Made by a program: the position numbers and the translations under genes. Shown here piece by piece: positions 1-64,000 of a stretch of 64,000 nucleotides of DNA. Origin of the DNA: Thiorhodovibrio winogradskyi (lineage in GTDB: Bacteria > Pseudomonadota > Gammaproteobacteria > Chromatiales > Chromatiaceae). Positions within the stretch are counted from its first letter, which is position 1. Every line of letters starts with the position of its first letter. Below the pieces are notes generated by a model. That model ran no database searches, was not told the DNA's origin, and was given only the letters and a program-made list of their open reading frames with translations. Location: positions 310,001 to 374,000 of the forward strand of contig NZ_CP121472.1 in the NCBI RefSeq assembly GCF_036208045.1, in the 5' to 3' direction.

Positions 1-2
1 CG

Positions 3-1112
3 CGCAGTCGCCGCTATCTGAAAGCCGTCGGTGTCGTGCTGTGGCGTCCGCGCGACAGCTTCGACGCCGAACCGGACAGACTGTTTACAGGCGAGGCCAA
101 ATGGGATCTGACCACCGATTTGGGCACTGGAGACGGGATCGCGCTCTCCACCGCGCCACCGTCCCAGGGACGCGCGAGCACTGGGGCGCCCCCAGGCACG
201 GCGCCCGCGACTCCAGCCTCGACCGCGAGTGGATTCGTGGGGATCGCGGCTGCCAGGGCAGCGCTCGGCGCCGTTCCTGGCGCGGCCGCCTCAAAGACGA
301 CCTCGGGCACCAGGCGATCCCTCCCACCAGTAACCCCGCCGGCAACAGCTCGGCCGAGCTCCCCGCCACTAGATACGCCCATTGCCTCGGCAAGTCCGCC
401 GGCCCCAGCACCCTCTAGCCTAGCGCCCCCTGGCCCGGCACCCGTCAGCCTGGAACCTGTTACCCCGGCGCCCGGCAGTCCCGAATCGGCACCGAGCAGC
501 CTTCTCCAATCCGCCGATGCCCAGGGCATCGCCGCCATGGACTGGCCGGAACTGGAGAACGAGGTCAGCCAGTGCCGGCGCTGTGGACTTTGCGCCCGAC
601 GCAATCGGACAGTCTTTGGCACCGGCAACCGCCACGCCAGTCTGATGCTCGTCGGCGAGGCGCCGGGAGCTGACGAGGATCGCCAGGGCGAGCCCTTTGT
701 CGGGCGCGCCGGGCAGTTGCTCACACGCATGCTCGCCGCCATCGATCTGCCGCGCGAACAGGTCTACATCGGCAACATTATTAAATGCCGTCCGCCCGGC
801 AACCGCGATCCGCTCCCCGAGGAAATCGCCACCTGCCGCGCCTTCATCGAGCGGCAGATCAGCCTGGTCGCGCCCCAACTCCTGCTGTGCCTGGGCCGCA
901 TCTCGGCGCAAGCACTGCTGCAAACCGGCGATGCCCTGTGGGAACTGCGCGGTCGTTGGCACAGCTTTGGTCCAAACCAGATTCCGCTGCTGGTGACCTA
1001 CCATCCCTCCTACTATCTGCGCAGCCCGGCCGAGAAAGCACGCGGCTGGGCGGACTTGCAGCAGGTCGCGCGACGTCTGCGGGAGTTGTCGCCGGCGCCA
1101 GGCGGTGAATAA
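3..1112 (+). CDS. Uracil-DNA glycosylase, family 4-like (5' end outside window)
   Basis: It removes uracil from DNA as the first step of base excision repair. The frame is open to the left edge, and the codons before the first GTG (36) read like the usual N-terminal part of this family, so the true start lies upstream. A Pro/Ala/Ser-rich linker of about 120 residues precedes the catalytic domain. That domain shows paired cysteines (CRRCGLC), a GEAPG motif, the [12 protein letters not shown] segment, a further Cys (ATCRAF) and a C-terminal HPSYYLR motif. The four cysteines fit the 4Fe-4S cluster of family 4 enzymes. Function is confident; the long linker is unusual. Confidence 0.88.
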
Positions 1113-1161
1113 ATTCGCCCCTGTCGGCAGGGTTCCAGTGTTCAGCTTTTCGCAAAACGCT

Positions 1162-2109
1162 TCAACCTGGCCCGCGCACGCAATCGCGCCCCTCATGCTT
1201 GGCCCGATACAGGCACTTGTCGGCCCGGATGAACAGGTCGATGGTGTTGCTATCCTCGCTCGCCAGACTGCTTATACCGGCGCTGAAGGTGACCGGGAGC
1301 TTGCGTCTGCCGCCATTGCCCAGGTCGACGTCCGCCGGTTGGCCGCGCAGGATCTCGCGGATGTCATTGACCAGGACCTGGGCATCGCCCGGATGGCTGT
1401 CTGGCATGCAGAGCGCGAATTCCTCGCCGCCAATGCGCCCGAGCACGTCCGTGGATCGCACCCGCTCTTTTAGCAGCTTGCTGACATGGCGCAGCACCTG
1501 ATCACCGACCGGATGTCCCAGGTCGTCGTTAATGCGCTTGAAATGATCCAGATCCATCAGCGCCAGTTGCAGGGGATGACCAAAGCGCAGCGCCCGCGCG
1601 ATGGCCGCGTCGGCGGTTTCAATGAAGGCGCGGCGATTGAGCATGCCGGTCAGTTCATCGGTCACCGCCAGGCGCTCAAGTTCTGCTTCGAGTTGCTTGC
1701 GCTGGGTAATGTTGATCACCACCCAGGCCACCGCGCGCGCGTCCGCGTCCGGCAGGCTCTCAATGGGTGACACCCGCCCTTCAAACCACTGATCCTCGCT
1801 CGGGCCGTCGCGCCGGTTGCCGTCGCAGAGCAGCGAGGACAGCCGGTATTCGAGGGTTTGCACCTCATTGTCCGCTAGGGCACGCCGGATCACCGCGAGA
1901 AATTGATCGGCAATCTCTCGCGGCAGCACCTCGTGCATGCGCCGCCCGATGAGATACTCGGAGCTATCGTAGTACTGGCGCGCCGCGCCACCGAGCACAT
2001 GACGGTAGCGACCTGTTTCGTCGATGACAAAAATCGGATCGGCCAAGGAGCGCGCCACGGCTACCAGGAGGCCATCGCTGTTCGGGCAAACATTCTCGAA
2101 CGACATCAT
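1162..2109 (-). CDS. PAS-GGDEF diguanylate cyclase
   Basis: This predicted cytoplasmic enzyme makes cyclic di-GMP from GTP. The N-terminal 140 residues form a PAS sensor with a PAC-like tail (VINITQRKQ). The GGDEF domain follows from about residue 150 (LTGMLNRRAF) and carries an intact GGEEF active-site loop. An RSTD inhibitory I-site lies five residues before it, so product feedback is likely. There are no membrane segments. The gene is convergent with the glycosylase gene and sits just downstream of the helicase gene on the same strand, with an 18-bp gap, so the two may be cotranscribed. The signal sensed by the PAS domain is unknown. Confidence 0.88.
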   Translation of the reverse strand: MMSFENVCPNSDGLLVAVARSLADPIFVIDETGRYRHVLGGAARQYYDSSEYLIGRRMHEVLPREIADQFLAVIRRALADNEVQTLEYRLSSLLCDGNRRDGPSEDQWFEGRVSPIESLPDADARAVAWVVINITQRKQLEAELERLAVTDELTGMLNRRAFIETADAAIARALRFGHPLQLALMDLDHFKRINDDLGHPVGDQVLRHVSKLLKERVRSTDVLGRIGGEEFALCMPDSHPGDAQVLVNDIREILRGQPADVDLGNGGRRKLPVTFSAGISSLASEDSNTIDLFIRADKCLYRAKHEGRDCVRGPG

Positions 2110-2127
2110 GGCGCCTTAAAACTCATT

Positions 2128-3546
2128 TTAGGAAGAATCGGGCGGGGAAGAATCGGACGGAACCCGCCTGCGACCTATCTGCTTGCGATCTCGCCAACGC
2201 CCCTTGGCTTTGGTTGGGGCAGCGGGTTTGCCCCCGCGCGCCCTTGCCTTGCCGCTCTTTGCTCCCGCCGCCTTGCCACGTTTGGGCGGAATGCGAAAAC
2301 TCCCTTTGAGGCCAGGCAGCACCCGCTCCTCGAGCTCCAATCCCAGATAACGGCGGATTGTATCCATACGATGCCAGTCCGTGGCCGTGACCAGGGTGAC
2401 GGCCAGTCCCGAGACACCGGCACGACCGGTACGTCCGCTACGGTGCAGATAATCATCGCCGCGTGGAGGCGGATCATAATGTACCACCAAATCCACATTG
2501 GGAATATCCAGGCCGCGTGCCGCGACCTCAGTGGCCACCAGCACACGCACCTGACCCGCGCGAAACAAGCCCAGCACCCGCTCGCGCTCGCGCTGCTCAA
2601 GCTCTCCATGCAGACCCGCCGCGCGATGACCGGTGGCACGCAACTGCTCAGTGAGTGACAGACTGCGCTCGCGCTGATTAACAAATACCAGCACCAGCCG
2701 CGCGGCCGGCTCGGCCGCCAGCAGACCAAGCAATTGCGCCGGCTTGGGCGCCGTCTCATTGCAGCGGATCAGCTGATGGCGAATCAGCGCGGAAGGTGCG
2801 CGCGGTGAGTCGATGCGCAATACCCGTGGCTCGCGCAGCGCCGGGCCGATCAGGGCTTGCAGATGGCGATGATGCAAGGTGGCGGAGAACAGCAGCGACT
2901 GGCGCTTGGGGTTGCAGAAAGCCAGGATGGCCAGTACGTCCTCGGCAAAACCAAGGTCGAGCATGCGGTCGGCTTCGTCGAGCACCAGGCATTCCAGATC
3001 GCCAAGGTCCGCCTCGCCCGCGCGCAAATGATCGAGCATGCGCCCCGGCGTGGCCACGATCAGCTCGGGATTCTTGCGTAGAATGGAAATCTGGCGCGCC
3101 CGCGGCGCCCCGCCGATGATGACGCCGATACCAAGGCGGCTGTAGCTGCCGAGGGCAAAAAAATGCGTTTCTATCTGGGTGGCCAACTCGCGCGTCGGCA
3201 CCAGGATCAGCGCCCGGGTGGCCGCGCGCGGCGCTGGCTGGGCCAGCAAGCGCTGCATCAGCGGCAACAGAAAGGCGGCGGTCTTGCCCGAGCCGGTGGC
3301 GGCGGCGACCAGCAAATCCGCGCCCGCGAGCGCGGCGGGAATCACCGCCTGCTGCACCGGCGTCGGTTCGCTAAAGCCCGCCCTGACCAGACCCCGTTGC
3401 AGGGGCTCCGCCAGTGGGAAGACGGCAAACCCGGCTGGGGAGCAGGCTGGGGAGCCAGTTTGGGACTCAGCCAGGGGGCTGATCGCAAGACTGGCTTCAG
3501 AGTCCGCCCAAGGAGGGTTCTGTACGCTGTTCTGCTCGGATATCAT
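2128..3546 (-). CDS. DEAD-box ATP-dependent RNA helicase (RhlE-like)
   Basis: It unwinds RNA duplexes in ribosome assembly or mRNA turnover. All core motifs are visible: a Q-motif region (FSEPTPVQQAVIPAAL), Walker A (AATGSGKT), PTRELA, TPGR, DEAD, SAT, ARGLD and HRSGRTGR. The last 60 residues are a Lys/Arg/Gly-rich tail typical of RhlE/SrmB-type proteins and suited to RNA binding. The 472-residue length fits the family. The exact paralogue (RhlE, RhlB, SrmB) cannot be settled by eye. Confidence 0.9.
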   Translation of the reverse strand: MISEQNSVQNPPWADSEASLAISPLAESQTGSPACSPAGFAVFPLAEPLQRGLVRAGFSEPTPVQQAVIPAALAGADLLVAAATGSGKTAAFLLPLMQRLLAQPAPRAATRALILVPTRELATQIETHFFALGSYSRLGIGVIIGGAPRARQISILRKNPELIVATPGRMLDHLRAGEADLGDLECLVLDEADRMLDLGFAEDVLAILAFCNPKRQSLLFSATLHHRHLQALIGPALREPRVLRIDSPRAPSALIRHQLIRCNETAPKPAQLLGLLAAEPAARLVLVFVNQRERSLSLTEQLRATGHRAAGLHGELEQRERERVLGLFRAGQVRVLVATEVAARGLDIPNVDLVVHYDPPPRGDDYLHRSGRTGRAGVSGLAVTLVTATDWHRMDTIRRYLGLELEERVLPGLKGSFRIPPKRGKAAGAKSGKARARGGKPAAPTKAKGRWRDRKQIGRRRVPSDSSPPDSS

Positions 3547-3612
3547 CCCGTTAAGGATACCCGAAAAGTCACAACAGAGTGCTCTGCCACCAGCACGACC
3601 GGAACAACGGCT

Positions 3613-4041
3613 TTAAGGGTTCGCCGATGCATGCACGCCATGATCGGACAACCATTTGACATCCAGTTCCCAATCCACCCGCTCGACATCCGGCTGGCCG
3701 AGTATCAGAGTCTGGGCACCTTTTTGGTGCTTGATCAACTCCCGCTGGGCGGCAACCATGGCGGGATCAGCCTGATCCTTGCCGGCCAGTTCGGGGTGAA
3801 TCACCTGCAAAAAAAGATAGGCCGGAAAACTATGATTGCGTGGCGTAGACAAGATAGCCAGACCATTATCGAACGAGCGTACCCGGAACTGATAGGGATA
3901 GTCAGCCAGGGCAGCATCGGACTCAAGCAGATTATTTAGTTCCCAAACGCGCGGTTGCCAGCTAGACTTAATCCAAAAGCCCAACACCAAAACCACAATC
4001 ACGCCCAGAACGATGCTGTAATTTCGCGTAAAACTGTCCAT
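3613..4041 (-). CDS. Hypothetical membrane-anchored protein
   Basis: This 142-residue protein is not recognised as a known family. A single hydrophobic segment at residues 9-24 suggests an N-terminal anchor with the remaining ~115 residues in the periplasm. It has no cysteines and no obvious catalytic motif. The start ATG (4041) follows an A/G-rich stretch. It lies alone on the minus strand, divergent from the lipoprotein gene, and the two share a ~220-bp intergenic region. Base composition is less GC-rich than in neighbouring genes. Confidence 0.6.
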   Translation of the reverse strand: MDSFTRNYSIVLGVIVVLVLGFWIKSSWQPRVWELNNLLESDAALADYPYQFRVRSFDNGLAILSTPRNHSFPAYLFLQVIHPELAGKDQADPAMVAAQRELIKHQKGAQTLILGQPDVERVDWELDVKWLSDHGVHASANP

Positions 4042-4261
4042 TTTTCATTAACCTCTTTCGTGGAGCCTCGCGCACACCCTGGTCGGCCTGTGACTCAGCC
4101 CTGATCAAGCCTGCGCTGTTTGCATGAGGCACAGCTTGACGGCAACGCGAATAATAGTCGATGAAATTAATCAACCATTGGCCATTTTTCTCACGCCGCC
4201 CCGCGCTTTCTCCGCGCAGGCTGCATTAACCAAATCTCGCGCTCGAGGATACATCGGAACC

Positions 4262-4804
4262 ATGACAAAACATGTCTTGATCATGCTGGTGGCGCTTGGC
4301 ATCGCCGCTTGTCAATCCAACCCCGACAAAGCTGCCGCCAAGTTCGATGACGATTCCGGAGACGGCATCATCTCCGCGGCGGAAAGAAAGGCGACACCCG
4401 ACGGCCGTGAAATACTGGCGACTGGAAGACGCATGACGCTGATTGAAAAAGAAATCATTCCCGGTAGCTGTTGGGATTACATCGACACCGTCTATGACCG
4501 CGCGGGATACCCGAGGAGCCAACGCAAGACGGTTTTCAAGGGCAGCAAAAATCGTGGACCCTATGCCGACATCGGCTTAGTCCAGCCGGGCGACTGGCTG
4601 TACTATATCAACCATCAATATGGAGGCGTTGAGCACAGCGCCATTTTCGTTGGCTGGGAGGATCCTGCTCACAAAAAGGCCCTGATGCTAAGCTATGGTG
4701 GAGAAAACCGCAGAAAGCCGGCACGTTATAGCGGCTACGATCTGTCGAACATTTATCAGATCATCAGACCCGCGGGCCAGCAAGAACGCTACGCGCGGAA
4801 TTGA
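4262..4804 (+). CDS. Small lipoprotein with NlpC/P60-like Cys-His arrangement
   Basis: The ATG at 4262 is chosen because it gives a clean lipoprotein signal: MTKHVLIML, a hydrophobic core and the lipobox LGIAAC. Earlier in-frame starts would bury this signal. The mature part has a conserved-looking Cys in SCWDYIDTVYDRAGY and a His in VEHSAIFVGW, separated by a GDWLYYIN block. This resembles the Cys/His layout of NlpC/P60 or CHAP peptidases that cut peptidoglycan peptides. The enzymatic role is inference; only the lipoprotein nature is directly supported. Confidence 0.65.
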   Translation: MTKHVLIMLVALGIAACQSNPDKAAAKFDDDSGDGIISAAERKATPDGREILATGRRMTLIEKEIIPGSCWDYIDTVYDRAGYPRSQRKTVFKGSKNRGPYADIGLVQPGDWLYYINHQYGGVEHSAIFVGWEDPAHKKALMLSYGGENRRKPARYSGYDLSNIYQIIRPAGQQERYARN

Positions 4805-4814
4805 ACTTCGGCAC

Positions 4815-6146
4815 TCATCCCTTACGGCGTTTTGTCCGCCCACGACTCTTCGGCTCGCCATCGGAGATCGCCAGCAACAGACCCACGGCCATCAGGGAGG
4901 CGAGCAGGCTGCTGCCGCCTTGGCTGATGAATGGTAGGGTGAGCCCGGTGAGCGGAATCAGCTTGGTCACGCCACCGATGTTCAGGAAGGTCTGCACCAT
5001 GAGCACGGTGGTGAGTCCCAGTGCCAGCAGCCGGGCGAAGAGGCCGCGACAGCGCAGGGCAATGGCGAAGCCCCGCTGAAACAGCAGCAGAAAAAACATC
5101 ACCACCAGCACCGAGCCGAAAAAGCCAAGCTCCTCGCCAACCACGGCGTAGACGAAGTCCGACGCGGCGATGGGAATATACTCCGGATTGCCGGCGCCAA
5201 AGCCCTGCCCCCAGAGCCCGCCCGAGTACATGCCCGACAGGCCCTGCAGCAGTTGCCAACTCGCGCCGGTGGGATCGGCGAAGGGATTTAGCCAGGCGTC
5301 GATGCGACGCGCGCCATGGCTAAAAAAACGTAGCAGCACCAGGGTACCGCCGCTCACCGCCGCGAGCCCGAGTAGCAGGTAGCCAATGCGCCCGGTGCCG
5401 AGGGTCAGCAACAACGGCAGCACCAGATTCACAATGGCGAACATGCCAAGATCGCGCTGCCACAACAACAGCGCGCACAGCACCAGCCACACGCCCGCCA
5501 GCGGCAGCAGCGCGCGCACGGGTGGCAGCACGCCATGGCGCCAGGCGCCGAGTGCCGCGGCACGCGCGGAGATGAAGGCGGCCAAATAGATGACCAGGCT
5601 GAGCTTGAGAAACTCGCTCGGAGTCAAAAAGCCGGCGGCGTAGATGGCGCCGCGATAGCGCTGCCCAGTCACCACCAGGGCCGCCAGCAGCCCAAGCGAG
5701 ATCAGCGCCCACAGCCAGGGCCAGCTGGCCAGATGGCGATAGCGCCCGCGCATGGCACCCAGGGTGACCAGCAGCATGACGCCCATGCCAGCCGGGTAGA
5801 GCGCGTACTGGCGGATGGCTCCGGTCAAAGTGTCGGCACCGAAGGCGCCGAGGCGATAGTGCATCAGAATGCCCAGCCCCGAAAGCAGCGCCACCGCCAC
5901 CACCAGCAGTTGATCGCCGCGAAAACGTACCGCGACCAGGCTCAGGTGCACGACCATCAGGCTCGGCACATAGAGCGCCAGCGGCAGCAGATCGCGTGCC
6001 TCAATCAGTCGCTCGACGCTGCGCTGGGCACCGAAAATGAGCAAAAAACCCACACTGACGGCAAAGACGCACAGCCACAGCCAATGACGCTCGGGCGCCC
6101 GTGCCGTCCAGCTCTCCCGCCAGCTTGCGGGATTAGCCGCCGTCAT
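4815..6146 (-). CDS. FtsW/RodA/SpoVE (SEDS) family glycosyltransferase
   Basis: This polytopic inner-membrane protein should polymerise glycan strands from lipid II. The 443 residues contain about ten to twelve hydrophobic segments. The C-terminal part has the family signature region (YVYAVVGEELGF-like, GLTLPFISQGGSSLLASL). The gene begins 4 bp inside the end of the upstream transpeptidase gene (ATGA overlap), a classic SEDS-bPBP partnership. The C-terminus is basic (KSRGRTKRRKG). Whether it works in elongation or division is not decided by the sequence, although zapA lies just upstream. Confidence 0.88.
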   Translation of the reverse strand: MTAANPASWRESWTARAPERHWLWLCVFAVSVGFLLIFGAQRSVERLIEARDLLPLALYVPSLMVVHLSLVAVRFRGDQLLVVAVALLSGLGILMHYRLGAFGADTLTGAIRQYALYPAGMGVMLLVTLGAMRGRYRHLASWPWLWALISLGLLAALVVTGQRYRGAIYAAGFLTPSEFLKLSLVIYLAAFISARAAALGAWRHGVLPPVRALLPLAGVWLVLCALLLWQRDLGMFAIVNLVLPLLLTLGTGRIGYLLLGLAAVSGGTLVLLRFFSHGARRIDAWLNPFADPTGASWQLLQGLSGMYSGGLWGQGFGAGNPEYIPIAASDFVYAVVGEELGFFGSVLVVMFFLLLFQRGFAIALRCRGLFARLLALGLTTVLMVQTFLNIGGVTKLIPLTGLTLPFISQGGSSLLASLMAVGLLLAISDGEPKSRGRTKRRKG

Positions 6147-7837
6147 GGCAGCAGCCCAAGTTGCTGGGCCTGCAACAGCAGATCGCGCGCCAGGGGCGCG
6201 GCGACGGTCGAACCATAGCCGCCCTGTTCCACCAGCACGGCGATGGCCAGGGTCTGCTCGGGCGCGCGCCTGTCCGCCGGCGCGAAGCCGACAAACCAGC
6301 TGTGGGGCGCGCCATCGGCGTTCTGCGCCGTGCCAGTCTTACCGGCAATGGCAAGCTCCGCCATGGCGATGCCGCGCGCCGTGCCCTCGGTGACCACCCG
6401 ACGCATCATCCCTTGTAACTGGCGTGCGTGCGTCGCTGTCATGAGTCGCGCCAGGGCCTCGGGCTGATCGCTTGCGACCAGACGCGGCTTGACCGCCAGG
6501 CCATCGTTGGCGATGGCGGCGGTGATCAGCGCCAGATGCGCCGGGCTCATCAGCACCCGCCCCTGGCCGATGGATGCCTGGGCGAGACCATATTGATCGG
6601 TTTTGGCAATGCGCGGCGCCTCGCCGGTGACCATGGTCAGGCTGCCATGGGCGCTGCGATGCAGGGGGATGCGCCGGCCGAACAGAAAATCATTCAGGGT
6701 CGCGGCAAAGCGCTCATGGCCGAGCTGTACGCCGAGCTTGGCGAAGAACACATTGCAGGACTCCGCCAGTGCGCGCGACAAGGATAGGCTGCCGTGCCCC
6801 CGCCAGGTCATGCCGCTGCGTCGCGCCGAATAGTAGTCGTGATCGCGAATCAGCGGATAGCGCGCCGAGGTGGTAAAGCCTTCCGGCGCGCACACCAAGG
6901 GTCCGGTCTGGCCCGCCGCCAGTGCCTCGGCCGCCAGCACCAGCTTGAAGGTGGAACCGGGTGGATAGCGCCCCTGCAGGGCGCGGTTCAACAGCCGTGC
7001 CTCGGGGTCGCCGCGCTGGAACAGGCCGGCCGAGAGCTGGTTGGGATCGAAGGCCGGCGCGCTGGCCAGCACCCGCAGGGCGCCATCGCCGGGACGCAGC
7101 ATCACCACCGCGCCAGCGCGCCCATCGAGCGCCGCGAAGGCCTGGCGCTGCAACTCGGCGTCGAGCGTCAACACCAGATCCTGACCGCGCGGCTCGCGCT
7201 GGGTCACCACCCGCTGGCCAAGATCGCGCCAGGCGCGCAAATCCGCCGGAGTGCTGCCATTGAGGTGGGCATTGGCCGAACCCTCGAGCCCGGCGGCGCC
7301 AAAGGTCGGATCCTGATAGCCAATCACATGAGCAAAGGCCGGACCATCGGGGTAGAGACGCTGGACCCGGCCATCGCGCTCCTCGCTGTAGGCCAGTACC
7401 TGCCCGCGATGATCGGCAATACGCCCGCGCGCGATGCGATGCGCCGGGTTGAACTGGCGCCTGTCGTAAGTCTGCATGAAGGCGATGAAGTCCGGGCGGG
7501 TCATGCCCATCAACTGCCAGCTTGCCTGGTAGGCCAGCACGCCACCAAAAGTACCCCCCAGCACCAGCAAAACCAATCCGCCGCCGACTAGGGATTTGGG
7601 CTTGGGCAGCGCCTTCAGCTTGGCCGCCGCGCGCAGATCGAACAGCCGCTTGAGCAGATACAGCAGATTGATGAAAAACAACCCATGCAGGCCGAGCTGC
7701 AGCGTCGGCCAGGCGGGAGAGTCAATCAGGGTGTTGAAGGTGGCGAGGGGATTCAAGGTACGAGGCTCGGGAGACCCAAGCAGGGAATGCCGGGCGGTTG
7801 GCGTACCCAGCCCGGCTGGACCAGTCCATTCAACCAA
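6143..7837 (-). CDS. Class B penicillin-binding protein (transpeptidase)
   Basis: It cross-links peptidoglycan peptides, presumably with the SEDS protein encoded immediately downstream. Two hydrophobic segments occur near residues 45-60 and 85-105, so the anchor is longer than the single helix usual in PBP2/PBP3. The catalytic serine sits in PPGSTFK (about residue 295), followed by the SCN motif (ESCNVFF) and KTGT (AGKTGTAQN, about residue 499). All three active-site motifs are intact. The first 30 residues are poorly conserved in appearance, and a later start is possible. Confidence 0.88.
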   Translation of the reverse strand: MVEWTGPAGLGTPTARHSLLGSPEPRTLNPLATFNTLIDSPAWPTLQLGLHGLFFINLLYLLKRLFDLRAAAKLKALPKPKSLVGGGLVLLVLGGTFGGVLAYQASWQLMGMTRPDFIAFMQTYDRRQFNPAHRIARGRIADHRGQVLAYSEERDGRVQRLYPDGPAFAHVIGYQDPTFGAAGLEGSANAHLNGSTPADLRAWRDLGQRVVTQREPRGQDLVLTLDAELQRQAFAALDGRAGAVVMLRPGDGALRVLASAPAFDPNQLSAGLFQRGDPEARLLNRALQGRYPPGSTFKLVLAAEALAAGQTGPLVCAPEGFTTSARYPLIRDHDYYSARRSGMTWRGHGSLSLSRALAESCNVFFAKLGVQLGHERFAATLNDFLFGRRIPLHRSAHGSLTMVTGEAPRIAKTDQYGLAQASIGQGRVLMSPAHLALITAAIANDGLAVKPRLVASDQPEALARLMTATHARQLQGMMRRVVTEGTARGIAMAELAIAGKTGTAQNADGAPHSWFVGFAPADRRAPEQTLAIAVLVEQGGYGSTVAAPLARDLLLQAQQLGLLP

Positions 7838-7849
7838 TAAAGGAGCGCG

Positions 7850-8158
7850 TCAGGCGGTGGGCGTGCCGGATTCTCCAGTCACGGCGTGACTGACCCGCTC
7901 TTGCAGGCCCTTGAGGCGGCTGGCGACCTGCGTCTGCTGGTCACGTTCATGCATCAGCTCATAAATGAGATTCAACGCGGCCATCACGGCGATGCGGTCG
8001 CCGCCGAGCACCCGGCCGCTCTTGCGTACCTGGCGCATGCGCTCGTCGAGTATGCGGGCGGATTCAAGCAGGCCGGGACGTTCCTCGGGCGCGCAGGAAA
8101 TGCGATATTCCTTCTCCAGAATCTGCACCGTGACCGGGGTGGGATGATCCTCGCTCAC
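7850..8158 (-). CDS. zapA: Cell division protein ZapA
   Basis: ZapA binds FtsZ and bundles protofilaments at the division ring. The 102-residue size, the N-terminal VTVQILEKEYRISC strand segment and the C-terminal coiled-coil helix (MAALNLIYELMHERDQQ) match the family. It is followed after 12 bp by the penicillin-binding protein gene and preceded by the ZapB-like gene, giving a short division/cell-wall operon. In enterics the 6S RNA gene follows zapA; here there is no room for it. Confidence 0.9.
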   Translation of the reverse strand: MSEDHPTPVTVQILEKEYRISCAPEERPGLLESARILDERMRQVRKSGRVLGGDRIAVMAALNLIYELMHERDQQTQVASRLKGLQERVSHAVTGESGTPTA

Positions 8159-8187
8159 AGATGATGCCCTCTCACAATGGTTGCCCT

Positions 8188-8397
8188 CTACAGTTGATCT
8201 TCGAGCGATTTCAAGCGCAGCACCATGGCCTCGATGCGGCTGCGAGCGAGTTCGGTTTTTTCGATCAATTCCGCTCTCTCAGCCACCAGATGCTCTTGAC
8301 TGGCTCGCAATGATGCGTTTTCTTCACGCAGTCGGTCGCACAAACCAACCAGCTCATCCACCTGCTTCTCGAAAAGATTAAAGTCGAACCCAGACAT
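8188..8397 (-). CDS. ZapB-like coiled-coil protein (TIGR02449-type)
   Basis: The protein is 69 residues long when started at the ATG at 8397; an upstream in-frame start would add 17 less plausible residues. It is almost entirely a heptad-repeat coiled coil (LFEKQVDELVGLCDRLREE). Such proteins are encoded next to zapA in many gammaproteobacteria and are thought to act in division. A good minus-strand promoter lies 35 bp upstream, so this is the first gene of the zapA operon. Function is inferred from position and shape. Confidence 0.75.
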   Translation of the reverse strand: MSGFDFNLFEKQVDELVGLCDRLREENASLRASQEHLVAERAELIEKTELARSRIEAMVLRLKSLEDQL

Positions 8398-8432
8398 TGC
8401 GCGCGCTTCTTTTTTGCCTGTTAACGCTTTGC

Positions 8433-8461
8433 AATATAGAAGTCGCAAGCCATTCGGTCAA
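8433..8461 (-). promoter_or_regulatory. Predicted sigma70 promoter of the zapB-like/zapA operon
   Basis: On the minus strand a -35 box TTGACC (8456-8461) is followed after exactly 17 bp by a -10 box TATATT (8433-8438). It ends about 35 bp before the start codon at 8397. Confidence 0.6.
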
Positions 8462-8631
8462 TGTGAAACGCACCCGGATGGGTCGCAAGGTCACAGACTT
8501 GCGGCAACTTTGTAGAAAAACGCGCGCCTTGCAAGGGCGGCACGATGCGCAACAGCCGCGGCAACCGCTGGCCATGGCGGGCATGGACCGCACGGACAAC
8601 GGCCGCCGACAACTGCCACAAGCAGCTAGCA

Positions 8632-8640
8632 TGCTATGAT
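8632..8640 (+). promoter_or_regulatory. Extended -10 promoter candidate for ygfB
   Basis: TGC followed by TATGAT (8635-8640) forms an extended -10 element about 60 bp upstream of the ygfB start. No good -35 box is visible at the standard distance, which is tolerated with an extended -10. Confidence 0.35.
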
Positions 8641-8702
8641 CCCAGCTCGCCTATAGTCCACATCCATTTTTCGCAGCCTAAGCTGCCCAACGCCGCATTG
8701 TC

Positions 8703-9269
8703 ATGTCCGCCGAGCACTCCTCTCACGCCAGCACCCTGGCCGATCATCCCTCGCTGGAGCATTTAAGCGACCTCAGCGAGCTGGCCCTAACTCCCAGCGA
8801 GGCGCACGGCATCTACTGCGGCCTGCTGTGCAGTGGCGAGCGCGACTGCCTGGCGCGCTGGCTGGATGAAATTCTACCCAAGACCCCTACCTCTGACCAC
8901 GACACCGCTAACTGTCGCGCCGCCCTGACCGCGGTCGCCGAACAAACCCTGACTAGTATTCAAGGCCCGCGACGCGCATTCACCCCGTTGCTGCCGAGCG
9001 CTGACGCGCCCCTTGTCGCGCGTGCCGAGGGAGTCAACGACTGGAGCCGGGGCTTTTTGTACGGACTGGGCCTGAACGGCCGCGACCCCAACAGCTTCAG
9101 CGTGATCACGCGCGACGCGCTCGCGGATTTGACTGAAGTCACGCGCATGGACGTCAATGATCTCGGCGACAGCGAGGACAATGAACAAGCCCTGGCCGAG
9201 GTGACCGAATTTCTCTGGGTGGCCGCCATGCTGGTGTACGAGGAGCAGGGTCCGACCCAGGCCCATTGA
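8703..9269 (+). CDS. ygfB: YgfB/YecA family protein (UPF0149)
   Basis: This predicted cytoplasmic helical protein of 188 residues is recognised by the segment EAHGIYCGLLCSG near residue 35, the WSRGFLYGLGL motif near 115 and the acidic C-terminal region ending in EFLWVAAMLVYEE. The position directly upstream of pepP-ubiH-ubiI and divergent from zapA is conserved in gammaproteobacteria. Family members have no settled general role; in some pseudomonads YgfB modulates antibiotic resistance regulators. Confidence 0.85.
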   Translation: MSAEHSSHASTLADHPSLEHLSDLSELALTPSEAHGIYCGLLCSGERDCLARWLDEILPKTPTSDHDTANCRAALTAVAEQTLTSIQGPRRAFTPLLPSADAPLVARAEGVNDWSRGFLYGLGLNGRDPNSFSVITRDALADLTEVTRMDVNDLGDSEDNEQALAEVTEFLWVAAMLVYEEQGPTQAH

Positions 9270-9347
9270 GGCCGATTTCACCCGCGAGGCGCGAGCCTAG
9301 CCTATGAATGACGGCACCAATATGAATTCGCGGTTTTCCCACCCGGG

Positions 9348-10728
<1,381 letters not shown>

Positions 10729-10736
<8 letters not shown>

Positions 10737-12009
10737 CCACTATGATCTCGTCATCGTCGGTGGCGGCCTGGTGGGCGGCAGTCTGGCCTGCGCCCTGCGC
10801 GACACCGGGCTGCGCATTGCCATCATCGAGAAGGTGCCCGCCAGCGCCGCCATCCAGCCAAGCTACGACGAGCGGGTCATCGCTCTGTCGCACGGCAGCC
10901 GGCGCATTTTCACCGGCATGGGGCTGTGGTCGGCCATCGCACCCGAGGCCGAGCCAATCCGGCGCATTCATATCTCCGATCGCGGCCATGCCGGCTTTGC
11001 CCATCTGAGCGCCGAGGAAGAAGGCGTCGATTCCCTGGGCGAGGTGGTCCCGGCGCGCGCCATGGGCGCCGCCATCGAGCAGGCCCTGGCCGAGCATCCG
11101 CGCATCGACTGGCTGCGCCCCGGTCGCATCGTCGCCTTGAATCTTAACGCCGAGCAGGCGCGACTGGAGGTGATGCTGCCCGATGGCCATCGCAGCCTGA
11201 GCGCCAGTCTGGTGGTCGCGGCGGATGGCGGGGATTCCAGTCTGCGCGAGCGCCTCGGCATCCCGCTGCGCGACCGGGACTACGGCCAGCAGGCGATTAT
11301 TTCCACGGTGCTGGCGGAACAAGCGCCCGCACGCACGCGCGGCACCGCCTTCGAGCGCTTTACCCGCTCCGGCCCGCTAGCCATGCTGCCCATGACCCAA
11401 GGCCGCTACTCGGTGGTCTGGACCGCCTGGGAGCGCGAGGCGCCCGGCATTCTGGCGCTGGACGACCAGGCGTTTGTGGCGCGCTTGCAGCAGCGTTTCG
11501 GCCAGCGGCTCGGTCGCCTGACCCAGCCGGCGCGGCGCTTTGCCTATCCACTGCGGCTGCGCCTGGCGCGCCAGATCACCCGCGAGCGCTTCGCGCTGAT
11601 TGGCAACGCTGCTCACACACTGCACCCGGTGGCTGGCCAGGGCTTTAATCTCGGGTTGCGCGATGTCGCCGAGTTGACCGATCTCTTGGTCGAGGCGCAG
11701 AGCACGGCGGCGGATCCTGGCGGCGTGGCGCTGCTCAAGGCCTACCAGCGCCGCCGCCGGGCGGATCATCTGGCCACCGCCGGACTGACCGACGGCCTGG
11801 TGCGCCTGTTCGGCCTGCCCTGCCCACACGCGCAACTCGGGCGGAATCTCGGGCTGGTGGGGCTGGACCTGCTGCCGCCGCTGCGCCATCGGCTCGCCCG
11901 TCGCTTCATGGGGCTGGAGGGGCGACTGCCGCGTCTGGCGCGCGGCCTGCCGCCGGTGTCGTCCGCTTTCCTGCGCTGGGCCGATTCATCCTCGGAGGAG
12001 ACGCCATGA
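10729..12009 (+). CDS. ubiH: 2-octaprenyl-6-methoxyphenol hydroxylase UbiH
   Basis: This FAD-dependent monooxygenase hydroxylates the ubiquinone ring. The start at 10729 puts the dinucleotide-binding motif VIVGGGLVGGSLA at residue 8. The second FAD motif (ALIGNAAHTLHPVAGQGFNLGLRD, cited here by its ends) lies near residue 290 and is intact. The 426-residue length is typical. It overlaps pepP at its start and ubiI at its stop (ATGA), so the three genes form one translationally coupled operon supplying respiratory quinone. Confidence 0.9.
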
Positions 12010-13364
12010 GCACCAAGCCAAAATCCCGGCCGCGCACCAGCAAGGCGCGGCCGAAACAGCCAAATTCCGGGCAACCCAGCTCCGGGCAACCCGAGCGCGC
12101 GAAGCAAACCGCGAGTCAGCAGCAACCCCAAACCGAGCGCCCCAAAATTCAGGGGCAAGCCCCCGAGCAGGTTGATATCGCCATTGTTGGCGGCGGCATG
12201 GTCGGCGCGGCCCTGGCCTGCGCCTGTCGTGATCTGGGACTGCGCATCGCTGTGATTGATGCTCAGCCACCGCGACGCGACTGGTCAGCCGGCGACATCG
12301 ACCTGCGCGTCTCGGCGCTGAGCCGCGCCAGTCAGAATCTACTATCCCGTCTCGGCGCCTGGCCGCGCATGCTGGAACTCGGCGTCAGCCCCTATCGCGA
12401 GATGATCGTCTGGGACGCGCCGGACAGCGGCCCCGGCGGTGGCACGCTGCACTTCGACAGCGCGGACCTGGGCGAGCCGGATCTCGGCCACATCGTCGAG
12501 AACCGCGTCATCCGCCTGGCGCTCTGGGAGCAGCTCGAACAGGCCGAGAACATCAGCCTGCTGTGCCCGGCCAAGGTCGAAGCCTTGGAGATGGACAGGG
12601 ACGGTGCGTGCCTGCTCCTGGATGGCAACCAGAGCGACAATCGCAGGCTCACTGCCCGGCTGCTGATTGGCGCCGACGGGCGGGATTCACGCGTGCGCGC
12701 GGCGCTCGGCATCGGCTGTGAGACGGTTCTTTATGACCAGCAGGCCATTGTGGCAACAGTCACACCCGGACACTGGCATCGCGAGACCGCCTGGCAGCGG
12801 TTTTTGCCGACCGGTCCGCTGGCCTTCCTGCCGCTGGCCGATGGGCGCTGCTCCATCGTCTGGTCCGCCGAGCAAACGCGCGCGGAAGAACTGCTGGCCA
12901 TGGACGACGACCGCTTTGCGCGCGAACTCGAGACGGCATTTGATCGCCGCCTGGGTCCGATCCGCGCTGTCGGCCCGCGTGCCTCCTTTGGCCTGCGGCG
13001 CTCCCATGCCCTGCGCTATGTCCAAGACCGCGCCGCCCTGATTGGCGATGCTGCCCATGCCATCCATCCGCTCGCCGGCCAGGGAGTGAATCTCGGCTTT
13101 CTCGATGTTGCCGCGCTGCATGATGCTCTGGCCCACGCCCATCGCCACGGGCGCGATATCGCCAGCCCCGCTATCCTGCGCCGCCATGAGCGCGCCCGCC
13201 GCGGCGAAAACGAGCACATGCTGCTCGCCATGGACGCGATCAAACGCCTGTTCAGCAACGCCAATCCATTATTGGCCGCCGCCCGCGGGCTGGGTCTGAC
13301 CGCCGTCAACCAACTCCCGGTGCTCAAGCAGCGCCTGATGCGTGAAGCCATGGGACTGAGGTGA
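12006..13364 (+). CDS. ubiI: UbiH/UbiF/VisC-type FAD hydroxylase (UbiI-like)
   Basis: This is a second aromatic-ring hydroxylase of ubiquinone biosynthesis. The FAD motif DIAIVGGGMVGAALA starts only at residue 57, because an extra N-terminal stretch of about 50 residues rich in Lys, Pro, Gln and Ser precedes it. The second motif (LIGDAAHAIHPLAGQG) is intact near residue 345. Gene order after ubiH points to UbiI (visC), but UbiF- or UbiL-type specificity is possible. The extension is codon-biased like the rest of the gene and has no obvious signal function. Confidence 0.82.
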   Translation: MSTKPKSRPRTSKARPKQPNSGQPSSGQPERAKQTASQQQPQTERPKIQGQAPEQVDIAIVGGGMVGAALACACRDLGLRIAVIDAQPPRRDWSAGDIDLRVSALSRASQNLLSRLGAWPRMLELGVSPYREMIVWDAPDSGPGGGTLHFDSADLGEPDLGHIVENRVIRLALWEQLEQAENISLLCPAKVEALEMDRDGACLLLDGNQSDNRRLTARLLIGADGRDSRVRAALGIGCETVLYDQQAIVATVTPGHWHRETAWQRFLPTGPLAFLPLADGRCSIVWSAEQTRAEELLAMDDDRFARELETAFDRRLGPIRAVGPRASFGLRRSHALRYVQDRAALIGDAAHAIHPLAGQGVNLGFLDVAALHDALAHAHRHGRDIASPAILRRHERARRGENEHMLLAMDAIKRLFSNANPLLAAARGLGLTAVNQLPVLKQRLMREAMGLR

Positions 13365-13686
13365 AATTTGACCTGTCCAGCTACCGCGGCACGGCACTAG
13401 CCTCTTCAGGCGGTAGGCGACAAGGCAAGCCAATTCTTGTTACCGTGGTTTCTTGGCCAAGGGCCAGAAGAGACCCGAACGTCAGTAACCTGTTCCTGGA
13501 ACTTCTGTCCCTGGCCCCCCCTGGATCCACTTCCCTTGGATCTACCCCAGAAACATCCCCAGGCAATTTTTCGATGCGCGCGGCATGGGCTTTGGTTACC
13601 CTATCGCGCTAGGTTCCGGGCCAACGCCAAATGAGACCGCCCGCTTCACGCTAACCCCAGACACCTTACAGTTAGGGAGACCTCCA
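13365..13686. other. Intergenic region between ubiI and the PPi-phosphofructokinase gene
   Basis: About 320 bp without a supported gene. Short reading frames on both strands show no family resemblance. Complementary patches (GGGCCAGAAG-like and CTTCTGTCCCTGG-like at about 13460-13515) could form a weak hairpin. A purine-rich AGGGAGA site precedes the ATG at 13687. No clear promoter was identified. Confidence 0.4.
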
Positions 13687-14940
13687 ATGGCCGCGAAGAA
13701 CGCTTTCTATGCTCAATCCGGTGGCGTGACCGCCGTGATCAATGCCTCCGCCTGCGGGGTGATCGAGACCGCCCGCCAGCACAAGGACAAGATCGCCAAT
13801 GTTTATGCCGGGCGCAACGGCATCATAGGCGCCCTGACCGAGGATCTGATCGACACCAGTCAGGAAAGCGACGATGACATCGCCGCGCTGCGCCACACCC
13901 CATCCGGCGCCTTTGGCTCCTGCCGCTACAAGCTCAAAAGCCTGGAGGCCAACAAACGCGAGTACGAGCGCCTGATCGAGGTCTTCAAGGCGCATGACAT
14001 CGGCTATTTCTTCTACAACGGCGGCGGCGACTCGGCCGACACCTGCTACAAGGTCAGCCAGCTGTCCGAGACCTTGGGTTACCCGGTGCAGGCCATCCAT
14101 GTCCCCAAGACGGTGGATAACGACCTGCCGATCACCGACAACTGCCCGGGCTTTGGCTCGGTGGCCAAATACATCGCCACCTCGGCGCTAGAGGCCTCCT
14201 TCGATGTGCGCTCCATGGCCAAGACCTCGACCAAGCTCTTTGTGCTCGAAGTCATGGGGCGCCATGCCGGCTGGATCGCCGCCGCCGGCGGCCTGATCGA
14301 AGACCACGGCATCCCGGTGCTGGTGCTCTTCCCGGAAATCGAGTTCGATCAGGAACAATTCATGGCCAAGGCCAAGGGCATGGTCGAGCAGCACGGCTAC
14401 TGCACCGTGGTGGTTTCCGAGGGCTGCCACTGGCCCGATGGGCGCTTCCTGGCCGAGCAGGGTACCAAGGACGCCTTTGGTCATGCCCAACTCGGTGGCG
14501 CCGCGCCGGTGGTGGCGAACATGGTCAAGGAAGCACTGGGCTACAAGTTCCACTGGGCGGTGGCCGATTATCTGCAACGGGCCGCGCGCCACCTGGCCTC
14601 CAAGACCGATGTCGAGCAGGCTTACGCCACCGGCAAGGCGGGCGTGGAGTTCGCCCTGGCTGGACACAATGCCATCATGCCGACCATCAAGCGAGTCAGT
14701 AGTGATCCCTACCGCTGGGAAGTGGGCGAGGCGCCGCTGTCCGAAGTGGCCAATGTGGAAAAATTCATGCCACGCGACTTCATCACCGAAGACGGCTTTG
14801 GCATCACGGCGGCCTGCAAGGAGTATTTGCTGCCCTTGATTCAGGGCGAGGACTATCCGCCCTTCAGCAACGGCCTACCGCGTTTTGTGACACTGAAAAA
14901 CGCGCCGGTCGAGAAGAAACTCGCGGCTTTCGAACTCTGA
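13687..14940 (+). CDS. pfp: PPi-dependent 6-phosphofructokinase
   Basis: The enzyme reversibly phosphorylates fructose 6-phosphate with pyrophosphate. The start at 13687 follows an AGGGAGA ribosome-binding site and gives MAAKNAFYAQSGGVTAVIN. The phosphate-binding loop reads YNGGGDSADT, lacking the GDGS found in ATP-dependent enzymes. PKTVDNDLP supplies the Lys and catalytic Asp of PPi enzymes, and MGRHAGWIA is the substrate site. The 417-residue size fits the short PPi-PFK group. The membrane pyrophosphatase gene follows after 145 bp, coupling glycolytic flux to the PPi pool. Confidence 0.9.
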   Translation: MAAKNAFYAQSGGVTAVINASACGVIETARQHKDKIANVYAGRNGIIGALTEDLIDTSQESDDDIAALRHTPSGAFGSCRYKLKSLEANKREYERLIEVFKAHDIGYFFYNGGGDSADTCYKVSQLSETLGYPVQAIHVPKTVDNDLPITDNCPGFGSVAKYIATSALEASFDVRSMAKTSTKLFVLEVMGRHAGWIAAAGGLIEDHGIPVLVLFPEIEFDQEQFMAKAKGMVEQHGYCTVVVSEGCHWPDGRFLAEQGTKDAFGHAQLGGAAPVVANMVKEALGYKFHWAVADYLQRAARHLASKTDVEQAYATGKAGVEFALAGHNAIMPTIKRVSSDPYRWEVGEAPLSEVANVEKFMPRDFITEDGFGITAACKEYLLPLIQGEDYPPFSNGLPRFVTLKNAPVEKKLAAFEL

Positions 14941-15085
14941 GCGAAAGCTGCCGAGGACATGCGTCGGGCCTGATCGGCCCGGCCGCGGACTTCCCTTGCC
15001 GTCATCGCGCAAATCCCATCCCTGCTGTGTCGCGCCCTGACGGCTCTTCAAGCCCACCAACCCGTATTAGGAGCGAACTCAAACC

Positions 15086-17110
15086 ATGGGAACTTTTTTT
15101 GCGATTCTGTGCGCCTTCGCGGCGCTCGGTTACGGCATCTGGTCCGTGCAATGGATCCTCAAGCTATCGCCCGGCAACGAGCGCATGCAAGAGATTGCCG
15201 CCGCCATCCAGGAAGGCGCCAGTGCCTACCTTAATCGTCAGTACATGACCATCGGCATGGTTGGCGGCGCACTGGCCGTCCTGTTGCTGATTTTTCTCGA
15301 TTTCTACACCGCCATGGGTTTTGTAATCGGCGCCCTCTTCTCGGGCGCGGCCGGTTACATTGGCATGAACATCTCGGTGCGCGCCAATGTGCGCACCGCC
15401 CAGGCCGCCAATGACGGACTGGATGCCGCGCTGCAGGTTGCCTTCCGCGGCGGGGCCATTACCGGCCTGCTGGTGGTGGGCCTGGGCCTGCTGGGCGTGG
15501 CCGGCTACTATGGCTTCATGGCCATGAGCGGCGTCGAGCAGAAAGAAGCCCTGCATGCCCTGGTCGGCTTGGGCTTTGGTGGCTCGCTGATTTCCATCTT
15601 CGCGCGACTCGGCGGCGGCATTTTCACCAAGGGCGCCGATGTGGGCGCCGATCTGGTTGGCAAGGTCGAGGCTGGCATTCCCGAGGATGATCCGCGCAAC
15701 CCGGCGGTCATCGCCGATAATGTCGGCGACAACGTCGGCGACTGCGCCGGCATGGCCGCTGACCTGTTCGAGACCTACGCGGTCACAGTCGTGGCCACCA
15801 TGCTGCTCGGCTCGCTAGTGATGACCGCCGGCTCCGCCGTGACTTATCCGCTGGTCCTTGGCGGTATTTCCATTATCGCATCCGTCATCGGCACCTTCTA
15901 CGTCAAGGCCGAGGAAGGCGACACCAAGATCATGAGCGCCCTGTACAAGGGGTTGATCATCGCCGGCGGCATCGCCGCGGCCGCCTTCCTGCCCATCACC
16001 CTGATCATGAACCCGGGTGGCGGCTTCGGCGCCAGCTTCGCGCTCTATCTCGCGGCCCTGATCGGCCTGGCATTGACCGGCCTGCTGGTGGTCATCACCG
16101 AATACTATACCGGCACCGAGTTCAATCCGGTCAAGCTGGTGGCCAAGGCGTCCGAAACCGGACACGCGACCAACATCATCGCCGGCCTGGGTGTCTCGAT
16201 GAAATCCACGGCCGCGCCCGTGCTGGCCGTCTGCGTGGCCATTCTGCTGTCCTACTGGCTCGGCGGGCTGTACGGTATCGCCATCGCCGCCACCGCCATG
16301 CTCAGCATGACTGGCATCATCGTCGCGCTCGACGCCTTTGGCCCCATCACCGACAACGCCGGCGGCATCGCCGAAATGGCCGAGCTGGATGAAAAAATCC
16401 GTGGCATCACCGACCCGCTCGACGCCGTCGGCAACACCACCAAGGCCGTCACCAAGGGTTACGCCATCGGCTCCGCCGGCCTGGCCGCGCTGGTGCTCTT
16501 TGCTGACTACACCCATGCCCTGGGCGATGCGACCGCCGACTTTAGCCTCAACAACCACATGGTGATCATTGGTCTGTTCATTGGCGGCATGGTGCCCTAC
16601 CTGTTCGGCGCCATGGCCATGGAGGCCGTCGGTCGTGCCGCCAGCGGCATCGTGACCGAAGTGCGCCGCCAGTTCAAAGAGATGCCCGGCATCATGAAGG
16701 GCGAGCAAAAGCCGGACTACACCAAGGCGGTCGACATGCTGACCAAGGACGCCATCAAAGAGATGATCGTCCCCTCCCTGCTGCCGGTCTTGGTGCCGGT
16801 GCTAGTGGGCGTGATTCTGGGTAAAGAAGCGCTGGGTGGCATGCTGATCGGCACCATCGTCACCGGCCTGTTCGTCGCCATCTCCATGACCGTCGGTGGT
16901 GGCGCCTGGGACAATGCCAAAAAGTACATCGAAGACGGACAGCTGAAGGACGCCAATGGCAACGTCCAGGGCAAAGGCTCCGAAGCCCACAAGGCCGCCG
17001 TCACTGGCGATACAGTCGGCGACCCCTACAAGGACACCGCCGGCCCAGCCGTGAACCCGCTGATCAAGATCATCAACATTGTGGCGCTCTTGATTGTGCC
17101 GCTGTTGTGA
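15086..17110 (+). CDS. hppA: Membrane-bound H+-translocating pyrophosphatase
   Basis: HppA pumps protons while hydrolysing PPi, or makes PPi from a proton gradient in photosynthetic cells. The protein has about 15-16 membrane segments. The PPi-binding loop with [14 protein letters not shown] and the [14 protein letters not shown] motif are intact. [10 protein letters not shown] carries Lys at the position that marks K+-independent enzymes (K+-dependent ones have Ala there). An AGGAGC-like ribosome-binding site precedes the ATG. Its neighbours are PPi-PFK upstream and soluble Ppa downstream. Confidence 0.93.
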
Positions 17111-17197
17111 TCGAGCCGCTTTAGGCGACACAGACCGGAGCCATGCGCATTGATTGTGCATTGCTCCGGTTTGACGCTCCGGTTGTCCAATTGCAGA

Positions 17198-17530
17198 ATG
17201 AAGCTACCGAATGGACATCGCGCGGACTTAGGCACCAAGCTTGAGGACTATGTACTCAACACAAAACATCTCGAAGGGCGTCACAAGGCGCGAGTTTTCG
17301 ACTCGGCACTCGGGATCACCCTGACCAATGTTGAGCGCCTTCGGGGTTCGCTATTGACGGCCGCCGCTTGCTCTGACGCAGCAGTTCACAGAGGACACAA
17401 CGGCTTCGGAGATATTTACAGCCTGCGCTTGCAGATGCACAAGGGTCACGCATACATTTCGGTGCAATCGGCTTGGATCATTCTGAATGGCGAGGATTTT
17501 CCTCGTTTAGTCAGTTGCTATGTGGGTTAA
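17198..17530 (+). CDS. DUF6883-like protein
   Basis: The start at 17198 gives MKLPNGHRADLGTKLEDYVL, which matches how this small family begins. Diagnostic parts are HLEGRHKARVFDSALGI and the C-terminal SAWIILNGEDFPRLVSCYV. The protein has 110 residues. Such genes are often paired with DUF4926 genes, as here with a 3-bp gap, and the pairs are scattered among genomes in a manner resembling toxin-antitoxin or polymorphic-toxin modules. Biochemical function is not known. The GC content is visibly lower than in the flanking hppA and ppa genes, suggesting acquisition. Confidence 0.65.
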   Translation: MKLPNGHRADLGTKLEDYVLNTKHLEGRHKARVFDSALGITLTNVERLRGSLLTAAACSDAAVHRGHNGFGDIYSLRLQMHKGHAYISVQSAWIILNGEDFPRLVSCYVG

Positions 17531-17533
17531 ATC

Positions 17534-17776
17534 ATGCAATCAGAATTTCATCTTCATGATCCAGTTGCCTTGCTTGCCGATATACCAGCGCGCGATTTCG
17601 AGACAAGTCGCCCGTTACGTCTCAAACGCGGCCAGATTGGAACTATTGTTATGATTTATAACAGCGAGACCTATGAGGTCGAATTTACCGATATCCAGGG
17701 GCAAACATGCGCCTTATTGCCAATCCCCGCTGCAAAGCTGATGCGTCTGCATCACATGGTTGAGGCAGCAGCCTAG
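17534..17776 (+). CDS. DUF4926-like protein
   Basis: This 80-residue protein has the compact beta-rich signature LLADIPARDFETSRPLRLKR-like followed by GQIGTIVMIY and YEVEFTDIQGQTCALLPI, typical of DUF4926. It starts 3 bp after the stop of the DUF6883-like gene, so the two are cotranscribed and probably act together. The second gene of such pairs may be an immunity or antitoxin partner, but this is inference. It has low GC relative to its neighbours. Confidence 0.65.
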   Translation: MQSEFHLHDPVALLADIPARDFETSRPLRLKRGQIGTIVMIYNSETYEVEFTDIQGQTCALLPIPAAKLMRLHHMVEAAA

Positions 17777-17809
17777 AGCCACTGATAACGTGGTTACGAT
17801 GTACCCAGG

Positions 17810-17837
17810 TGAAGGTTCTTCACGGGCCTTTTTTTGC
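17810..17837 (+). terminator. Candidate terminator after the DUF6883/DUF4926 pair
   Basis: A short hairpin (GTGAA, loop, TTCAC) is followed by GGGCC and a run of seven T residues. The stem is only about 5 bp, so efficiency is uncertain. Confidence 0.4.
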
Positions 17838-17902
17838 ACTGAGGCCGGATAGCAATGACAAACAACCCGGCGTATCAGCCAATTCCTTAACGGAGACCCT
17901 CC

Positions 17903-18451
17903 ATGGATTTACGCAGCGTCCCGCGCGGCGACAATGTTCCGAATGAAATCAACGTCATCATCGAGATTCCGTCGCACGCGGAACCTGTCAAGTACGAAAT
18001 GGACAAGACCACCGGGGCCATGTTCGTGGATCGCTTCATGTCCACCGCCATGCACTACCCCTGCAACTATGGCTATGTGCCTCATACGCTGTCGCTCGAC
18101 GGCGATCCTATCGATGTCATGGTGGTCACGCCTTATCCGCTGATTCCCGGCTCGGTGATCAAGTGCCGGCCCATCGGTGTGCTCAAGATGACAGACGAAT
18201 CCGGCGACGACGCCAAGGTTCTCGCCCTGCCGATTGACAAGCTGTTCAAGGGTTATCGCAACATCACCAGCTTCCGCGACATGCCGCCACATCTGCTCGA
18301 TCAGATCGCGCACTTCTTCGAACACTACAAAGATCTGGACGAGGGCAAATGGGTGCGCATCGCCGGCTGGGGCGGGCGCGAGGAGGCGCGCGAGGAAATC
18401 ATGGCCTCGGTCAAGATGTTCGACGAGGCGCCAGAGAAGCCGAATTTCTAG
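17903..18451 (+). CDS. ppa: Soluble inorganic pyrophosphatase
   Basis: This is a family I cytosolic pyrophosphatase that pulls biosynthetic reactions forward by hydrolysing PPi. Active-site residues are visible in [30 protein letters not shown] and the C-terminal [14 protein letters not shown] segment. The length of 182 residues is normal. It lies downstream of PPi-PFK and HppA, so three PPi-using enzymes cluster. A soluble PPase would compete with the two PPi-conserving enzymes, implying separate regulation. Confidence 0.93.
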
Positions 18452-18520
18452 GCATGAACACAGCGGCCGGCCCTCTCATCGAACCGACCCGTAACCGCGC
18501 ACCCCGGAGGGACTGAGCAG

Positions 18521-19024
18521 ATGGCCGAGGAACTCACCCACTTCGACAATCAAGGCCGGGCGCACATGGTCGATGTCGGCGAAAAACCCCCGACCCAACG
18601 CTGCGCCATTGCCAGCGGGCGCATTCTGATGCGGATGCCCACCTTGGCGTTGATTGAATCCGGCGACACCACAAAGGGCGATGTGCTGGCCATCGCCCGC
18701 ATCGCCGCCATCATGGCCGCCAAGCGCACCGCCGACCTGATTCCGCTGTGCCATCCCCTGCCACTGACCCATGTGGAAGTGAGCTTCCAGCCACAACGGC
18801 AGCCGCCCTCGGTCGCGTGCACCGCAAGGGTCGAGACGCTATCCAAGACTGGGGTGGAGATGGAAGCCCTGTGCGCGGTGCAGATCGGCCTGCTGACCAT
18901 CTATGACATGTGCAAGGCCATTGATCGCGGCATGACCATGGAAGGCATCGCCCTGGTTGAAAAAAGCGGCGGCCGCTCCGGACATTGGCGGCGCGATGGC
19001 GACGCTGGCATGGCGGGCGCATGA
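18521..19024 (+). CDS. moaC: Cyclic pyranopterin monophosphate synthase MoaC
   Basis: MoaC makes cPMP in molybdenum cofactor synthesis. The N-terminal [15 protein letters not shown], the motif [15 protein letters not shown] and the C-terminal [11 protein letters not shown] helix are diagnostic. The conserved KSGGRSGHW tail is present. A GGAGG site precedes the ATG. The stop overlaps the engB start by 4 bp (ATGA). No other moa genes are seen in the window. Confidence 0.93.
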
Positions 19025-19650
19025 ATCCTGTCTTTCAGCGCGCGCACTTTCTGTCCGCCGCCTCCGGACTGGATCATGCTCCGCCGGATACGGGCGCCGA
19101 GGTCGCCTTTGCCGGGCGCTCCAACGCCGGGAAATCCAGCGCGCTCAATGCTCTGTGCCACCAGAACCGGCTCGCGCGCACCAGCAAGACGCCAGGTCGC
19201 ACCCAACAACTGATTTTTTTCCAACTCGACGATGAGCACCGCCTGGTTGACCTGCCCGGCTACGGCTTCGCCAAGGTTTCGGTCGCCATCAAGACCGGCT
19301 GGCAACAGCTCATGGCCAATTACCTGGCAGAGCGCCAATCACTGCATGGTCTGGTGGTGCTGATGGACATCCGCCACCCGCTGACCGACATCGACCGCCA
19401 GATGCTGGCCTGGGGCCAGGACGCCGCACTGCCGCTGCTGGTTCTTTTAACCAAGGCCGACAAGCTCAAGCGCGGGGCGGTTGACAGGACCCTGCATCAG
19501 GTCAGACGCGAGCTCACCGAGCTCCCCCCCGGCAGCCAGCTGCTGGCCTTTTCCGCCACCAAAGCCCTGGGAATCGAATCATCCCAGGCATGGATCAGCG
19601 AACAACTGACGCGCCAACCCCTCACCCTGTTGCAGTCGGACACTAGCTGA
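19021..19650 (+). CDS. engB: Ribosome biogenesis GTPase EngB (YsxC/YihA)
   Basis: EngB is a GTPase needed for large ribosomal subunit assembly. The start at 19021 overlaps the moaC stop. G-motifs are intact: GRSNAGKSS (P-loop), the PGRTQ switch, [15 protein letters not shown] and the FSATKALG segment. The length of 209 residues is standard. Translation coupling to moaC is probably positional rather than functional. Confidence 0.93.
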
Positions 19651-19714
19651 TGCAACAGCAGTTCCAAATTTTGTAATGCTATACGCACAACGCCACTCTC
19701 GGGGGACCCATTGG

Positions 19715-21571
19715 ATGCCAACCAAACCCATTCACCTCACTATCACGGCAACTCTCGGTCTGGGGGCGGCTTCCTTAACGCTGGCGGGAAGCATTGACTT
19801 CAGCCCAGCACCCTTTGCGCAAACGGATGCCGACAAGCGCCAGATTCTGACATCGCCATCCGCCATGGTCGATGGTCGACAGGCCCCCCTTGAATACCGC
19901 GCCATCCTGCGCTCAGGCGACAGGGTGGGCAGCGGCACCTTTGGCCTGCTGCACGACATCCAGGGCAATCCGCTGCTGGCCGCGGACGGCTCGCCCGTGA
20001 TCTCCAACAGCAACGACTTCAGCTCCATCCTCACCGGCAAGGATGGCAAGCTTTACATGGTCTCCCACTTTGAGTCACGCCCCGGCGCCATCTATCTGAC
20101 CGAGCTGGCTCAGGATAGGCAGACGGGCGCGCTGAGTGCCATCCAGACCCGAGCGCTCGACCTTGCCGCGCAGCGCGGTGGCTGGGTACTTTGCGCGGGT
20201 AGTGTGACGCCCTGGGGCACGCACCTGGGCGCGGAAGAGTATGAACCGGACGCCAGGCAATGGCGCGACCAGAGCATCAGCCCCTACAACGCCGCCATGG
20301 CGACCTACTTTGGCGCCGCGCCTGCCCAAGCCGGCGACCTCATGAACCCCTATGACTACGGCTACCCGATTGAAATTGATGTCAGCGACTTTGATCACGC
20401 CAGGGTACAAAAACACTACGCCATGGGGCGCATCGCGCTCGAGCTTGGCTATGTGCTACCGGATCGAAAAACCCTCTACCTGTCGGACGATGGCACCAAT
20501 GTCGGCCTGTTCCGCTTTGTTGCCCAAACCCCAGGCGACCTGAGCGCCGGCTCTCTCTGGGCCGCGCGCTGGTCGCAACGATCCGCGGCCGGCGCCGGTA
20601 CCGCGTTGCTGGACTGGGTCTATCTGGGATATGCCAGCAACGACCAGGTCAGCCAGTGGAAAGACAGTTATCGCTTTGCCGACATCTTCGACGAGGCCGA
20701 TCCAGTCAAGGAAAAGGGCAAGAACACAGGCCGCTGCCCGGAGGGCTTCAGCTCCATCAACGTCGGTCATCAAGACGGCCAGCACCAGTGCCTGAAGCTG
20801 CGCGACATCGACGGCGATGGCGCCGTCTGGCAGTCCGACTGGAACATCGCCTCGCGCCTGGAGACCCGGCGTTGGGCGGCCATGCGGGGCGCCACCACCG
20901 AGTTCCGCAAGATGGAAGGCATCAGCTACAACCCGGACGCGAACCTGCTCTACCTTGCCATGTCCGAGATCGACCGTGGCATGCTCGATTTTGCTCGGGT
21001 TGGCAAGGGGCGCGAGGGGGAAAAGCGGCCCTATGATCAATACGATATCGGCGGCCCCAACCACATGACCATTGCCCGGGGCAATCTGTGCGGCGCCGTC
21101 TACGCTCTCTCGCTCGACGGCAACTACACCGCCACCCACATCTTCCCGCTCATCTCGGGTACGCCCATGACGACCAATCATGGCGCCGAGGCCGACTCGC
21201 CAGACTTCGACGGCCTGAACCACTGCGATATCGACGGCATCGCCAACCCGGATAACATCAGTTACCTGCCGGGCTACCACAGACTGATCATCGGCGAGGA
21301 CAGTGTCTCTGGTCACCAGAACGACATGGTCTGGGCCTACAACACCCAATCCGGCGCTCTCACCCGCATCCAGACCACGCCCTATGGCGCGGAGGCGACC
21401 TCGGCCTATTGGTATCCCAACATCAAGGGCTTCGCCTATCTGATGTCGGTGGTGCAGCATCCTTATGGCGAGCCGGACGCATCCGGCATCCATCCGGCGC
21501 AGCGTTTGAAGAATCCCGCGCAAGCCGCTGGTTACACGGGGTATCTGGTGTTTCCCGCGCTGGACCATTAG
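19715..21571 (+). CDS. PhoX-type secreted phosphatase (DUF839)
   Basis: It is likely a periplasmic metal-dependent phosphatase. The start at 19715 gives a Sec-like signal (MPTKPIHLTITATLGLGAAS) with an Ala-rich cleavage region. The rest resembles the PhoX/DUF839 beta-propeller: LYMVSHFESRPGAIYLTEL, TPWGTHLGAEEYEPD, TLYLSDDGTNVGLFRF and MEGISYNPDANLLYLAMSE. No twin-arginine motif is visible, unlike classical PhoX. The nearest upstream gene is engB; no pho regulon site was identified. Substrate remains open. Confidence 0.78.
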   Translation: MPTKPIHLTITATLGLGAASLTLAGSIDFSPAPFAQTDADKRQILTSPSAMVDGRQAPLEYRAILRSGDRVGSGTFGLLHDIQGNPLLAADGSPVISNSNDFSSILTGKDGKLYMVSHFESRPGAIYLTELAQDRQTGALSAIQTRALDLAAQRGGWVLCAGSVTPWGTHLGAEEYEPDARQWRDQSISPYNAAMATYFGAAPAQAGDLMNPYDYGYPIEIDVSDFDHARVQKHYAMGRIALELGYVLPDRKTLYLSDDGTNVGLFRFVAQTPGDLSAGSLWAARWSQRSAAGAGTALLDWVYLGYASNDQVSQWKDSYRFADIFDEADPVKEKGKNTGRCPEGFSSINVGHQDGQHQCLKLRDIDGDGAVWQSDWNIASRLETRRWAAMRGATTEFRKMEGISYNPDANLLYLAMSEIDRGMLDFARVGKGREGEKRPYDQYDIGGPNHMTIARGNLCGAVYALSLDGNYTATHIFPLISGTPMTTNHGAEADSPDFDGLNHCDIDGIANPDNISYLPGYHRLIIGEDSVSGHQNDMVWAYNTQSGALTRIQTTPYGAEATSAYWYPNIKGFAYLMSVVQHPYGEPDASGIHPAQRLKNPAQAAGYTGYLVFPALDH

Positions 21572-21686
21572 GGGGGCGGAAAGCCATTACTATCCCTTTG
21601 CCACCCCTTTGCCACCCCGGCAAGCGCCATTTGGCGAGTCAATTCATCACAGGCGAATCCATTCGCCTCGCAAGGGAGGCATCTTC

Positions 21687-22028
21687 ATGCCAACACTCAA
21701 AATTCAAACCAATGCCACGCGCGATGACAGCGCCTGGGACGCACTGCTTGACACCGCCTCCAAGCAGGTCGCGGAACTACTCGGCAAGCCGGAGGGCTAT
21801 GTGATGGTGATCGCCGAGCCGACCGCCAAGATGCGTTTTGCTGGCACCGATGAACCCCTAGCCTATCTGGAGCTAAAAAGTCTCGGGCTCCCGGAGGCGC
21901 GCACGCCTGAGCTGTCCGCCGCGCTCACTGCGCTGGTGGGGGAGCATCTGGGGGTGCCGGCGGCGCGGGTGTATATCGAGTTCAGCGCCCCGGCGCGGCA
22001 TCTGTTTGGCAGGGCGAAACCGTGCTAG
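21687..22028 (+). CDS. MIF/phenylpyruvate tautomerase-like protein
   Basis: This 113-residue protein starts MPTLKIQTN, so after Met removal Pro1 is N-terminal, the catalytic base of the tautomerase superfamily. A VMVIAEPTAKMRFAGTDEP block and the C-terminal VYIEFSAPARHLFG match macrophage migration inhibitory factor homologues found in bacteria. A GGGAGG ribosome-binding site precedes the ATG. The physiological substrate in bacteria is generally unknown. Confidence 0.82.
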   Translation: MPTLKIQTNATRDDSAWDALLDTASKQVAELLGKPEGYVMVIAEPTAKMRFAGTDEPLAYLELKSLGLPEARTPELSAALTALVGEHLGVPAARVYIEFSAPARHLFGRAKPC

Positions 22029-22133
22029 CCCTAATTGACAAGCCGTAGAAGTATTTACCCTCGATTCTGGACATTTCCGTCCGACTCGTTCAAACTGCCT
22101 GCCTATGTTGATTGACGAGGCAGCCCCCTGAAC

Positions 22134-23213
22134 TTGCACGACATCACCCTGCGTGCGGTCGCCCCAGATGAAGAGGCGCGCTTCAAAGCATTGCTCGAGG
22201 CGTATCACTACCTGGGCGCGGCGGCAAAAATCGGTCACACCCTCTGGTATGTCGCCATCTGGCGGGATCAGTGGTTGGCGTTGCTGGTGCTGAGCGCCGC
22301 GGCCTGGAAGTGCGCGGCGCGCGATCAGTGGATCGGCTGGGATCGCCGCTACCAGTTCGACCGCCTGCATCTGATCGCCAACAACGCCCGCTTTCTCATT
22401 CTGCCCCAGTGGCATGTGCCCAATCTCGCCTCCAAGGTGCTGTCGCTGTGCGAGCGCCAGGTCAGCACTGATTGGCAGACCCGCTTCGGTTATCCGCTGT
22501 GGTTGCTGGAGACCTTCGTCGATCCGCGCCGCTTTACCGGCACCTGCTATCGCGCGGCCAACTGGCTGGAGGTCGGGCAGACGCGCGGGTACCGCCGCAC
22601 GCGCGCCGGCTACAGCCAGCAGCCCGATGGCGCCAAGCGGGTGTTTGTCCGCCCCTTGATCGGGCAGGTCCAAGCACGCTTGTCCGACCCAAGACTCGAT
22701 TCCCAGTATCGCTATGGAGCCCCAAAACTCATGATCTCCGCACAACAGATGCGTTCGCTTCCTGCGTTCTTTGTCGATGTCCCTGATCCGCGTCGCGGCC
22801 AAGGCCGGCGTCATCCCTTGCCGGTGGTTCTTGCGATCTCCGCCGCGGCGGTGCTGTGCGGGGCGCGTGGCTATAAGGCCATCGCCGCTTGGGCGAAGGA
22901 TCTCAGCCAGGCGGCCCGGGCGCGCTTTGGTTGCCGTTATCGCAACGGTCGCTATGAGGTGCCCAGCCGCACGCGCATCCGCGATGTCCTCACCCGGGTC
23001 GATCCCGACGCCCTTGATGGGGCGCTGCAGGGCTGGAATGCGCAGATGGGCGCCGAGGACGAGGGCCTGGCCATTGATGGCAAGACGATGTGCAATGCCA
23101 TCGACGCCGAGGGACGCCAGACCCACATCCTCGGTGTCGTTGGACATGACTCCAAGGTCTGTCACACCCAAAAAAAGTCGGTGCTTTGCCTGTCAATGGC
23201 AGTGATGAACTGA
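22134..23213 (+). CDS. ISAs1-type transposase, N-terminal part with DruA-like (DUF4338) domain
   Basis: Residues 1-195 resemble DUF4338, the domain also found in DruA of the Druantia defence system (ITLRAVAPDEEARFKALLEAYHY-type start and an HLIANNARFLILP core). From residue 200 the ISAs1 catalytic region begins (SLPAFFVDVPDPRRGQGRRH) and includes the first acidic residue in AIDGKTMCN. The frame runs into out-of-phase sequence after CHTQKK, at a run of seven A residues (23170-23176) forming A AAA AAG. A -1 shift there restores the family sequence. The TTG start is the only one after an in-frame stop at 22113. Confidence 0.8.
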   Translation: MHDITLRAVAPDEEARFKALLEAYHYLGAAAKIGHTLWYVAIWRDQWLALLVLSAAAWKCAARDQWIGWDRRYQFDRLHLIANNARFLILPQWHVPNLASKVLSLCERQVSTDWQTRFGYPLWLLETFVDPRRFTGTCYRAANWLEVGQTRGYRRTRAGYSQQPDGAKRVFVRPLIGQVQARLSDPRLDSQYRYGAPKLMISAQQMRSLPAFFVDVPDPRRGQGRRHPLPVVLAISAAAVLCGARGYKAIAAWAKDLSQAARARFGCRYRNGRYEVPSRTRIRDVLTRVDPDALDGALQGWNAQMGAEDEGLAIDGKTMCNAIDAEGRQTHILGVVGHDSKVCHTQKKSVLCLSMAVMN

Positions 23214-23914
23214 AGCAAACCAACGAGATCGGGATGGCCATCCCGGTGCTCGACTCCCTCGACCTCACTGACAAGACCCTCACCGCCGACGCCCTGCTCA
23301 CCCAGCGCTCGCTCGCTGAGTATCTCATCGAACGGGGCGCGCATTACGTCTTTATCGCCAAAGAGAATCAGCCCACGCTGGTTGCCGACATCCGCCTGCT
23401 TTTCCAGGCGCGGGGCGAGCCGGATTTTCGCGAGTCATCGGACCTTGCGCATGGGCGTATCGAAAGCCGCGCGATTTGGACCTCCACGGCGCTGAACAAC
23501 TATCTCGATTTCCCCCATGTCGGGCAGGTCTTCGCCATTGAGCGCACCACCACTGAGAAAAAAACCGACAAGACCTCCGTCGAGACAGTCTTCGGCGTCA
23601 CGGATCATACCCCTGAGAGTGCAAGCCCTAAGCGCCTGCTCGCCTTCAACCGTGGGCATTGGGGCATTGAAGCCCATCACTGGATCCTCGACTGGAACTG
23701 GGATGAGGATCGCTGCACCATCCGCACCGGCCATGGACCAGAAAACATCACCCGACTGCGCCGGTTTGCCGCCGGTCTGATCAAAACGAAATCCAAGGAT
23801 TCCGTGGCAGCCACCATCGAGAAGCTCGCGCGCAAAGTCCGCCGTGTCTTCGATTATCTGGGCATGACGGCAAACTCAATGCCCCGCGCTGCCCGTGTCG
23901 CGCCTGTTGGTTAG
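23186..23914 (+). CDS. ISAs1-type transposase, C-terminal part (-1 frame)
   Basis: This frame continues the DDE transposase. GSDELKQTNEIGMAIPVLD follows directly on the QKK of the upstream frame after a -1 shift. The second acidic residue is in LTADALLTQ and the third in NRGHWGIEAHHW, so the catalytic triad would be complete in a fusion product. It probably has no independent start and is translated only by frameshifting, or not at all if a single A was lost. It extends to a stop at 23914, close to proS. Confidence 0.75.
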   Translation: MPVNGSDELKQTNEIGMAIPVLDSLDLTDKTLTADALLTQRSLAEYLIERGAHYVFIAKENQPTLVADIRLLFQARGEPDFRESSDLAHGRIESRAIWTSTALNNYLDFPHVGQVFAIERTTTEKKTDKTSVETVFGVTDHTPESASPKRLLAFNRGHWGIEAHHWILDWNWDEDRCTIRTGHGPENITRLRRFAAGLIKTKSKDSVAATIEKLARKVRRVFDYLGMTANSMPRAARVAPVG

Positions 23915-24005
23915 AACGGATTTGCCGTGATCTGTTTGGCTTCAATGGTGGCACCTTCTGAGCGGCCTCGCTACACTTCAGGGTTTTACCTGATCGGTTT
24001 GAACG

Positions 24006-25814
24006 ATGCGCCTGTCTCAGTTCCCCCTCAATACCCTGAAAGAAACCCCGGCGGATGCCGAGATTGCCAGCCACCAGCTGATGCTGCGCGCCGGCATGAT
24101 CCGCAAACTCGCCGCCGGACTCTACACCTGGCTGCCGCTCGGCCTGCGCGTGCTGCGCAAGGTCGAGGCCATTGTGCGCGAGGAAATGAACCGCGCCGGC
24201 GCGCTCGAGGTCTCCATGCCAGCGGTGCAACCGGCCGAGCTGTGGCAGGAATCCGGACGCTGGGAAAAATATGGCCCTGAACTGCTGCGCATCCGCGACC
24301 GCCACCAGCGCGAGTTTTGCTTTGGCCCCACGCACGAGGAAATCATCACCGAACTGGCGCGCAACGAGCTGCGCAGCTACAAGCAGCTGCCGGTGAATTA
24401 CTACCAGATTCAAACCAAATTCCGCGATGAAATCCGCCCCCGCTTCGGCGTGATGCGCGCGCGCGAGTTCCTGATGAAAGACGCCTATTCCTTTCATCTC
24501 GACAGCGCCTCCCTGGCCGAGACTTACGAGATCATGTACCAGACCTACAGCCGCATTTTCCGCCGCTGCGGGCTGGACTTTCGCGCCGTGCAGGCCGACA
24601 CCGGCAGCATCGGCGGCAATGCCTCGCATGAATTTCATGTGCTGGCCAGCAGCGGCGAGGATGCCATCGCCTTCTCCACCGGCAGCGACTATGCCGCCAA
24701 TGTCGAGCTGGCCGAGGCAGTCGCGCCAGCCGCCGCCGCACCCGCGCCAACCCAAGAGGCGCGCCTGGTCGATACTCCCGAGGCCAAAACCATCGCCGAG
24801 TTGGTCGAGCAATTCGGCCAGCCGATTGAGCGCACCGTCAAAACCTTGATTGTTGCCGCGGCGGAGGATGGACTGGAGGCCAAGGGCACTCAGGACAAGA
24901 AGGACACCAGGGACAGCAAGGGCAACAATGACGGCGAGAACAGCGCGATGCCCAAAGCGGGCCTGATTGCCCTGCTGGTGCGTGGCGACCATGGATTAAA
25001 CAGCGTCAAGGCCGAGAAGCTGCCCCAGGTGGCCAGCCCACTGCGCATGGCCACCGAGGAGGAAATTCGCGCCGCCATTGGCGCCGGTCCCGGCTCCCTG
25101 GGACCGAAAGACCTACCCATCCCCTGCGTGGTGGATCGCGCCGTGGCGGTGGCGGCGGACTTTAGCGCCGGCGCCAACCAGGACGGCAAACACTGGTTCG
25201 GGCTCAACTGGGGCCGCGACCTGCCGCTGCCGCCGGTGGCCGACCTGCGCAACGTGGAGGAAGGCGACCCAAGCCCCGACGGCCAGGGCCAGCTCACCAT
25301 CGCGCGGGGCATCGAGGTGGGGCATATTTTCCAGCTTGGTACCAAATACAGCCAGGCAATGAAAGCCGTGGTGCTGGATGACGCCGGCAAGGCCATTACC
25401 CCCACCATGGGCTGCTACGGCATCGGTGTGTCGCGCGTGGTGGCCGCCGCCATTGAGCAGCACCATGACGAACGCGGCATCCGCTGGCCCGAACCCATCG
25501 CGCCCTTCAGCGTCGCCCTGCTGCCGATGAAGCTCGGCAAATCCTACCGGGTGCGCGAGGCGGCCGAACGGCTGCATCAAGACCTTGAGAACGCCGGCAT
25601 CGAGGTGCTCTACGATGATCGCGACGCCCGCCCCGGGGTCATGTTCGCCGACATGGAACTTATCGGCATCCCCCATCGGCTGGTCATCGGCGACAAGCAT
25701 CTGGATAACGGCAAACTGGAATACAAAGGCCGGCGCGATCAGGACATGCAACTGATCGACCTGGACCAAGCCATCCCCTTTCTTCTGCGGCAACTTGCCG
25801 CCAATTCCAACTGA
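24006..25814 (+). CDS. proS: Prolyl-tRNA synthetase, bacterial type
   Basis: The enzyme charges tRNA-Pro. Class II motifs are visible: the N-terminal [19 protein letters not shown], motif 2 in [24 protein letters not shown]-like sequence and motif 3 in [13 protein letters not shown]. The C-terminal anticodon-binding domain has [19 protein letters not shown]. The editing (INS) domain lies between motifs 2 and 3 and carries a Lys/Asp/Asn/Gly-rich insert of about 30 residues (around residues 293-320, [18 protein letters not shown]), which makes the protein 602 residues instead of about 570. Confidence 0.93.
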
Positions 25815-25913
25815 AGACACCCGGCAAGTCCAAGGTCAGGCCGGCGACACATTCCACTCCCTCGCCCGCACCAACAGGCGGCGGGCTCCCACCCATTTGG
25901 ACAAAGATACTCA

Positions 25914-26429
25914 ATGAGCAGAATTGAATCCTTCACCCGCGAGCAACTGCTCGCCTGCGGCCATGGCGAGATGTTCGGACCAGGCAATGCACAGCTCCCG
26001 GTGCCCAACATGCTGATGATGGACCGCATTATCCACATGAGCGACGACGGTGGGCCCCACGGCAAGGGCGAGATCATCGCCGAACTCGACATCACGCCCG
26101 ATCTCTGGTTCTTTGGCTGTCACTTTCCCGGCGATCCAGTCATGCCCGGCTGCCTGGGACTGGACGCCTTCTGGCAGATCGTCGGCTTTTATCTTGCCTG
26201 GATCGGCAACCCCGGCCATGGTCGCGCCCTGGGTGTGGGGGAGGTGAAATTCAGCGGGCAAGTACTCCCCAAGGCCAACAAGGTCACCTACAGGGTCAGC
26301 ATGAAGCGCGTCATCAGCCGCAAACTGGTGCTTGGCATCGCCGATGGCATCATGGACGTGGATGGCCGCGAGATCTACACCGCCAAGGATTTGCGGGTGG
26401 GGCTTTTCATGTCGACGGACGGATTTTAG
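25914..26429 (+). CDS. fabA: 3-hydroxydecanoyl-ACP dehydratase/isomerase FabA
   Basis: FabA introduces the double bond in anaerobic unsaturated fatty acid synthesis. The catalytic His is in [18 protein letters not shown], and the Asp is in LGLDAFWQ. The length of 171 residues is standard. The usual partner fabB is not next to it. A strong bidirectional terminator follows, so it is probably the end of its transcript. Confidence 0.93.
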
Positions 26430-26496
26430 GCCGCGACTCAAAGCTTCGTGGATATTGACAGTGTGTCATTGTCGCTCACTGAACAAGCAAGAGAAA

Positions 26497-26522
26497 AAAA
26501 AGCGGCCGGAAGGCCGCTTTTT
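26497..26522. terminator. Bidirectional rho-independent terminator between fabA and porin
   Basis: AGCGGCC (26501-26507) and GGCCGCT (26512-26518) pair around a GGAA loop, flanked by A-tract and T-tract, so it works on both strands. A second perfect 9-bp stem (AGACGATCC/GGATCGTCT, about 26531-26552) follows towards the porin stop. Confidence 0.85.
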
Positions 26523-26575
26523 TCAACTTTAGACGATCCCGAAGGATCGTCTTGATCGGTATTGGATCCAGTTCC

Positions 26576-27916
26576 TCAGAACTTGTGGATCATGCCGAGG
26601 GAGAAGCCATCCCAAGAGGAGGTTACGCCATTGCTAATGTTGGGCGTACCCGTCATAGTAACATAGTCTTCGTAATCATCATCGACGTTGGTGTACAGAA
26701 TGTACGCCTTGGTCCGCTTGCTGAAGTTGTGGTCAAAGGCGATGGCCCAAACGGTACGCTCTCCGTCCCAAGCGCTAATCTGATTGCGGTTGTTCGTATT
26801 GGCAGCACCGGGGTAGTTGGCGGTGCTAAGCTTGTAGTCACGGTCGGCTTGGCCATACATTGCCTTGACTTGGTTGTTACCAAAGGCGTAGCCAGCTTGA
26901 ATCTGCCACAACTCTTGGCTTTCAATGCCATCCGGCACGGCCACAAAGGCTCCGCCTGGATTTCTAACTGTGGCTGAGTAAGTCTGGCCGGCAGGATTGT
27001 GATCCTGGTTCTCATAGACAGCTGTTAATGTAAAGCCATTCCAATCAAGGAGCCCGAGGCCGATACGCCACTTATCGAAGTCATCGCTAACATAGCTACA
27101 GGTGCTTCCTGGGCCCAAGGCGCCGGTCGGCAAGGTGCAATTGGTCGCTGGAGGCGCCAGCGTCACGCCAGCTTCACTGTCAGCCGAGTTCATGAACATC
27201 TCATTGCCAGCGGTTTCGTAGGCAACTGATGCGTAGAAAGGACCGTTGCTGTAGATACCAGCTAACGACCAAGCACCGTTCAACTCGTCGGAATTAACAT
27301 TGTTATTGCCGAGTGCAGTCGAGCCACCGGGAGCAACGAGTGCGCCCATGAACTGGAAGCCGGAGAAGCTTGGCGAGATGTAGGCGATGGTGTTGTCCGC
27401 GCGAACGTCATCAAAGCCCACAGTACCGTTGTAGTCCGCCATGGTGTCGGAGAACATATCCAACTTGCCAGTAGAGATTTTCATCGGTGTGTCATGACGA
27501 CCGACCAACACGGTACCAAAGCTTCCAGCCAAACCAACGAAGCTATTACGCATGCTGATACTATCTGAACCGCTGGTGACATTATCGTTCGTATCGGCCA
27601 AGCTCACACCAAGTTCGACTTGGTAAATCGCTTTTAGACCGTTGCCGAGATCTTCGGAACCCTTGACACCAACCCGGTTGGCACGGCTCACACCAGGAAT
27701 GTAGTCGCCCTTGCCGTTGATACCCCAACCAGAGAAATCGGTTCCGCCTCTTACTCTATTGCCATTGGGTGCGAATACAGGTGTTTGATAGGCGTTTTTC
27801 ACGTCGGCATAGTCAATCGAGACATGCAGCTTACCGTACAGGATGGCCTCTGCCATCGCGGCGGCAGGAGCGGCCATGGCGGCGGCTACTGCTAGACCAA
27901 TGATTTTCTTTTTCAT
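26576..27916 (-). CDS. Gram-negative general porin
   Basis: This is an outer-membrane beta-barrel for passive diffusion. A signal peptide is clear (MKKKIIGLAVAAAMAAPAAAMA), and the mature part begins EAILYGKLHVSIDYAD, as in Porin_4 family proteins. Alternating strands with aromatic girdles continue to the C-terminal SLGMIHKF, which ends in Phe, the signal for outer-membrane assembly. The gene is less GC-rich than its neighbours and uses many optimal codons, consistent with high expression. A sigma70-like promoter lies about 70 bp upstream. Confidence 0.9.
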   Translation of the reverse strand: MKKKIIGLAVAAAMAAPAAAMAEAILYGKLHVSIDYADVKNAYQTPVFAPNGNRVRGGTDFSGWGINGKGDYIPGVSRANRVGVKGSEDLGNGLKAIYQVELGVSLADTNDNVTSGSDSISMRNSFVGLAGSFGTVLVGRHDTPMKISTGKLDMFSDTMADYNGTVGFDDVRADNTIAYISPSFSGFQFMGALVAPGGSTALGNNNVNSDELNGAWSLAGIYSNGPFYASVAYETAGNEMFMNSADSEAGVTLAPPATNCTLPTGALGPGSTCSYVSDDFDKWRIGLGLLDWNGFTLTAVYENQDHNPAGQTYSATVRNPGGAFVAVPDGIESQELWQIQAGYAFGNNQVKAMYGQADRDYKLSTANYPGAANTNNRNQISAWDGERTVWAIAFDHNFSKRTKAYILYTNVDDDYEDYVTMTGTPNISNGVTSSWDGFSLGMIHKF

Positions 27917-27985
27917 CGTGTTCTCCGCTGTGGTGGGGATGAAAGAGTTTGGGGAAAGATTTTGCAGTGCTGTGCTGCAAGCTGA

Positions 27986-28014
27986 ATATTAGACCATGAC
28001 ACAACAGTGCGCAA
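27986..28014 (-). promoter_or_regulatory. Predicted porin promoter
   Basis: On the minus strand TTGCGC (28009-28014) and TAATAT (27986-27991) are spaced by 17 bp. The -10 box lies about 70 bp before the porin ATG, leaving a moderate leader that is purine-rich near the start codon. Confidence 0.5.
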
Positions 28015-28244
28015 CACTTTTTTTGAAAAAAGAGACAAGTTTTTCTGTCTGTATCATATAGGCAACAAGCGCCGAGATGTCGCGTGAATTTTTTCCATCT
28101 CAGGTATTTAAATGCCAAAGCTAAGAAGTTGCCGAGGTTTTTCAGGGCGCCCCTGGTCAGACAGACCTGGTGCCACGCAACAAATAGGCGGAATTGCCAC
28201 AGTGTCGACCTGGTTGCCGCGGCTTGAGGAGATGGAGAAAACAA
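28015..28244. other. Region upstream of the porin promoter
   Basis: This AT-rich stretch with A and T runs near 28017-28050 may bind regulators. No gene is supported here. It ends at the terminator of the rplM-rpsI-tRNA transcript. Confidence 0.35.
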
Positions 28245-28267
28245 AAAACCCGCGCGCGGCGGGTTTT
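28245..28267 (-). terminator. Rho-independent terminator downstream of tRNA-Gln
   Basis: A perfect 9-bp stem (AAAACCCGC/GCGGGTTTT) with a 5-nt loop is followed on the minus strand by TTGTTTTC. It lies about 190 bp after the tRNA 3' end and probably ends the rplM-rpsI-tRNA-Gln transcript. Confidence 0.75.
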
Positions 28268-28459
28268 GGCGGGGATGCTCTCTTAGCTTAGGTCAGCAAT
28301 TTTAAATTTTGTTTTCCAGCGCCTGGTTATCTACACCAGATGAAACACCTAAACTTGGAATTGATGCTCTATTGCAGCTCTCAGGAGTGGTGCCTGGGGA
28401 CTGGAGACTCTTTGGTAGAAATGCTAGAGAATGTGGAGAAAACAGAAGACAGAGTAATG

Positions 28460-28533
28460 TGGCTGGGGGACTAGGATTCGAACCTAGGTTAACGGAGTCA
28501 GAGTCCGTGGTCCTGCCGCTAGACGATCCCCCA
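28460..28533 (-). tRNA. tRNA-Gln (anticodon CTG)
   Basis: The minus strand folds into a complete cloverleaf of 74 nt with encoded CCA. The acceptor starts TGGGGGA and pairs with TCCCCCA, the anticodon stem is ACGGA/TCCGT around the loop CTCTGAC (CTG at positions 34-36), and the T-arm contains GGTTCGAATCC. It lies 85 bp downstream of the rpsI stop on the same strand. Confidence 0.92.
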
Positions 28534-28565
28534 AATTTGAACGCAAATCCTAGCGCTACTCCTGG

Positions 28566-28615
28566 CGTTTGGAGCCTGGGCGTTTGGAGCCTGGGCGTTT
28601 GGAGCCTGGGCGTTT
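28566..28615. repeat. 15-bp tandem repeat between rpsI and tRNA-Gln
   Basis: The unit CGTTTGGAGCCTGGG occurs three times perfectly, followed by a partial CGTTT, directly after the rpsI stop codon. No coding or structural role is apparent; copy number may vary between strains. Confidence 0.85.
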
Positions 28616-28618
28616 GAC

Positions 28619-29008
28619 TTAACGCTTGGAGAACTGCGGGCGCTTTCTGGCCTTGTGCAGACCAATCTTCTTGCGCTCGACCTCGCGCGCGTCGCGAGTG
28701 AGGAAGCCGGCTTGGCGCAGCGGCGCGCGGTAGGCGTCGTTATAGTCAACCAGGGCGCGGGCGATACCGTGGCGAATGGCGCCGGCCTGCCCCGTGGTGC
28801 CGCCGCCGCTGACCGTGATGCGCATGTCTATCCGGTCGAGCATGGAGAGCGTCTCCAGTGGTTGGCGCACGACCATACGCGCGGTCTCGCGGCCAAAGAA
28901 CTTATCGAGCGGTTTGCCGTTGACCTCGATCTTGCCCGAGCCAAGGGTCAGGAATACCCGCGCAGCCGCGCTTTTGCGGCGCCCGGTGGCATAGTGCATC
29001 TGCGTCAT
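28619..29008 (-). CDS. rpsI: 30S ribosomal protein S9
   Basis: This component of the small subunit head contacts tRNA with its C-terminal tail. The sequence starts [20 protein letters not shown] and ends in [11 protein letters not shown], both diagnostic. The [19 protein letters not shown] core is intact. The 129-residue length is normal. It follows rplM by 32 bp, as in almost all bacteria. Confidence 0.97.
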
Positions 29009-29040
29009 TGATTAAAGATCCTTCAGGCGGTTTGGGCGGT

Positions 29041-29469
29041 TTAAATGTCCAGCGGTTGCGGCTGCTGGGCCGCGTGGCGGTGCTCCGCCCCCGCGTAAAT
29101 CTTGAGCTTTTTGAGCATGGCTCGCCCCAGCGGGTTGTGCGGCATCATGCCCTTGACGGCAGCCTCGAGCACCCGCTCCGGATGACGCGCGAGCATGTCA
29201 GCCAAGTTGGAGGAGCGCAGATTGCCGATGTACCCAGTGTGGCGGTAGTACATCTTGTTCTCGAGCTTATTGCCAGTGACACGGATTTTCTCGGCATTGA
29301 CCACCACCAGGTAGTCGCCGGTGTCGACATGCGGGGTGTAACAAGGCTTATGCTTACCGCGCAGGCGCCGCGCCAGTTCGGTGGCGAGACGGCCCAGCGT
29401 CTTGCCCTCGGCATCCACCAGATGCCAGACACGGCGCACTTCAGCCGGCTTTGCGCTTACAGTTGTCAT
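29041..29469 (-). CDS. rplM: 50S ribosomal protein L13
   Basis: This early assembly protein of the large subunit reads 142 residues from the ATG at 29469 ([20 protein letters not shown]), the start position conserved in the family. [19 protein letters not shown] and [20 protein letters not shown] confirm identity. Upstream in-frame ATGs would add about 54 residues of unrelated sequence. It is the first gene of the rplM-rpsI operon. Confidence 0.97.
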
Positions 29470-29557
29470 TGTTGTTGGCTCCAAACCACAAATAGGCAAG
29501 GCAGCCTGGCGGATGTGAGACCAAATGATGGCCGAGGCGCCCTGGCTAACCCTATAA

Positions 29558-29585
29558 AATTTAGCATGGCCGACTGGCGGTTCAA
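29558..29585 (-). promoter_or_regulatory. Promoter candidate for rplM-rpsI
   Basis: On the minus strand TTGAAC (29580-29585) and TAAATT (29558-29563) are spaced by 16 bp, about 90 bp before the rplM start. The region between them and the gene could hold a leader for autoregulation, but no defined structure was recognised. Confidence 0.4.
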
Positions 29586-29698
29586 TCGGCGAAAGACCGC
29601 GAAGTATAGCCACAGCCCATCCGCCGCGCAAGGCCCCAGCGCGGAAAATCGGGCAAAAAAATCAGGAAAAGCAAAGCGCCGGTGGCAGCCAAGGCGTT

Positions 29699-30028
29699 TT
29701 ATCGCTGATGTGGCGTGTCAGACAAACGCAATCGCTCGACCGGCTCCCCGCCAATAAGATGCGCTTGCAGAATCTCCTCGATATCCTCATGGCTGCGATA
29801 GCTGTACCAGACCCCTTGCGGATAGACCACGGCGACCGGCCCCTCGGCGCAGCGATTGAGGCAACCGGCGGCATTGACACGCACACCGCCGGGAATGGCA
29901 AGTCCAAGTTCCTTACCGCGCTTTTTGGCGTAGGCGCGCGCCTCGCTGGCCCCGCGCGCATTGCAACACTGGCAGCCTTCCTCGCGCTGGTTGGTACAGA
30001 AAAAGAGATGATGGCTATAGTAGGACAT
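29699..30028 (-). CDS. Thioredoxin-like [2Fe-2S] ferredoxin
   Basis: This small cytosolic electron carrier of 109 residues has a cysteine cluster (FFCTNQREEGCQCC) near the N-terminus and GCLNRCAEGP near residue 60, the pattern of thioredoxin-fold [2Fe-2S] ferredoxins. The C-terminal half has YPQGVWYSY and an EDIEEIL helix. The first 79 codons are duplicated almost perfectly 3034 bp downstream at 32828-33064, but that copy lacks the C-terminal region. The partner enzyme is unknown. Confidence 0.85.
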   Translation of the reverse strand: MSYYSHHLFFCTNQREEGCQCCNARGASEARAYAKKRGKELGLAIPGGVRVNAAGCLNRCAEGPVAVVYPQGVWYSYRSHEDIEEILQAHLIGGEPVERLRLSDTPHQR

Positions 30029-30030
30029 GG
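29794..30030. repeat. 237-bp direct repeat, copy 1 (start of the ferredoxin gene)
   Basis: The copy is identical to 32828-33064 except at 30017 (A against G at 33051). It covers codons 1-78 and two bases beyond the start codon of the ferredoxin gene. The two copies are in direct orientation and flank hipBA. Confidence 0.95.
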
Positions 30031-30175
30031 CTTTGATCTCGCGTTGATCGGAAACAACTGTCGGGCATCGGCCAAGTTTGGGGGAACCGCCGCGCCAGTT
30101 CCAGCCCGGCGCGCGCCAATAGACGACCGGACGCTGGAGCGTGGGAGCCAGAGGCCCCAGAGGCGCTGCCGGGGT

Positions 30176-30283
30176 GACCTACCAACTGGATTCAAGGCTC
30201 CGGGCCGCGTTGACGTACCAACTGGACTCAAGGCTCTGGGCCGCGTTGACCTACCAACTGGACTCGAGGCTCCGGGCCGGGTG
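30176..30283. repeat. 36-bp tandem repeat, three units
   Basis: Units begin at 30176, 30212 and 30248. Each reads GACCTACCAACTGGA, then TTCAAGGCTCCGGGCCGCGTT with one to four substitutions. The third unit runs into the left arm of the inverted repeat. Confidence 0.85.
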
Positions 30284-30375
30284 AGGGTCGCGGGGGTCTC
30301 GGCGGCATGGATGCCGCCGGGAAGCCTACAGGGATGTATTCACGGCGTCCCCCGCGACCCTCACCCGGCCCGGAG
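30270..30375. repeat. 27-bp perfect inverted repeat (REP-like palindromic element)
   Basis: The left arm at 30270-30296 begins CTCCGGGCCGGGTGAGGGTC. The right arm at 30349-30375 is its exact reverse complement. The 52-bp middle includes GGCGGCATGGATGCCGCC, a smaller palindrome, and GGGATGTATTCACGGCGTCC, a phrase I associate with dispersed palindromic elements of gammaproteobacteria. Confidence 0.85.
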
Positions 30376-30490
30376 CCCGGAACGCGCCACACAAGGCTAA
30401 CCAAGCGCACCACACCACACCGCCGCCCAGCTTGCCCCAAGACTTGCCGCCAAGGCTTTCGCCCACAAGCTTGCGCCAAGCTGGCACGGC

Positions 30491-30528
30491 GATATACATT
30501 AACGCATCAAACACCGAATTTGATATAC
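30491..30528. promoter_or_regulatory. Possible HipB operator boxes
   Basis: Two direct GATATAC boxes (30491-30497 and 30522-30528) are 31 bp apart, about three helical turns, immediately before the hipB ATG. HipB-type antitoxins autoregulate by binding such repeats; the assignment here is inference. Confidence 0.3.
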
Positions 30529-30532
30529 CAAA

Positions 30533-30841
30533 ATGTCTCACGCTATCCACCAGGCAGAGCCTCTCGCAACCAGCCTGCGCGCCGCACGCGAAGCAAAAGG
30601 ACTGAGTCAGCGCGACCTGAGCGCGCTTGCTGGCGTACCACAGCCACAGATTTCGCGCATCGAGGCAGGCGTGGTCGATTTGCGGATTTCCAGTCTCGTC
30701 GCGCTCGCCAACGCACTCGGCCTGAACGTCACCCTGGTACCACACAAGGCGCTGCCGGCGGTCCGCTCGATCATGCGCCAGACCAGCCACCACACAATCG
30801 ACACCGAGCCAAAACCGGCCTACTCCCTCGACGATGACTGA
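30533..30841 (+). CDS. hipB: HipB-like antitoxin, XRE-family HTH protein
   Basis: This small DNA-binding protein of 102 residues is expected to neutralise HipA and repress the operon. The helix-turn-helix covers about residues 12-65 (AREAKGLSQRDLSALAGVPQ, then ISRIEAG). It lies directly upstream of a full-length HipA gene, which settles the role. The stop at 30839-30841 is followed by a ladder of ATGA repeats before hipA. Confidence 0.85.
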   Translation: MSHAIHQAEPLATSLRAAREAKGLSQRDLSALAGVPQPQISRIEAGVVDLRISSLVALANALGLNVTLVPHKALPAVRSIMRQTSHHTIDTEPKPAYSLDDD

Positions 30842-30843
30842 CT

Positions 30844-30914
30844 CACAATGACTGGCTCACTCACAATGACTGGCTCGCAATGACTGGCTCGCAATGACTG
30901 GCGCGACAATGACT
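30844..30914 (+). repeat. Degenerate CAATGACTGGCTCG repeats between hipB and hipA
   Basis: Five consecutive copies of AATGACTGG occur, with spacings of 18, 14, 14 and 15 bp. Each contains an ATG overlapping a TGA. Only the ATGs at 30894 and 30909 are in the hipA frame. No ordinary ribosome-binding site is present before either. Confidence 0.85.
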
Positions 30915-32177
30915 GGCCCATCCACCCTGAATGTGCGACTCCATGAGCGCCTGATCGGCACCTTGACCCATCTTGGCGCCGAACGGACAATTTTCGCCTT
31001 GACCGACGACTACATCCAGGACCCGGAAAGACCGACGCTGAGCCTGAGATTCAAAGACACCATGGGCGAGCTGATGACCGATTTTCGGCCCTACAAAATC
31101 AAGCTCATGCCCTTTTTCTCGAACTTACTGCCCGAAGGACATCTGCGCAAATACCTTGCACACAGGGCGCACATTCACCCAGAGCGAGAATACTTTCTTC
31201 TGAGGATACTGGGACGCGACCTACCCGGTGCGGTCACCGTTGAACCAGCCGATCCCGAAGCTTGGGCGACAGAACCCGGATTGGAAAGCCCCGGCCAGGA
31301 AAGCGCGGAAAAACCCCACGCCGGCGCATTGCGTTTTTCTCTGGCGGGTGTGCAGTTAAAATTCTCCGCCGCGGCCGATGCGAAAGGCGGATTAACCATC
31401 CCGGCCAGCGGTGTTGGCGGCGACTGGATCCTGAAATTGCCATCGCGCGAGTATCGCGGTATTCCTGAAAACGAATTTTCGATGATGACACTGGCACGGC
31501 AAATCGGGATTTTGGTACCCGACATCGCGCTAGTCCCTATCGCATCCATCCAAAATCTGCCCGAGGGCATCGGTCATTTTGGCGATACGGCCTTTGTCAT
31601 CAAGCGTTTTGACCGCACCGAAACAGGCTCCGTTCACATCGAAGATTTTGCCCAAGTATTTGATGTTTATGCGGAAGACAAATACCAGCGGGCAAGCTTT
31701 CGCAACATCGCCGCAGTCATCGCAGCCGAATCCGGCACACAAGATATCGCGGAGTTCATTCGGCGACTGACCTTTAACACACTCATTGGCAATGGCGACA
31801 TGCACTTGAAAAATTGGTCCCTAATGTACCCCGACACCCGCCACGCGCGACTTTCGCCAGCCTATGATTTTGTATCAACCATCGCCTACATTCCCCAGGA
31901 CCAAGCCGCGCTGACATTTAGTCGCACCAGGGGATTTGAGACCTTCACCGAAGACGAACTCCTGCATCTTGCCACCAAAGCAGGACTACCGCGCAAGCTA
32001 GTGATCGACACAGCGCGCGAAACACTAGCGACATTCTTGGACCTGTGGCCGCGGGAAAAAAAGAACCTGCCCATGCACCAGGACGTTGTCGCGGCCATCG
32101 ACAGGCATCTAACGCGCCTGCCGCTTGTGATTGGCGCCAAAGCAAATCGCACAATCAACAAGCGCGCGGCTTCCTAG
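30909..32177 (+). CDS. hipA: HipA-family serine/threonine kinase toxin
   Basis: HipA-type kinases arrest growth by phosphorylating a translation component (glutamyl-tRNA synthetase in E. coli). The 30909 start gives MTGPSTLNVRLHERLIG; 30894 adds five residues. The N-terminal domain spans about 110 residues. The phosphate-binding loop is SLAGVQLKFSA, the catalytic loop is NGDMHLKNWSLM, and the metal Asp is in AYDFVST, so the kinase looks active. It is 52-67 bp downstream of hipB, in the accessory patch bounded by a 237-bp duplication. Confidence 0.88.
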   Translation: MTGPSTLNVRLHERLIGTLTHLGAERTIFALTDDYIQDPERPTLSLRFKDTMGELMTDFRPYKIKLMPFFSNLLPEGHLRKYLAHRAHIHPEREYFLLRILGRDLPGAVTVEPADPEAWATEPGLESPGQESAEKPHAGALRFSLAGVQLKFSAAADAKGGLTIPASGVGGDWILKLPSREYRGIPENEFSMMTLARQIGILVPDIALVPIASIQNLPEGIGHFGDTAFVIKRFDRTETGSVHIEDFAQVFDVYAEDKYQRASFRNIAAVIAAESGTQDIAEFIRRLTFNTLIGNGDMHLKNWSLMYPDTRHARLSPAYDFVSTIAYIPQDQAALTFSRTRGFETFTEDELLHLATKAGLPRKLVIDTARETLATFLDLWPREKKNLPMHQDVVAAIDRHLTRLPLVIGAKANRTINKRAAS

Positions 32178-32186
32178 GCAAAACCA

Positions 32187-32700
32187 TTATCGCCCGACAC
32201 AACCGCTCCAGCGACTGGGAAAGAGGCTCTCCAGCGTGCCGGAGCGGGTGAACAACGCCACGCCCAGACTATAGCCCTGGTAGCGGACAATCACCTGGCC
32301 GGGCCGGCACGACGCACACTGAGCGGGGCGAGGCGTCAGAGCACGGCGGCTGAGATAGGCATTGCGCTGCTCGCGATCCAGCTCCATCACCTGTCCTCGC
32401 TGGAACAGGGCGCATCCACCAGCACCCGATCAAAGCCGACGGCGGTCGGAATATTGCCCCCATCGCCCCAGGTGGTACTGACATTCACCAGACCCAGTCG
32501 ATCCAAATTGCCCTGCAGCGCCGCGATGCGCTCGCGCGCGAAATCATTGGCCAGCACAGTCCCGCCATTGCCCAGCGCCAGCGCCATTTGCGCCGTCTTG
32601 CCGCCCGGTGCCGCGCACAATCGACCGGTGGACCCTTGCCAAAACTTCAGTTGCGGCCTGCGACCCGTGCGCGCCCACAAGGGCGTGATGGGCGAGGCCA
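32187..32700 (-). pseudogene. Relic of an rRNA/tRNA m5C methyltransferase (NOL1/NOP2/Sun family)
   Basis: One frame (about 32387-32660) retains the SAM motif LCAAPGGKT, the segment ANDFARERIAALQGNLDRLG and a motif IV remnant DAPCSSED, then stops. A second frame (32187-32390) retains the C-terminal RNA-binding-like part, LDREQRNAYLSRRAL and VIVRYQGYSLGVALF. The catalytic section between DAPCS and the C-terminal domain, including the motif VI cysteine, is missing. It is therefore internally deleted and frameshifted. The 5' part is replaced by the duplicated ferredoxin fragment. Confidence 0.75.
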
Positions 32701-32827
32701 TCCGACTGCGCGGCCACAGTGGCCATGCCAGCGACCCTGCCCTGGGGCGCAGCGCGCTCGAGGGCATGCATGAGGTCATGAGCGCCATTCTGTGCTGGCG
32801 CGACGGGCTGAAAACGCGCTACCGCGA

Positions 32828-33062
32828 TGCGATAGCTGTACCAGACCCCTTGCGGATAGACCACGGCGACCGGCCCCTCGGCGCAGCGATTGAGGCAACC
32901 GGCGGCATTGACACGCACACCGCCGGGAATGGCAAGTCCAAGTTCCTTACCGCGCTTTTTGGCGTAGGCGCGCGCCTCGCTGGCCCCGCGCGCATTGCAA
33001 CACTGGCAGCCTTCCTCGCGCTGGTTGGTACAGAAAAAGAGATGATGGCTGTAGTAGGACAT
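32828..33062 (-). pseudogene. Truncated copy of the [2Fe-2S] ferredoxin gene
   Basis: The first 78-79 codons match the ferredoxin at 29699-30028, with one silent-looking difference near the start. The reading frame then continues into unrelated sequence of the methyltransferase relic region, giving a chimeric frame to 32544. All cysteines of the original cluster are kept, but the C-terminal helix is lost. Expression from the chimera is not excluded. Confidence 0.75.
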
Positions 33063-33064
33063 GG
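32828..33064. repeat. 237-bp direct repeat, copy 2
   Basis: This is the second copy of the sequence at 29794-30030, offset by 3034 bp. The breakpoints are sharp: homology ends at CATGG, just upstream of the ATG, and at TGCGATA inside the gene. Confidence 0.95.
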
Positions 33065-33433
33065 TGGTGACCCCGCGTGACGATCAGTCGGACTGACAGC
33101 GGACATTTGGGCGCCACGGACAATTTCCGAGGAATTCCGTGACAGCAACATCATGCATCAGGTTCAGAGTCGAGTTCTTCCGATGTTTAGCGCCCATCAT
33201 CGGGCGGGCGCTCTGTGCTTTATCAGCGCGAGCCACTCATTACCTAGGATCCCCATCGGCAACAGGTAATCAGCTAGACTGTGAGTCATGGAGCCGACCC
33301 ATCAACCCCAGGATGACATTTTCCGCGAGAACTTTGGCCGGCGCGAGATCGCCTGGGTCTGTCTGCCCGAGCCAAGTCTCGCGCCGCAAGCTGAGCGCCT
33401 CCCGCGAAGTGGACCACCATTGTTTGGTACAGC
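33065..33433. other. Intergenic region upstream of the corrinoid protein gene
   Basis: About 370 bp. A 55-codon frame at 33288-33455 (MEPTHQPQDDIFRENFGRRE at its start) overlaps the next gene and has no recognised family; it may be a leftover fragment. Nothing else is supported. Confidence 0.35.
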
Positions 33434-34138
33434 ATGCATGACACCAATCAAATGACCGAGCCCGTCAGGGCCTTTGTGGCGGCGCTGCTTGCCATCGACC
33501 GCCTGACGCTCGAGGACATGGTCGCTGGCGTCGTTGCGGCGGATACGCTGGCGCCCATCGATGATCTGGTGGTGCCGGCGCTGGAGTTTATTGGCGAGCA
33601 GTGGGAGCAGGGCGAGGTCTCATTGTCGCAGGTCTACATGAGTGGGCGCCTATGCGAGGAGTTGATCACCGGGCTGCCGCGGCTGCGCTTTGTCGAGGAC
33701 GGGAACGGAAACGGGAACGGGAGCGGGGACGGCTGGGGAGCCGAGGGCGCGACCGGGGATCGGCCGCTGCGCATTGGTATTTCCACCCTGGATGATTATC
33801 ATCTGCTTGGCAAGCGCATGGTGTGCGCCGTGCTGCGCGCGAGCGGTTACCGGGTGCGCGACTATGGTACCGCCGACGCCGCCACCCTGGCCGGACATGT
33901 GGTGCGAGATGATGTACAGGTGCTGCTGCTGTCGGTGCTGATGCTGCCCTCGGCCTTGCGGGTGAAGGATCTGCGCGCGGCCCTGGATGCCGCCGGGCAG
34001 CGCACGCGCATTTTGGTCGGGGGCGCGCCTTTTCGCTTCGATCCCAAGCTGTACCTGGAGGTCGGCGCCGATGCCGCCGGTGCCACGGCGGCCGATGCGC
34101 TGGCTCTGGTGCGCGCCGCCGAGGAGGCCCTGACATGA
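33434..34138 (+). CDS. Cobalamin-binding (corrinoid) protein, MtaC/MtbC-like
   Basis: This is a cytosolic carrier of a methyl-corrinoid. Residues 1-85 form the helical cap domain (VPALEFIGEQWEQGEVSLSQ). A Gly/Asn-rich linker (residues 88-105) follows. The B12-binding Rossmann domain has D121-Y-H123-L-L-G126, the DxHxxG base-off motif, then LLLSVLM and VGGAPF. The UroD/MtaA-like gene follows after 31 bp and a DUF1638-type histidine kinase after that, suggesting a shared corrinoid-linked function. No methylamine- or methanol-specific first methyltransferase is present. Confidence 0.85.
   Translation: MHDTNQMTEPVRAFVAALLAIDRLTLEDMVAGVVAADTLAPIDDLVVPALEFIGEQWEQGEVSLSQVYMSGRLCEELITGLPRLRFVEDGNGNGNGSGDGWGAEGATGDRPLRIGISTLDDYHLLGKRMVCAVLRASGYRVRDYGTADAATLAGHVVRDDVQVLLLSVLMLPSALRVKDLRAALDAAGQRTRILVGGAPFRFDPKLYLEVGADAAGATAADALALVRAAEEALT
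33699..33735 (+). repeat. 6-bp Gly/Asn microsatellite in the corrinoid protein linker
   Basis: Repeated GGGAACGG-type units encode NGNGNGNGSGDG between the cap and B12 domains. Length changes in steps of two codons would leave the frame intact. Confidence 0.7.
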
Positions 34139-34169
34139 GCGCGCCCAAGAAGGCGTCCGGGAGCGCCCC

Positions 34170-35216
34170 ATGAATTCCCTGCAACGGGTGCTAACCACCA
34201 TCGGCCAGGCGGAGCCGGATCGGGTGCCGCTGTTTCTGTTGCTGACCATGCATGGCGCGCGCGAGCTTGGCCTGTCGATTCATGATTACTTTGCCGACCC
34301 GCGCCATGTGATTGAAGGCCAGTGGCGCATGCGCGCAAAGTACCGCAACGACTGCTACTACGCCTTCTTCTACGCCGCGATCGAGACCAAGGCCTGGGGC
34401 GCGGAGGTGATTTACAGCGAGGACGGCCCGGCCAACTGCGGCGCTCCGCTGGTGCGCGATTGCGAGGAGATTCGTCGCCTGCGACCGCCGCGGGTGGCGG
34501 ACTCGCCGGACCTGAAGCGGGTGCTCGATACCATCGCCGGGCTGCGCGCGCGCGATGGTGACACGCCCATCATTGGCGTGGTGATGTCGCCCTTTTCGCT
34601 GCCGGTGATGCAGCTCGGGTTCGAGCGCTATCTGTTGCTGTTGCTGGAACGCCCGGAGTTGTTCGATCACCTGATGCGCCTGAACGAGGCCTTCTGTGTC
34701 GACTGGGCCAATGCGCAGCTGAAGGCCGGGGCCACCGCCATTTGCTATTTCGATCCCATCTCCTCCCCGACCATCTCGCGGCCCGAGGACTTTCGCCGCT
34801 TGGGCAAGCCGGTTGCCGCGCGCACCATCGCGCGGATTCAGGGCCCGGTGGCGACCCATTTCGCCTCCGGGCGCTGTCTGCGCATTATCGACGAGCTGCC
34901 GGAAACGGGCCCGGCGGTGATCGGCGTCAGTGCCGATGAGGATCTGGGCGATCTCAAACGCGCCGCGGCTGGGCGGCTCACGCTGCTTGGCAACCTGAAC
35001 GGCATCGCCATGCGCGGCTGGGACGCGGCCGCCGCCGAGCAGGCGGTGAAGCAGGCCATTGCCGCCGCCGGGCCGGGCGGGGGCTTCATCCTGTCCGACA
35101 ACCATGGCGAAATTCCCTTCCAGGTGCCCGAGGAGACCCTGCTTGCCATTGCCGACGCGGTCGCGCGCTGGGGAACTTATCCGCTTGATTGGATCGAGCG
35201 TGAGTCCTCGGCATGA
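34170..35216 (+). CDS. UroD/MtaA-family methyltransferase-like protein
   Basis: The family includes uroporphyrinogen decarboxylase and methylcobamide:CoM methyltransferases. The 348 residues form the TIM-barrel pattern, with [34 protein letters not shown] and the region THFASGRC near residue 229. Here the zinc-ligand pattern HxC of MtaA-like enzymes is HFASG, and the later GCxIP motif reads DNHGEIP near residues 310-316, so the usual cysteine ligands are missing. It overlaps the kinase gene by 4 bp. A methyl transfer or sensing role with the adjacent corrinoid protein is likely, the substrate unknown. Confidence 0.75.
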
Positions 35217-38062
35217 CGCACATTGGACAGGGCGCGATCTCGGTGGGTCCAAGCCCAGTACCGGCTGGAGGAGAAGCGCTGACCGTCACGTCCAAACCAC
35301 GGCTGTGTATTTGTGTCTGTGCCTATTACTGGGCCGATGTCAAGGCCGTGCTGGCCGCGGGGCTTGGCGAGGATGTTCATCTGGAGGCGCGGCCGGCCAG
35401 CTGTCTCAGCCGTGGCGGGCGTTGTCAGCTTGCATCGCGGGCAGGTGAGCCACCTGACCCGGCGGAGCCCGCGGACCTGGCTTGTAGCGAGACCTTGATT
35501 CTGGGCTCCCATGAGCCGGGCGTGGCCAAGGCGCCTTCCATCGGCGGCGCCGGCCAGTGCGAACCACCCTTGCTGCAACATTGCACCGACATGCTGCTGG
35601 GCCCGGAACAACGCCAGCGGGAAATTGCCGCGGGTGGCTGGCTGTTGACCGCCGGCTGGATCAGACACTGGCGCGAGCATCTGGCCACCTGGGGCTTCGA
35701 TCAGCCGGGCGCGCGCGCGTTTTTTCAGGAGTCGGCGCGATCCCTGGTGTGGTTGGAAACGAGCGAGGACGCCACGGTGGCGGCGGAACTGCGGCGGCTC
35801 AGTGCCTATGTCGGCGTGCCAGCGCGGCGATGCTTTGTTGGTCGTGACTATCTGCGTCTGTTGCTCCAACAGCGGATCGACGCCTGGCGTGCTCGTGTGC
35901 GCCAGCAGCAGCTGGAGGGGGAACTTAGAGCGGCTAATCGCAATGTGGCCGATCATGCGATGGCCTTCGATTTGCTGATGCGCCTGACCGACATCAGTGA
36001 CGAGGCCACCACCATCAGCCGTATTCAGGAACTCTTCTCCATGCTGTTTGGCTGTCATCAGCCGGGTTACGCCGAGGTGCGCGATGGGCGCGTGAGCCGG
36101 CTGCATGGCATCGGCGGCAAGGGTGCGGATCGCGCGGATTTGCAGGCCTTGCTCGAGCATCCCGAGCAGAGCGGGCGGCCGTTGAGCGACGCCAGCGGTT
36201 TCGCGCTGCGTATTGGTCATGGCGGCGACACCCTGGGGCTGATGTTGGTGCGCGGCATCGCCTTTCCCCAGTATCAGTCCCGCTATTACAGTCTGGGCCT
36301 GGCCCTGACCAGTTTGTGCGGGCTGGCGCTGGCCAATGCCCGCACCTACGCCGCCCTGCAGCAGAGCACCGAGCGCGCCACCGCCTTGGCCGCCGAGGCC
36401 GAGCAGGCCAACCAGGCGAAGAGTGAATTCCTGGCCAATGTCACCCATGAGATCCGCACGCCCCTCAATGGCGTCATTGGCATGACCCGCTTGCTGCTCG
36501 ACAGCTCGCTCGATGCCGAGCAGCGCGCGCGGGTCGAGACGGTCCGCGATTGCGGCGACGCGCTTCTTGAGTTAGTGAATGATTTTCTCGACTTCGCCAA
36601 GGTCGAGGCCGGCAAGCTGGAGCTGGAGTCGGTGCCTTTTCGGCTGCCGGATTTGATCAAGGCGGCGCTGGCGATTCTCGAACCGCGCGCCCGCACCCAG
36701 GGCTTGCGTCTGCAAGCGGCTATCCGGGACGGGGTACCGGCCTTTGTGCGCGGTGATCCCGGGCGGTTGCGGCAGATTTTGCTGAATCTGCTTGGCAATG
36801 CCATCAAATTCACCGAGCATGGCTCGGTTGTTCTTGAAGTCGCCGTGGAGATGCCCGCGTCATCGCGGGAGCCGGTGCCCTCGGGGACTCCCGCGACTGA
36901 GCCTGCAAGCGCGGGAGCCAGTCCAGGGGGCGGTCCAGGGGCAAGGGTGGACCAGGCGCCAAGGCCAATCAAACTGCGCTTCGCGGTCGAGGATACCGGG
37001 ATCGGTATCGCCGATGACAAGCGCGATCAGCTGTTCGTCAAATTTACCCAGGTCGATGCCTCCACCGCGCGTCGTTTTGGTGGCACCGGTCTGGGACTGG
37101 CGATTGTCAAGCAACTCACCGAGTTGATGGGCGGCGAGGTCGGGGTCGCCAGTCGGCTGGGGGAGGGCTCGACTTTCTGGTTCACCGCCGCGCTCGCGGC
37201 GATTCCCGAACACCAGTGGCGCCAGACCCAGCTGGTCACTTCGCAAGCGGCCGAGCTTGATGGTGGCAATCAGCCTTTGCTGCTGGCCGAGGACAATGTG
37301 GTCAATCAACAGATTGCCGTGGCGGTGCTCAAGCGCATGGGTTTTCGGGTGGATGTGGTCGCCGATGGCGCCGCGGCGCTGGCCGCGCTGCAGCGGCAGG
37401 ATTTCGCCCTGGTGCTGATGGACGTGCAAATGCCGGAAATGGACGGCTTTGAGGCAACGGCGCGCATTCGCCGTGGCGAGGCAGGCGAGCACAACAGGAC
37501 AAGGCCCATCATTGCCATGACGGCCCATGCCATGCATGGCTATCGCGACCGCTGCCTGGCCGCCGGCATGAACGGCTATCTGGTCAAGCCGCTGCAACCC
37601 GAGGATCTGGCCGCCACCCTGGCGCCCTGGGTGGAGATCGCGGGTGCCGAGCCTGCTCAGGCCGCTGTCTTGCCCAGCATCAACCAGGTCTCTGGCGTGC
37701 AGGCCGAACTGGCGCCGGAACCCGCGGGCTTGGCGCCGGCGGTGCTGGACTGGAACAGTCTGCTGGCGCGCCTAGGCGGCGATGCCGAAGACGCGCGCAT
37801 GCTGCTGGACCTCTTCATGGAGGATCAGCCGCCCAAGATCGCGGCCCTGGTCGCCGCCCTCGGCCGAGGCGACAGCAGCGAGGCCAGGCGCCTAGCCCAT
37901 GCCCTGCGGGGAGCGGCCGCCAATCTGGGCGCCGATGCACTGGCCGCCGTGGCCGACGTAATCGAGCATGCCGCGGCGGACGCTCCGCCATCGGCAAGCC
38001 TGGCGCAATCACTTGAGACGGCCTTTGCCGCGCTGCGCGAGGTCTCAGTCCGAGTCGGGTAG
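35213..38062 (+). CDS. Hybrid sensor histidine kinase with DUF1638-like sensor domain
   Basis: The 949-residue protein has no membrane segments. Residues about 25-235 resemble DUF1638 ([37 protein letters not shown]), a domain found beside corrinoid methyltransferases. A GAF-like region and a short coiled coil follow. HisKA has H412 in [12 protein letters not shown], and the ATPase has [14 protein letters not shown]. The receiver has D737 in [11 protein letters not shown] and KP in YLVKPL. The C-terminal HPt domain has H896 in [14 protein letters not shown]. All phosphorelay residues are intact. It overlaps the UroD-like gene by 4 bp, so sensing of corrinoid or methyl status is proposed. Confidence 0.88.
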
Positions 38063-38566
38063 GTGCTTGGGACGCGTCAGGGAGATGAGATTGGCGCTGC
38101 CGCGCGCGAGTCGCGACCAGTCGCTTGGCATCTCCAGCCGAGCGATGGCGGCGGTCGGTAGGAGTTTGCCATCCGCCGGCGGGTCGAAATCATTATCGGT
38201 TAGATAGCGCAGCAGGGATTCGAGTCCGGGATTGTGGCCTACCAGGAGCACGGTGCCAGATTCTGGCGGGCATTGGCCGAGCAACTCGAGCAGGGTGGTG
38301 GTCTCGGCCTCGTAGATGCGCTCGTCCCAGCGAATGTCCTGTTTACTGCAATCCAGGCGCTTGCAAACCTTCAGCACAGTGGTGCGCGCGCGCTCGGCCG
38401 GGGAGCTGAGAATCAGATCCGGCACCAGCCCCTCGCGATACAGCCAGGCGCCGACCCTGGGAGCGTCGCGCTTGCCGCGCTTGGCTAGCGGGCGGTCAAA
38501 ATCGCGGCGTGCCGAGCTGTCCCAGTCGGACTTGGCGTGGCGCATGATGAGTAATTCGCGGGACAT
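38045..38566 (-). CDS. sixA: SixA-like phosphohistidine phosphatase
   Basis: The start at 38566 gives [16 protein letters not shown], where RHAKSDW holds the catalytic His of the histidine phosphatase superfamily. [27 protein letters not shown] and GHNPGLE are also present. The length of 173 residues fits SixA. In E. coli SixA acts on phosphohistidine proteins such as the ArcB HPt domain or NPr. Here the gene overlaps, tail to tail by 18 bp, the end of a kinase that itself ends in an HPt domain, a suggestive pairing. Confidence 0.85.
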
Positions 38567-39048
38567 TGGTGCGGGAGGAGGGGATGCCGGGGTTAGGCGA
38601 GTGAGTGGATTCAGTCGATGAAAGACCAAGCTTAGCAGGGTGCTTGGTCGCCTGCCCCGACTTTTAACATATTCGTCATCATTGCGGCAGGGGCGCGGTG
38701 TCTGATCGACAGGACGGCCGCCGTGGGCGGGGTGTCGCTGTGCCTGGATCTTGACAGAAATGCCAAATTCGGGTGTTTCATCTAGTCTAGAAGCGGCTTC
38801 CAGCCGCTTCATGACGCGCCAAGATGGCGCATCCACTGATTACCGGGCCAACAACCGGGCGCTGGAAAATGAACTTTGAAATGGCTGGAACCTTGACCTG
38901 TCTGGGTGGCTTCGCTAGATTCCCATCACTGATGGATGTTGTCTCCCTCATCAGCTGCTCTTTAGCACTTCGGCGTGCCTGCATTATTGATCCCTCCCTC
39001 GGTCCACAGGCCATCTTGGCTCGCCGGTCGCCGATGATATCCGCGCGG
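38567..39048. other. Region between sixA and the TonB receptor gene
   Basis: About 480 bp. The frame of the receptor is open from 38824, but those 75 codons look non-coding. A REP-like element (38788-38830) lies here. No confident promoter was identified. Confidence 0.4.
38788..38830. repeat. REP-like palindromic element, copy A
   Basis: The core GAAGCGGCT, TCC, AGCCGCTTC is a perfect 9-bp stem with a 3-nt loop, followed by ATGACGCGCCAAGATGGCGC, which contains a second palindrome (GCGCCAAGATGGCGC). An inverted copy lies at 61250-61292 with one mismatch. Confidence 0.85.
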
Positions 39049-41208
39049 ATGTCCAGGCGTGACCGGCGCGCTCGCGGGCGCCATTCGGGCTCATTGCCCG
39101 GGATGTTCGTTGCCTCTGTTATTGTTTTTCAGTGTTTTTCTGTCGCAATGGGAATGCCTGGCAATGCCTTGGCCGATGTGGCGACGCCGGCGGATCCAAG
39201 CAGCCTGTCGCAGGCGGGTTCCGCGCCAGGATCATTGGAATCCGAGATCCTCGATGTGCTCGCCGATGCGACAGAGATCGCGACCAAATCGCGCCTGAAT
39301 GCCGACTATGTGCCTGGTATTGTGACCATCCTTAGGCGCGAGGAGATGCTCGCCCTGGGCGTGCGCACCGTGGCGGAAGCCCTGACCCTGGTGCCAGGCG
39401 TGGATGTGGGTCGGCGCGCCAAGGGGACGTTTTCGGCATCCATTCGTGGGCTCGATCATGGCACCACCGAAATCAAGGTGCTGATCGACTCGGTTCCGCA
39501 AAATATCGGTGGTGCCGGCAGTGCGAGCTTCTTCGAGCTACCGATCACCCAGGTCGAGCGTATTGAGGTGATACGCGGTCCAGGATCCGCGCTTTACGGG
39601 GAATTCGCCTTCGCTGGTCTGATCAATATTGTCACCTCTAAGCGCCCGGGGCTCCATCTGCGTTACGGCGCCAATGACACCAGGGAAGTTGGCGCCATTT
39701 ATCGCTTCGATGCGCCCGAGCGAGATCTTTCGGTCAGGCTGAATCTGGCCGGTTGGGACAGTCGCGGGACCAACCAGTGGGTGGAAAGCGACGCCTTGCA
39801 TCGCATTGGGCTGGCCGCGGTGTCCAAGGCGCCGGGCCGGGTCGATAGTGGCGAGTATTATCGCTTCGGGCAACTCAAGGTTGAGTTTGGCGATGCCTCG
39901 CTGATCGCGCAGGTCCAGTCCAATCGCAAGAATCCCTTCTTTGGGATCGATGGCGTGCTCCCTGATCTCTCTGCCAGCGATTATAGCTCCAATGTCGACG
40001 AATGGCTGATTCAGGGGCGGGTCGATTTCGCGCCAGGCACGGATCTCGCGGGCGCCGTGATTTTGCATTGGCATCAGCGAGAGACGCACATGGACTTGCG
40101 GATTCTGCCGCCCGGAGCCTCGGTGTCCTTGCGCAGTCCGGTGCTGCCGGATGGGTTGAATGCCGAGCGCTATATCGCGTCCATGCGCGCTCAGGCGGAG
40201 ACCTTTCTCGAATGGACAGGCTGGGAGCATCATCGTTGGCGCCTGGAGCTCAGCCTGGCCGTGGACAAGATCGATGATGCCTGGCGCGCCTACAACGCGG
40301 ATATCCTGACCTTCGAACAGTTGCCCGAGATGTATCGCTACGGGGCGGAATTTGCCCCACTTGAGCCGGATGCCAGGCGCACCATCGCCAGCCTAGCGAT
40401 TCAGGATCAATGGTCCCTTCATCCGCGACTCGATCTGATACTCGGCGCACGCTATGATCATTACACTGACCTCAGCGACAGTTTTTCGCCCCGGCTTGCC
40501 GGTGTGTGGCGGCTCAATGACCAACACTTGATCAAGGCACAGGTTGCCGGGGCGTTTTTTCCGCCAAGCTTGCTGCAGCGGTATCATATTCGTCTGCCGC
40601 CACCGCCCGAGGAGCAGGAAAGGCCGGAAGATCCGCAAAGGGCGCAAACCACGGAGCTTGGCTATATTTTTCGCGGACCCGACATGGTCGCTCGCCTGAC
40701 CCTCTATCACTCCAGGCTGTTCGATGTCATTTTGGTCGCGCCCGATGGCATCGACAATCGAGGCGAGGAGAGTCTGCAAGGTGTTGAACTAGAATGGGAA
40801 AAAGAATTTGGGCACGCCTTTAGGCTGGTGACTAATTTGAGCTATGCCGATACCTTGAACAAGGAGACCGATGGTCCCATCCCCGGCGCGGCCAAATGGC
40901 TTGGCAATCTCAGCCTGTTTTACCATCCACGCGGCAATTGGGCCTTCACCGGGCGCTGGCGCTATGTTGGCGAGCGGGCGCGCGACCCCCTGGACGCGCG
41001 CACCGAACCGCTGCGCGGTTACAACGATCTCTCCCTTGCGCTGAGCTGGTTTTCTCCTAGTGTCAAAGGACTTACACTACGCGCCGGCGTGACCAATTTG
41101 CTCAATGAGTCCATTGTTCTGCCAGCCCCCATGGATACCTATGAGAACGACTACCCGCTGGCTGATAGCCGCGCCCTGTGGGCGCAAATTTCCTACGCTT
41201 TGCCCTAG
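39049..41208 (+). CDS. TonB-dependent outer-membrane receptor
   Basis: It imports a ligand, or transduces its presence, across the outer membrane. The start is uncertain: the frame is open from 38824, but ATGs at 39034 or 39049 place a hydrophobic signal (MFVASVIVFQCFSVAMG) near the N-terminus. The plug domain includes ALTLVPGVDVGRRAKG, ISRGLDHGTT-like sequence and QVERIEVIRGPGSALYGEFA. The barrel ends LWAQISYALP rather than with Phe. It is followed closely by a periplasmic YfiR-like gene and a membrane hybrid kinase, so it may act as a sensory receptor. Ligand unknown. Confidence 0.88.
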   Translation: MSRRDRRARGRHSGSLPGMFVASVIVFQCFSVAMGMPGNALADVATPADPSSLSQAGSAPGSLESEILDVLADATEIATKSRLNADYVPGIVTILRREEMLALGVRTVAEALTLVPGVDVGRRAKGTFSASIRGLDHGTTEIKVLIDSVPQNIGGAGSASFFELPITQVERIEVIRGPGSALYGEFAFAGLINIVTSKRPGLHLRYGANDTREVGAIYRFDAPERDLSVRLNLAGWDSRGTNQWVESDALHRIGLAAVSKAPGRVDSGEYYRFGQLKVEFGDASLIAQVQSNRKNPFFGIDGVLPDLSASDYSSNVDEWLIQGRVDFAPGTDLAGAVILHWHQRETHMDLRILPPGASVSLRSPVLPDGLNAERYIASMRAQAETFLEWTGWEHHRWRLELSLAVDKIDDAWRAYNADILTFEQLPEMYRYGAEFAPLEPDARRTIASLAIQDQWSLHPRLDLILGARYDHYTDLSDSFSPRLAGVWRLNDQHLIKAQVAGAFFPPSLLQRYHIRLPPPPEEQERPEDPQRAQTTELGYIFRGPDMVARLTLYHSRLFDVILVAPDGIDNRGEESLQGVELEWEKEFGHAFRLVTNLSYADTLNKETDGPIPGAAKWLGNLSLFYHPRGNWAFTGRWRYVGERARDPLDARTEPLRGYNDLSLALSWFSPSVKGLTLRAGVTNLLNESIVLPAPMDTYENDYPLADSRALWAQISYALP

Positions 41209-41292
41209 AATCTGTCGCGCGGCTATTTCCTCGCGCGTCGACCAGCTTTCTCTAGCCGTGCTTGATACCATGGCGTCGGTAGCAGAGTCGCC

Positions 41293-41925
41293 ATGCCAAG
41301 TTGGATGCCAGTCGAGCACGCTATTCAAGCCAAGCCAACTCCCGCCTGGGCGATGCCACTCATCCGTGTTGTAGCCATACTGCTGCTCCTGTGCTGCATG
41401 CTGGCCCTTGGAATTCGGGATGCGCAGGCCACCAATCCCAATGAAAGGCGGCGTGTTGAAATTGGCCTGAAGATTTTTCGCGCCACCCTTGCCGCCGATG
41501 TGCATCTGGCGCGCAAGCTCGATGACCAACGGCGCTTGGCGATTGTGCTCTTTTTTGACACGGATCAAGCCTCCGCGCGGCACTACCGCCAAGTGCTTGC
41601 CCAACCCGGCGGATTGCTGGAGTATCCCTTGCGGATTGTCCTGAGCGATGATCCGAGCTTGCGCGCGTTCGCGGCGCGGCCGCCAGCGGCGGTGTTCATC
41701 ACGGAACCCCGCCTTCCCCCGACGATTGTGCGGCAGTTGGGAACCTTCAGTGCGCGGCACTCGCGCCTGTTGTTTTCCCCCTTCGAGGCGGATGTGGAGC
41801 GTGGGGTGGCGACTGGGCTTTTTATTGGATCCCGTGTTCGGCCCTATGTGAACTCGCATGCGCTGCGTGAAGCGGGCCTTGAACTGCGGAATTTTTTTCT
41901 TGGTATTGCCAGGATAGCTGACTGA
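41293..41925 (+). CDS. Periplasmic YfiR/DUF4154-like protein
   Basis: This is a small secreted protein of 210 residues. A hydrophobic segment at about residues 22-42 (VVAILLLLCCMLALGI) ends before DAQA, like an N-terminally extended signal peptide; an ATG at 41353 would give a shorter one. The mature part has AAVFITEP, SRLLFSPFEADVERGVATGL and RPYVNSHALREAGLEL, the arrangement of YfiR/DUF4154 proteins that restrain membrane signalling enzymes. It is 11 bp upstream of the hybrid kinase gene. Its role as periplasmic ligand sensor for that kinase is inference. Confidence 0.65.
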   Translation: MPSWMPVEHAIQAKPTPAWAMPLIRVVAILLLLCCMLALGIRDAQATNPNERRRVEIGLKIFRATLAADVHLARKLDDQRRLAIVLFFDTDQASARHYRQVLAQPGGLLEYPLRIVLSDDPSLRAFAARPPAAVFITEPRLPPTIVRQLGTFSARHSRLLFSPFEADVERGVATGLFIGSRVRPYVNSHALREAGLELRNFFLGIARIAD

Positions 41926-41936
41926 GTATAGCCACC

Positions 41937-44921
41937 ATGAGTGCGCTCGCCCGATGGATAACCCTGGCCTTTGTGCTGCTTGCGCTGGGGCTCGGCGCCA
42001 TGATTGGCGGCTACTGGCATCTCGCGCTCAAGCCGGGCATCCAGAACGAAGCCCAGCAGCAGGCGGATCTCATGGCGCAGGCCCAGGCGGCTCGACTGGC
42101 TGCCGCCCTGGTCGCCGCCGTCGTCGACGGATCCTCGCACTTGCTCACAGAGGTGCGGAACGAGGTGCTGAGTTTTACCGACAGTGACTCGGGCCAGCCA
42201 TTTTTTGCCGGGGTAGACATTGAGCCAGCACCTGACTTAGGCGCACTCGACCCGGCGCTGCGTCAGCACGGCGACATCGAATGCCGGCAATGCCTGGTCG
42301 CCGAGGTGCCCTTGCTGCACCCGCGTGATTACCATTTGATCGGGGTGGCACGCTTTCTGACCACGGACCAGTTCTTGCGCCAGTATCTGCGGGCTTTTCG
42401 GCGTCATCTGCTGATTCAGGCGGCACTTGGTGCCCTCTTGCTCCTGAGCGCCTGGGCCGGCGTAATGCTGCTGACCCGCCAGATGCAACGCCAGCGCCTT
42501 TGGCGAGAGCGCGCGGAGCAAAGCTCGGCCTGGACCCAGGCGCGCTATGAGCGCTTGCTCAATCGTCTGGAAGGTTATTTTGTCTATGCCAGGTCGGGGG
42601 AGGGAAGCCTCATCTTTGCCAGCGAGTCGGTGCGGCGGGTGATGGGCTGCGCGCCCGAGGTCTTCTGCCGCGAACCCGAGCGCTTTTTTGTCGACGCGGA
42701 CGCCGGCTCTAGCCTGTTTCCGCTGACCATTGGCCAGGCGGAACAATCCGCCAGCCGGGTGTTGAGAGTGCGCACCGCGCAGGGGCAAGCGCGCCAACTC
42801 GAGTGTACTGAAACCCTGGCGCTCAATGCGCCCGAGGGTCAGGTGGTCATTGAGGGGGTCGCGCGCGACGTGAGCACCCAGAAAGAGCTCGAAGCCAGCT
42901 TGCTCGAGGCCAAGGAACGCGCCGAAAGCGCCAATCGCGCCAAGACCGCGCTCCTGACCAATGTCAGCCATGAGCTGAGAACGCCCATGGCAAGCATTAT
43001 TGGTCTGGCAAAGCTGATGTTGCGAGCAGAGAGTCCGGCGCCGCAACGCGATCAGGTGGGTAAAATTCTGGCCGCCGCGCAGTCCCTGCTGAGAATTCTC
43101 GATGACATTCTGGATGTCTCCAAGATGGAAGCCGGTCGGGTGCGGCTCGACCAGCGGGCATTCGCGCTTGACCAGGTGCTGGAGCAGGTCGCCAATTTTG
43201 CCGCGATCAAAAACCAGGCGGCGGCGCTCGATATCGCTTTCGCCATTGGACCCGGGGTGCCGCGCTATCTGCGTGGCGACCCGGTGCGCCTGGGGCAGGT
43301 GCTGCTGAACCTGACTAGTAACGCGATCAAGTTCACGCCTCGCGGTTCGGTACTTTTGTGTGTCGAGCAGCTGAAGGGCGCTCAGAATAGTCAGGGCGCG
43401 CGCGGTCCGGATCGCGGCGGCCATCATATCAGGCTGAAATTTACCCTTGAGGATACGGGGATCGGGATTTCGCGACAGGATCTTCAGCGCCTGTTTCAGC
43501 CTTTTTCTCAGCTTGATAACGCCTCCAGCCACCACAACCAGGGCGGGACCGGCCTGGGGTTGGCGATTTCCCGCCATCTGGTGCGCCTCATGGGCGGGGA
43601 AATCGAGGTTGAGAGCCAGCCCGGGCAGGGCAGCAGTTTTCAGTTCACCGCCGACTTTGGTCTGGTGCCGCGGGCGTCGTGCGAGCCCTCGCCCGCTTGG
43701 TCGTGGCAAGGAATGCGCGCCTTGATTGTGTCCGAGCGCGAGCTGACCCAGGCGCTCTTTGGTCAGATGCTCAATGGCCTGGGGCTGGCCGTGGCCATGG
43801 CGACATCAACCGGGCAAGCAAGCGCCATCTTGGGTACGGCCTGCCAGACGGGCGCTGCCTTTGCCCTGGTGCTGCTGGACGCGCTTCTGGCCGATGCGCC
43901 AGTGGCGTCCATTGCGCGGCAGCTTCACCAGCAACCGGGCCTGGGGCAGAAGCCAGCGCTCTTGCTGATCGAGAGGCTCGGGTTCGAGCGCGGCGCCGAT
44001 GCGCAAGTTGGCTCTGCTGATGTCGATGGCGTGGTGACTCCGGCACTGTCACACTCGGCATTGCTCAGAGTTCTGCAGGCTGTGCTGCCAGGCGCCGCGC
44101 CGAGTCCGGCCCATCGGCATGCGGCGCCTCCCGTGCATGCGCACCCGGCATCCGTGCCACCTGGAACCCGGGTGTTGGTCGCCGATGATCACCGGGTGAA
44201 CCGGGAGATCGCCGTTGATGTGCTCAATGGCCTGGGTTTCGAGGTGACGGCGGCGGCCGACGGATTCGAAGCGCTTGAGAGCCTTGCTCGCGCTGACTTT
44301 GACGCCCTGTTGCTGGACATCCGGATGCCGGGACTCGATGGATTTGAGGTCACCAAGCGACTGCGTGCCGAGCCGCGCCTGGCGCGACTGCCGGTCATTG
44401 CGCTGACCGCTCACGCGATGATGGAGGATGCGGAGCCTTGCCATGCGGCCGGTATGACGGCTGTGATGAGCAAGCCCATCAACGAAACCGCGTTGCTGGA
44501 GATTTTGCTGCCTCACCTGGGCAAGCGCTCATTCAAGCATCCACCCAACCTCGGACCCGTGGCGTCCCAGCCTGTCAAGGACGATTCGTCCGCTGTGCAA
44601 TATGCCAGGGCGCCCGCGGCCGAAGCCGTGGAGGAGGGCGCGCGGATGTTATGCCCGAGCGATCTTCAGGCAGCACCGAGCGAGGCCCAGGCGGAGTTTT
44701 TGCGTCAGTTAAGCGCGGCACTGCCAAGCATCATCGATTATCTCGGTCACGGCGGTCAGGCGGACGCCATCGCCGTGGCACAACGGCTCAAGACAGGGGC
44801 ACAGGCGGTTGGTGCCTCGGCTGCAAGCGATGCACTGTCGGCCCTGCAGCGGGCGGTGGTGAAAGGCGCGTCAGTCGATGAACCCTTGCAACGGCTTGAG
44901 TGGGTGCTGGTCCAGGGCTAA
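41937..44921 (+). CDS. Membrane hybrid histidine kinase with degenerate receiver and HPt
   Basis: The 994 residues begin with a membrane helix (about 5-25), a periplasmic domain of ~120 residues and a second helix (about 160-182). A PAS domain follows (about 200-315). HisKA has H345 in NVSHELRTPMAS and the ATPase has [15 protein letters not shown] first receiver-like domain (about 590-715) lacks the N-terminal acidic pair and the C-terminal Lys, although D648 remains. The second receiver is complete (ADDHR, D794 in LLDIRMPGLDG, KP in MSKPI). The C-terminal HPt-like helix has Gln949 (AQRLKTGAQAVGA) where the phosphorylated His is expected. Confidence 0.88.
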   Translation: MSALARWITLAFVLLALGLGAMIGGYWHLALKPGIQNEAQQQADLMAQAQAARLAAALVAAVVDGSSHLLTEVRNEVLSFTDSDSGQPFFAGVDIEPAPDLGALDPALRQHGDIECRQCLVAEVPLLHPRDYHLIGVARFLTTDQFLRQYLRAFRRHLLIQAALGALLLLSAWAGVMLLTRQMQRQRLWRERAEQSSAWTQARYERLLNRLEGYFVYARSGEGSLIFASESVRRVMGCAPEVFCREPERFFVDADAGSSLFPLTIGQAEQSASRVLRVRTAQGQARQLECTETLALNAPEGQVVIEGVARDVSTQKELEASLLEAKERAESANRAKTALLTNVSHELRTPMASIIGLAKLMLRAESPAPQRDQVGKILAAAQSLLRILDDILDVSKMEAGRVRLDQRAFALDQVLEQVANFAAIKNQAAALDIAFAIGPGVPRYLRGDPVRLGQVLLNLTSNAIKFTPRGSVLLCVEQLKGAQNSQGARGPDRGGHHIRLKFTLEDTGIGISRQDLQRLFQPFSQLDNASSHHNQGGTGLGLAISRHLVRLMGGEIEVESQPGQGSSFQFTADFGLVPRASCEPSPAWSWQGMRALIVSERELTQALFGQMLNGLGLAVAMATSTGQASAILGTACQTGAAFALVLLDALLADAPVASIARQLHQQPGLGQKPALLLIERLGFERGADAQVGSADVDGVVTPALSHSALLRVLQAVLPGAAPSPAHRHAAPPVHAHPASVPPGTRVLVADDHRVNREIAVDVLNGLGFEVTAAADGFEALESLARADFDALLLDIRMPGLDGFEVTKRLRAEPRLARLPVIALTAHAMMEDAEPCHAAGMTAVMSKPINETALLEILLPHLGKRSFKHPPNLGPVASQPVKDDSSAVQYARAPAAEAVEEGARMLCPSDLQAAPSEAQAEFLRQLSAALPSIIDYLGHGGQADAIAVAQRLKTGAQAVGASAASDALSALQRAVVKGASVDEPLQRLEWVLVQG

Positions 44922-45063
44922 TCGTCTGGCGTGTTGATGTCCTTTGTGGGCACTGTATGGGGCGCGTCTGGGGGTGCATCCGCCCTTGGCGTGCCGCCGC
45001 GGGCGGAGGGAGACGATCAACAACGCGGCTTGTGCCGTGACGTCAGTTGCCTCAATGGCCGCC

Positions 45064-45402
45064 TCAGTAGCCGCCTTTGCGCATGACCGCGGGCAGGCCC
45101 GCGATCTTGGTGCCCTGTTTGGTGGGGGCCAGGGGGAAAAGCTTGTAGACGTCCTTGCTGGTGGGTTTGGAGCCCCATTTTTTGCCCATGTCCTTCAGCA
45201 GGACGCGTTCCATCGGCTGGTTTTGGTTGTTATTGATGTATTCGTCACGCAGGTAGTTGATAATGTCCCAGTGTTGCTCAGTCAGCTCGATGCCTTCGAT
45301 GTCGGCGAGCTTGCGCGCGACATCTTCGTTCCAATCGGTGTAATTGACCAGAAAACCGTTCTCGGTTGTCTCGATGCTGGTGCCATTGACCTCGATCGCC
45401 AT
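45064..45402 (-). CDS. DsrC/TusE-family protein without cysteines (RspA-like)
   Basis: The start at 45402 aligns with true DsrC proteins (MAIEVNGTSIETTENGFLVN). The WNEDVA, EHWD-like QHWDIINYLRDEY and KLFPLAPTKQG segments match DsrC. The C-terminus reads KIAGLPAVMRKGGY, so both sulfur-carrying cysteines of DsrC (C98 and C109 in the copy at 51724) are absent; the whole protein has none. It cannot act as a persulfide carrier. Such proteins have been termed RspA and proposed to be regulatory. It is the last gene of a minus-strand cluster divergent from dsrA. Confidence 0.88.
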   Translation of the reverse strand: MAIEVNGTSIETTENGFLVNYTDWNEDVARKLADIEGIELTEQHWDIINYLRDEYINNNQNQPMERVLLKDMGKKWGSKPTSKDVYKLFPLAPTKQGTKIAGLPAVMRKGGY

Positions 45403-45496
45403 GTCGATGATCCTCTTGTTGTTATTGCTGGGTGATGCAACCCTTGTCCGGTTGCCGGTCAGTTCATCATCATATTCAATATTTCTAATGCCGTCA

Positions 45497-46240
45497 CTAG
45501 CCTGAACCCTTGGTCGGGCCGACGGCCTCAATGCCCTTATGCGGGATGAACAGGCCGCAGCCAAGCTCGCGGTGCGGGCCCAAGCCTTGTTGCTGCAGGC
45601 GCAGGGATTCTTCCAGACCGAGGTCAGCCAGCATCAGGCCGCGGGTTGGCAACCAACCGCCCGAGTAACGCACTTTCACTGATTTGCCGCACAGGGCTTT
45701 GCGGATTTTAATATCCAATTCGGCCAGGGCCGCGGCCGCCCAGTCGAGAAAGTCGCTCTCGCTGTCGTGCGTCGAGTCGCGCCCCGGCTTGGGCTGGGGG
45801 TGGCAGACATAACGCGAAAAGAGCGTGGTTTCGCGGCTGAGCAGGCGTTCCTTGGCGGACTCAAGATGCAGCACATGGCCGGCGATGTCGAAATCCCGAT
45901 GCTCGAGCGCGGCACGCAAGTCGGCAACGCGTTTTTTGGGCACCCGGATCCCAAGTTTGGTGCGGCGCGACAGAATCAGTGGCTGATCGGCATCAGCCTC
46001 GGGTCGTTGCCAGCCGTTTTGCGAGCCGGCGACATGAACGCTGTGAATGCCGCAGCAGTCCTCCTCTCCGATCCAGGGCGCGGCGCCAAGCAGGGCATGC
46101 GCCAGGGCCTCGGCATGATCGACTGGTAGCGCGCGGCATTTCAGGGAGAACAGCACATCGACCACCTCGTCGCGGATGGATGGTGCCGGTTCGGTTTGGT
46201 CTTCCTGCCAATAGCTGTGGGTCATGAGGGTGTCAGGCAC
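45497..46240 (-). CDS. Solitary Cas6/Cmx6-like RAMP protein
   Basis: The protein resembles the Cas6 variant of type I-MYXAN systems, an endoribonuclease that cuts CRISPR RNA. Family-like parts are VVDVLFSLKCRALPVDHAEA, GIHSVHVAG, LILSRRTKLGIRVPK, SVKVRYSGGWLP and the C-terminal glycine-rich loop GLGPHRELGCGLFIPHKG. The His in PVDHAEAL is a possible catalytic residue. No CRISPR repeats, Cas1, Cas2 or effector genes occur in the window. It is encoded 16 bp after the helical 249-residue protein gene and 94 bp before the cysteine-free DsrC gene. RNA cleavage here is inference from family resemblance. Confidence 0.7.
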   Translation of the reverse strand: MPDTLMTHSYWQEDQTEPAPSIRDEVVDVLFSLKCRALPVDHAEALAHALLGAAPWIGEEDCCGIHSVHVAGSQNGWQRPEADADQPLILSRRTKLGIRVPKKRVADLRAALEHRDFDIAGHVLHLESAKERLLSRETTLFSRYVCHPQPKPGRDSTHDSESDFLDWAAAALAELDIKIRKALCGKSVKVRYSGGWLPTRGLMLADLGLEESLRLQQQGLGPHRELGCGLFIPHKGIEAVGPTKGSG

Positions 46241-46256
46241 ATTAAGGTGGGGCCGG

Positions 46257-47006
46257 TCAAGAAGTCTTGGAACCTTCGTTCAGCGGTAGTTCGGATTGCA
46301 ACGCCTCGCGGTCGAACCACCAGTCATCCTGCACCAGTACATCGACGATGTTGCGCAATCTGACCAGGAATTTGTCCGGTTCGCGTAACTCCAGTCGGTC
46401 GCGCCAGGCGTCGAAGGCATCCTGATTGTCAACCTGGCTGTGACGGCGCGCCACTTCGCCAAGCTGCTGGGACGCAAAGAACATCAGGTTCTCGCGCTGG
46501 CTGCCCTGGGCGCGCACATCGGCGAGGAACAGCGCCGTGGTGGCCGCCACAGCCGCGCCGTCGGCGTCGTCAGGGGTGTCTTCGATGACATGGCTCAGAA
46601 GTTCCACCGACAATTCCGGATCCATTGGATAGGTCACGGCCAGCCAGATGCCCTGGCCGAGGGCTGACAGAGACTGCGGTTGTTCGGCGCGGAAAAGCAC
46701 ATCGCAGCAATCGGCGGCGGACTCGAAATCCCGTGCCTGGATCAGGTTGTCGAGTGCCTCGCGCGCCATGGGCCAGGCCTCCGCGCCGCGCTCGAGGCTG
46801 ACCAGGGTGCGCGCGATCTGCAATTGGAGTTCGGCACCCTGCCTGGCATTGGCGGCGGTTTTAACTTTGATGCGCTGGAAGTCGCGGTATTGCTCCCGCA
46901 AGGTACCAAGATGGGTTTCGAGCGCGGCCTCCTCGGCCAAACGAGGGCGAACGGAGTCGGCGGCGGTATCGGCCAGGTGCGACCGGGTGATGTCGTGGAA
47001 ATTCAT
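46257..47006 (-). CDS. Helical hypothetical protein of the dsr-divergent cluster
   Basis: I do not recognise the family. The start at 47006 (MNFHDITRSHLADTAADSVR) is preferred; an upstream start would add 26 Pro/Ala/Cys-rich residues. The 249 residues are almost wholly alpha-helical, with TPR-like periodicity in the middle (QLQIARTLVSLERGAEAWPM, AREALDNLIQARDFESAADC). It has no signal peptide or membrane segment. It lies 16 bp upstream of the Cas6-like gene, so the two products may act together; a helical scaffold or partner is possible. Confidence 0.6.
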   Translation of the reverse strand: MNFHDITRSHLADTAADSVRPRLAEEAALETHLGTLREQYRDFQRIKVKTAANARQGAELQLQIARTLVSLERGAEAWPMAREALDNLIQARDFESAADCCDVLFRAEQPQSLSALGQGIWLAVTYPMDPELSVELLSHVIEDTPDDADGAAVAATTALFLADVRAQGSQRENLMFFASQQLGEVARRHSQVDNQDAFDAWRDRLELREPDKFLVRLRNIVDVLVQDDWWFDREALQSELPLNEGSKTS

Positions 47007-47099
47007 GGTGGCAATCTCGATCGGCGGGCAGGGGGCACAAGCAGCGCTGGTGGGAATCGACGCTGTGGCCGGGGGAGTCGGCATGGCGGTCGCGCCTCC

Positions 47100-47291
47100 C
47101 TAGCGCACCAAACCGCTGAAGGCGGCTTCGAGCCGGTCTTCCCAATTGTCCGGGGTGTCCGGGAAGGGCGGCTTGACGTCCATGCGGAAGAAACGCTCAC
47201 CGTCACGGGCAATGGCCTGGATGATGGGGACCAGGTCCTCGAAGCTTTCCAATTCCTGGTTGGAAACGAGAATTTCGCTGAGTTTCAACAT
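47100..47291 (-). CDS. Small 63-residue hypothetical protein
   Basis: The ATG at 47291 follows a purine-rich CCCCCTATG-type context with a weak ribosome-binding site. The product (MLKLSEILVSNQELESFEDL at its start, EDRLEAAFSGLVR at its end) is acidic and soluble, with no cysteine. It is the first gene of the minus-strand cluster, 93 bp before the helical protein gene. Codon use is normal for the genome, supporting it as real. No family was recognised. Confidence 0.5.
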   Translation of the reverse strand: MLKLSEILVSNQELESFEDLVPIIQAIARDGERFFRMDVKPPFPDTPDNWEDRLEAAFSGLVR

Positions 47292-47559
47292 AGGGGGTGG
47301 GACTCCCGATGGTGCCGGTCGATGATCTGGCCCTCGCCAGCCTGTAACTTGTGGCGCAAGATGACGTCGCGATTTGCCGAAAACAACTGTCGCGGTCAGA
47401 GGGGGCAGCCAGGCGGCGGCGCATTCTTCAAACAAGCGGCAGTCCATCTTGCATCCTGACTGAAATCAGTGCGCCCGGCACGGAACACAAGCCCCGCGTG
47501 ACATCCAGCCGAGCCTAATGACAACCAGATGTATCAGAGTTCGCTAATATTAGAGTTTT

Positions 47560-47588
47560 TTGACATTGCGCAAGCGCGCGGCTAAGAT
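47560..47588 (+). promoter_or_regulatory. Predicted sigma70 promoter of the dsr operon
   Basis: A perfect -35 box TTGACA (47560-47565), a 17-bp spacer and a -10 box TAAGAT (47583-47588) lie just after an AT-rich tract (TAATATTAGAG). Transcription would start near 47595, giving a leader of about 340 nt before dsrA. Confidence 0.6.
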
Positions 47589-47847
47589 TCTCGTCTCGGG
47601 TTGTCTGGCGCCCATCCTAGTGGGTTGAATCACTGGAGAAAATCGCAGGCTGTCAACTATCTCGAAAGGGATAGTCGGGGGGATGCCAGCCCCTCCTAAT
47701 GGTGGAATAGCCCCAGCGTTTTGGTCGGACTATAGTGGCGTCTGAAAGGGATTGGCCGGCAGGATGACTGACCATCTCAAGGTCATATCCGACGGAATGT
47801 TCACCAGCCCATGCGTCCACCATGAGGCCATGATCGGTAGCCCCATG

Positions 47848-47883
47848 TACGCCAGTCAGTACGCCAGTCAGTACGCCAGTCAG
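47848..47883 (+). repeat. 12-bp tandem repeat upstream of dsrA
   Basis: GTACGCCAGTCA is repeated three times without interruption. It ends about 50 bp before the dsrA start codon, within the predicted leader. Confidence 0.85.
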
Positions 47884-47932
47884 GCTGCCGCGGCCCTTAC
47901 GAATTTTTTTCTGTTTCGGGAGAATTTGCGCT

Positions 47933-49195
47933 ATGGCAATCGAGAAGCACCACACCCCGATGCTCGACCAGCTCGAGACCGGGCCTTGGCCGAGCTTTAT
48001 TTCTGGCATCAAGCGGCTGCGCGACGAGCACCCCGAAGAGCGCATCAACTCGATGACCAACGACCTGCTCGGGCAGCTAGAGCACTCTTATGAAACCCGC
48101 AAGGGCTACTGGAAGGGTGGCACCGTCTCTGTTTTCGGCTACGGCGGTGGCATCATCCCGCGTTTCTCGGAGGTTGGGGCTGCCTTCCCCAAGTCCAAGG
48201 AATTCCATACCCTGCGCGTGCAGCCGCCGGCAGGCAATCACTACTCAACCAAAATGCTGCGCCAGCTTGCCGATAGCTGGGAAAAGCATGGTTCCGGTCT
48301 GGTGACCTTCCACGGTCAGACTGGCAATATCATGTTTATTGGCGCCGATACACCGGCCACCCAGCATTTCTTTGATGAAATCAACGAGTACGGCTGGGAT
48401 CTCGGGGGTGCTGGACCCTGCGTGCGCACCGCCATGTCGTGCGTCGGCGCGGCCCGCTGCGAGATGTCTTGCACCAATGAACTGAAAGCCCACCGCGCCT
48501 TGGTCAATAACTTCGTCGACGACGTCCATCGTCCGGCGTTGCCCTACAAGTTCAAATTCAAGGTCTCGGGCTGTCCCAATGACTGCCAGAACGCCATTGA
48601 GCGATCCGACTTCGCGGTGCTCGGTACCTGGCGCGATGACATGAAGGTCGATCAGGACGAGGTCAAGAAATACGTCAAGACCAAGGGGCGTCAGTACATC
48701 ATCGATAACGTCATTACGCGCTGTCCCACCAATGCCCTGTCGCTGAATGACGACGATTCGCTCGCGGTCAACAATCGCGACTGCGTACGCTGCATGCACT
48801 GCCTGAATGTCATGCCCAAGGCGCTACACCCCGGCGATGACAAGGGTGTGACCATCCTCATCGGCGGCAAGCGTACCCTCAAGATCGGCGATCTCATGGG
48901 TACTGTCCTGGTGCCCTTCAAAAAGCTCGAGACCGAGGAAGATTACGAGAGCATGGTCGAGTTGGCCGAGACCATCATTGATTTTTGGGCCGAGAATGGT
49001 CTGGAGCACGAGCGTTGCGGTGAAATGATCGAGCGCATCGGCTTGGCGAACTTCCTCGACGGTATCGGCATCGAGGCCGATCCAAACATGCTCGCGCACC
49101 CGCGCCAGAGTTCCTACATCCGACTGGATGGCTGGGATGACGCGGCCGAGCAGTGGTTCGAGCGTCAATCCGAGCAGCGCGCGGCGGCCGGTTGA
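47933..49195 (+). CDS. dsrA: Reverse dissimilatory sulfite reductase, alpha subunit
   Basis: With DsrB it oxidises DsrC-bound persulfide sulfur to sulfite in the cytoplasm. Siroheme/4Fe-4S cysteines are seen in SCVGAARCEMSCTNELKAHR and SGCPNDCQNAI, and the inserted ferredoxin domain has CPTNALSL and CVRCMHCLNVMPKAL. The 420-residue length fits oxidative-type DsrA. It is the first gene of dsrABEFHCMKLJOPNRS, with dsrB 125 bp downstream. Operon order and companions (dsrEFH, dsrL) mark it as the oxidative type. Confidence 0.96.
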   Translation: MAIEKHHTPMLDQLETGPWPSFISGIKRLRDEHPEERINSMTNDLLGQLEHSYETRKGYWKGGTVSVFGYGGGIIPRFSEVGAAFPKSKEFHTLRVQPPAGNHYSTKMLRQLADSWEKHGSGLVTFHGQTGNIMFIGADTPATQHFFDEINEYGWDLGGAGPCVRTAMSCVGAARCEMSCTNELKAHRALVNNFVDDVHRPALPYKFKFKVSGCPNDCQNAIERSDFAVLGTWRDDMKVDQDEVKKYVKTKGRQYIIDNVITRCPTNALSLNDDDSLAVNNRDCVRCMHCLNVMPKALHPGDDKGVTILIGGKRTLKIGDLMGTVLVPFKKLETEEDYESMVELAETIIDFWAENGLEHERCGEMIERIGLANFLDGIGIEADPNMLAHPRQSSYIRLDGWDDAAEQWFERQSEQRAAAG

Positions 49196-49320
49196 ATCCA
49201 ATCCCCTTGTAATGCCGGCCGAAACCCCGCGGGCCCATCCGGTCCGCTGGGGGGCGCCGGCGCGAAGAATCCCAGCTGCCCGGTGACGGGCGGCGGAGCC
49301 AACGAACTGGAGGAAAGTCG

Positions 49321-50397
49321 ATGGCTGCAAAAGACATGCGTGAGCCGATAGAGTCCGGCTGTCCCGATCCCTGGCAGTACATGCATCCAACGATGCGCAA
49401 GAATTTCGGCCAGTGGAAGTACCATGAGCATCCCCGTCCCGGCGTGCTGCGTCACGTTGCTTATAGTGGCGATGAAATCTGGACCGTCAAGGCTGGTACC
49501 CAGCGTATTCTGGATGTTTTCACCCTACGCAAGCTGTGCGATATTGGCGATGAGTTCGCCGACGGCTTCGTGCATTTCACCCTGCGCTCCAACATTGAGT
49601 ACATGGTGACCGAGGAGGCCCGAGTCCAGCCGCTGATCAACGCGCTCGAGGAGGCTGGCTTCGTGGTCGGTGGGACTCAAAACACCGTCGCCATGATCTC
49701 GCACACCCAGGGTTGGTTGCACTGCGACATTCCGGGCACGGATGCCTCGGGCGTGGTCAAGTCCATGATGGACGAACTCATCGACGATTTCCGCAACGCC
49801 ACCATGCCCAACCGGGTGCATATCACCACCTCCTGCTGCCAGATCAACTGCGGTGGGCAAGGCGATATCGCCATCAATATTCAGCACACCAAGCCGCCCA
49901 AGATCAACCACGATCTGGTCGCCAACGTGTGCGAGCGCCCATCAGTCGTGGCGCGCTGTCCGGTCGCGGCCATCCGCCCGGCCATGGTCAACGGCAAGCC
50001 CTCGCTGGAAGTCGACGAGCGCAAGTGCATCTGCTGCGGCGCCTGCTATCCGCCTTGCCCGCCCATGCAGATCAACGATGCCGAGCACTCCAAGCTGGCC
50101 ATCTGGGTGGGTGGTAATCACTCCAACGCGCGCGGCAAGCCAACCTTCCAAAAGCTGGTGGCCGCTGGAATTCCCAACAACCCGCCGCGCTGGCCCGAGG
50201 CCACCGCCATCGTCAAGCGCATTCTCAAAGCCTACAAGGAAGGCGCGCGTGACTGGGAGCGGGTGAACGAGTGGATCGAGCGCATTGGTTGGCCGCGCTT
50301 CTTCGAGGAAGTCGAACTGCCCTTCACCAAGTATCACATCGATACCTGGCGTGGTGCGCGGGCCAGCTTTAACTCATCGTCCTACATCCGCTTCTGA
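49321..50397 (+). CDS. dsrB: Reverse dissimilatory sulfite reductase, beta subunit
   Basis: This is the partner of DsrA in the alpha2-beta2 enzyme; the beta subunit carries the catalytic siroheme. HITTSCCQINCGGQGDIAIN and VCERPSVVARCPVAAI contain the cluster cysteines, and CICCGACYPPCPPM holds the ferredoxin-domain cluster. The start at 49321 follows GGAGGAAA, a strong ribosome-binding site. The length of 358 residues is standard. Confidence 0.96.
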   Translation: MAAKDMREPIESGCPDPWQYMHPTMRKNFGQWKYHEHPRPGVLRHVAYSGDEIWTVKAGTQRILDVFTLRKLCDIGDEFADGFVHFTLRSNIEYMVTEEARVQPLINALEEAGFVVGGTQNTVAMISHTQGWLHCDIPGTDASGVVKSMMDELIDDFRNATMPNRVHITTSCCQINCGGQGDIAINIQHTKPPKINHDLVANVCERPSVVARCPVAAIRPAMVNGKPSLEVDERKCICCGACYPPCPPMQINDAEHSKLAIWVGGNHSNARGKPTFQKLVAAGIPNNPPRWPEATAIVKRILKAYKEGARDWERVNEWIERIGWPRFFEEVELPFTKYHIDTWRGARASFNSSSYIRF

Positions 50398-50494
50398 TGC
50401 GGCGCGGGTGACGCGGCCGCTCGGTCGCGCCACCCGCCGGTTGCGGGCTGGGGCGTCAAATGCCCGGGTCGGCGTAATTCAGGCGAGGTAATTC

Positions 50495-50887
50495 ATGAAG
50501 TTTGCCATTCAGATCAACGAAGGACCCTACCAGCACCAGGCGTCGGACTCCGCGTACTTTTTCACCAAGGCGGCGCTGGAGAAGGGGCATGAAGTCTTTC
50601 GTGTGTTCTTTTATCATGACGGGGTTGACAACGCGAGCCGGCTAACCACGCCGCCGCAGGATGACCGCAACGTTGTCGAGCGCTGGGCCGCACTGGCGGA
50701 GCAGTACGAGCTTGACATGGTGGTCTGCGTCGCCGCGGCCCAACGCCGCGGCATGGTGGACGAGGGCGAGGCCAAGCGCAACGGCAAGGATGCGACCAAC
50801 ATCCATCCGCGCTTTCGGATTTCCGGTCTGGGGCAACTGGTCGAGGCGGCGATTCAGGCCGACCGTCTGGTTGTGTTTGGCGACTGA
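50495..50887 (+). CDS. dsrE: Sulfurtransferase subunit DsrE
   Basis: DsrE forms a hexameric complex with DsrF and DsrH that passes sulfur to DsrC. The active-site cysteine is Cys78 in LDMVVCVAAAQRRG, the same residue number as in Allochromatium vinosum DsrE. The length is 130 residues. A GGCGAGG site precedes the ATG, and dsrF follows after 60 bp. Confidence 0.94.
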   Translation: MKFAIQINEGPYQHQASDSAYFFTKAALEKGHEVFRVFFYHDGVDNASRLTTPPQDDRNVVERWAALAEQYELDMVVCVAAAQRRGMVDEGEAKRNGKDATNIHPRFRISGLGQLVEAAIQADRLVVFGD

Positions 50888-50947
50888 TGTCGCGCCATTC
50901 ACACCACAGCCAGTCACAGCGTTGCGCCAGTCACTAGGAGCAGGAAA

Positions 50948-51358
50948 ATGTCCGCGACAGTCAAAAAGTTTCTGTATCTCAATCGCAAGGCGCCCTATGG
51001 CACCATCTATGCTTGGGAGTCGCTCGAAGTCGTCCTGATCGGCGCGGCTTTCGATCAAGACGTCAGTCTCGCCTTTGTTGACGACGGGGTCTACCAGTTG
51101 ACCAAGGGCCAGGAGACGGCCGGCATCGGCATGAAGAACTTCTCGCCGACCTACGCCGCCCTTGGCGACTATGAGGTCACGAAAATCTTTGTCGAGCAGG
51201 AATCCCTCCAGGAGCGCGGTCTGTCGCTTGACGATCTGCAGCACCTGGTGTGGGAAGACGAGGACGAGGACTATGCCGAGAAAGACTCCATCGCGCTGGT
51301 CTCGCGTGCCGAGATGGCCGCGCTGATGGATGAATCCGACGTTGTCTTCAGCTTTTAA
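50948..51358 (+). CDS. dsrF: Sulfurtransferase complex subunit DsrF
   Basis: This is the structural subunit of DsrEFH. The protein shows the DsrE/F fold start KKFLYLNRKAPYGTIYAWES and contains no cysteine, as expected for DsrF. The C-terminus is acidic (WEDEDEDYAEKDS). An AGGAGC site precedes the start, and dsrH begins 11 bp after its stop. Confidence 0.94.
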   Translation: MSATVKKFLYLNRKAPYGTIYAWESLEVVLIGAAFDQDVSLAFVDDGVYQLTKGQETAGIGMKNFSPTYAALGDYEVTKIFVEQESLQERGLSLDDLQHLVWEDEDEDYAEKDSIALVSRAEMAALMDESDVVFSF

Positions 51359-51369
51359 GGGAGCCCCGT

Positions 51370-51678
51370 ATGAGCAAGCTACACACCGTCAACAAGTCAC
51401 CCTTCGAGAAATCCTCGCTGGAGTCCTGTTTGGCGCATGCGAGCGACGGCGCCGCCGTGCTGCTGTTCGAGGATGGCATTTATGGTGGGTTGCGGGGGAC
51501 CGCAGCGGCCGAAACTGTCGAGCGCGCGCTCGCATCGGTTAAAGTGTATGTGCTGGGCGAGGATCTCAAGGCTCGTGGCTTTGGTGAGGATCGCCTGCTT
51601 AATGGAATCAGCGTCGTGGACTACGGCGGCTTCGTGGATCTCGCCGCGCAAGCCGATGCCGTCCAGGCCTGGTTGTAG
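51370..51678 (+). CDS. dsrH: Sulfurtransferase complex subunit DsrH
   Basis: This third subunit of DsrEFH has Cys20 in KSSLESCLAHASDG, matching the conserved DsrH cysteine position. The TusB-like pattern continues with AAVLLFEDGIYG and VLGEDLKARG. The length is 102 residues. It is tightly coupled to dsrF and precedes dsrC by 45 bp. Confidence 0.94.
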   Translation: MSKLHTVNKSPFEKSSLESCLAHASDGAAVLLFEDGIYGGLRGTAAAETVERALASVKVYVLGEDLKARGFGEDRLLNGISVVDYGGFVDLAAQADAVQAWL

Positions 51679-51680
51679 TT

Positions 51681-51707
51681 TTGACTTAATTCAACTGATT
51701 TTAACGA
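51681..51707 (+). promoter_or_regulatory. Weak promoter candidate in front of dsrC
   Basis: TTGACT (51681-51686) and TAACGA (51702-51707) are spaced by only 15 bp in an AT-rich 45-bp gap. A separate dsrC promoter has been reported in A. vinosum from memory; here the match is poor and the leader would be very short. Confidence 0.25.
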
Positions 51708-51723
51708 ACCTCAGGAGACGACT

Positions 51724-52056
51724 ATGCCAATCGAAGTCAATGGCAAGAGCTTTGAGACTGACGAAGAAGGCTACCTGGCCAATATCAACGACTGGGAGCC
51801 TGGCGTTGCCGAAGTCATGTCCAAGGAGGACGATCTGGAGTTGACCGACGAGCATTGGGACATCATCAACTTCCTGCGTGAGTACTACGAGGAATACCAG
51901 ATTGCCCCAGCCGTGCGCGTTTTGACCAAGGCCGTTGGTAAAAAAATGGGCAAGGACAAGGGCAATAGCAAGTACCTCTATGGTCTTTTCCCTTACGGTC
52001 CAGCCAAACAGGCGTGCCGTTACGCGGGTCTGCCCAAGCCAACCGGCTGCGTCTAA
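51724..52056 (+). CDS. dsrC: Sulfur carrier protein DsrC
   Basis: DsrC presents the sulfur substrate to DsrAB and links it to DsrMKJOP. The flexible C-terminal arm ends CRYAGLPKPTGCV, with both conserved cysteines (C98 and penultimate C109) 11 residues apart. The core has EHWDIINFLREYYEEYQIAP. The length is 110 residues. A CAGGAGAC ribosome-binding site precedes the ATG. A cysteine-free paralogue lies at 45064-45402. Confidence 0.96.
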   Translation: MPIEVNGKSFETDEEGYLANINDWEPGVAEVMSKEDDLELTDEHWDIINFLREYYEEYQIAPAVRVLTKAVGKKMGKDKGNSKYLYGLFPYGPAKQACRYAGLPKPTGCV

Positions 52057-52215
52057 ACCAGCGCAACCGCGCGCTCTCCGGTTCCCGGACCTTTGTTCCC
52101 CGCTTTCCCGAAGAGGGGGAATGCATGCCCGGCCCGGAGGGCCTCGCCGCACCGGTTTTTGTCGGCTGTGGCGTTCCGACTGAAGATTGAGGCTGAAGAC
52201 TGAGGTCGCGTGATT

Positions 52216-52947
52216 ATGTCCTTTATCTCGGATATCTACGCTTATCTGTTCTATTTCGCGACACTGGTGTTGCTTGGCGGTCTGACGCTGAAGATTCTGC
52301 AATACGCGCGCACCCCGGCACCTTTGAAGATCCCGACCACGCCAGCCCCGACCACCTCTGTCGGTGTGGCCCTGCGCATGACGCGCGAGGTAGTGCTGTT
52401 CGAGAGCCTGTTTCGCGGCAATAAATGGACCTGGATCTTTAGCTGGATGTTCCACTTTGGATTGTTGTTGGTGACCCTGCGCCACTTGCGCTACTTCATC
52501 GACCCGGTGCCAGTGCCCATTCAGATGATCCAGCCCTTCGGCATCTACGGCGGCATGGCCATGATTGTTGGCCTGGCCGGGCTCTGGGCGCGACGTTTCT
52601 TCGTCGACCGGGTGCGCTACATTTCCTCGCGCTCCGATCATCTGATCCTCGCGCTATTGGTCGCCATCGGTCTGACTGGTCTGATAATGCGCTTTGTGGT
52701 GCATACGGACATCATCAGGGTCAAGGAATTTTTCGCTGGTCTTTATCGGTTCGAGGTCGTCATCCTGCCGGCCGATCCAGTTCTGCTGCTGCATCTGCTG
52801 CTGGTGGCGCTGCTGATGATTATTTTTCCTTACAGCAAGCTCTTGCATGCGCCTGGACTCTTCTTTAGCCCATCGCGCAATCAAGTCGATAACCCGCGCG
52901 AGCGGCGCCACATCGCACCATGGGCGAAGCGTCTCGAGCAAGAGTAG
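52216..52947 (+). CDS. dsrM: DsrM, NarI-like cytochrome b subunit of DsrMKJOP
   Basis: This inner-membrane diheme cytochrome b exchanges electrons with the quinone pool. Five to six hydrophobic segments are visible, with His residues in WMFHFGLLL, TLRHLRYF and LLHLLLVALL able to bind heme. The ATG at 52216 (MSFISDIYAYLFYFATLVLL) is preferred over a GTG two codons earlier. The length of 243 residues is normal. The 160-bp gap after dsrC contains a TTCCCC/GGGGGAA stem that could be an RNA processing or attenuation site. Confidence 0.92.
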   Translation: MSFISDIYAYLFYFATLVLLGGLTLKILQYARTPAPLKIPTTPAPTTSVGVALRMTREVVLFESLFRGNKWTWIFSWMFHFGLLLVTLRHLRYFIDPVPVPIQMIQPFGIYGGMAMIVGLAGLWARRFFVDRVRYISSRSDHLILALLVAIGLTGLIMRFVVHTDIIRVKEFFAGLYRFEVVILPADPVLLLHLLLVALLMIIFPYSKLLHAPGLFFSPSRNQVDNPRERRHIAPWAKRLEQE

Positions 52948-53056
52948 CGAGTTACGGAACCGCGATCGAGCGGCCACACCGGCTTGCCGGGCATGGCCAA
53001 GATGAAAGCCGCAGTATTCCGGGCCTGTGTTGAAAAGGTGCAGAAGACGGCACTGA

Positions 53057-53115
53057 GACATTGGGTTTGAGAACATTGAGTTTGCGAAACTGGATTTGAG
53101 AGATGGGGTTGATAC
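53057..53115 (+). repeat. Degenerate 15-bp repeats in the dsrM-dsrK spacer
   Basis: Four consecutive degenerate units are seen: ACATTGGGTTTGAGA, ACATTGAGTTTGCGA, AACTGGATTTGAGAG and ATGGGGTTGATAC. They run right up to the dsrK start codon, replacing a normal ribosome-binding site. Confidence 0.6.
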
Positions 53116-54699
53116 ATGGCTAAGGCAAATTTCCAAGTCCCCGAGCTCAAGGAGTACGCCGAGATCCCGGAGATTGAACCGGGCATCATGGCTCACTCCA
53201 AGCCATTCAAGTCCAAACCGGAGTTTCAGGAAGCGCTGGGGTTTCCCGGCGAGTTGGTCGAGGACTGGCAGAAAAAAGCCATCGATAAAATGGGCGACCT
53301 GCTCGGGCGCTATCGCTCACTGCGGGTGTATCTGGATTCCTGCGTCAAGTGCGGTGCTTGTACCGACAAGTGCCACTATTATCTGGGCACCCATGATCCG
53401 AAAAACATGCCGGTTGGCCGTCAGGATCTGCTGCGCAAGGTCTATCGGCGCCATTTCACCCTGGCCGGGCGATTTTTTCCGAACCTGGTCGGAGCGACTG
53501 ATCTGACCGAGGAGGTTCTCGGCGACTGGTACAACTATTTTCATCAGTGTTCCCAGTGCCGACGCTGCTCGGTGTTCTGCCCCTACGGCATCGACACGGC
53601 TGAAATTTCCATGGCCGCGCGCGAGATCATGGACCACATCGGTGTCGGGCAGAAATACTGCAACGAGATCATTGGCAAGGTCTACAAGATCGGCAACAAC
53701 TTGGGTCTCCCCGGCCCGGCGCTGATCGACACCCTGGAAGGTTTGGAAGAGGATGTGTTTGACGAAACCGGGGTCGAGGTCAAGTACCCCATCGACCAGG
53801 AAGGCGCCGAGATTCTGCTGGTTACCCCCTCGGCGGATTTCTTCGCCGAGCCCCATGTCGATGGCCTGATTGGTTACGGCAAGGTGTTCCACGAGGCTGG
53901 CGTCAGCTGGACCATGAGCACCTATGCCTCCGAGGCCGCCAACTTCGGCATGTTCATCGGTTCCTACGACAACATGCGTCGGGTGGCCCTGCGTATCCGC
54001 GAGGCGGCTATCAAGCTGGGTGTCAAGCGGATTGTCTTTGGCGAGTGCGGTCATGCCTGGCGGGTGGCTTACAGTTTCTTGAACACCTTGGCCGGCCCCT
54101 GGGATTTTCTCGATCAGCGCTACCCGATCCCGCAGCATATCTGCGAGTTCACCCACGATCTCATCCAGCAAGGCAAGCTAAAATTCGACAAGTCGCGAAA
54201 TGACGACAAGGTACTGACCTATCACGACTCCTGCAATGTCGCGCGTGCCTCGCGCATGGGGGATAAACCCGGTGGCCAGTTCGATATTCCGCGCGCCATC
54301 ATCCGCGAGGTCTGCAACCATTACTACGACATGGATGAGGAAACAATCCGTGATCGAACCTTCTGTTGCGGCGGCGGCGGCGGACTGCTGACCGACGATC
54401 TGATGGAGGTGCGCGTGAAGGGGGCGCAGCCTCGCATCGAGGCGCTGAACCATGTCATCCAAGAAAAGGGTGTGACCCACATGGCGGCGATTTGTGCCAT
54501 CTGTAAGAGTCAGTTCACCAAGGTGCTGCCTTACTACGGCATGGACATGGATCAGATCGTCAGCGTCCATCAACTCGTCTCCAACGCTTTGATTCTGACT
54601 GGCCAAGAGAGCGATGAGCCAGACGATGAACCAGCCGACAAGCGGGAAGATAAACTGGCCAGCGAGCCTGCCAGTCAGTCGACCAGCGCGGCAGCCTGA
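53116..54699 (+). CDS. dsrK: DsrK, HdrD-like iron-sulfur catalytic subunit
   Basis: This is the cytoplasmic subunit of DsrMKJOP thought to reduce or oxidise the DsrC trisulfide/disulfide. Two ferredoxin-type cluster motifs are present (CVKCGACTDKCHYY and CSQCRRCSVFCPYG), followed by CCG-domain cysteines in FCCGGGGGL and AAICAICKSQF, typical of heterodisulfide reductases. A C-terminal Asp/Glu/Ser/Ala-rich tail of about 30 residues follows the core. The gene begins after a 168-bp spacer with small repeats. Confidence 0.94.
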   Translation: MAKANFQVPELKEYAEIPEIEPGIMAHSKPFKSKPEFQEALGFPGELVEDWQKKAIDKMGDLLGRYRSLRVYLDSCVKCGACTDKCHYYLGTHDPKNMPVGRQDLLRKVYRRHFTLAGRFFPNLVGATDLTEEVLGDWYNYFHQCSQCRRCSVFCPYGIDTAEISMAAREIMDHIGVGQKYCNEIIGKVYKIGNNLGLPGPALIDTLEGLEEDVFDETGVEVKYPIDQEGAEILLVTPSADFFAEPHVDGLIGYGKVFHEAGVSWTMSTYASEAANFGMFIGSYDNMRRVALRIREAAIKLGVKRIVFGECGHAWRVAYSFLNTLAGPWDFLDQRYPIPQHICEFTHDLIQQGKLKFDKSRNDDKVLTYHDSCNVARASRMGDKPGGQFDIPRAIIREVCNHYYDMDEETIRDRTFCCGGGGGLLTDDLMEVRVKGAQPRIEALNHVIQEKGVTHMAAICAICKSQFTKVLPYYGMDMDQIVSVHQLVSNALILTGQESDEPDDEPADKREDKLASEPASQSTSAAA

Positions 54700-54802
54700 A
54701 CAACCGATTTTTTGGGTCCGGTCGATTCCAGCCGGGCCCGCCTTGAGTAACGGATAGCGATAGACGGAACCCCAGGGTTCCAGTCCGGAGGAGAGTGACC
54801 CG

Positions 54803-56761
54803 ATGGCGACTTCAAGCGAAGAAATGACCAAACTTTCCTGGCGCCGGTTCGAAGACGGCGACAATGTCTGGGACAGCCTGACCGAAAAGATTTTTGTTCA
54901 GGACACCTCTCACAAGTGTCCGACCTACGTCCACAAGACGCCACCCTGTCAGGGAAGCTGTCCCTCGGGTGAGGACATCCGCGGCTGGTTGCAGATCGTG
55001 CGTGGGCTGGAGCAACCGCCCAAGGGCATGACCTGGCAGGAGTACGCCTTCCGTCGCTCCACCGATGCCAATCCTTTTCCCTCGATGATGGGCCGCGTCT
55101 GTCCGGCGCCCTGTCAAGACGGCTGCAATCGCAATGAACTGGAAGACTTTGTCGGCATCAACGCCGTGGAGCAGTTCATCGGCGACACGGCTATCACCAA
55201 TGGTTATAAGTTCGAGCCCGCGCCTGCCGACACCGGCAAAACCATCGCCATCATCGGCGGCGGTCCGGCGGGCCTTGCGGCGGCCTATCAGCTGCGTCGC
55301 AAGGGGCATGCTGCGGTCATCTTCGAGGCCAACTCAGGTCTGGGCGGCATGTTCCGCTTCGGTATTCCTGGCTATCGGGTGCCGCGCGACGCCCTGGACT
55401 CCGAGATCAACCGCATCCTTGACATGGGCAAGATCGAGGTCAAGCTCAATACCAAGGTCGGTGTGGATATCACGGTCGAGCAACTCGAAAAAGACTACGA
55501 CGCCGTGCTCTGGGCCATCGGTTGTCAGAGTGGTCGCGGTCTGCCGGTGCCAGGTTGGGAGGGTACGCCCAACTGCGTCTCGGGTGTGGCATTCCTTAAA
55601 GCCTTCAACGAAGGCCGCATGAAGGTCACGGCGGAGAAGGTCGTGTGCGTGGGCGGTGGCGATACCTCCATCGACGTGGTTTCGGTGGCGCGCCGTCTTG
55701 GACATATCACCAAGACCAACAAGAGCGACCTGCCCGAGACAGTGATTCACGACGGCTACGTTGCCCATGATGCCGCCACGGCGGCCGCGGCCGAAGGCGC
55801 TACTGTCACCCTGACATCCTTGTTCACCCGCGACAAAATGACCGCCGCCGAGCATGAGGTCGACGACGCCCTGCAGGAAGGTGTGACCGTGCTTGATGGC
55901 GTCATGCCGGTTGAGGTCATCAAGAACGATGCCGGTCGCGCCATTGGCTTGAAAGTCGCCGACTGTCAAATGACCGACGGCCGCCCCGCGCCGGTCGAGG
56001 GCACCGAGCGGGTGCTGGACGCCGATATCATTGTCTCGGCCATTGGCCAGGGCGGCGATCTCACCGGCCTGGAGCAGTTCGACAACGGTCGCGGTCTGAT
56101 GAACTCGGATAAGTTCTATCAGGTGCCCGACAAACCCGGTCATTTTGTTGCTGGGGACATCATTCGCCCGCACCTGCTGACCACGGCCATCGGCCAGGCC
56201 TGGATCGCGGTCGAGTCCATTGATGAGTACCTCGGCCAGGCTGAGCACAAGCGGCGGCCCAAGGTCGATGTGCATCACTTCGACCTGCTCGCCAAGCTCA
56301 ATGAAGCCGAGCTTGCTCCCGAGCACTTCGATGCGCATAACGGCGACTTGCGGGGCACTTCCGACGCCAAGTATGCCATTCATAATTACGAGGACAGGTC
56401 TGGCGCCGAGGTTATACCGCACGATGAACTCTTCCTGGGGCACTTCCAATACACTCCGCGCATTCATCGTAAGGAAGAAGTCCCTAGCGCCGATGACGTT
56501 CTTGGCCACTTCAAGGAGCGCGTGATCGGCTACGCGGAAGAAGAAGCCATTAACGAGGCCAAGCGTTGCATGAGCTGCGGCATGTGCTTCGAATGCGATA
56601 ACTGCGTGATTTTCTGCCCCCAGGATGCGGTCTTCCGTGTCGACAAGAACGAAAGTACCACCGGTCGCTATGTCGATACCGACTATGCAAAATGCATCGG
56701 TTGTCATATCTGCGCCGATGTCTGTCCGACCGGCTACATCAAGATGGGGCTGGGTGAGTAA
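54803..56761 (+). CDS. dsrL: DsrL, NAD(P)H:acceptor oxidoreductase iron-sulfur flavoprotein
   Basis: This cytoplasmic protein is the likely electron acceptor of DsrAB during sulfur oxidation. Order of parts: N-terminal cluster cysteines (CPTYVHKTPPCQGSCPSGED and CPAPCQDGCNRNE), an FAD-binding GGGPAGLAAAY near residue 150, an NAD(P)-binding GGGDTSIDV near residue 285, and two C-terminal 4Fe-4S motifs (CMSCGMCFECDNCVIFCP, CIGCHICADVCPTG). The length of 652 residues is typical. A GGAGGAG site lies before the start. Presence of dsrL supports the oxidative direction. Confidence 0.95.
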   Translation: MATSSEEMTKLSWRRFEDGDNVWDSLTEKIFVQDTSHKCPTYVHKTPPCQGSCPSGEDIRGWLQIVRGLEQPPKGMTWQEYAFRRSTDANPFPSMMGRVCPAPCQDGCNRNELEDFVGINAVEQFIGDTAITNGYKFEPAPADTGKTIAIIGGGPAGLAAAYQLRRKGHAAVIFEANSGLGGMFRFGIPGYRVPRDALDSEINRILDMGKIEVKLNTKVGVDITVEQLEKDYDAVLWAIGCQSGRGLPVPGWEGTPNCVSGVAFLKAFNEGRMKVTAEKVVCVGGGDTSIDVVSVARRLGHITKTNKSDLPETVIHDGYVAHDAATAAAAEGATVTLTSLFTRDKMTAAEHEVDDALQEGVTVLDGVMPVEVIKNDAGRAIGLKVADCQMTDGRPAPVEGTERVLDADIIVSAIGQGGDLTGLEQFDNGRGLMNSDKFYQVPDKPGHFVAGDIIRPHLLTTAIGQAWIAVESIDEYLGQAEHKRRPKVDVHHFDLLAKLNEAELAPEHFDAHNGDLRGTSDAKYAIHNYEDRSGAEVIPHDELFLGHFQYTPRIHRKEEVPSADDVLGHFKERVIGYAEEEAINEAKRCMSCGMCFECDNCVIFCPQDAVFRVDKNESTTGRYVDTDYAKCIGCHICADVCPTGYIKMGLGE

Positions 56762-56887
56762 GCCCGGACTGAGGGGGGGGCGCCACTTCGCGGCGTCGTG
56801 CCCTCTCGCGGTGAAAGCGTGGGGAAGTTGCACCGAGCACCCGATCATTCAATTGGGCGAGAAGACACAGGATATCCGGAGGCGTCC

Positions 56888-57499
56888 ATGACGGAAGCGA
56901 AAGTCACCAAACCCTGGTGGTTCGCGGGTTGTTCCACTCTGATGGTGCTGGCAGTAATGGGTGCCGCATTGCTGGGCGCCGGGGATGTTCGCGCCGAGGC
57001 CATCGGCGGCTTTGTCGTAACTGGCTCGAAAGCGGCCGGGCTCGATAGCTGCGTCGAGCCTACCCGCGAGATGCGTCGCTACCACATGGAATATATTCGC
57101 CACCAGCGCGATACAACCGTCTACAACGGCATCAGGCACACCAAATACAGTCTTTCGGGCTGCGTGGGCTGCCATACCGGACATACCGCGGATGGAGTGC
57201 CGATTCCCGTCAATGGCAAGGGTCAATTCTGCAATGCCTGCCATGAAACGGCGGCGGTAACCTTAAATTGCTTTGATTGTCACGCGACTGTTCCAGACGG
57301 TGAAGGCTGGAATCAGGTGACCGAGCAAGACAGGTCGGTCCCCGCGCGGGCGTTGCACCAGGGGCCAGCGGCTGTTCATCCCGTCACTAGCCGGCCAGTC
57401 ACCACCCTGACAGGCGTTCACCCACTTGTTGACGCACTGGGCGCCACACTGGTGCAGATTCCGGAAGCGGTTCGGCAGGAGGATTTTAAAGAGCGATGA
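56888..57499 (+). CDS. dsrJ: DsrJ, triheme cytochrome c
   Basis: This is the periplasmic triheme c subunit of DsrMKJOP. The start at 56888 follows CCGGAGG and gives an uncleaved-type signal anchor (residues about 14-32). Three heme motifs occur: CVGCH, CNACH and CFDCH. SCVEPTREMRRYHMEYI before them holds the Cys that is a candidate ligand of the unusual His/Cys heme. After the third heme an extra ~55 residues rich in Pro, Val and Thr (PARALHQGPAAVHPV) extend the protein to 203 residues, longer than usual. The stop overlaps dsrO by 4 bp. Confidence 0.92.
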   Translation: MTEAKVTKPWWFAGCSTLMVLAVMGAALLGAGDVRAEAIGGFVVTGSKAAGLDSCVEPTREMRRYHMEYIRHQRDTTVYNGIRHTKYSLSGCVGCHTGHTADGVPIPVNGKGQFCNACHETAAVTLNCFDCHATVPDGEGWNQVTEQDRSVPARALHQGPAAVHPVTSRPVTTLTGVHPLVDALGATLVQIPEAVRQEDFKER

Positions 57500-58308
57500 G
57501 CGAGCACACACAACAGCCAGATAGCGACCAACAGCCAGATCTCGTGCAACAGCCTGACCGCGGCCGACGTGACTTTCTCGCCACCGCCGCTGGGCTGGCC
57601 ACCGCCGCGGTGGCCCCCGGTGTGGTGCTGCATACGGCGGCAGTCGCGGCTCCGCGCACCACCCCGGTGACCGACATCAAGCGCTGGGGCATGCTGATCG
57701 ACACCGCCAAATGCGCCGACGGCTGCACGGCCTGCGTCGATGCCTGCGATCACGAAAATGGCCTCGATCTGCAGGAGACGCCCGAGGGTATCAAGCCGCT
57801 CAAATGGGACAACCAGCGCGCGACCTGGATCAGGAAAGTCAAGCTGCGCGACAACCTGACTGGGCGCATGACCAATCTGCCGCTCATGTGTCAGCATTGC
57901 GAGAATCCGCCCTGTGTGGATGTGTGCCCGACCGGCGCTTCCTTCAAACGCGCCGACGGCATTGTGATGGTGGATCGCCACACCTGTATCGGTTGCCGCT
58001 ACTGCATGATGGCGTGCCCCTACAAGGCGCGCTCTTTTATTCACGAACAAGTCGTGCAGAAGCTGACCCGGGCGCCACGCGGCAAGGGTTGCGTCGAGAG
58101 CTGCAACCTCTGCGTCCATCGACTCGACAACGGCGAGAGCAGCACTGCCTGTGCCGATGCCTGCCAGGAGGTTGGCCATGCCGCCATCCTGTTTGGCGAC
58201 CTGAACGATCCGCACGGCGCGCTGCGCGAGGCCCTGCGGCAAGTCAACAGTCGTCAGATCCGCCAGGATCTCGAACTCAATACCGGCGTGCGCTATGCCG
58301 GCATCTAA
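57496..58308 (+). CDS. dsrO: DsrO, periplasmic iron-sulfur protein
   Basis: This is a ferredoxin-like subunit of DsrMKJOP exported by the Tat pathway. The N-terminus contains GRRDFLATAAGLATAAVAPG, a twin-arginine signal. Cluster motifs follow: CADGCTACVDACDHEN, CQHCENPPCVDVCPTGAS, CIGCRYCMMACPYKAR and CNLCVHR with CADACQEVGH, enough for four clusters as in the DsrO/HybA family. A 25-residue Gln/Asp-rich stretch precedes the twin arginines. Confidence 0.94.
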   Translation: MSEHTQQPDSDQQPDLVQQPDRGRRDFLATAAGLATAAVAPGVVLHTAAVAAPRTTPVTDIKRWGMLIDTAKCADGCTACVDACDHENGLDLQETPEGIKPLKWDNQRATWIRKVKLRDNLTGRMTNLPLMCQHCENPPCVDVCPTGASFKRADGIVMVDRHTCIGCRYCMMACPYKARSFIHEQVVQKLTRAPRGKGCVESCNLCVHRLDNGESSTACADACQEVGHAAILFGDLNDPHGALREALRQVNSRQIRQDLELNTGVRYAGI

Positions 58309-58327
58309 CCCGCGAGGACAAGCGGTC

Positions 58328-59566
58328 ATGAGAAGAATCGTCTATCGCGAATGGCGTATCGAATCATCGCGCTACTGGAGCCTGCTGGCCATATTGGCTG
58401 GCGTCATTGCCATCGGTGGGTTGGCCGCGCTCTATATGGAACATGAGGGCCATTGGGTCACCGGTATGACCAACTCGGTGGTCTGGGGCGCGCCGCATGT
58501 GTTCGCAGTCTTCCTGATCGTCTCGGCCTCGGGTGCGCTCAACGTCGCTTCCATTGGCACAGTGTTCGACAAGTCCTTCTACAAACCCCTGGGGCGTCTG
58601 TCCGGTTTGTTGGCGGCAGCTCTGCTGGTTGGTGGTCTATTGGTGTTGGTGCTGGACCTTGGCCGCCCGGACCGGCTCGCCGTGGCCATGACCACCTATA
58701 ATTTCAGTTCCATCTTCGCCTGGAATATTTTTCTTTACACTGGCTTTGTCGCAATCGTCATCGCCTACCTCTGGACCATGGCGGATCGCAAGGGCGACCC
58801 CTACAAAAAACCCGTTGGCACCTTCGCCTTTTTGTGGCGTCTGGCGCTGACCACTGGTACTGGTTCCATCTTCGGCTTTCTGGTTGGACGCGAGGCCTAC
58901 GACACGGCAGTGCTGGCACCCATGTTCGTCGTGATGTCATTCGCCTACGGTCTCGCCATTTACATCCTAGTGTTAATGTACAGTTTTGCTCAGGATGATC
59001 GACCCATCGGCGCTCTCATGCTCAAGCGGTTGAAAAACCTGCTCGGCTTGTTCGTGGCTGGGGTGCTTTATTTTACCCTCATTTACCACCTGACCCGCCT
59101 CTATGGTGCTCAGACGCAAAGCATTGAGCACTTTCTGCTGGTCAGCGGGGGCATTTATACCCTGGTCTTTTGGCTTGGCTGGATGATGATCGGCAGTCTG
59201 CTTCCCTTGGGTATCATCTATCACCCGCGACACAGCAAGAATCCGCGTGCCATCGCCCTGGCCAGCGCGCTGGTCATTATCGGCGGACTGGCGGCCATGT
59301 ATGTGATCATCATTGGCAGCCAGGCCTATCCGCAGGAAATGTTCCCCGGCATGTCGGTGGTCGAGTTCGGTGCTCCGGGCGACATCGGCGGGGCCGTTGC
59401 TCCCTACTGGCCAAGTCTGCCAGAGCTCCTGCTTGGCATCGGCGGCGTGGCCGTGGCTCTGCTCATTACCACGGTGGGCATCCGGGTCCTGCAATTCCTG
59501 CCAGAATCGCTCGCCGACCGAGCAGTCGACCCCCATGTTGCCGCCGCTGAAAGTCGCCAGCAGTAA
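58328..59566 (+). CDS. dsrP: DsrP, NrfD-like membrane subunit
   Basis: This integral membrane quinol-interacting subunit of DsrMKJOP has about ten membrane helices. The ATG at 58328 gives MRRIVYREWRIESSRYWSLL, as in the family. EFGAPGDIGGAVAPYWPSLPE near the end and LVLDLGRPDR are recognisable NrfD-type segments. The length of 412 residues is normal. It follows dsrO by 19 bp. Confidence 0.93.
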   Translation: MRRIVYREWRIESSRYWSLLAILAGVIAIGGLAALYMEHEGHWVTGMTNSVVWGAPHVFAVFLIVSASGALNVASIGTVFDKSFYKPLGRLSGLLAAALLVGGLLVLVLDLGRPDRLAVAMTTYNFSSIFAWNIFLYTGFVAIVIAYLWTMADRKGDPYKKPVGTFAFLWRLALTTGTGSIFGFLVGREAYDTAVLAPMFVVMSFAYGLAIYILVLMYSFAQDDRPIGALMLKRLKNLLGLFVAGVLYFTLIYHLTRLYGAQTQSIEHFLLVSGGIYTLVFWLGWMMIGSLLPLGIIYHPRHSKNPRAIALASALVIIGGLAAMYVIIIGSQAYPQEMFPGMSVVEFGAPGDIGGAVAPYWPSLPELLLGIGGVAVALLITTVGIRVLQFLPESLADRAVDPHVAAAESRQQ

Positions 59567-59636
59567 AATCCCCTAGGGGGCGAATCGATTCGCCCCTCAT
59601 TCATTCCCTCCCGGTTGATTCGCACAAGCGGCCCAG

Positions 59637-61070
59637 ATGCCTAGCCTCTACTTTTCCGCGGCGCACAAGTCCTCCGGAAAGACCACGCTCAGCATCGGCG
59701 TCACGGCGGAGTCGCGCCGCCGTGGCCTGACGGTCAGCCCCTTCAAAAAAGGCCCGGATTACATCGACCCCATGTGGCTCGGCCTCGCCGCGGGCAGGGC
59801 CTGCTTTAATCTTGATTTTCATACCATGGCCGCCGACGAGATTCGCGCGGCTTTTCAGCGCGATGGGCAGGGCAGCGATCTGCGCTTGATCGAGGGCAAC
59901 GTCGGTCTCTTCGACAGTGTCCACCTCAATGGCAGCGGCAGCAATGCCGAGCTGGTCAAACTCCTGGGCGTGCCCCTGGTGCTGGTGATTGACTGCAAGG
60001 GCCTGGGCCGTGGCATCGCGCCCTTGCTGCTGGGCTTCCAGGCGTTTGATCCCGAACTGCCCATGGCTGGGGTAATTTTAAACCGCGTCGGTGGCGGACG
60101 TCATGGCGACAACCTGTTGCGGGTGGTTGAGCATTACACTGATCTACCCGTGCTTGGCATGCTGCCGCGTCTGGCTGAGCTGGACATCGACGAGCGCCAT
60201 CTGGGACTGGTGCCGAGCAACGAAGCGCTGGCCGCCGGCCGCAAGGTCGAGCAAATTCGAGCTCGGGTCGCCGAGCATGTTGACTGCGATGCGCTGCTGG
60301 CGATCGCGGCCAAGGAGCCACCCGGTCCGCCAGCCAGCCAGGCAGTCAGTCAGCCAGCCAGATCACCGGTCAACCTGGCCGCTGTTAGCGCAAGGCCAAC
60401 AGCGGATGCTGGGCCTCAAGCCCCATCCGGGATCAAAATCGGCATCGCGCGCGATGCCGCCTTCGGCTTTTATTATCCGGATGATCTGGCCGCGCTTGAG
60501 CAAGCTGGGGCTGAGTTGCTGAGCTTCAGTCCGCTGCACGCATCGGAGCTGCCAAGGGTGGATGCCTTGTTGATTGGCGGCGGTTTTCCGGAATGTCACA
60601 TGGAGGCGCTGGAGGCCAATCGTGGCTTGCGCGCGGGCGTGGCGGATTTTATCGCCTCGGGCAAGCCAGTGTATGCTGAATGTGGGGGGTTAATGTACCT
60701 GTGCCGCCAACTGCATTGGAACGGGCGCTCGGCGGATATGTGTGGCGTGCTCAATGCCGATGTGGCCATGCACGCCAAGCCTCAGGGGCGCGGCTATGTG
60801 CGCCTGCGCGAAACCGGGGCCAGTCCCTGGTTGGGTACGGCGGAGACGGGTGATCTCAGCGCGCATGAGTTCCATCATTCCGCCGTGGTCAGCCCTGATC
60901 CCACTTGGACCTATGCCTACCAAGTCTTGCGCGGGACCGGCGTGGACGGACAACATGACGGCATTGTGCACAATCGCCTGCTGGCCAGCTATGCTCATCT
61001 GCGTGGCGTGGGGGGCAATTGCTGGCCGCGGCGCTTCGTCGCCAGCATTGAACGCACGCTGGGTGGCTGA
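59637..61070 (+). CDS. dsrN: DsrN, siroheme amidase (cobyrinate a,c-diamide synthase family)
   Basis: DsrN amidates siroheme to siroamide, the cofactor of DsrAB. The N-terminal ATPase domain has SSGKTTLSIG as phosphate loop and KKGPDYIDPMW. The C-terminal glutaminase domain has the nucleophile Cys in YAECGGLMYL and the His in SAHEFHHS. Between them lies a low-complexity linker (about residues 222-260) encoded by short CCAG/TCAG repeats. The length of 477 residues is slightly above CbiA. Confidence 0.93.
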   Translation: MPSLYFSAAHKSSGKTTLSIGVTAESRRRGLTVSPFKKGPDYIDPMWLGLAAGRACFNLDFHTMAADEIRAAFQRDGQGSDLRLIEGNVGLFDSVHLNGSGSNAELVKLLGVPLVLVIDCKGLGRGIAPLLLGFQAFDPELPMAGVILNRVGGGRHGDNLLRVVEHYTDLPVLGMLPRLAELDIDERHLGLVPSNEALAAGRKVEQIRARVAEHVDCDALLAIAAKEPPGPPASQAVSQPARSPVNLAAVSARPTADAGPQAPSGIKIGIARDAAFGFYYPDDLAALEQAGAELLSFSPLHASELPRVDALLIGGGFPECHMEALEANRGLRAGVADFIASGKPVYAECGGLMYLCRQLHWNGRSADMCGVLNADVAMHAKPQGRGYVRLRETGASPWLGTAETGDLSAHEFHHSAVVSPDPTWTYAYQVLRGTGVDGQHDGIVHNRLLASYAHLRGVGGNCWPRRFVASIERTLGG

Positions 61071-61362
61071 GGTGTGGCGGCGCATTGCCCGCGACAGCAT
61101 CGCCTGAGACAATGGCCAAAGATAGGGGCACCCTGCCAGTGCTCGCCGCGGCATGGTTGAAAATCGCCATGACACCAACAACCTTGTGCAGTGCATCGAA
61201 GCGTTCTTCGGGTGTATTCTCATTGTGACAATGACCTTGGTGGCTAGACGCGCCATCTTGGCACGTCATGAAGCGGCTGGAAGCCGCTTCTACATCAAAT
61301 AAGACACTCACACTTGGCATTGCTGGCAAGATTCAGCGACAGACGACTAGGAAATCCGGCTT
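61071..61362. other. Intergenic region between dsrN and dsrR
   Basis: About 290 bp, an unusually wide gap inside the dsr operon. It holds an inverted copy of the REP-like element. No gene is supported. Confidence 0.5.
61250..61292. repeat. REP-like palindromic element, copy B
   Basis: This is the reverse complement of 38788-38830 with one mismatch. It contains the GAAGCGGCT/AGCCGCTTC stem. It lies inside the dsrN-dsrR gap and could fold in the dsr transcript, where REP elements often modulate mRNA stability. Confidence 0.85.
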
Positions 61363-61677
61363 ATGTTTAAAGTGACTCCAACAGCGGCCGAACAGGTCGC
61401 CAAAGCCGCGCAAGAAGGCGGGACCGAGGGGTTGTCCCTGCGCCTGGCGGCCGTGCAAAATCCGGACGGCTCCATTGACTACCGCATGGGGTTCGATGAA
61501 CTCAGCGAGGAGGATATCCGCTTCACTTCCGAGGGCGTGGATATTGTCATGGCGCCCGAGTTCGTGCCTCTGCTCGATACGGCGGTGATGGATTTTGTCA
61601 CCCTGGACGACGGCGAACAGCACTTTATTTTTCTCAACCCCAAAGACACGACCTGCAAGCCGCCAAGCGACGCCTAA
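61363..61677 (+). CDS. dsrR: DsrR, A-type scaffold-like protein
   Basis: This IscA-like fold protein of 104 residues (MFKVTPTAAEQVAKAAQEGG) lacks the three cluster-binding cysteines of IscA; its only Cys is near the end (TTCKPPS). In A. vinosum DsrR also lacks them and is thought to affect Dsr proteins post-transcriptionally. HFIFLNPKD replaces the usual FxNPN region. It precedes dsrS by 45 bp. Confidence 0.92.
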   Translation: MFKVTPTAAEQVAKAAQEGGTEGLSLRLAAVQNPDGSIDYRMGFDELSEEDIRFTSEGVDIVMAPEFVPLLDTAVMDFVTLDDGEQHFIFLNPKDTTCKPPSDA

Positions 61678-61722
61678 GCGCGGGCGTCCACCAAGAGTCC
61701 GCATCCTGAGGCTCTCTATATC

Positions 61723-62847
61723 GTGGATCTATCGAGCGAAGACTCTTTGCGTTTAAATGTGCTGCTTGCCAACAAGCCGCGTGCTATTCGTATTGATGAA
61801 TCAAAACTCATCGTCTACGGGCTGACGGACCAAGGCGAACGCGGTGTCATCTTGCATCCCACCGGACGCCCGGAATCCTATTTGCGGGCCGTGCGCGAAC
61901 TCATCTCGGGTCATATTCTAGGTTCCCCCGGCGGCTATCCGGTCTATTTGCGGCGCTGGACGCGCATGGGCCAGATGCGCGATGAAAGCCTGGAACAACT
62001 GCTGATGCTGGGTGAGCCCGAGGCCGTGGTGGCGGCGGTTTGCTCGCCCGGGCTGACCGAGGAGCTTGCCCGCCGCGCCTGGTGGGCGATGGAGGATGCC
62101 AGGAACGCTCGGCGCATGCTTGCGAATCCTGTCATCGCTGGCAGCGCGCTGGGCCGCGAGTTGGCCTCATATCTAATCGAATTCCTGCCGTTCGAGACTG
62201 ACAGCGAGCGCATGATGGAGTCCGTGCGCCTGGTGCTGCGGCCGGGCTTGATCGGCCCCGAGGCGCGCCAGGATCTGTGGCAAAAAGCCGCGCGCAAACA
62301 GGCCTATTTGCTCGGCTTTCTGCGCGCCCTGCCGGACGATCTGCCCGCGCCACTGCCGCCGCGAGCCGATCTTGCGCAACTCGACCAGGCGCTGGCGCCG
62401 CTCGCCGCGGACGGCAACACGGTCGCATGGCTGCTGTTGCGTTGTGCCAGCGGTGGCGGTCAGCGGTTTCTCGACACCCTGTCGCGGGTGTTGGCCAAGC
62501 CGCCCAATCAGGAGGTGGTCACCGCCGCCTTCGACCTGATGCGTGAGTATTTCAGCCCCATGCGCCCCGAGGGCGAGCCCAGGCTCACGCTGGCCGAACT
62601 AAAGGCCGAGGCCGACGCGGTTGCCAGCGGCACGGTGCCTGAAGGCGCGCATGCCTGCCTGGAGCGCCTGCCGCGCATCGGTCCCGAACTGTCCGCCCTG
62701 CGCCTGCTCTCGGGCGTGAGCTACGCTACCCTGCGCCCGGTGCTGCCGGATCCGACCACCCTTGGCACCCTGATGCGGCGCAAGATCACACCCGTGATCG
62801 AGCCCCTGCAAGCGGCCATCGCCTGCTTGCGTGCCGCGCCAGATTAA
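61723..62847 (+). CDS. dsrS: DsrS, conserved protein of the dsr operon
   Basis: This 374-residue soluble protein has no recognised catalytic motif and is largely helical. A GTG start at 61723 follows AGGCTC. Its place as the last gene after dsrR identifies it. In A. vinosum dsrS is needed for full dsr gene expression after transcription, from memory. Sequence blocks include [18 protein letters not shown] and [16 protein letters not shown]-like segments. Confidence 0.88.
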
Positions 62848-62870
62848 ACCGCCATGTTAAATTGGTTGGT

Positions 62871-63911
62871 ATGCCATTGATCGGCTTGGAAATGGTGCGG
62901 GCCCTGGTGCTGATTGGGCTCTGCCTGTTACCGACCCTGGCCGCCGCACAGGCCCAAGAGCCCAATTGCGGTCGCGGACCCGAGGACAATATCAACGAAG
63001 AGCGCTGGACACTCAGTGAAGACGGAACCGTCGGCGACGAACAAAACCGCCTGGTTTGGAAGCAATGCGCCGAGGGTCTGCGGGGCGAGCGCTGTCGCGA
63101 CGGCCGCCTGGCCTACTTGACCTGGGAGCGGGCGCTCGCAATCGCCGAGACAAGCACCTTTGCCGGCTACGATGACTGGCGCATTCCCAGGCTCGATGAA
63201 CTGCGCCAGATCATCCAGCCCGGCTGCCTGTTACCAGCCGTGAATCTGTCGCTCTTTCCCAACACGCCCTCGGGTTGGTTCTGGTTCAACTCCGCCGAGG
63301 CCGATAATTCCCCACGCGCCGGCCAGCTTGGCTTTGCCTTTGGTGAGGAGTTTAGCGCCAACCAGCGCAACGTCGTTCATCTGCGCCTGGTGCGGGAACT
63401 GCCTGAACAGCCCGAACCCGAGGCGGATGCCGCGGCCAACGCGCCAGCGCCCGATGCTCCCCCAGATCTTCCCCCAGATCTTCCCCCAGATCTTCCCCCA
63501 GATCTTCCCCCAGATGTCCCTCCAGATGCTCCAGGCGCGGATGGGCAGCCGCAACCAGGCGAGCCGGGCGCTGCCGAAGCCGGTCAGGATGCGCAAGCCG
63601 ACCCAGATGCCGATGCCCAGGCAGCCGAACCACAGCCGGCGGACCCGGCCGCCGAGCAACCTGGCGACCCTGGTGCGAATCCTGCCGCTGACCAAATGAA
63701 TGACCAGGCCGATGGCCAGGCTGGTGACCAGGATGCCGATCCAGCCGCCGGCCAGGATGCCCCCGACAACCCCGATCAGCCAGCCGGACAAGCGGCCGGC
63801 GACAACGGCGGCGATGGTGTGGATGGCGCCGAGCAGCCCGGGCTGCTCCCGGGTCCACCCGCGGACGCCCCCGCGGCAGGCCCACCTGGCGATCAGGCGC
63901 CGGACAATTGA
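62871..63911 (+). CDS. Secreted DUF1566 protein with acidic Pro-rich tail
   Basis: A signal peptide is present (MVRALVLIGLCLLPTLAAAQAQ); the ATG at 62871 is preferred over a TTG three codons earlier. Residues about 25-175 match DUF1566/Lcl (NRLVWKQCAEG, TFAGYDDWRIPRLDELRQII). The remaining half is a disordered tail rich in Asp, Pro, Ala and Gln, starting with repeats of PDLP encoded by a 12-bp tandem repeat. Four cysteines in the folded part could form disulfides. Function is unknown; the tail may act as a spacer or cation-binding region. It follows dsrS by 23 bp and may be cotranscribed. Confidence 0.78.
   Translation: MPLIGLEMVRALVLIGLCLLPTLAAAQAQEPNCGRGPEDNINEERWTLSEDGTVGDEQNRLVWKQCAEGLRGERCRDGRLAYLTWERALAIAETSTFAGYDDWRIPRLDELRQIIQPGCLLPAVNLSLFPNTPSGWFWFNSAEADNSPRAGQLGFAFGEEFSANQRNVVHLRLVRELPEQPEPEADAAANAPAPDAPPDLPPDLPPDLPPDLPPDVPPDAPGADGQPQPGEPGAAEAGQDAQADPDADAQAAEPQPADPAAEQPGDPGANPAADQMNDQADGQAGDQDADPAAGQDAPDNPDQPAGQAAGDNGGDGVDGAEQPGLLPGPPADAPAAGPPGDQAPDN
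63461..63512 (+). repeat. 12-bp tandem repeat in the DUF1566 protein gene
   Basis: The unit CCCCCAGATCTT is repeated four times perfectly, with degenerate copies on either side, and encodes PPDL repeats. Slippage would change repeat number without shifting the frame. Confidence 0.85.
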
Positions 63912-64000
63912 TACCAGGCCAACAGCAACGAGAATCCTGTGCTCAGACTTCGCCCAGCCAGCCATTCCAACATTGGGAGTCTTATTCGCTGTAGTGGCGG

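Follow-up and report, generated by a model that had tools for sequence, protein, structure and literature searches.

The window, that is, the whole 64-kb stretch of DNA analysed here, belongs to a genome of one contig (5,478,625 bases) and carries four genes on its minus strand, in the order p63 (47100..47291; 63 aa, conserved), p250 (46257..47006; 249 aa, 16 nt ahead of the listed cas6 frame), cas6 (45497..46240; an open frame listed with 247 aa) and rspA (45064..45402; 112 aa), with dsrA divergent on the plus strand. Because the four genes share their orientation and are separated by gaps of 93, 16 and 94 nt, they probably form one operon, of which p63 would be the first gene in this genome. 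A sequence-only reading of the same DNA had described a compact operon with a cysteine-free DsrC paralogue, divergent from dsrA; the order and orientation are confirmed, and the operon itself is deduced from orientation and spacing. The product of rspA, located 94 nt downstream of cas6, is a DsrC/TusE paralogue (PF04358, E 2.5e-35) whose encoded sequence contains no cysteine; the PF04358/TIGR03342 match combined with the missing DsrC cysteines places it among RspA-like members of the DsrC/TusE/DsvC group, and we assume for it the name RspA, a label given in the sequence-only reading. The longer open reading frames containing p63 and p250 (the latter extending to 47084) matched nothing in Pfam or NCBIfam, and searches of solved structures by sequence returned nothing convincing for either protein. 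The structural model of p250 (pLDDT 90.6) is predicted to be all-helical and had no structural match at E 0.001, its weak matches being to helical repeat proteins only.

The divergent cluster on the plus strand comprises dsrA (47933..49195; TIGR02064, 662.6 bits), dsrB (49321..50397; TIGR02066, 560.1 bits), dsrE, dsrF, dsrH and dsrC (50495..52056; TIGR03012, TIGR03010, TIGR03011 and TIGR03342, all above cut-off), followed by a dsrM-like gene and dsrK (52216..54699). DsrK is matched above the cut-off of NF045796, and the dsrM-like gene scores 172 bits against the DsrM model, under the cut-off of 300. A perfect 12-bp tandem repeat of 3.1 copies (47847-47883) is found shortly upstream of dsrA.

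The listed cas6 frame is probably translated from the ATG at 46225, yielding 242 aa, because many relatives begin with M-(F/Y)-W, a methionine by a conserved tryptophan. The product scores 193.9 bits against PF09559 (E 3.6e-57; curated cut-off 26.7) and narrowly passes TIGR02807, the Cas6/Cmx6 model (103.3 bits, cut-off 98.85); PADLOC Cas6 models match as well, and all 42 members of our alignment A3 match TIGR02807 at E 0.001 or better. Among solved structures searched by sequence with E values up to 1, the one match was Cas6 of a type I-B CAST, to which the family profile aligns with E 1.3e-21 (PDB 8fcj chain B). The AlphaFold2 model, built with 42 sequences, has a pLDDT of 86.6, and we read its order of strands and helices as two ferredoxin-like RAMP halves. 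Foldseek likewise ranked 8fcj_B first (E 1.4e-16, TM 0.65/0.74), followed by other Cas6 structures and Thermus Cse3. With profile scores above cut-off, two predicted ferredoxin-like RAMP domains and a C-terminal glycine-rich loop, the protein is a Cas6 by its sequence and modelled fold. The Cas6/Cmx6-like blocks and the glycine-rich loop noticed in the sequence-only reading are thus corroborated by PF09559, TIGR02807 and the conserved loop glycines, and the two checks it had proposed, profile searches and structure prediction, came out in favour of Cas6: both profiles pass, the predicted fold consists of two ferredoxin-like halves, and Foldseek leads to the same family.

The dsr-linked Cas6 shares with its CAST counterpart the sequence, the predicted fold and the glycine-rich C-terminal loop, but differs in having no adjoining array or Cascade genes, in its dsr linkage, in an SQNGWxRP insertion that is missing from the 8fcj alignment and in an HKGI motif close to the C-terminus. 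With type I-MYXAN Cas6/Cmx6 it has in common the match to TIGR02807 above cut-off, but the cas operon is wanting: no cas gene was seen among the dsr-linked neighbours, which are p63, p250, rspA and dsrA. The equivalog name of TIGR02807 is therefore misleading for this protein, and annotating the dsr-linked gene as a type I-MYXAN Cas6 misleads CRISPR surveys. The window protein had no match in plasmids or phages, and neither alignment A3 nor a CRISPR-linked paralogue had one in viral contigs; a viral or plasmid origin of cas6 was accordingly rejected.

The established function of Cas6 is to cut crRNA in CRISPR systems. A search of the window for exact 20-mers in at least four spaced copies revealed no CRISPR array, and whole-genome searches placed both the sole cas1 match and the sole PF03787 RAMP match outside it, in agreement with the earlier observation that the 64 kb hold neither CRISPR repeats nor other cas genes; PF09559 matches once in the genome. 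The cas1 match lies 1.15 Mb away in a type I-C operon that includes Cas5d and adjoins an array (L052), and in type I-C systems crRNA is processed by Cas5d, not Cas6. The weak PF03787 match, at 4.375 Mb, corresponds to a type IV-A locus (L273:8870-13859) with csf1, csf2, a csf5-like Cas6 gene and a DinG-like csf4, the matches to csf5 and csf4 being under NCBIfam cut-offs and clear in PADLOC. The Cas6-like type IV-A enzyme Csf5 is likewise a RAMP-type crRNA nuclease, but it represents another family and is encoded together with a DinG-like helicase in a csf locus. Because the I-C system has Cas5d and the IV-A system a csf5-like gene, the two CRISPR systems found own their nucleases. The adjoining CRISPR locus using this protein, which the sequence-only reading had considered as an objection, was thus not encountered, both loci found carrying other processing enzymes, and the dsr-linked Cas6 is very probably not part of a CRISPR system.

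Phylogenetic analysis (FastTree, with long branches flagged and five CRISPR-linked rows from one family of bacteria as the outgroup) grouped 166 of 168 dsr-linked rows in one branch (support 98), the five CRISPR-linked paralogues falling on another (support 100). The 166 unique rows are called dsr-linked as a set, linkage not being confirmed row by row. The other two rows, from G802 and G775, are dsr-linked, lack the insertion and stand apart in the tree. Loci L246 and L247 show cas6 in this insertion-free form adjoining dsrA. In the dsr branch, R93, R99 and Q216 are present in 166/166 rows, H42 in 165 and H66 in 163, and the glycine-rich loop is similarly constant (G221 and G229 in 166/166, G227 in 165, G219 in 164). 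The SQNGWxRP insertion, with G76 and W77 in all 166 rows, is nearly confined to this branch and appears in the model as a low-confidence loop beside the H66 segment. It is missing from the five CRISPR-linked paralogues, in which the H66 position is occupied by H, Q or L, so that H66 is at most a candidate catalytic residue. These paralogues (L034/L249, L044, L243, L244, L245) come from the same family of bacteria and belong to the same Pfam family, but those of L034 and L044 share 27-28% identity with the window protein; an array accompanies the paralogue in L243-L245 and L249. The 36-nt repeats in the arrays of these four loci are much alike and may represent a cognate substrate to compare with. 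Against two congeners, the dN/dS of cas6 is 0.26 and 0.19, compared with 0.06-0.08 for p63 and p250, 0.05-0.08 for rspA and 0.02 for dsrA. The gene is under purifying selection, the least strict of this set, and its evolution faster than that of its neighbours counts against the reading preferred below.

The best 80 of 540 relatives, obtained from a scan of genome contigs and partly repeating the same species, included Thiocapsa, Allochromatium, Thiocystis, Thiohalocapsa and Marichromatium, as well as Sedimenticola, Thiohalobacter, Thiogranum and an Acidiferrobacteraceae bin. In this set, dsrA is divergent in 53 of the 56 loci with at least 4 kb of upstream sequence, and among the 70 loci with sufficient sequence we found p63 within 1.8 kb in 66, p250 in 61 and rspA in 57. 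The Thiohalobacter and Thiogranum loci are without p250, and rspA does not adjoin cas6 in the three Allochromatium loci and some others; that of A. palmeri (L130) carries p63-p250-cas6 next to dsrA.

Across the order, PF09559 was detected in 188 of 210 genomes, mostly in single copy, dsrA over cut-off in 180 and a cas1 match in 131. PF09559 was present in 121 of the 131 genomes with a cas1 match and in 67 of the 79 without one, many of the genomes being drafts in hundreds of contigs, where an absent cas1 match is no proof that CRISPR is absent. Of the 22 genomes without PF09559, sixteen, among them six from a single genus (G202-G207), also lacked any dsrA match better than 1e-17. Three of the remaining six, which have dsrA, were viewed: the contig ends inside the operon in G066 and G119, and G031, with no p63 or cas6 in the 2.9 kb upstream of dsrA, is an apparent case of cas6 loss. 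Conversely, eight genomes have PF09559 with a dsrA match absent or weaker than 1e-30 (G016, G017, G023, G034, G042, G046, G187, G196). A contig end lies at most 1.3 kb from p63 in seven of them, and in G196 there is neither p63 nor dsrA in the 9 kb upstream of cas6.

Among the matches listed for 114 genomes of the order with both genes, dsrA and cas6 are 1.9-4.0 kb apart in 102 and on separate contigs in 12. Because both contigs are long, G010 and G195 represent true relocations; in G195, p63 and p250 remained with dsrA. In G196 and G197 (L107, L111), which share their genus with G195, cas6 is likewise away from dsr. The linkage is hence not strict, since cas6 has left dsr in the Thiosymbion group (L043, L107, L111). 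In genera g36 and g48, the best-scoring dsrA stands alone and a second dsrA adjoins the cas6 operon: L056, L057 and L058 are dsrAB copies without that operon, which is found in the other dsr cluster of these genomes.

A sample of 369 genomes over the class, with a dsrA threshold of E<1e-30, contained both genes in 111 genomes, dsrA only in 8, cas6 only in 7 and neither in 243, so that cas6 accompanies dsr in 111 of 119 dsrA-bearing genomes; since the genomes are related, this co-occurrence is not independent and a P value overstates it. Where both genes occur, they are less than 6 kb apart in 82 genomes, far apart on one contig in two (G318, G532) and on separate contigs in 27. The ten exceptions inspected (all seven with cas6 only and three of the eight with dsrA only) are all near contig ends. 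The cas6-only loci have p63 or rspA nearby in six of seven cases and a contig end within 2.4 kb on the dsrA side in each, and a contig break explains most of them. L225 in G506 appears rearranged, because the 2.3 kb upstream of p63 contain rspA and no dsrA. In the three dsrA-only loci, the contig ends 0.1-0.7 kb upstream of dsrA or just past p63. Five genomes of 1.0-1.1 Mb (G248, G350, G462, G494, G557) carry dsrA and cas6 and yielded no match to cas1 or PF03787; in the three of them that were viewed, p63-cas6-rspA adjoins dsrA, with p250 undetected. Linkage is thus conserved in relatives and kept where cas1 is unmatched, on a scale broader than the sequence-only reading, which had proposed a survey against dsr genes and CRISPR, could see.

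Beyond the class, the picture is different. The phylum sample included 49 dsrA-bearing genomes, and cas6 was found in the two belonging to the class (G802, G775) and in 0 of the 47 of other classes. That those 47 manage without cas6 counts against the reading that we prefer below. Twenty stretches from 19 of the 47 genomes were viewed. In four of the 19 genomes (L253-L256), with the gene order dsrABEFHCMK, p63 is near dsrA and cas6 is absent; p63 occurs in none of the remaining 16 stretches, and dsrEFH in one (L261). A TauD/TfdA-like frame is found beside p63 and dsrA in L253 (11716-12651) and L255 (7445-8425), of which the L253 copy was tested and belongs to the TauD/TfdA family (PF02668). 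In L255, a DUF6967 protein of 71 aa (6981-7196) follows p63. Where the gap between p63 and dsrA is long, a dioxygenase-like frame, judged by eye, is present in eight of nine loci viewed. From this pattern of presence and absence, p63 and the TauD-like gene may have adjoined dsr first, with cas6 and rspA (and p250) joining later within the class.

We also looked for an RNA on which Cas6 could act. Two gaps fold better than their mononucleotide shuffles: dsrA-dsrB, with a median z of -2.25, and dsrC-dsrM, with one of -2.07 (60 loci each). In the window they contain strong hairpins that are common in relatives (49196-49320 and 52057-52215, respectively), the second of which may be an attenuator after dsrC. 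As Cas6 targets, these intercistronic hairpins were rejected: the structured dsrA-dsrB gap occurs in L253, L255 and L256 and the structured dsrC-dsrM gap in L254, L255 and L256, all without cas6, and neither is seen in L237-L239, three small genomes that keep cas6. Folding showed no structure in the dsrA and p63 leaders or between cas6 and rspA. No RNA substrate for Cas6 was therefore found among the gaps and leaders of the dsr and cas6 operons that were folded, which counts against the reading preferred below.

The region upstream of dsrA contains a conserved block (47657..47708) with the palindrome TATCYC-N4-GRGATA (47658-47673). The block, 51 bp long and with its end 93-334 nt before dsrA, is present in 88 of 94 intergenic regions (the same species partly repeated), and the palindrome lies 0.2-0.3 kb upstream of dsrA in all nine genomes searched, being the only exact copy in six of them. 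Judged from its sequence, this element is likely a dsr-specific DNA operator and probably not a Cas6 target; it was rejected as a Cas6 hairpin since the arms hardly change, the loop differs between elements (56 unique elements contain 28 loops) and the wobbles are without strand bias (10 vs 14 cells). Weak matches (E 0.0007 to 0.1) place the palindrome also at dsrA where cas6 is elsewhere or was not found (L060, L070, L234, L236). It was not found at L055, L232 and L248, which have dsrA and no cas6 near, nor at the relocated operon L069. An 8-mer is common to the palindrome elements and CRISPR repeats, in a minority of the elements.

The Cas6 of this locus looks like a CRISPR-independent, stably kept accessory of dsr. 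Because cas6 adjoins dsr in most dsr-bearing relatives examined, including very small genomes in which cas1 was not found, it probably has a non-immune, RNA-related job in sulfur metabolism, and the suggestion of the sequence-only reading that the protein was domesticated and tied to sulfur metabolism is strongly supported, as regards a CRISPR-independent dsr role, by co-occurrence, linkage and retention without a cas1 match. The processing of dsr mRNA or of a small RNA, given as an example in that reading, would be one such job; the hairpins examined do not track cas6, and the conserved palindrome resembles DNA rather than RNA. RNA binding or cleavage appears the likeliest activity, and our preferred reading, to which we assign a probability of roughly 0.55, is that the dsr-linked Cas6 binds and cleaves RNA in a manner coupled to dsr. 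We infer that early in this sulfur-oxidizing class a Cas6 of the PF09559 type was recruited into the dsr region and was then retained as a CRISPR-independent part of that neighbourhood. This double ferredoxin-like RAMP protein would bind, and probably cut, a transcript relevant to reverse-Dsr sulfur oxidation, and RspA, a DsrC relative unable to carry sulfur on cysteine, would act, in most lineages together with p63 and the helical p250, as sensor and adaptors.

An RNA-binding regulator without cleavage, in which Cas6 would hold a transcript, for instance a dsr-regulon leader or small RNA, with RspA, p63 and p250 modulating access, is consistent with the conserved glycine-rich loop and basic positions, with the variability of H66 among CRISPR-linked paralogues and with the nearly branch-specific insertion, modelled as a low-confidence loop, beside the H66 segment. 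However, the constancy of H42 and H66 in the dsr branch is greater than a pure binder seemingly needs, and we regard this alternative as unlikely, at about one chance in four. The RAMP fold could also have been turned to protein work, as a partner of RspA/DsrC or in Dsr assembly, with no RNA involved. The usual company of dsr and of the DsrC paralogue (57 of 70 loci among the best 80 of 540 relatives) and an operon in which no structured RNA was found would fit such a role, but the glycine-rich loop, arginines and histidines of Cas6 are conserved, and cas6 stays where p250 or p63 is missing, so that no fixed complex is evident; this possibility is rather improbable. Finally, an ordinary Cas6 maturing crRNAs in trans for arrays at other sites of the genome was rejected as the main explanation and is very improbable: the protein passes both Cas6 cut-offs, and most type III systems apparently rely on a Cas6 encoded at another locus (from passages of PMC12669027), but the gene is kept in 67 of 79 order genomes without a cas1 match and in the five 1.0-1.1 Mb genomes with neither a cas1 nor a PF03787 match, the two CRISPR systems found in its own genome have other nucleases, and G113, G120, G159 and G183 possess an array-linked PF09559 paralogue besides the dsr-linked copy.

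For Allochromatium vinosum, passages of PMC3368242 describe the dsr genes as a single transcription unit in which dsrC and dsrS have additional promoters. During growth on pyrite, the log2 change varied along the operon, from -4.7 for dsrA to -1.2 for dsrC (passages of PMC11267869). Such uneven change leaves room for a step at the RNA level, and promoters explain it too. No Alvin_124x tag appears in the main text of PMC11267869. The CRISPR exaptations treated in the consulted parts of PMC8730458 and PMC12669027 share with our case the re-use of CRISPR components outside immunity, but the passages on Cas6 describe no exaptation of a solitary Cas6, and the word sulfur is absent from both main texts. 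No report of a cas6-dsr linkage was found among the matches listed in the literature searched, which included parts of PMC5944118, PMC3575380, PMC10952691, PMC5728499, PMC7540712 and PMC8889020 and covered subscription papers in part.

The re-use of Cas6 described here is real, broadly conserved and unreported in the literature searched. We tentatively propose, at slightly less than even odds, that Cas6, RspA, p63 and p250 constitute a previously undescribed core RNA-processing module in sulfur oxidizers of this class, through which the fate of particular transcripts would be coupled to sulfur status. A nuclease of CRISPR origin would here have become a housekeeping ribonuclease of metabolism with a dedicated substrate, kept even where the dsr-bearing genomes of the class sample are smallest. 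The linkage brings to light two conserved uncharacterised proteins, p63 and p250, and the reading is directly testable in Allochromatium. If true, it would be, to our knowledge, a rare example of one Cas protein becoming domesticated for core energy metabolism, and the globally important pathway of sulfur oxidation would gain an RNA-level step in its control.
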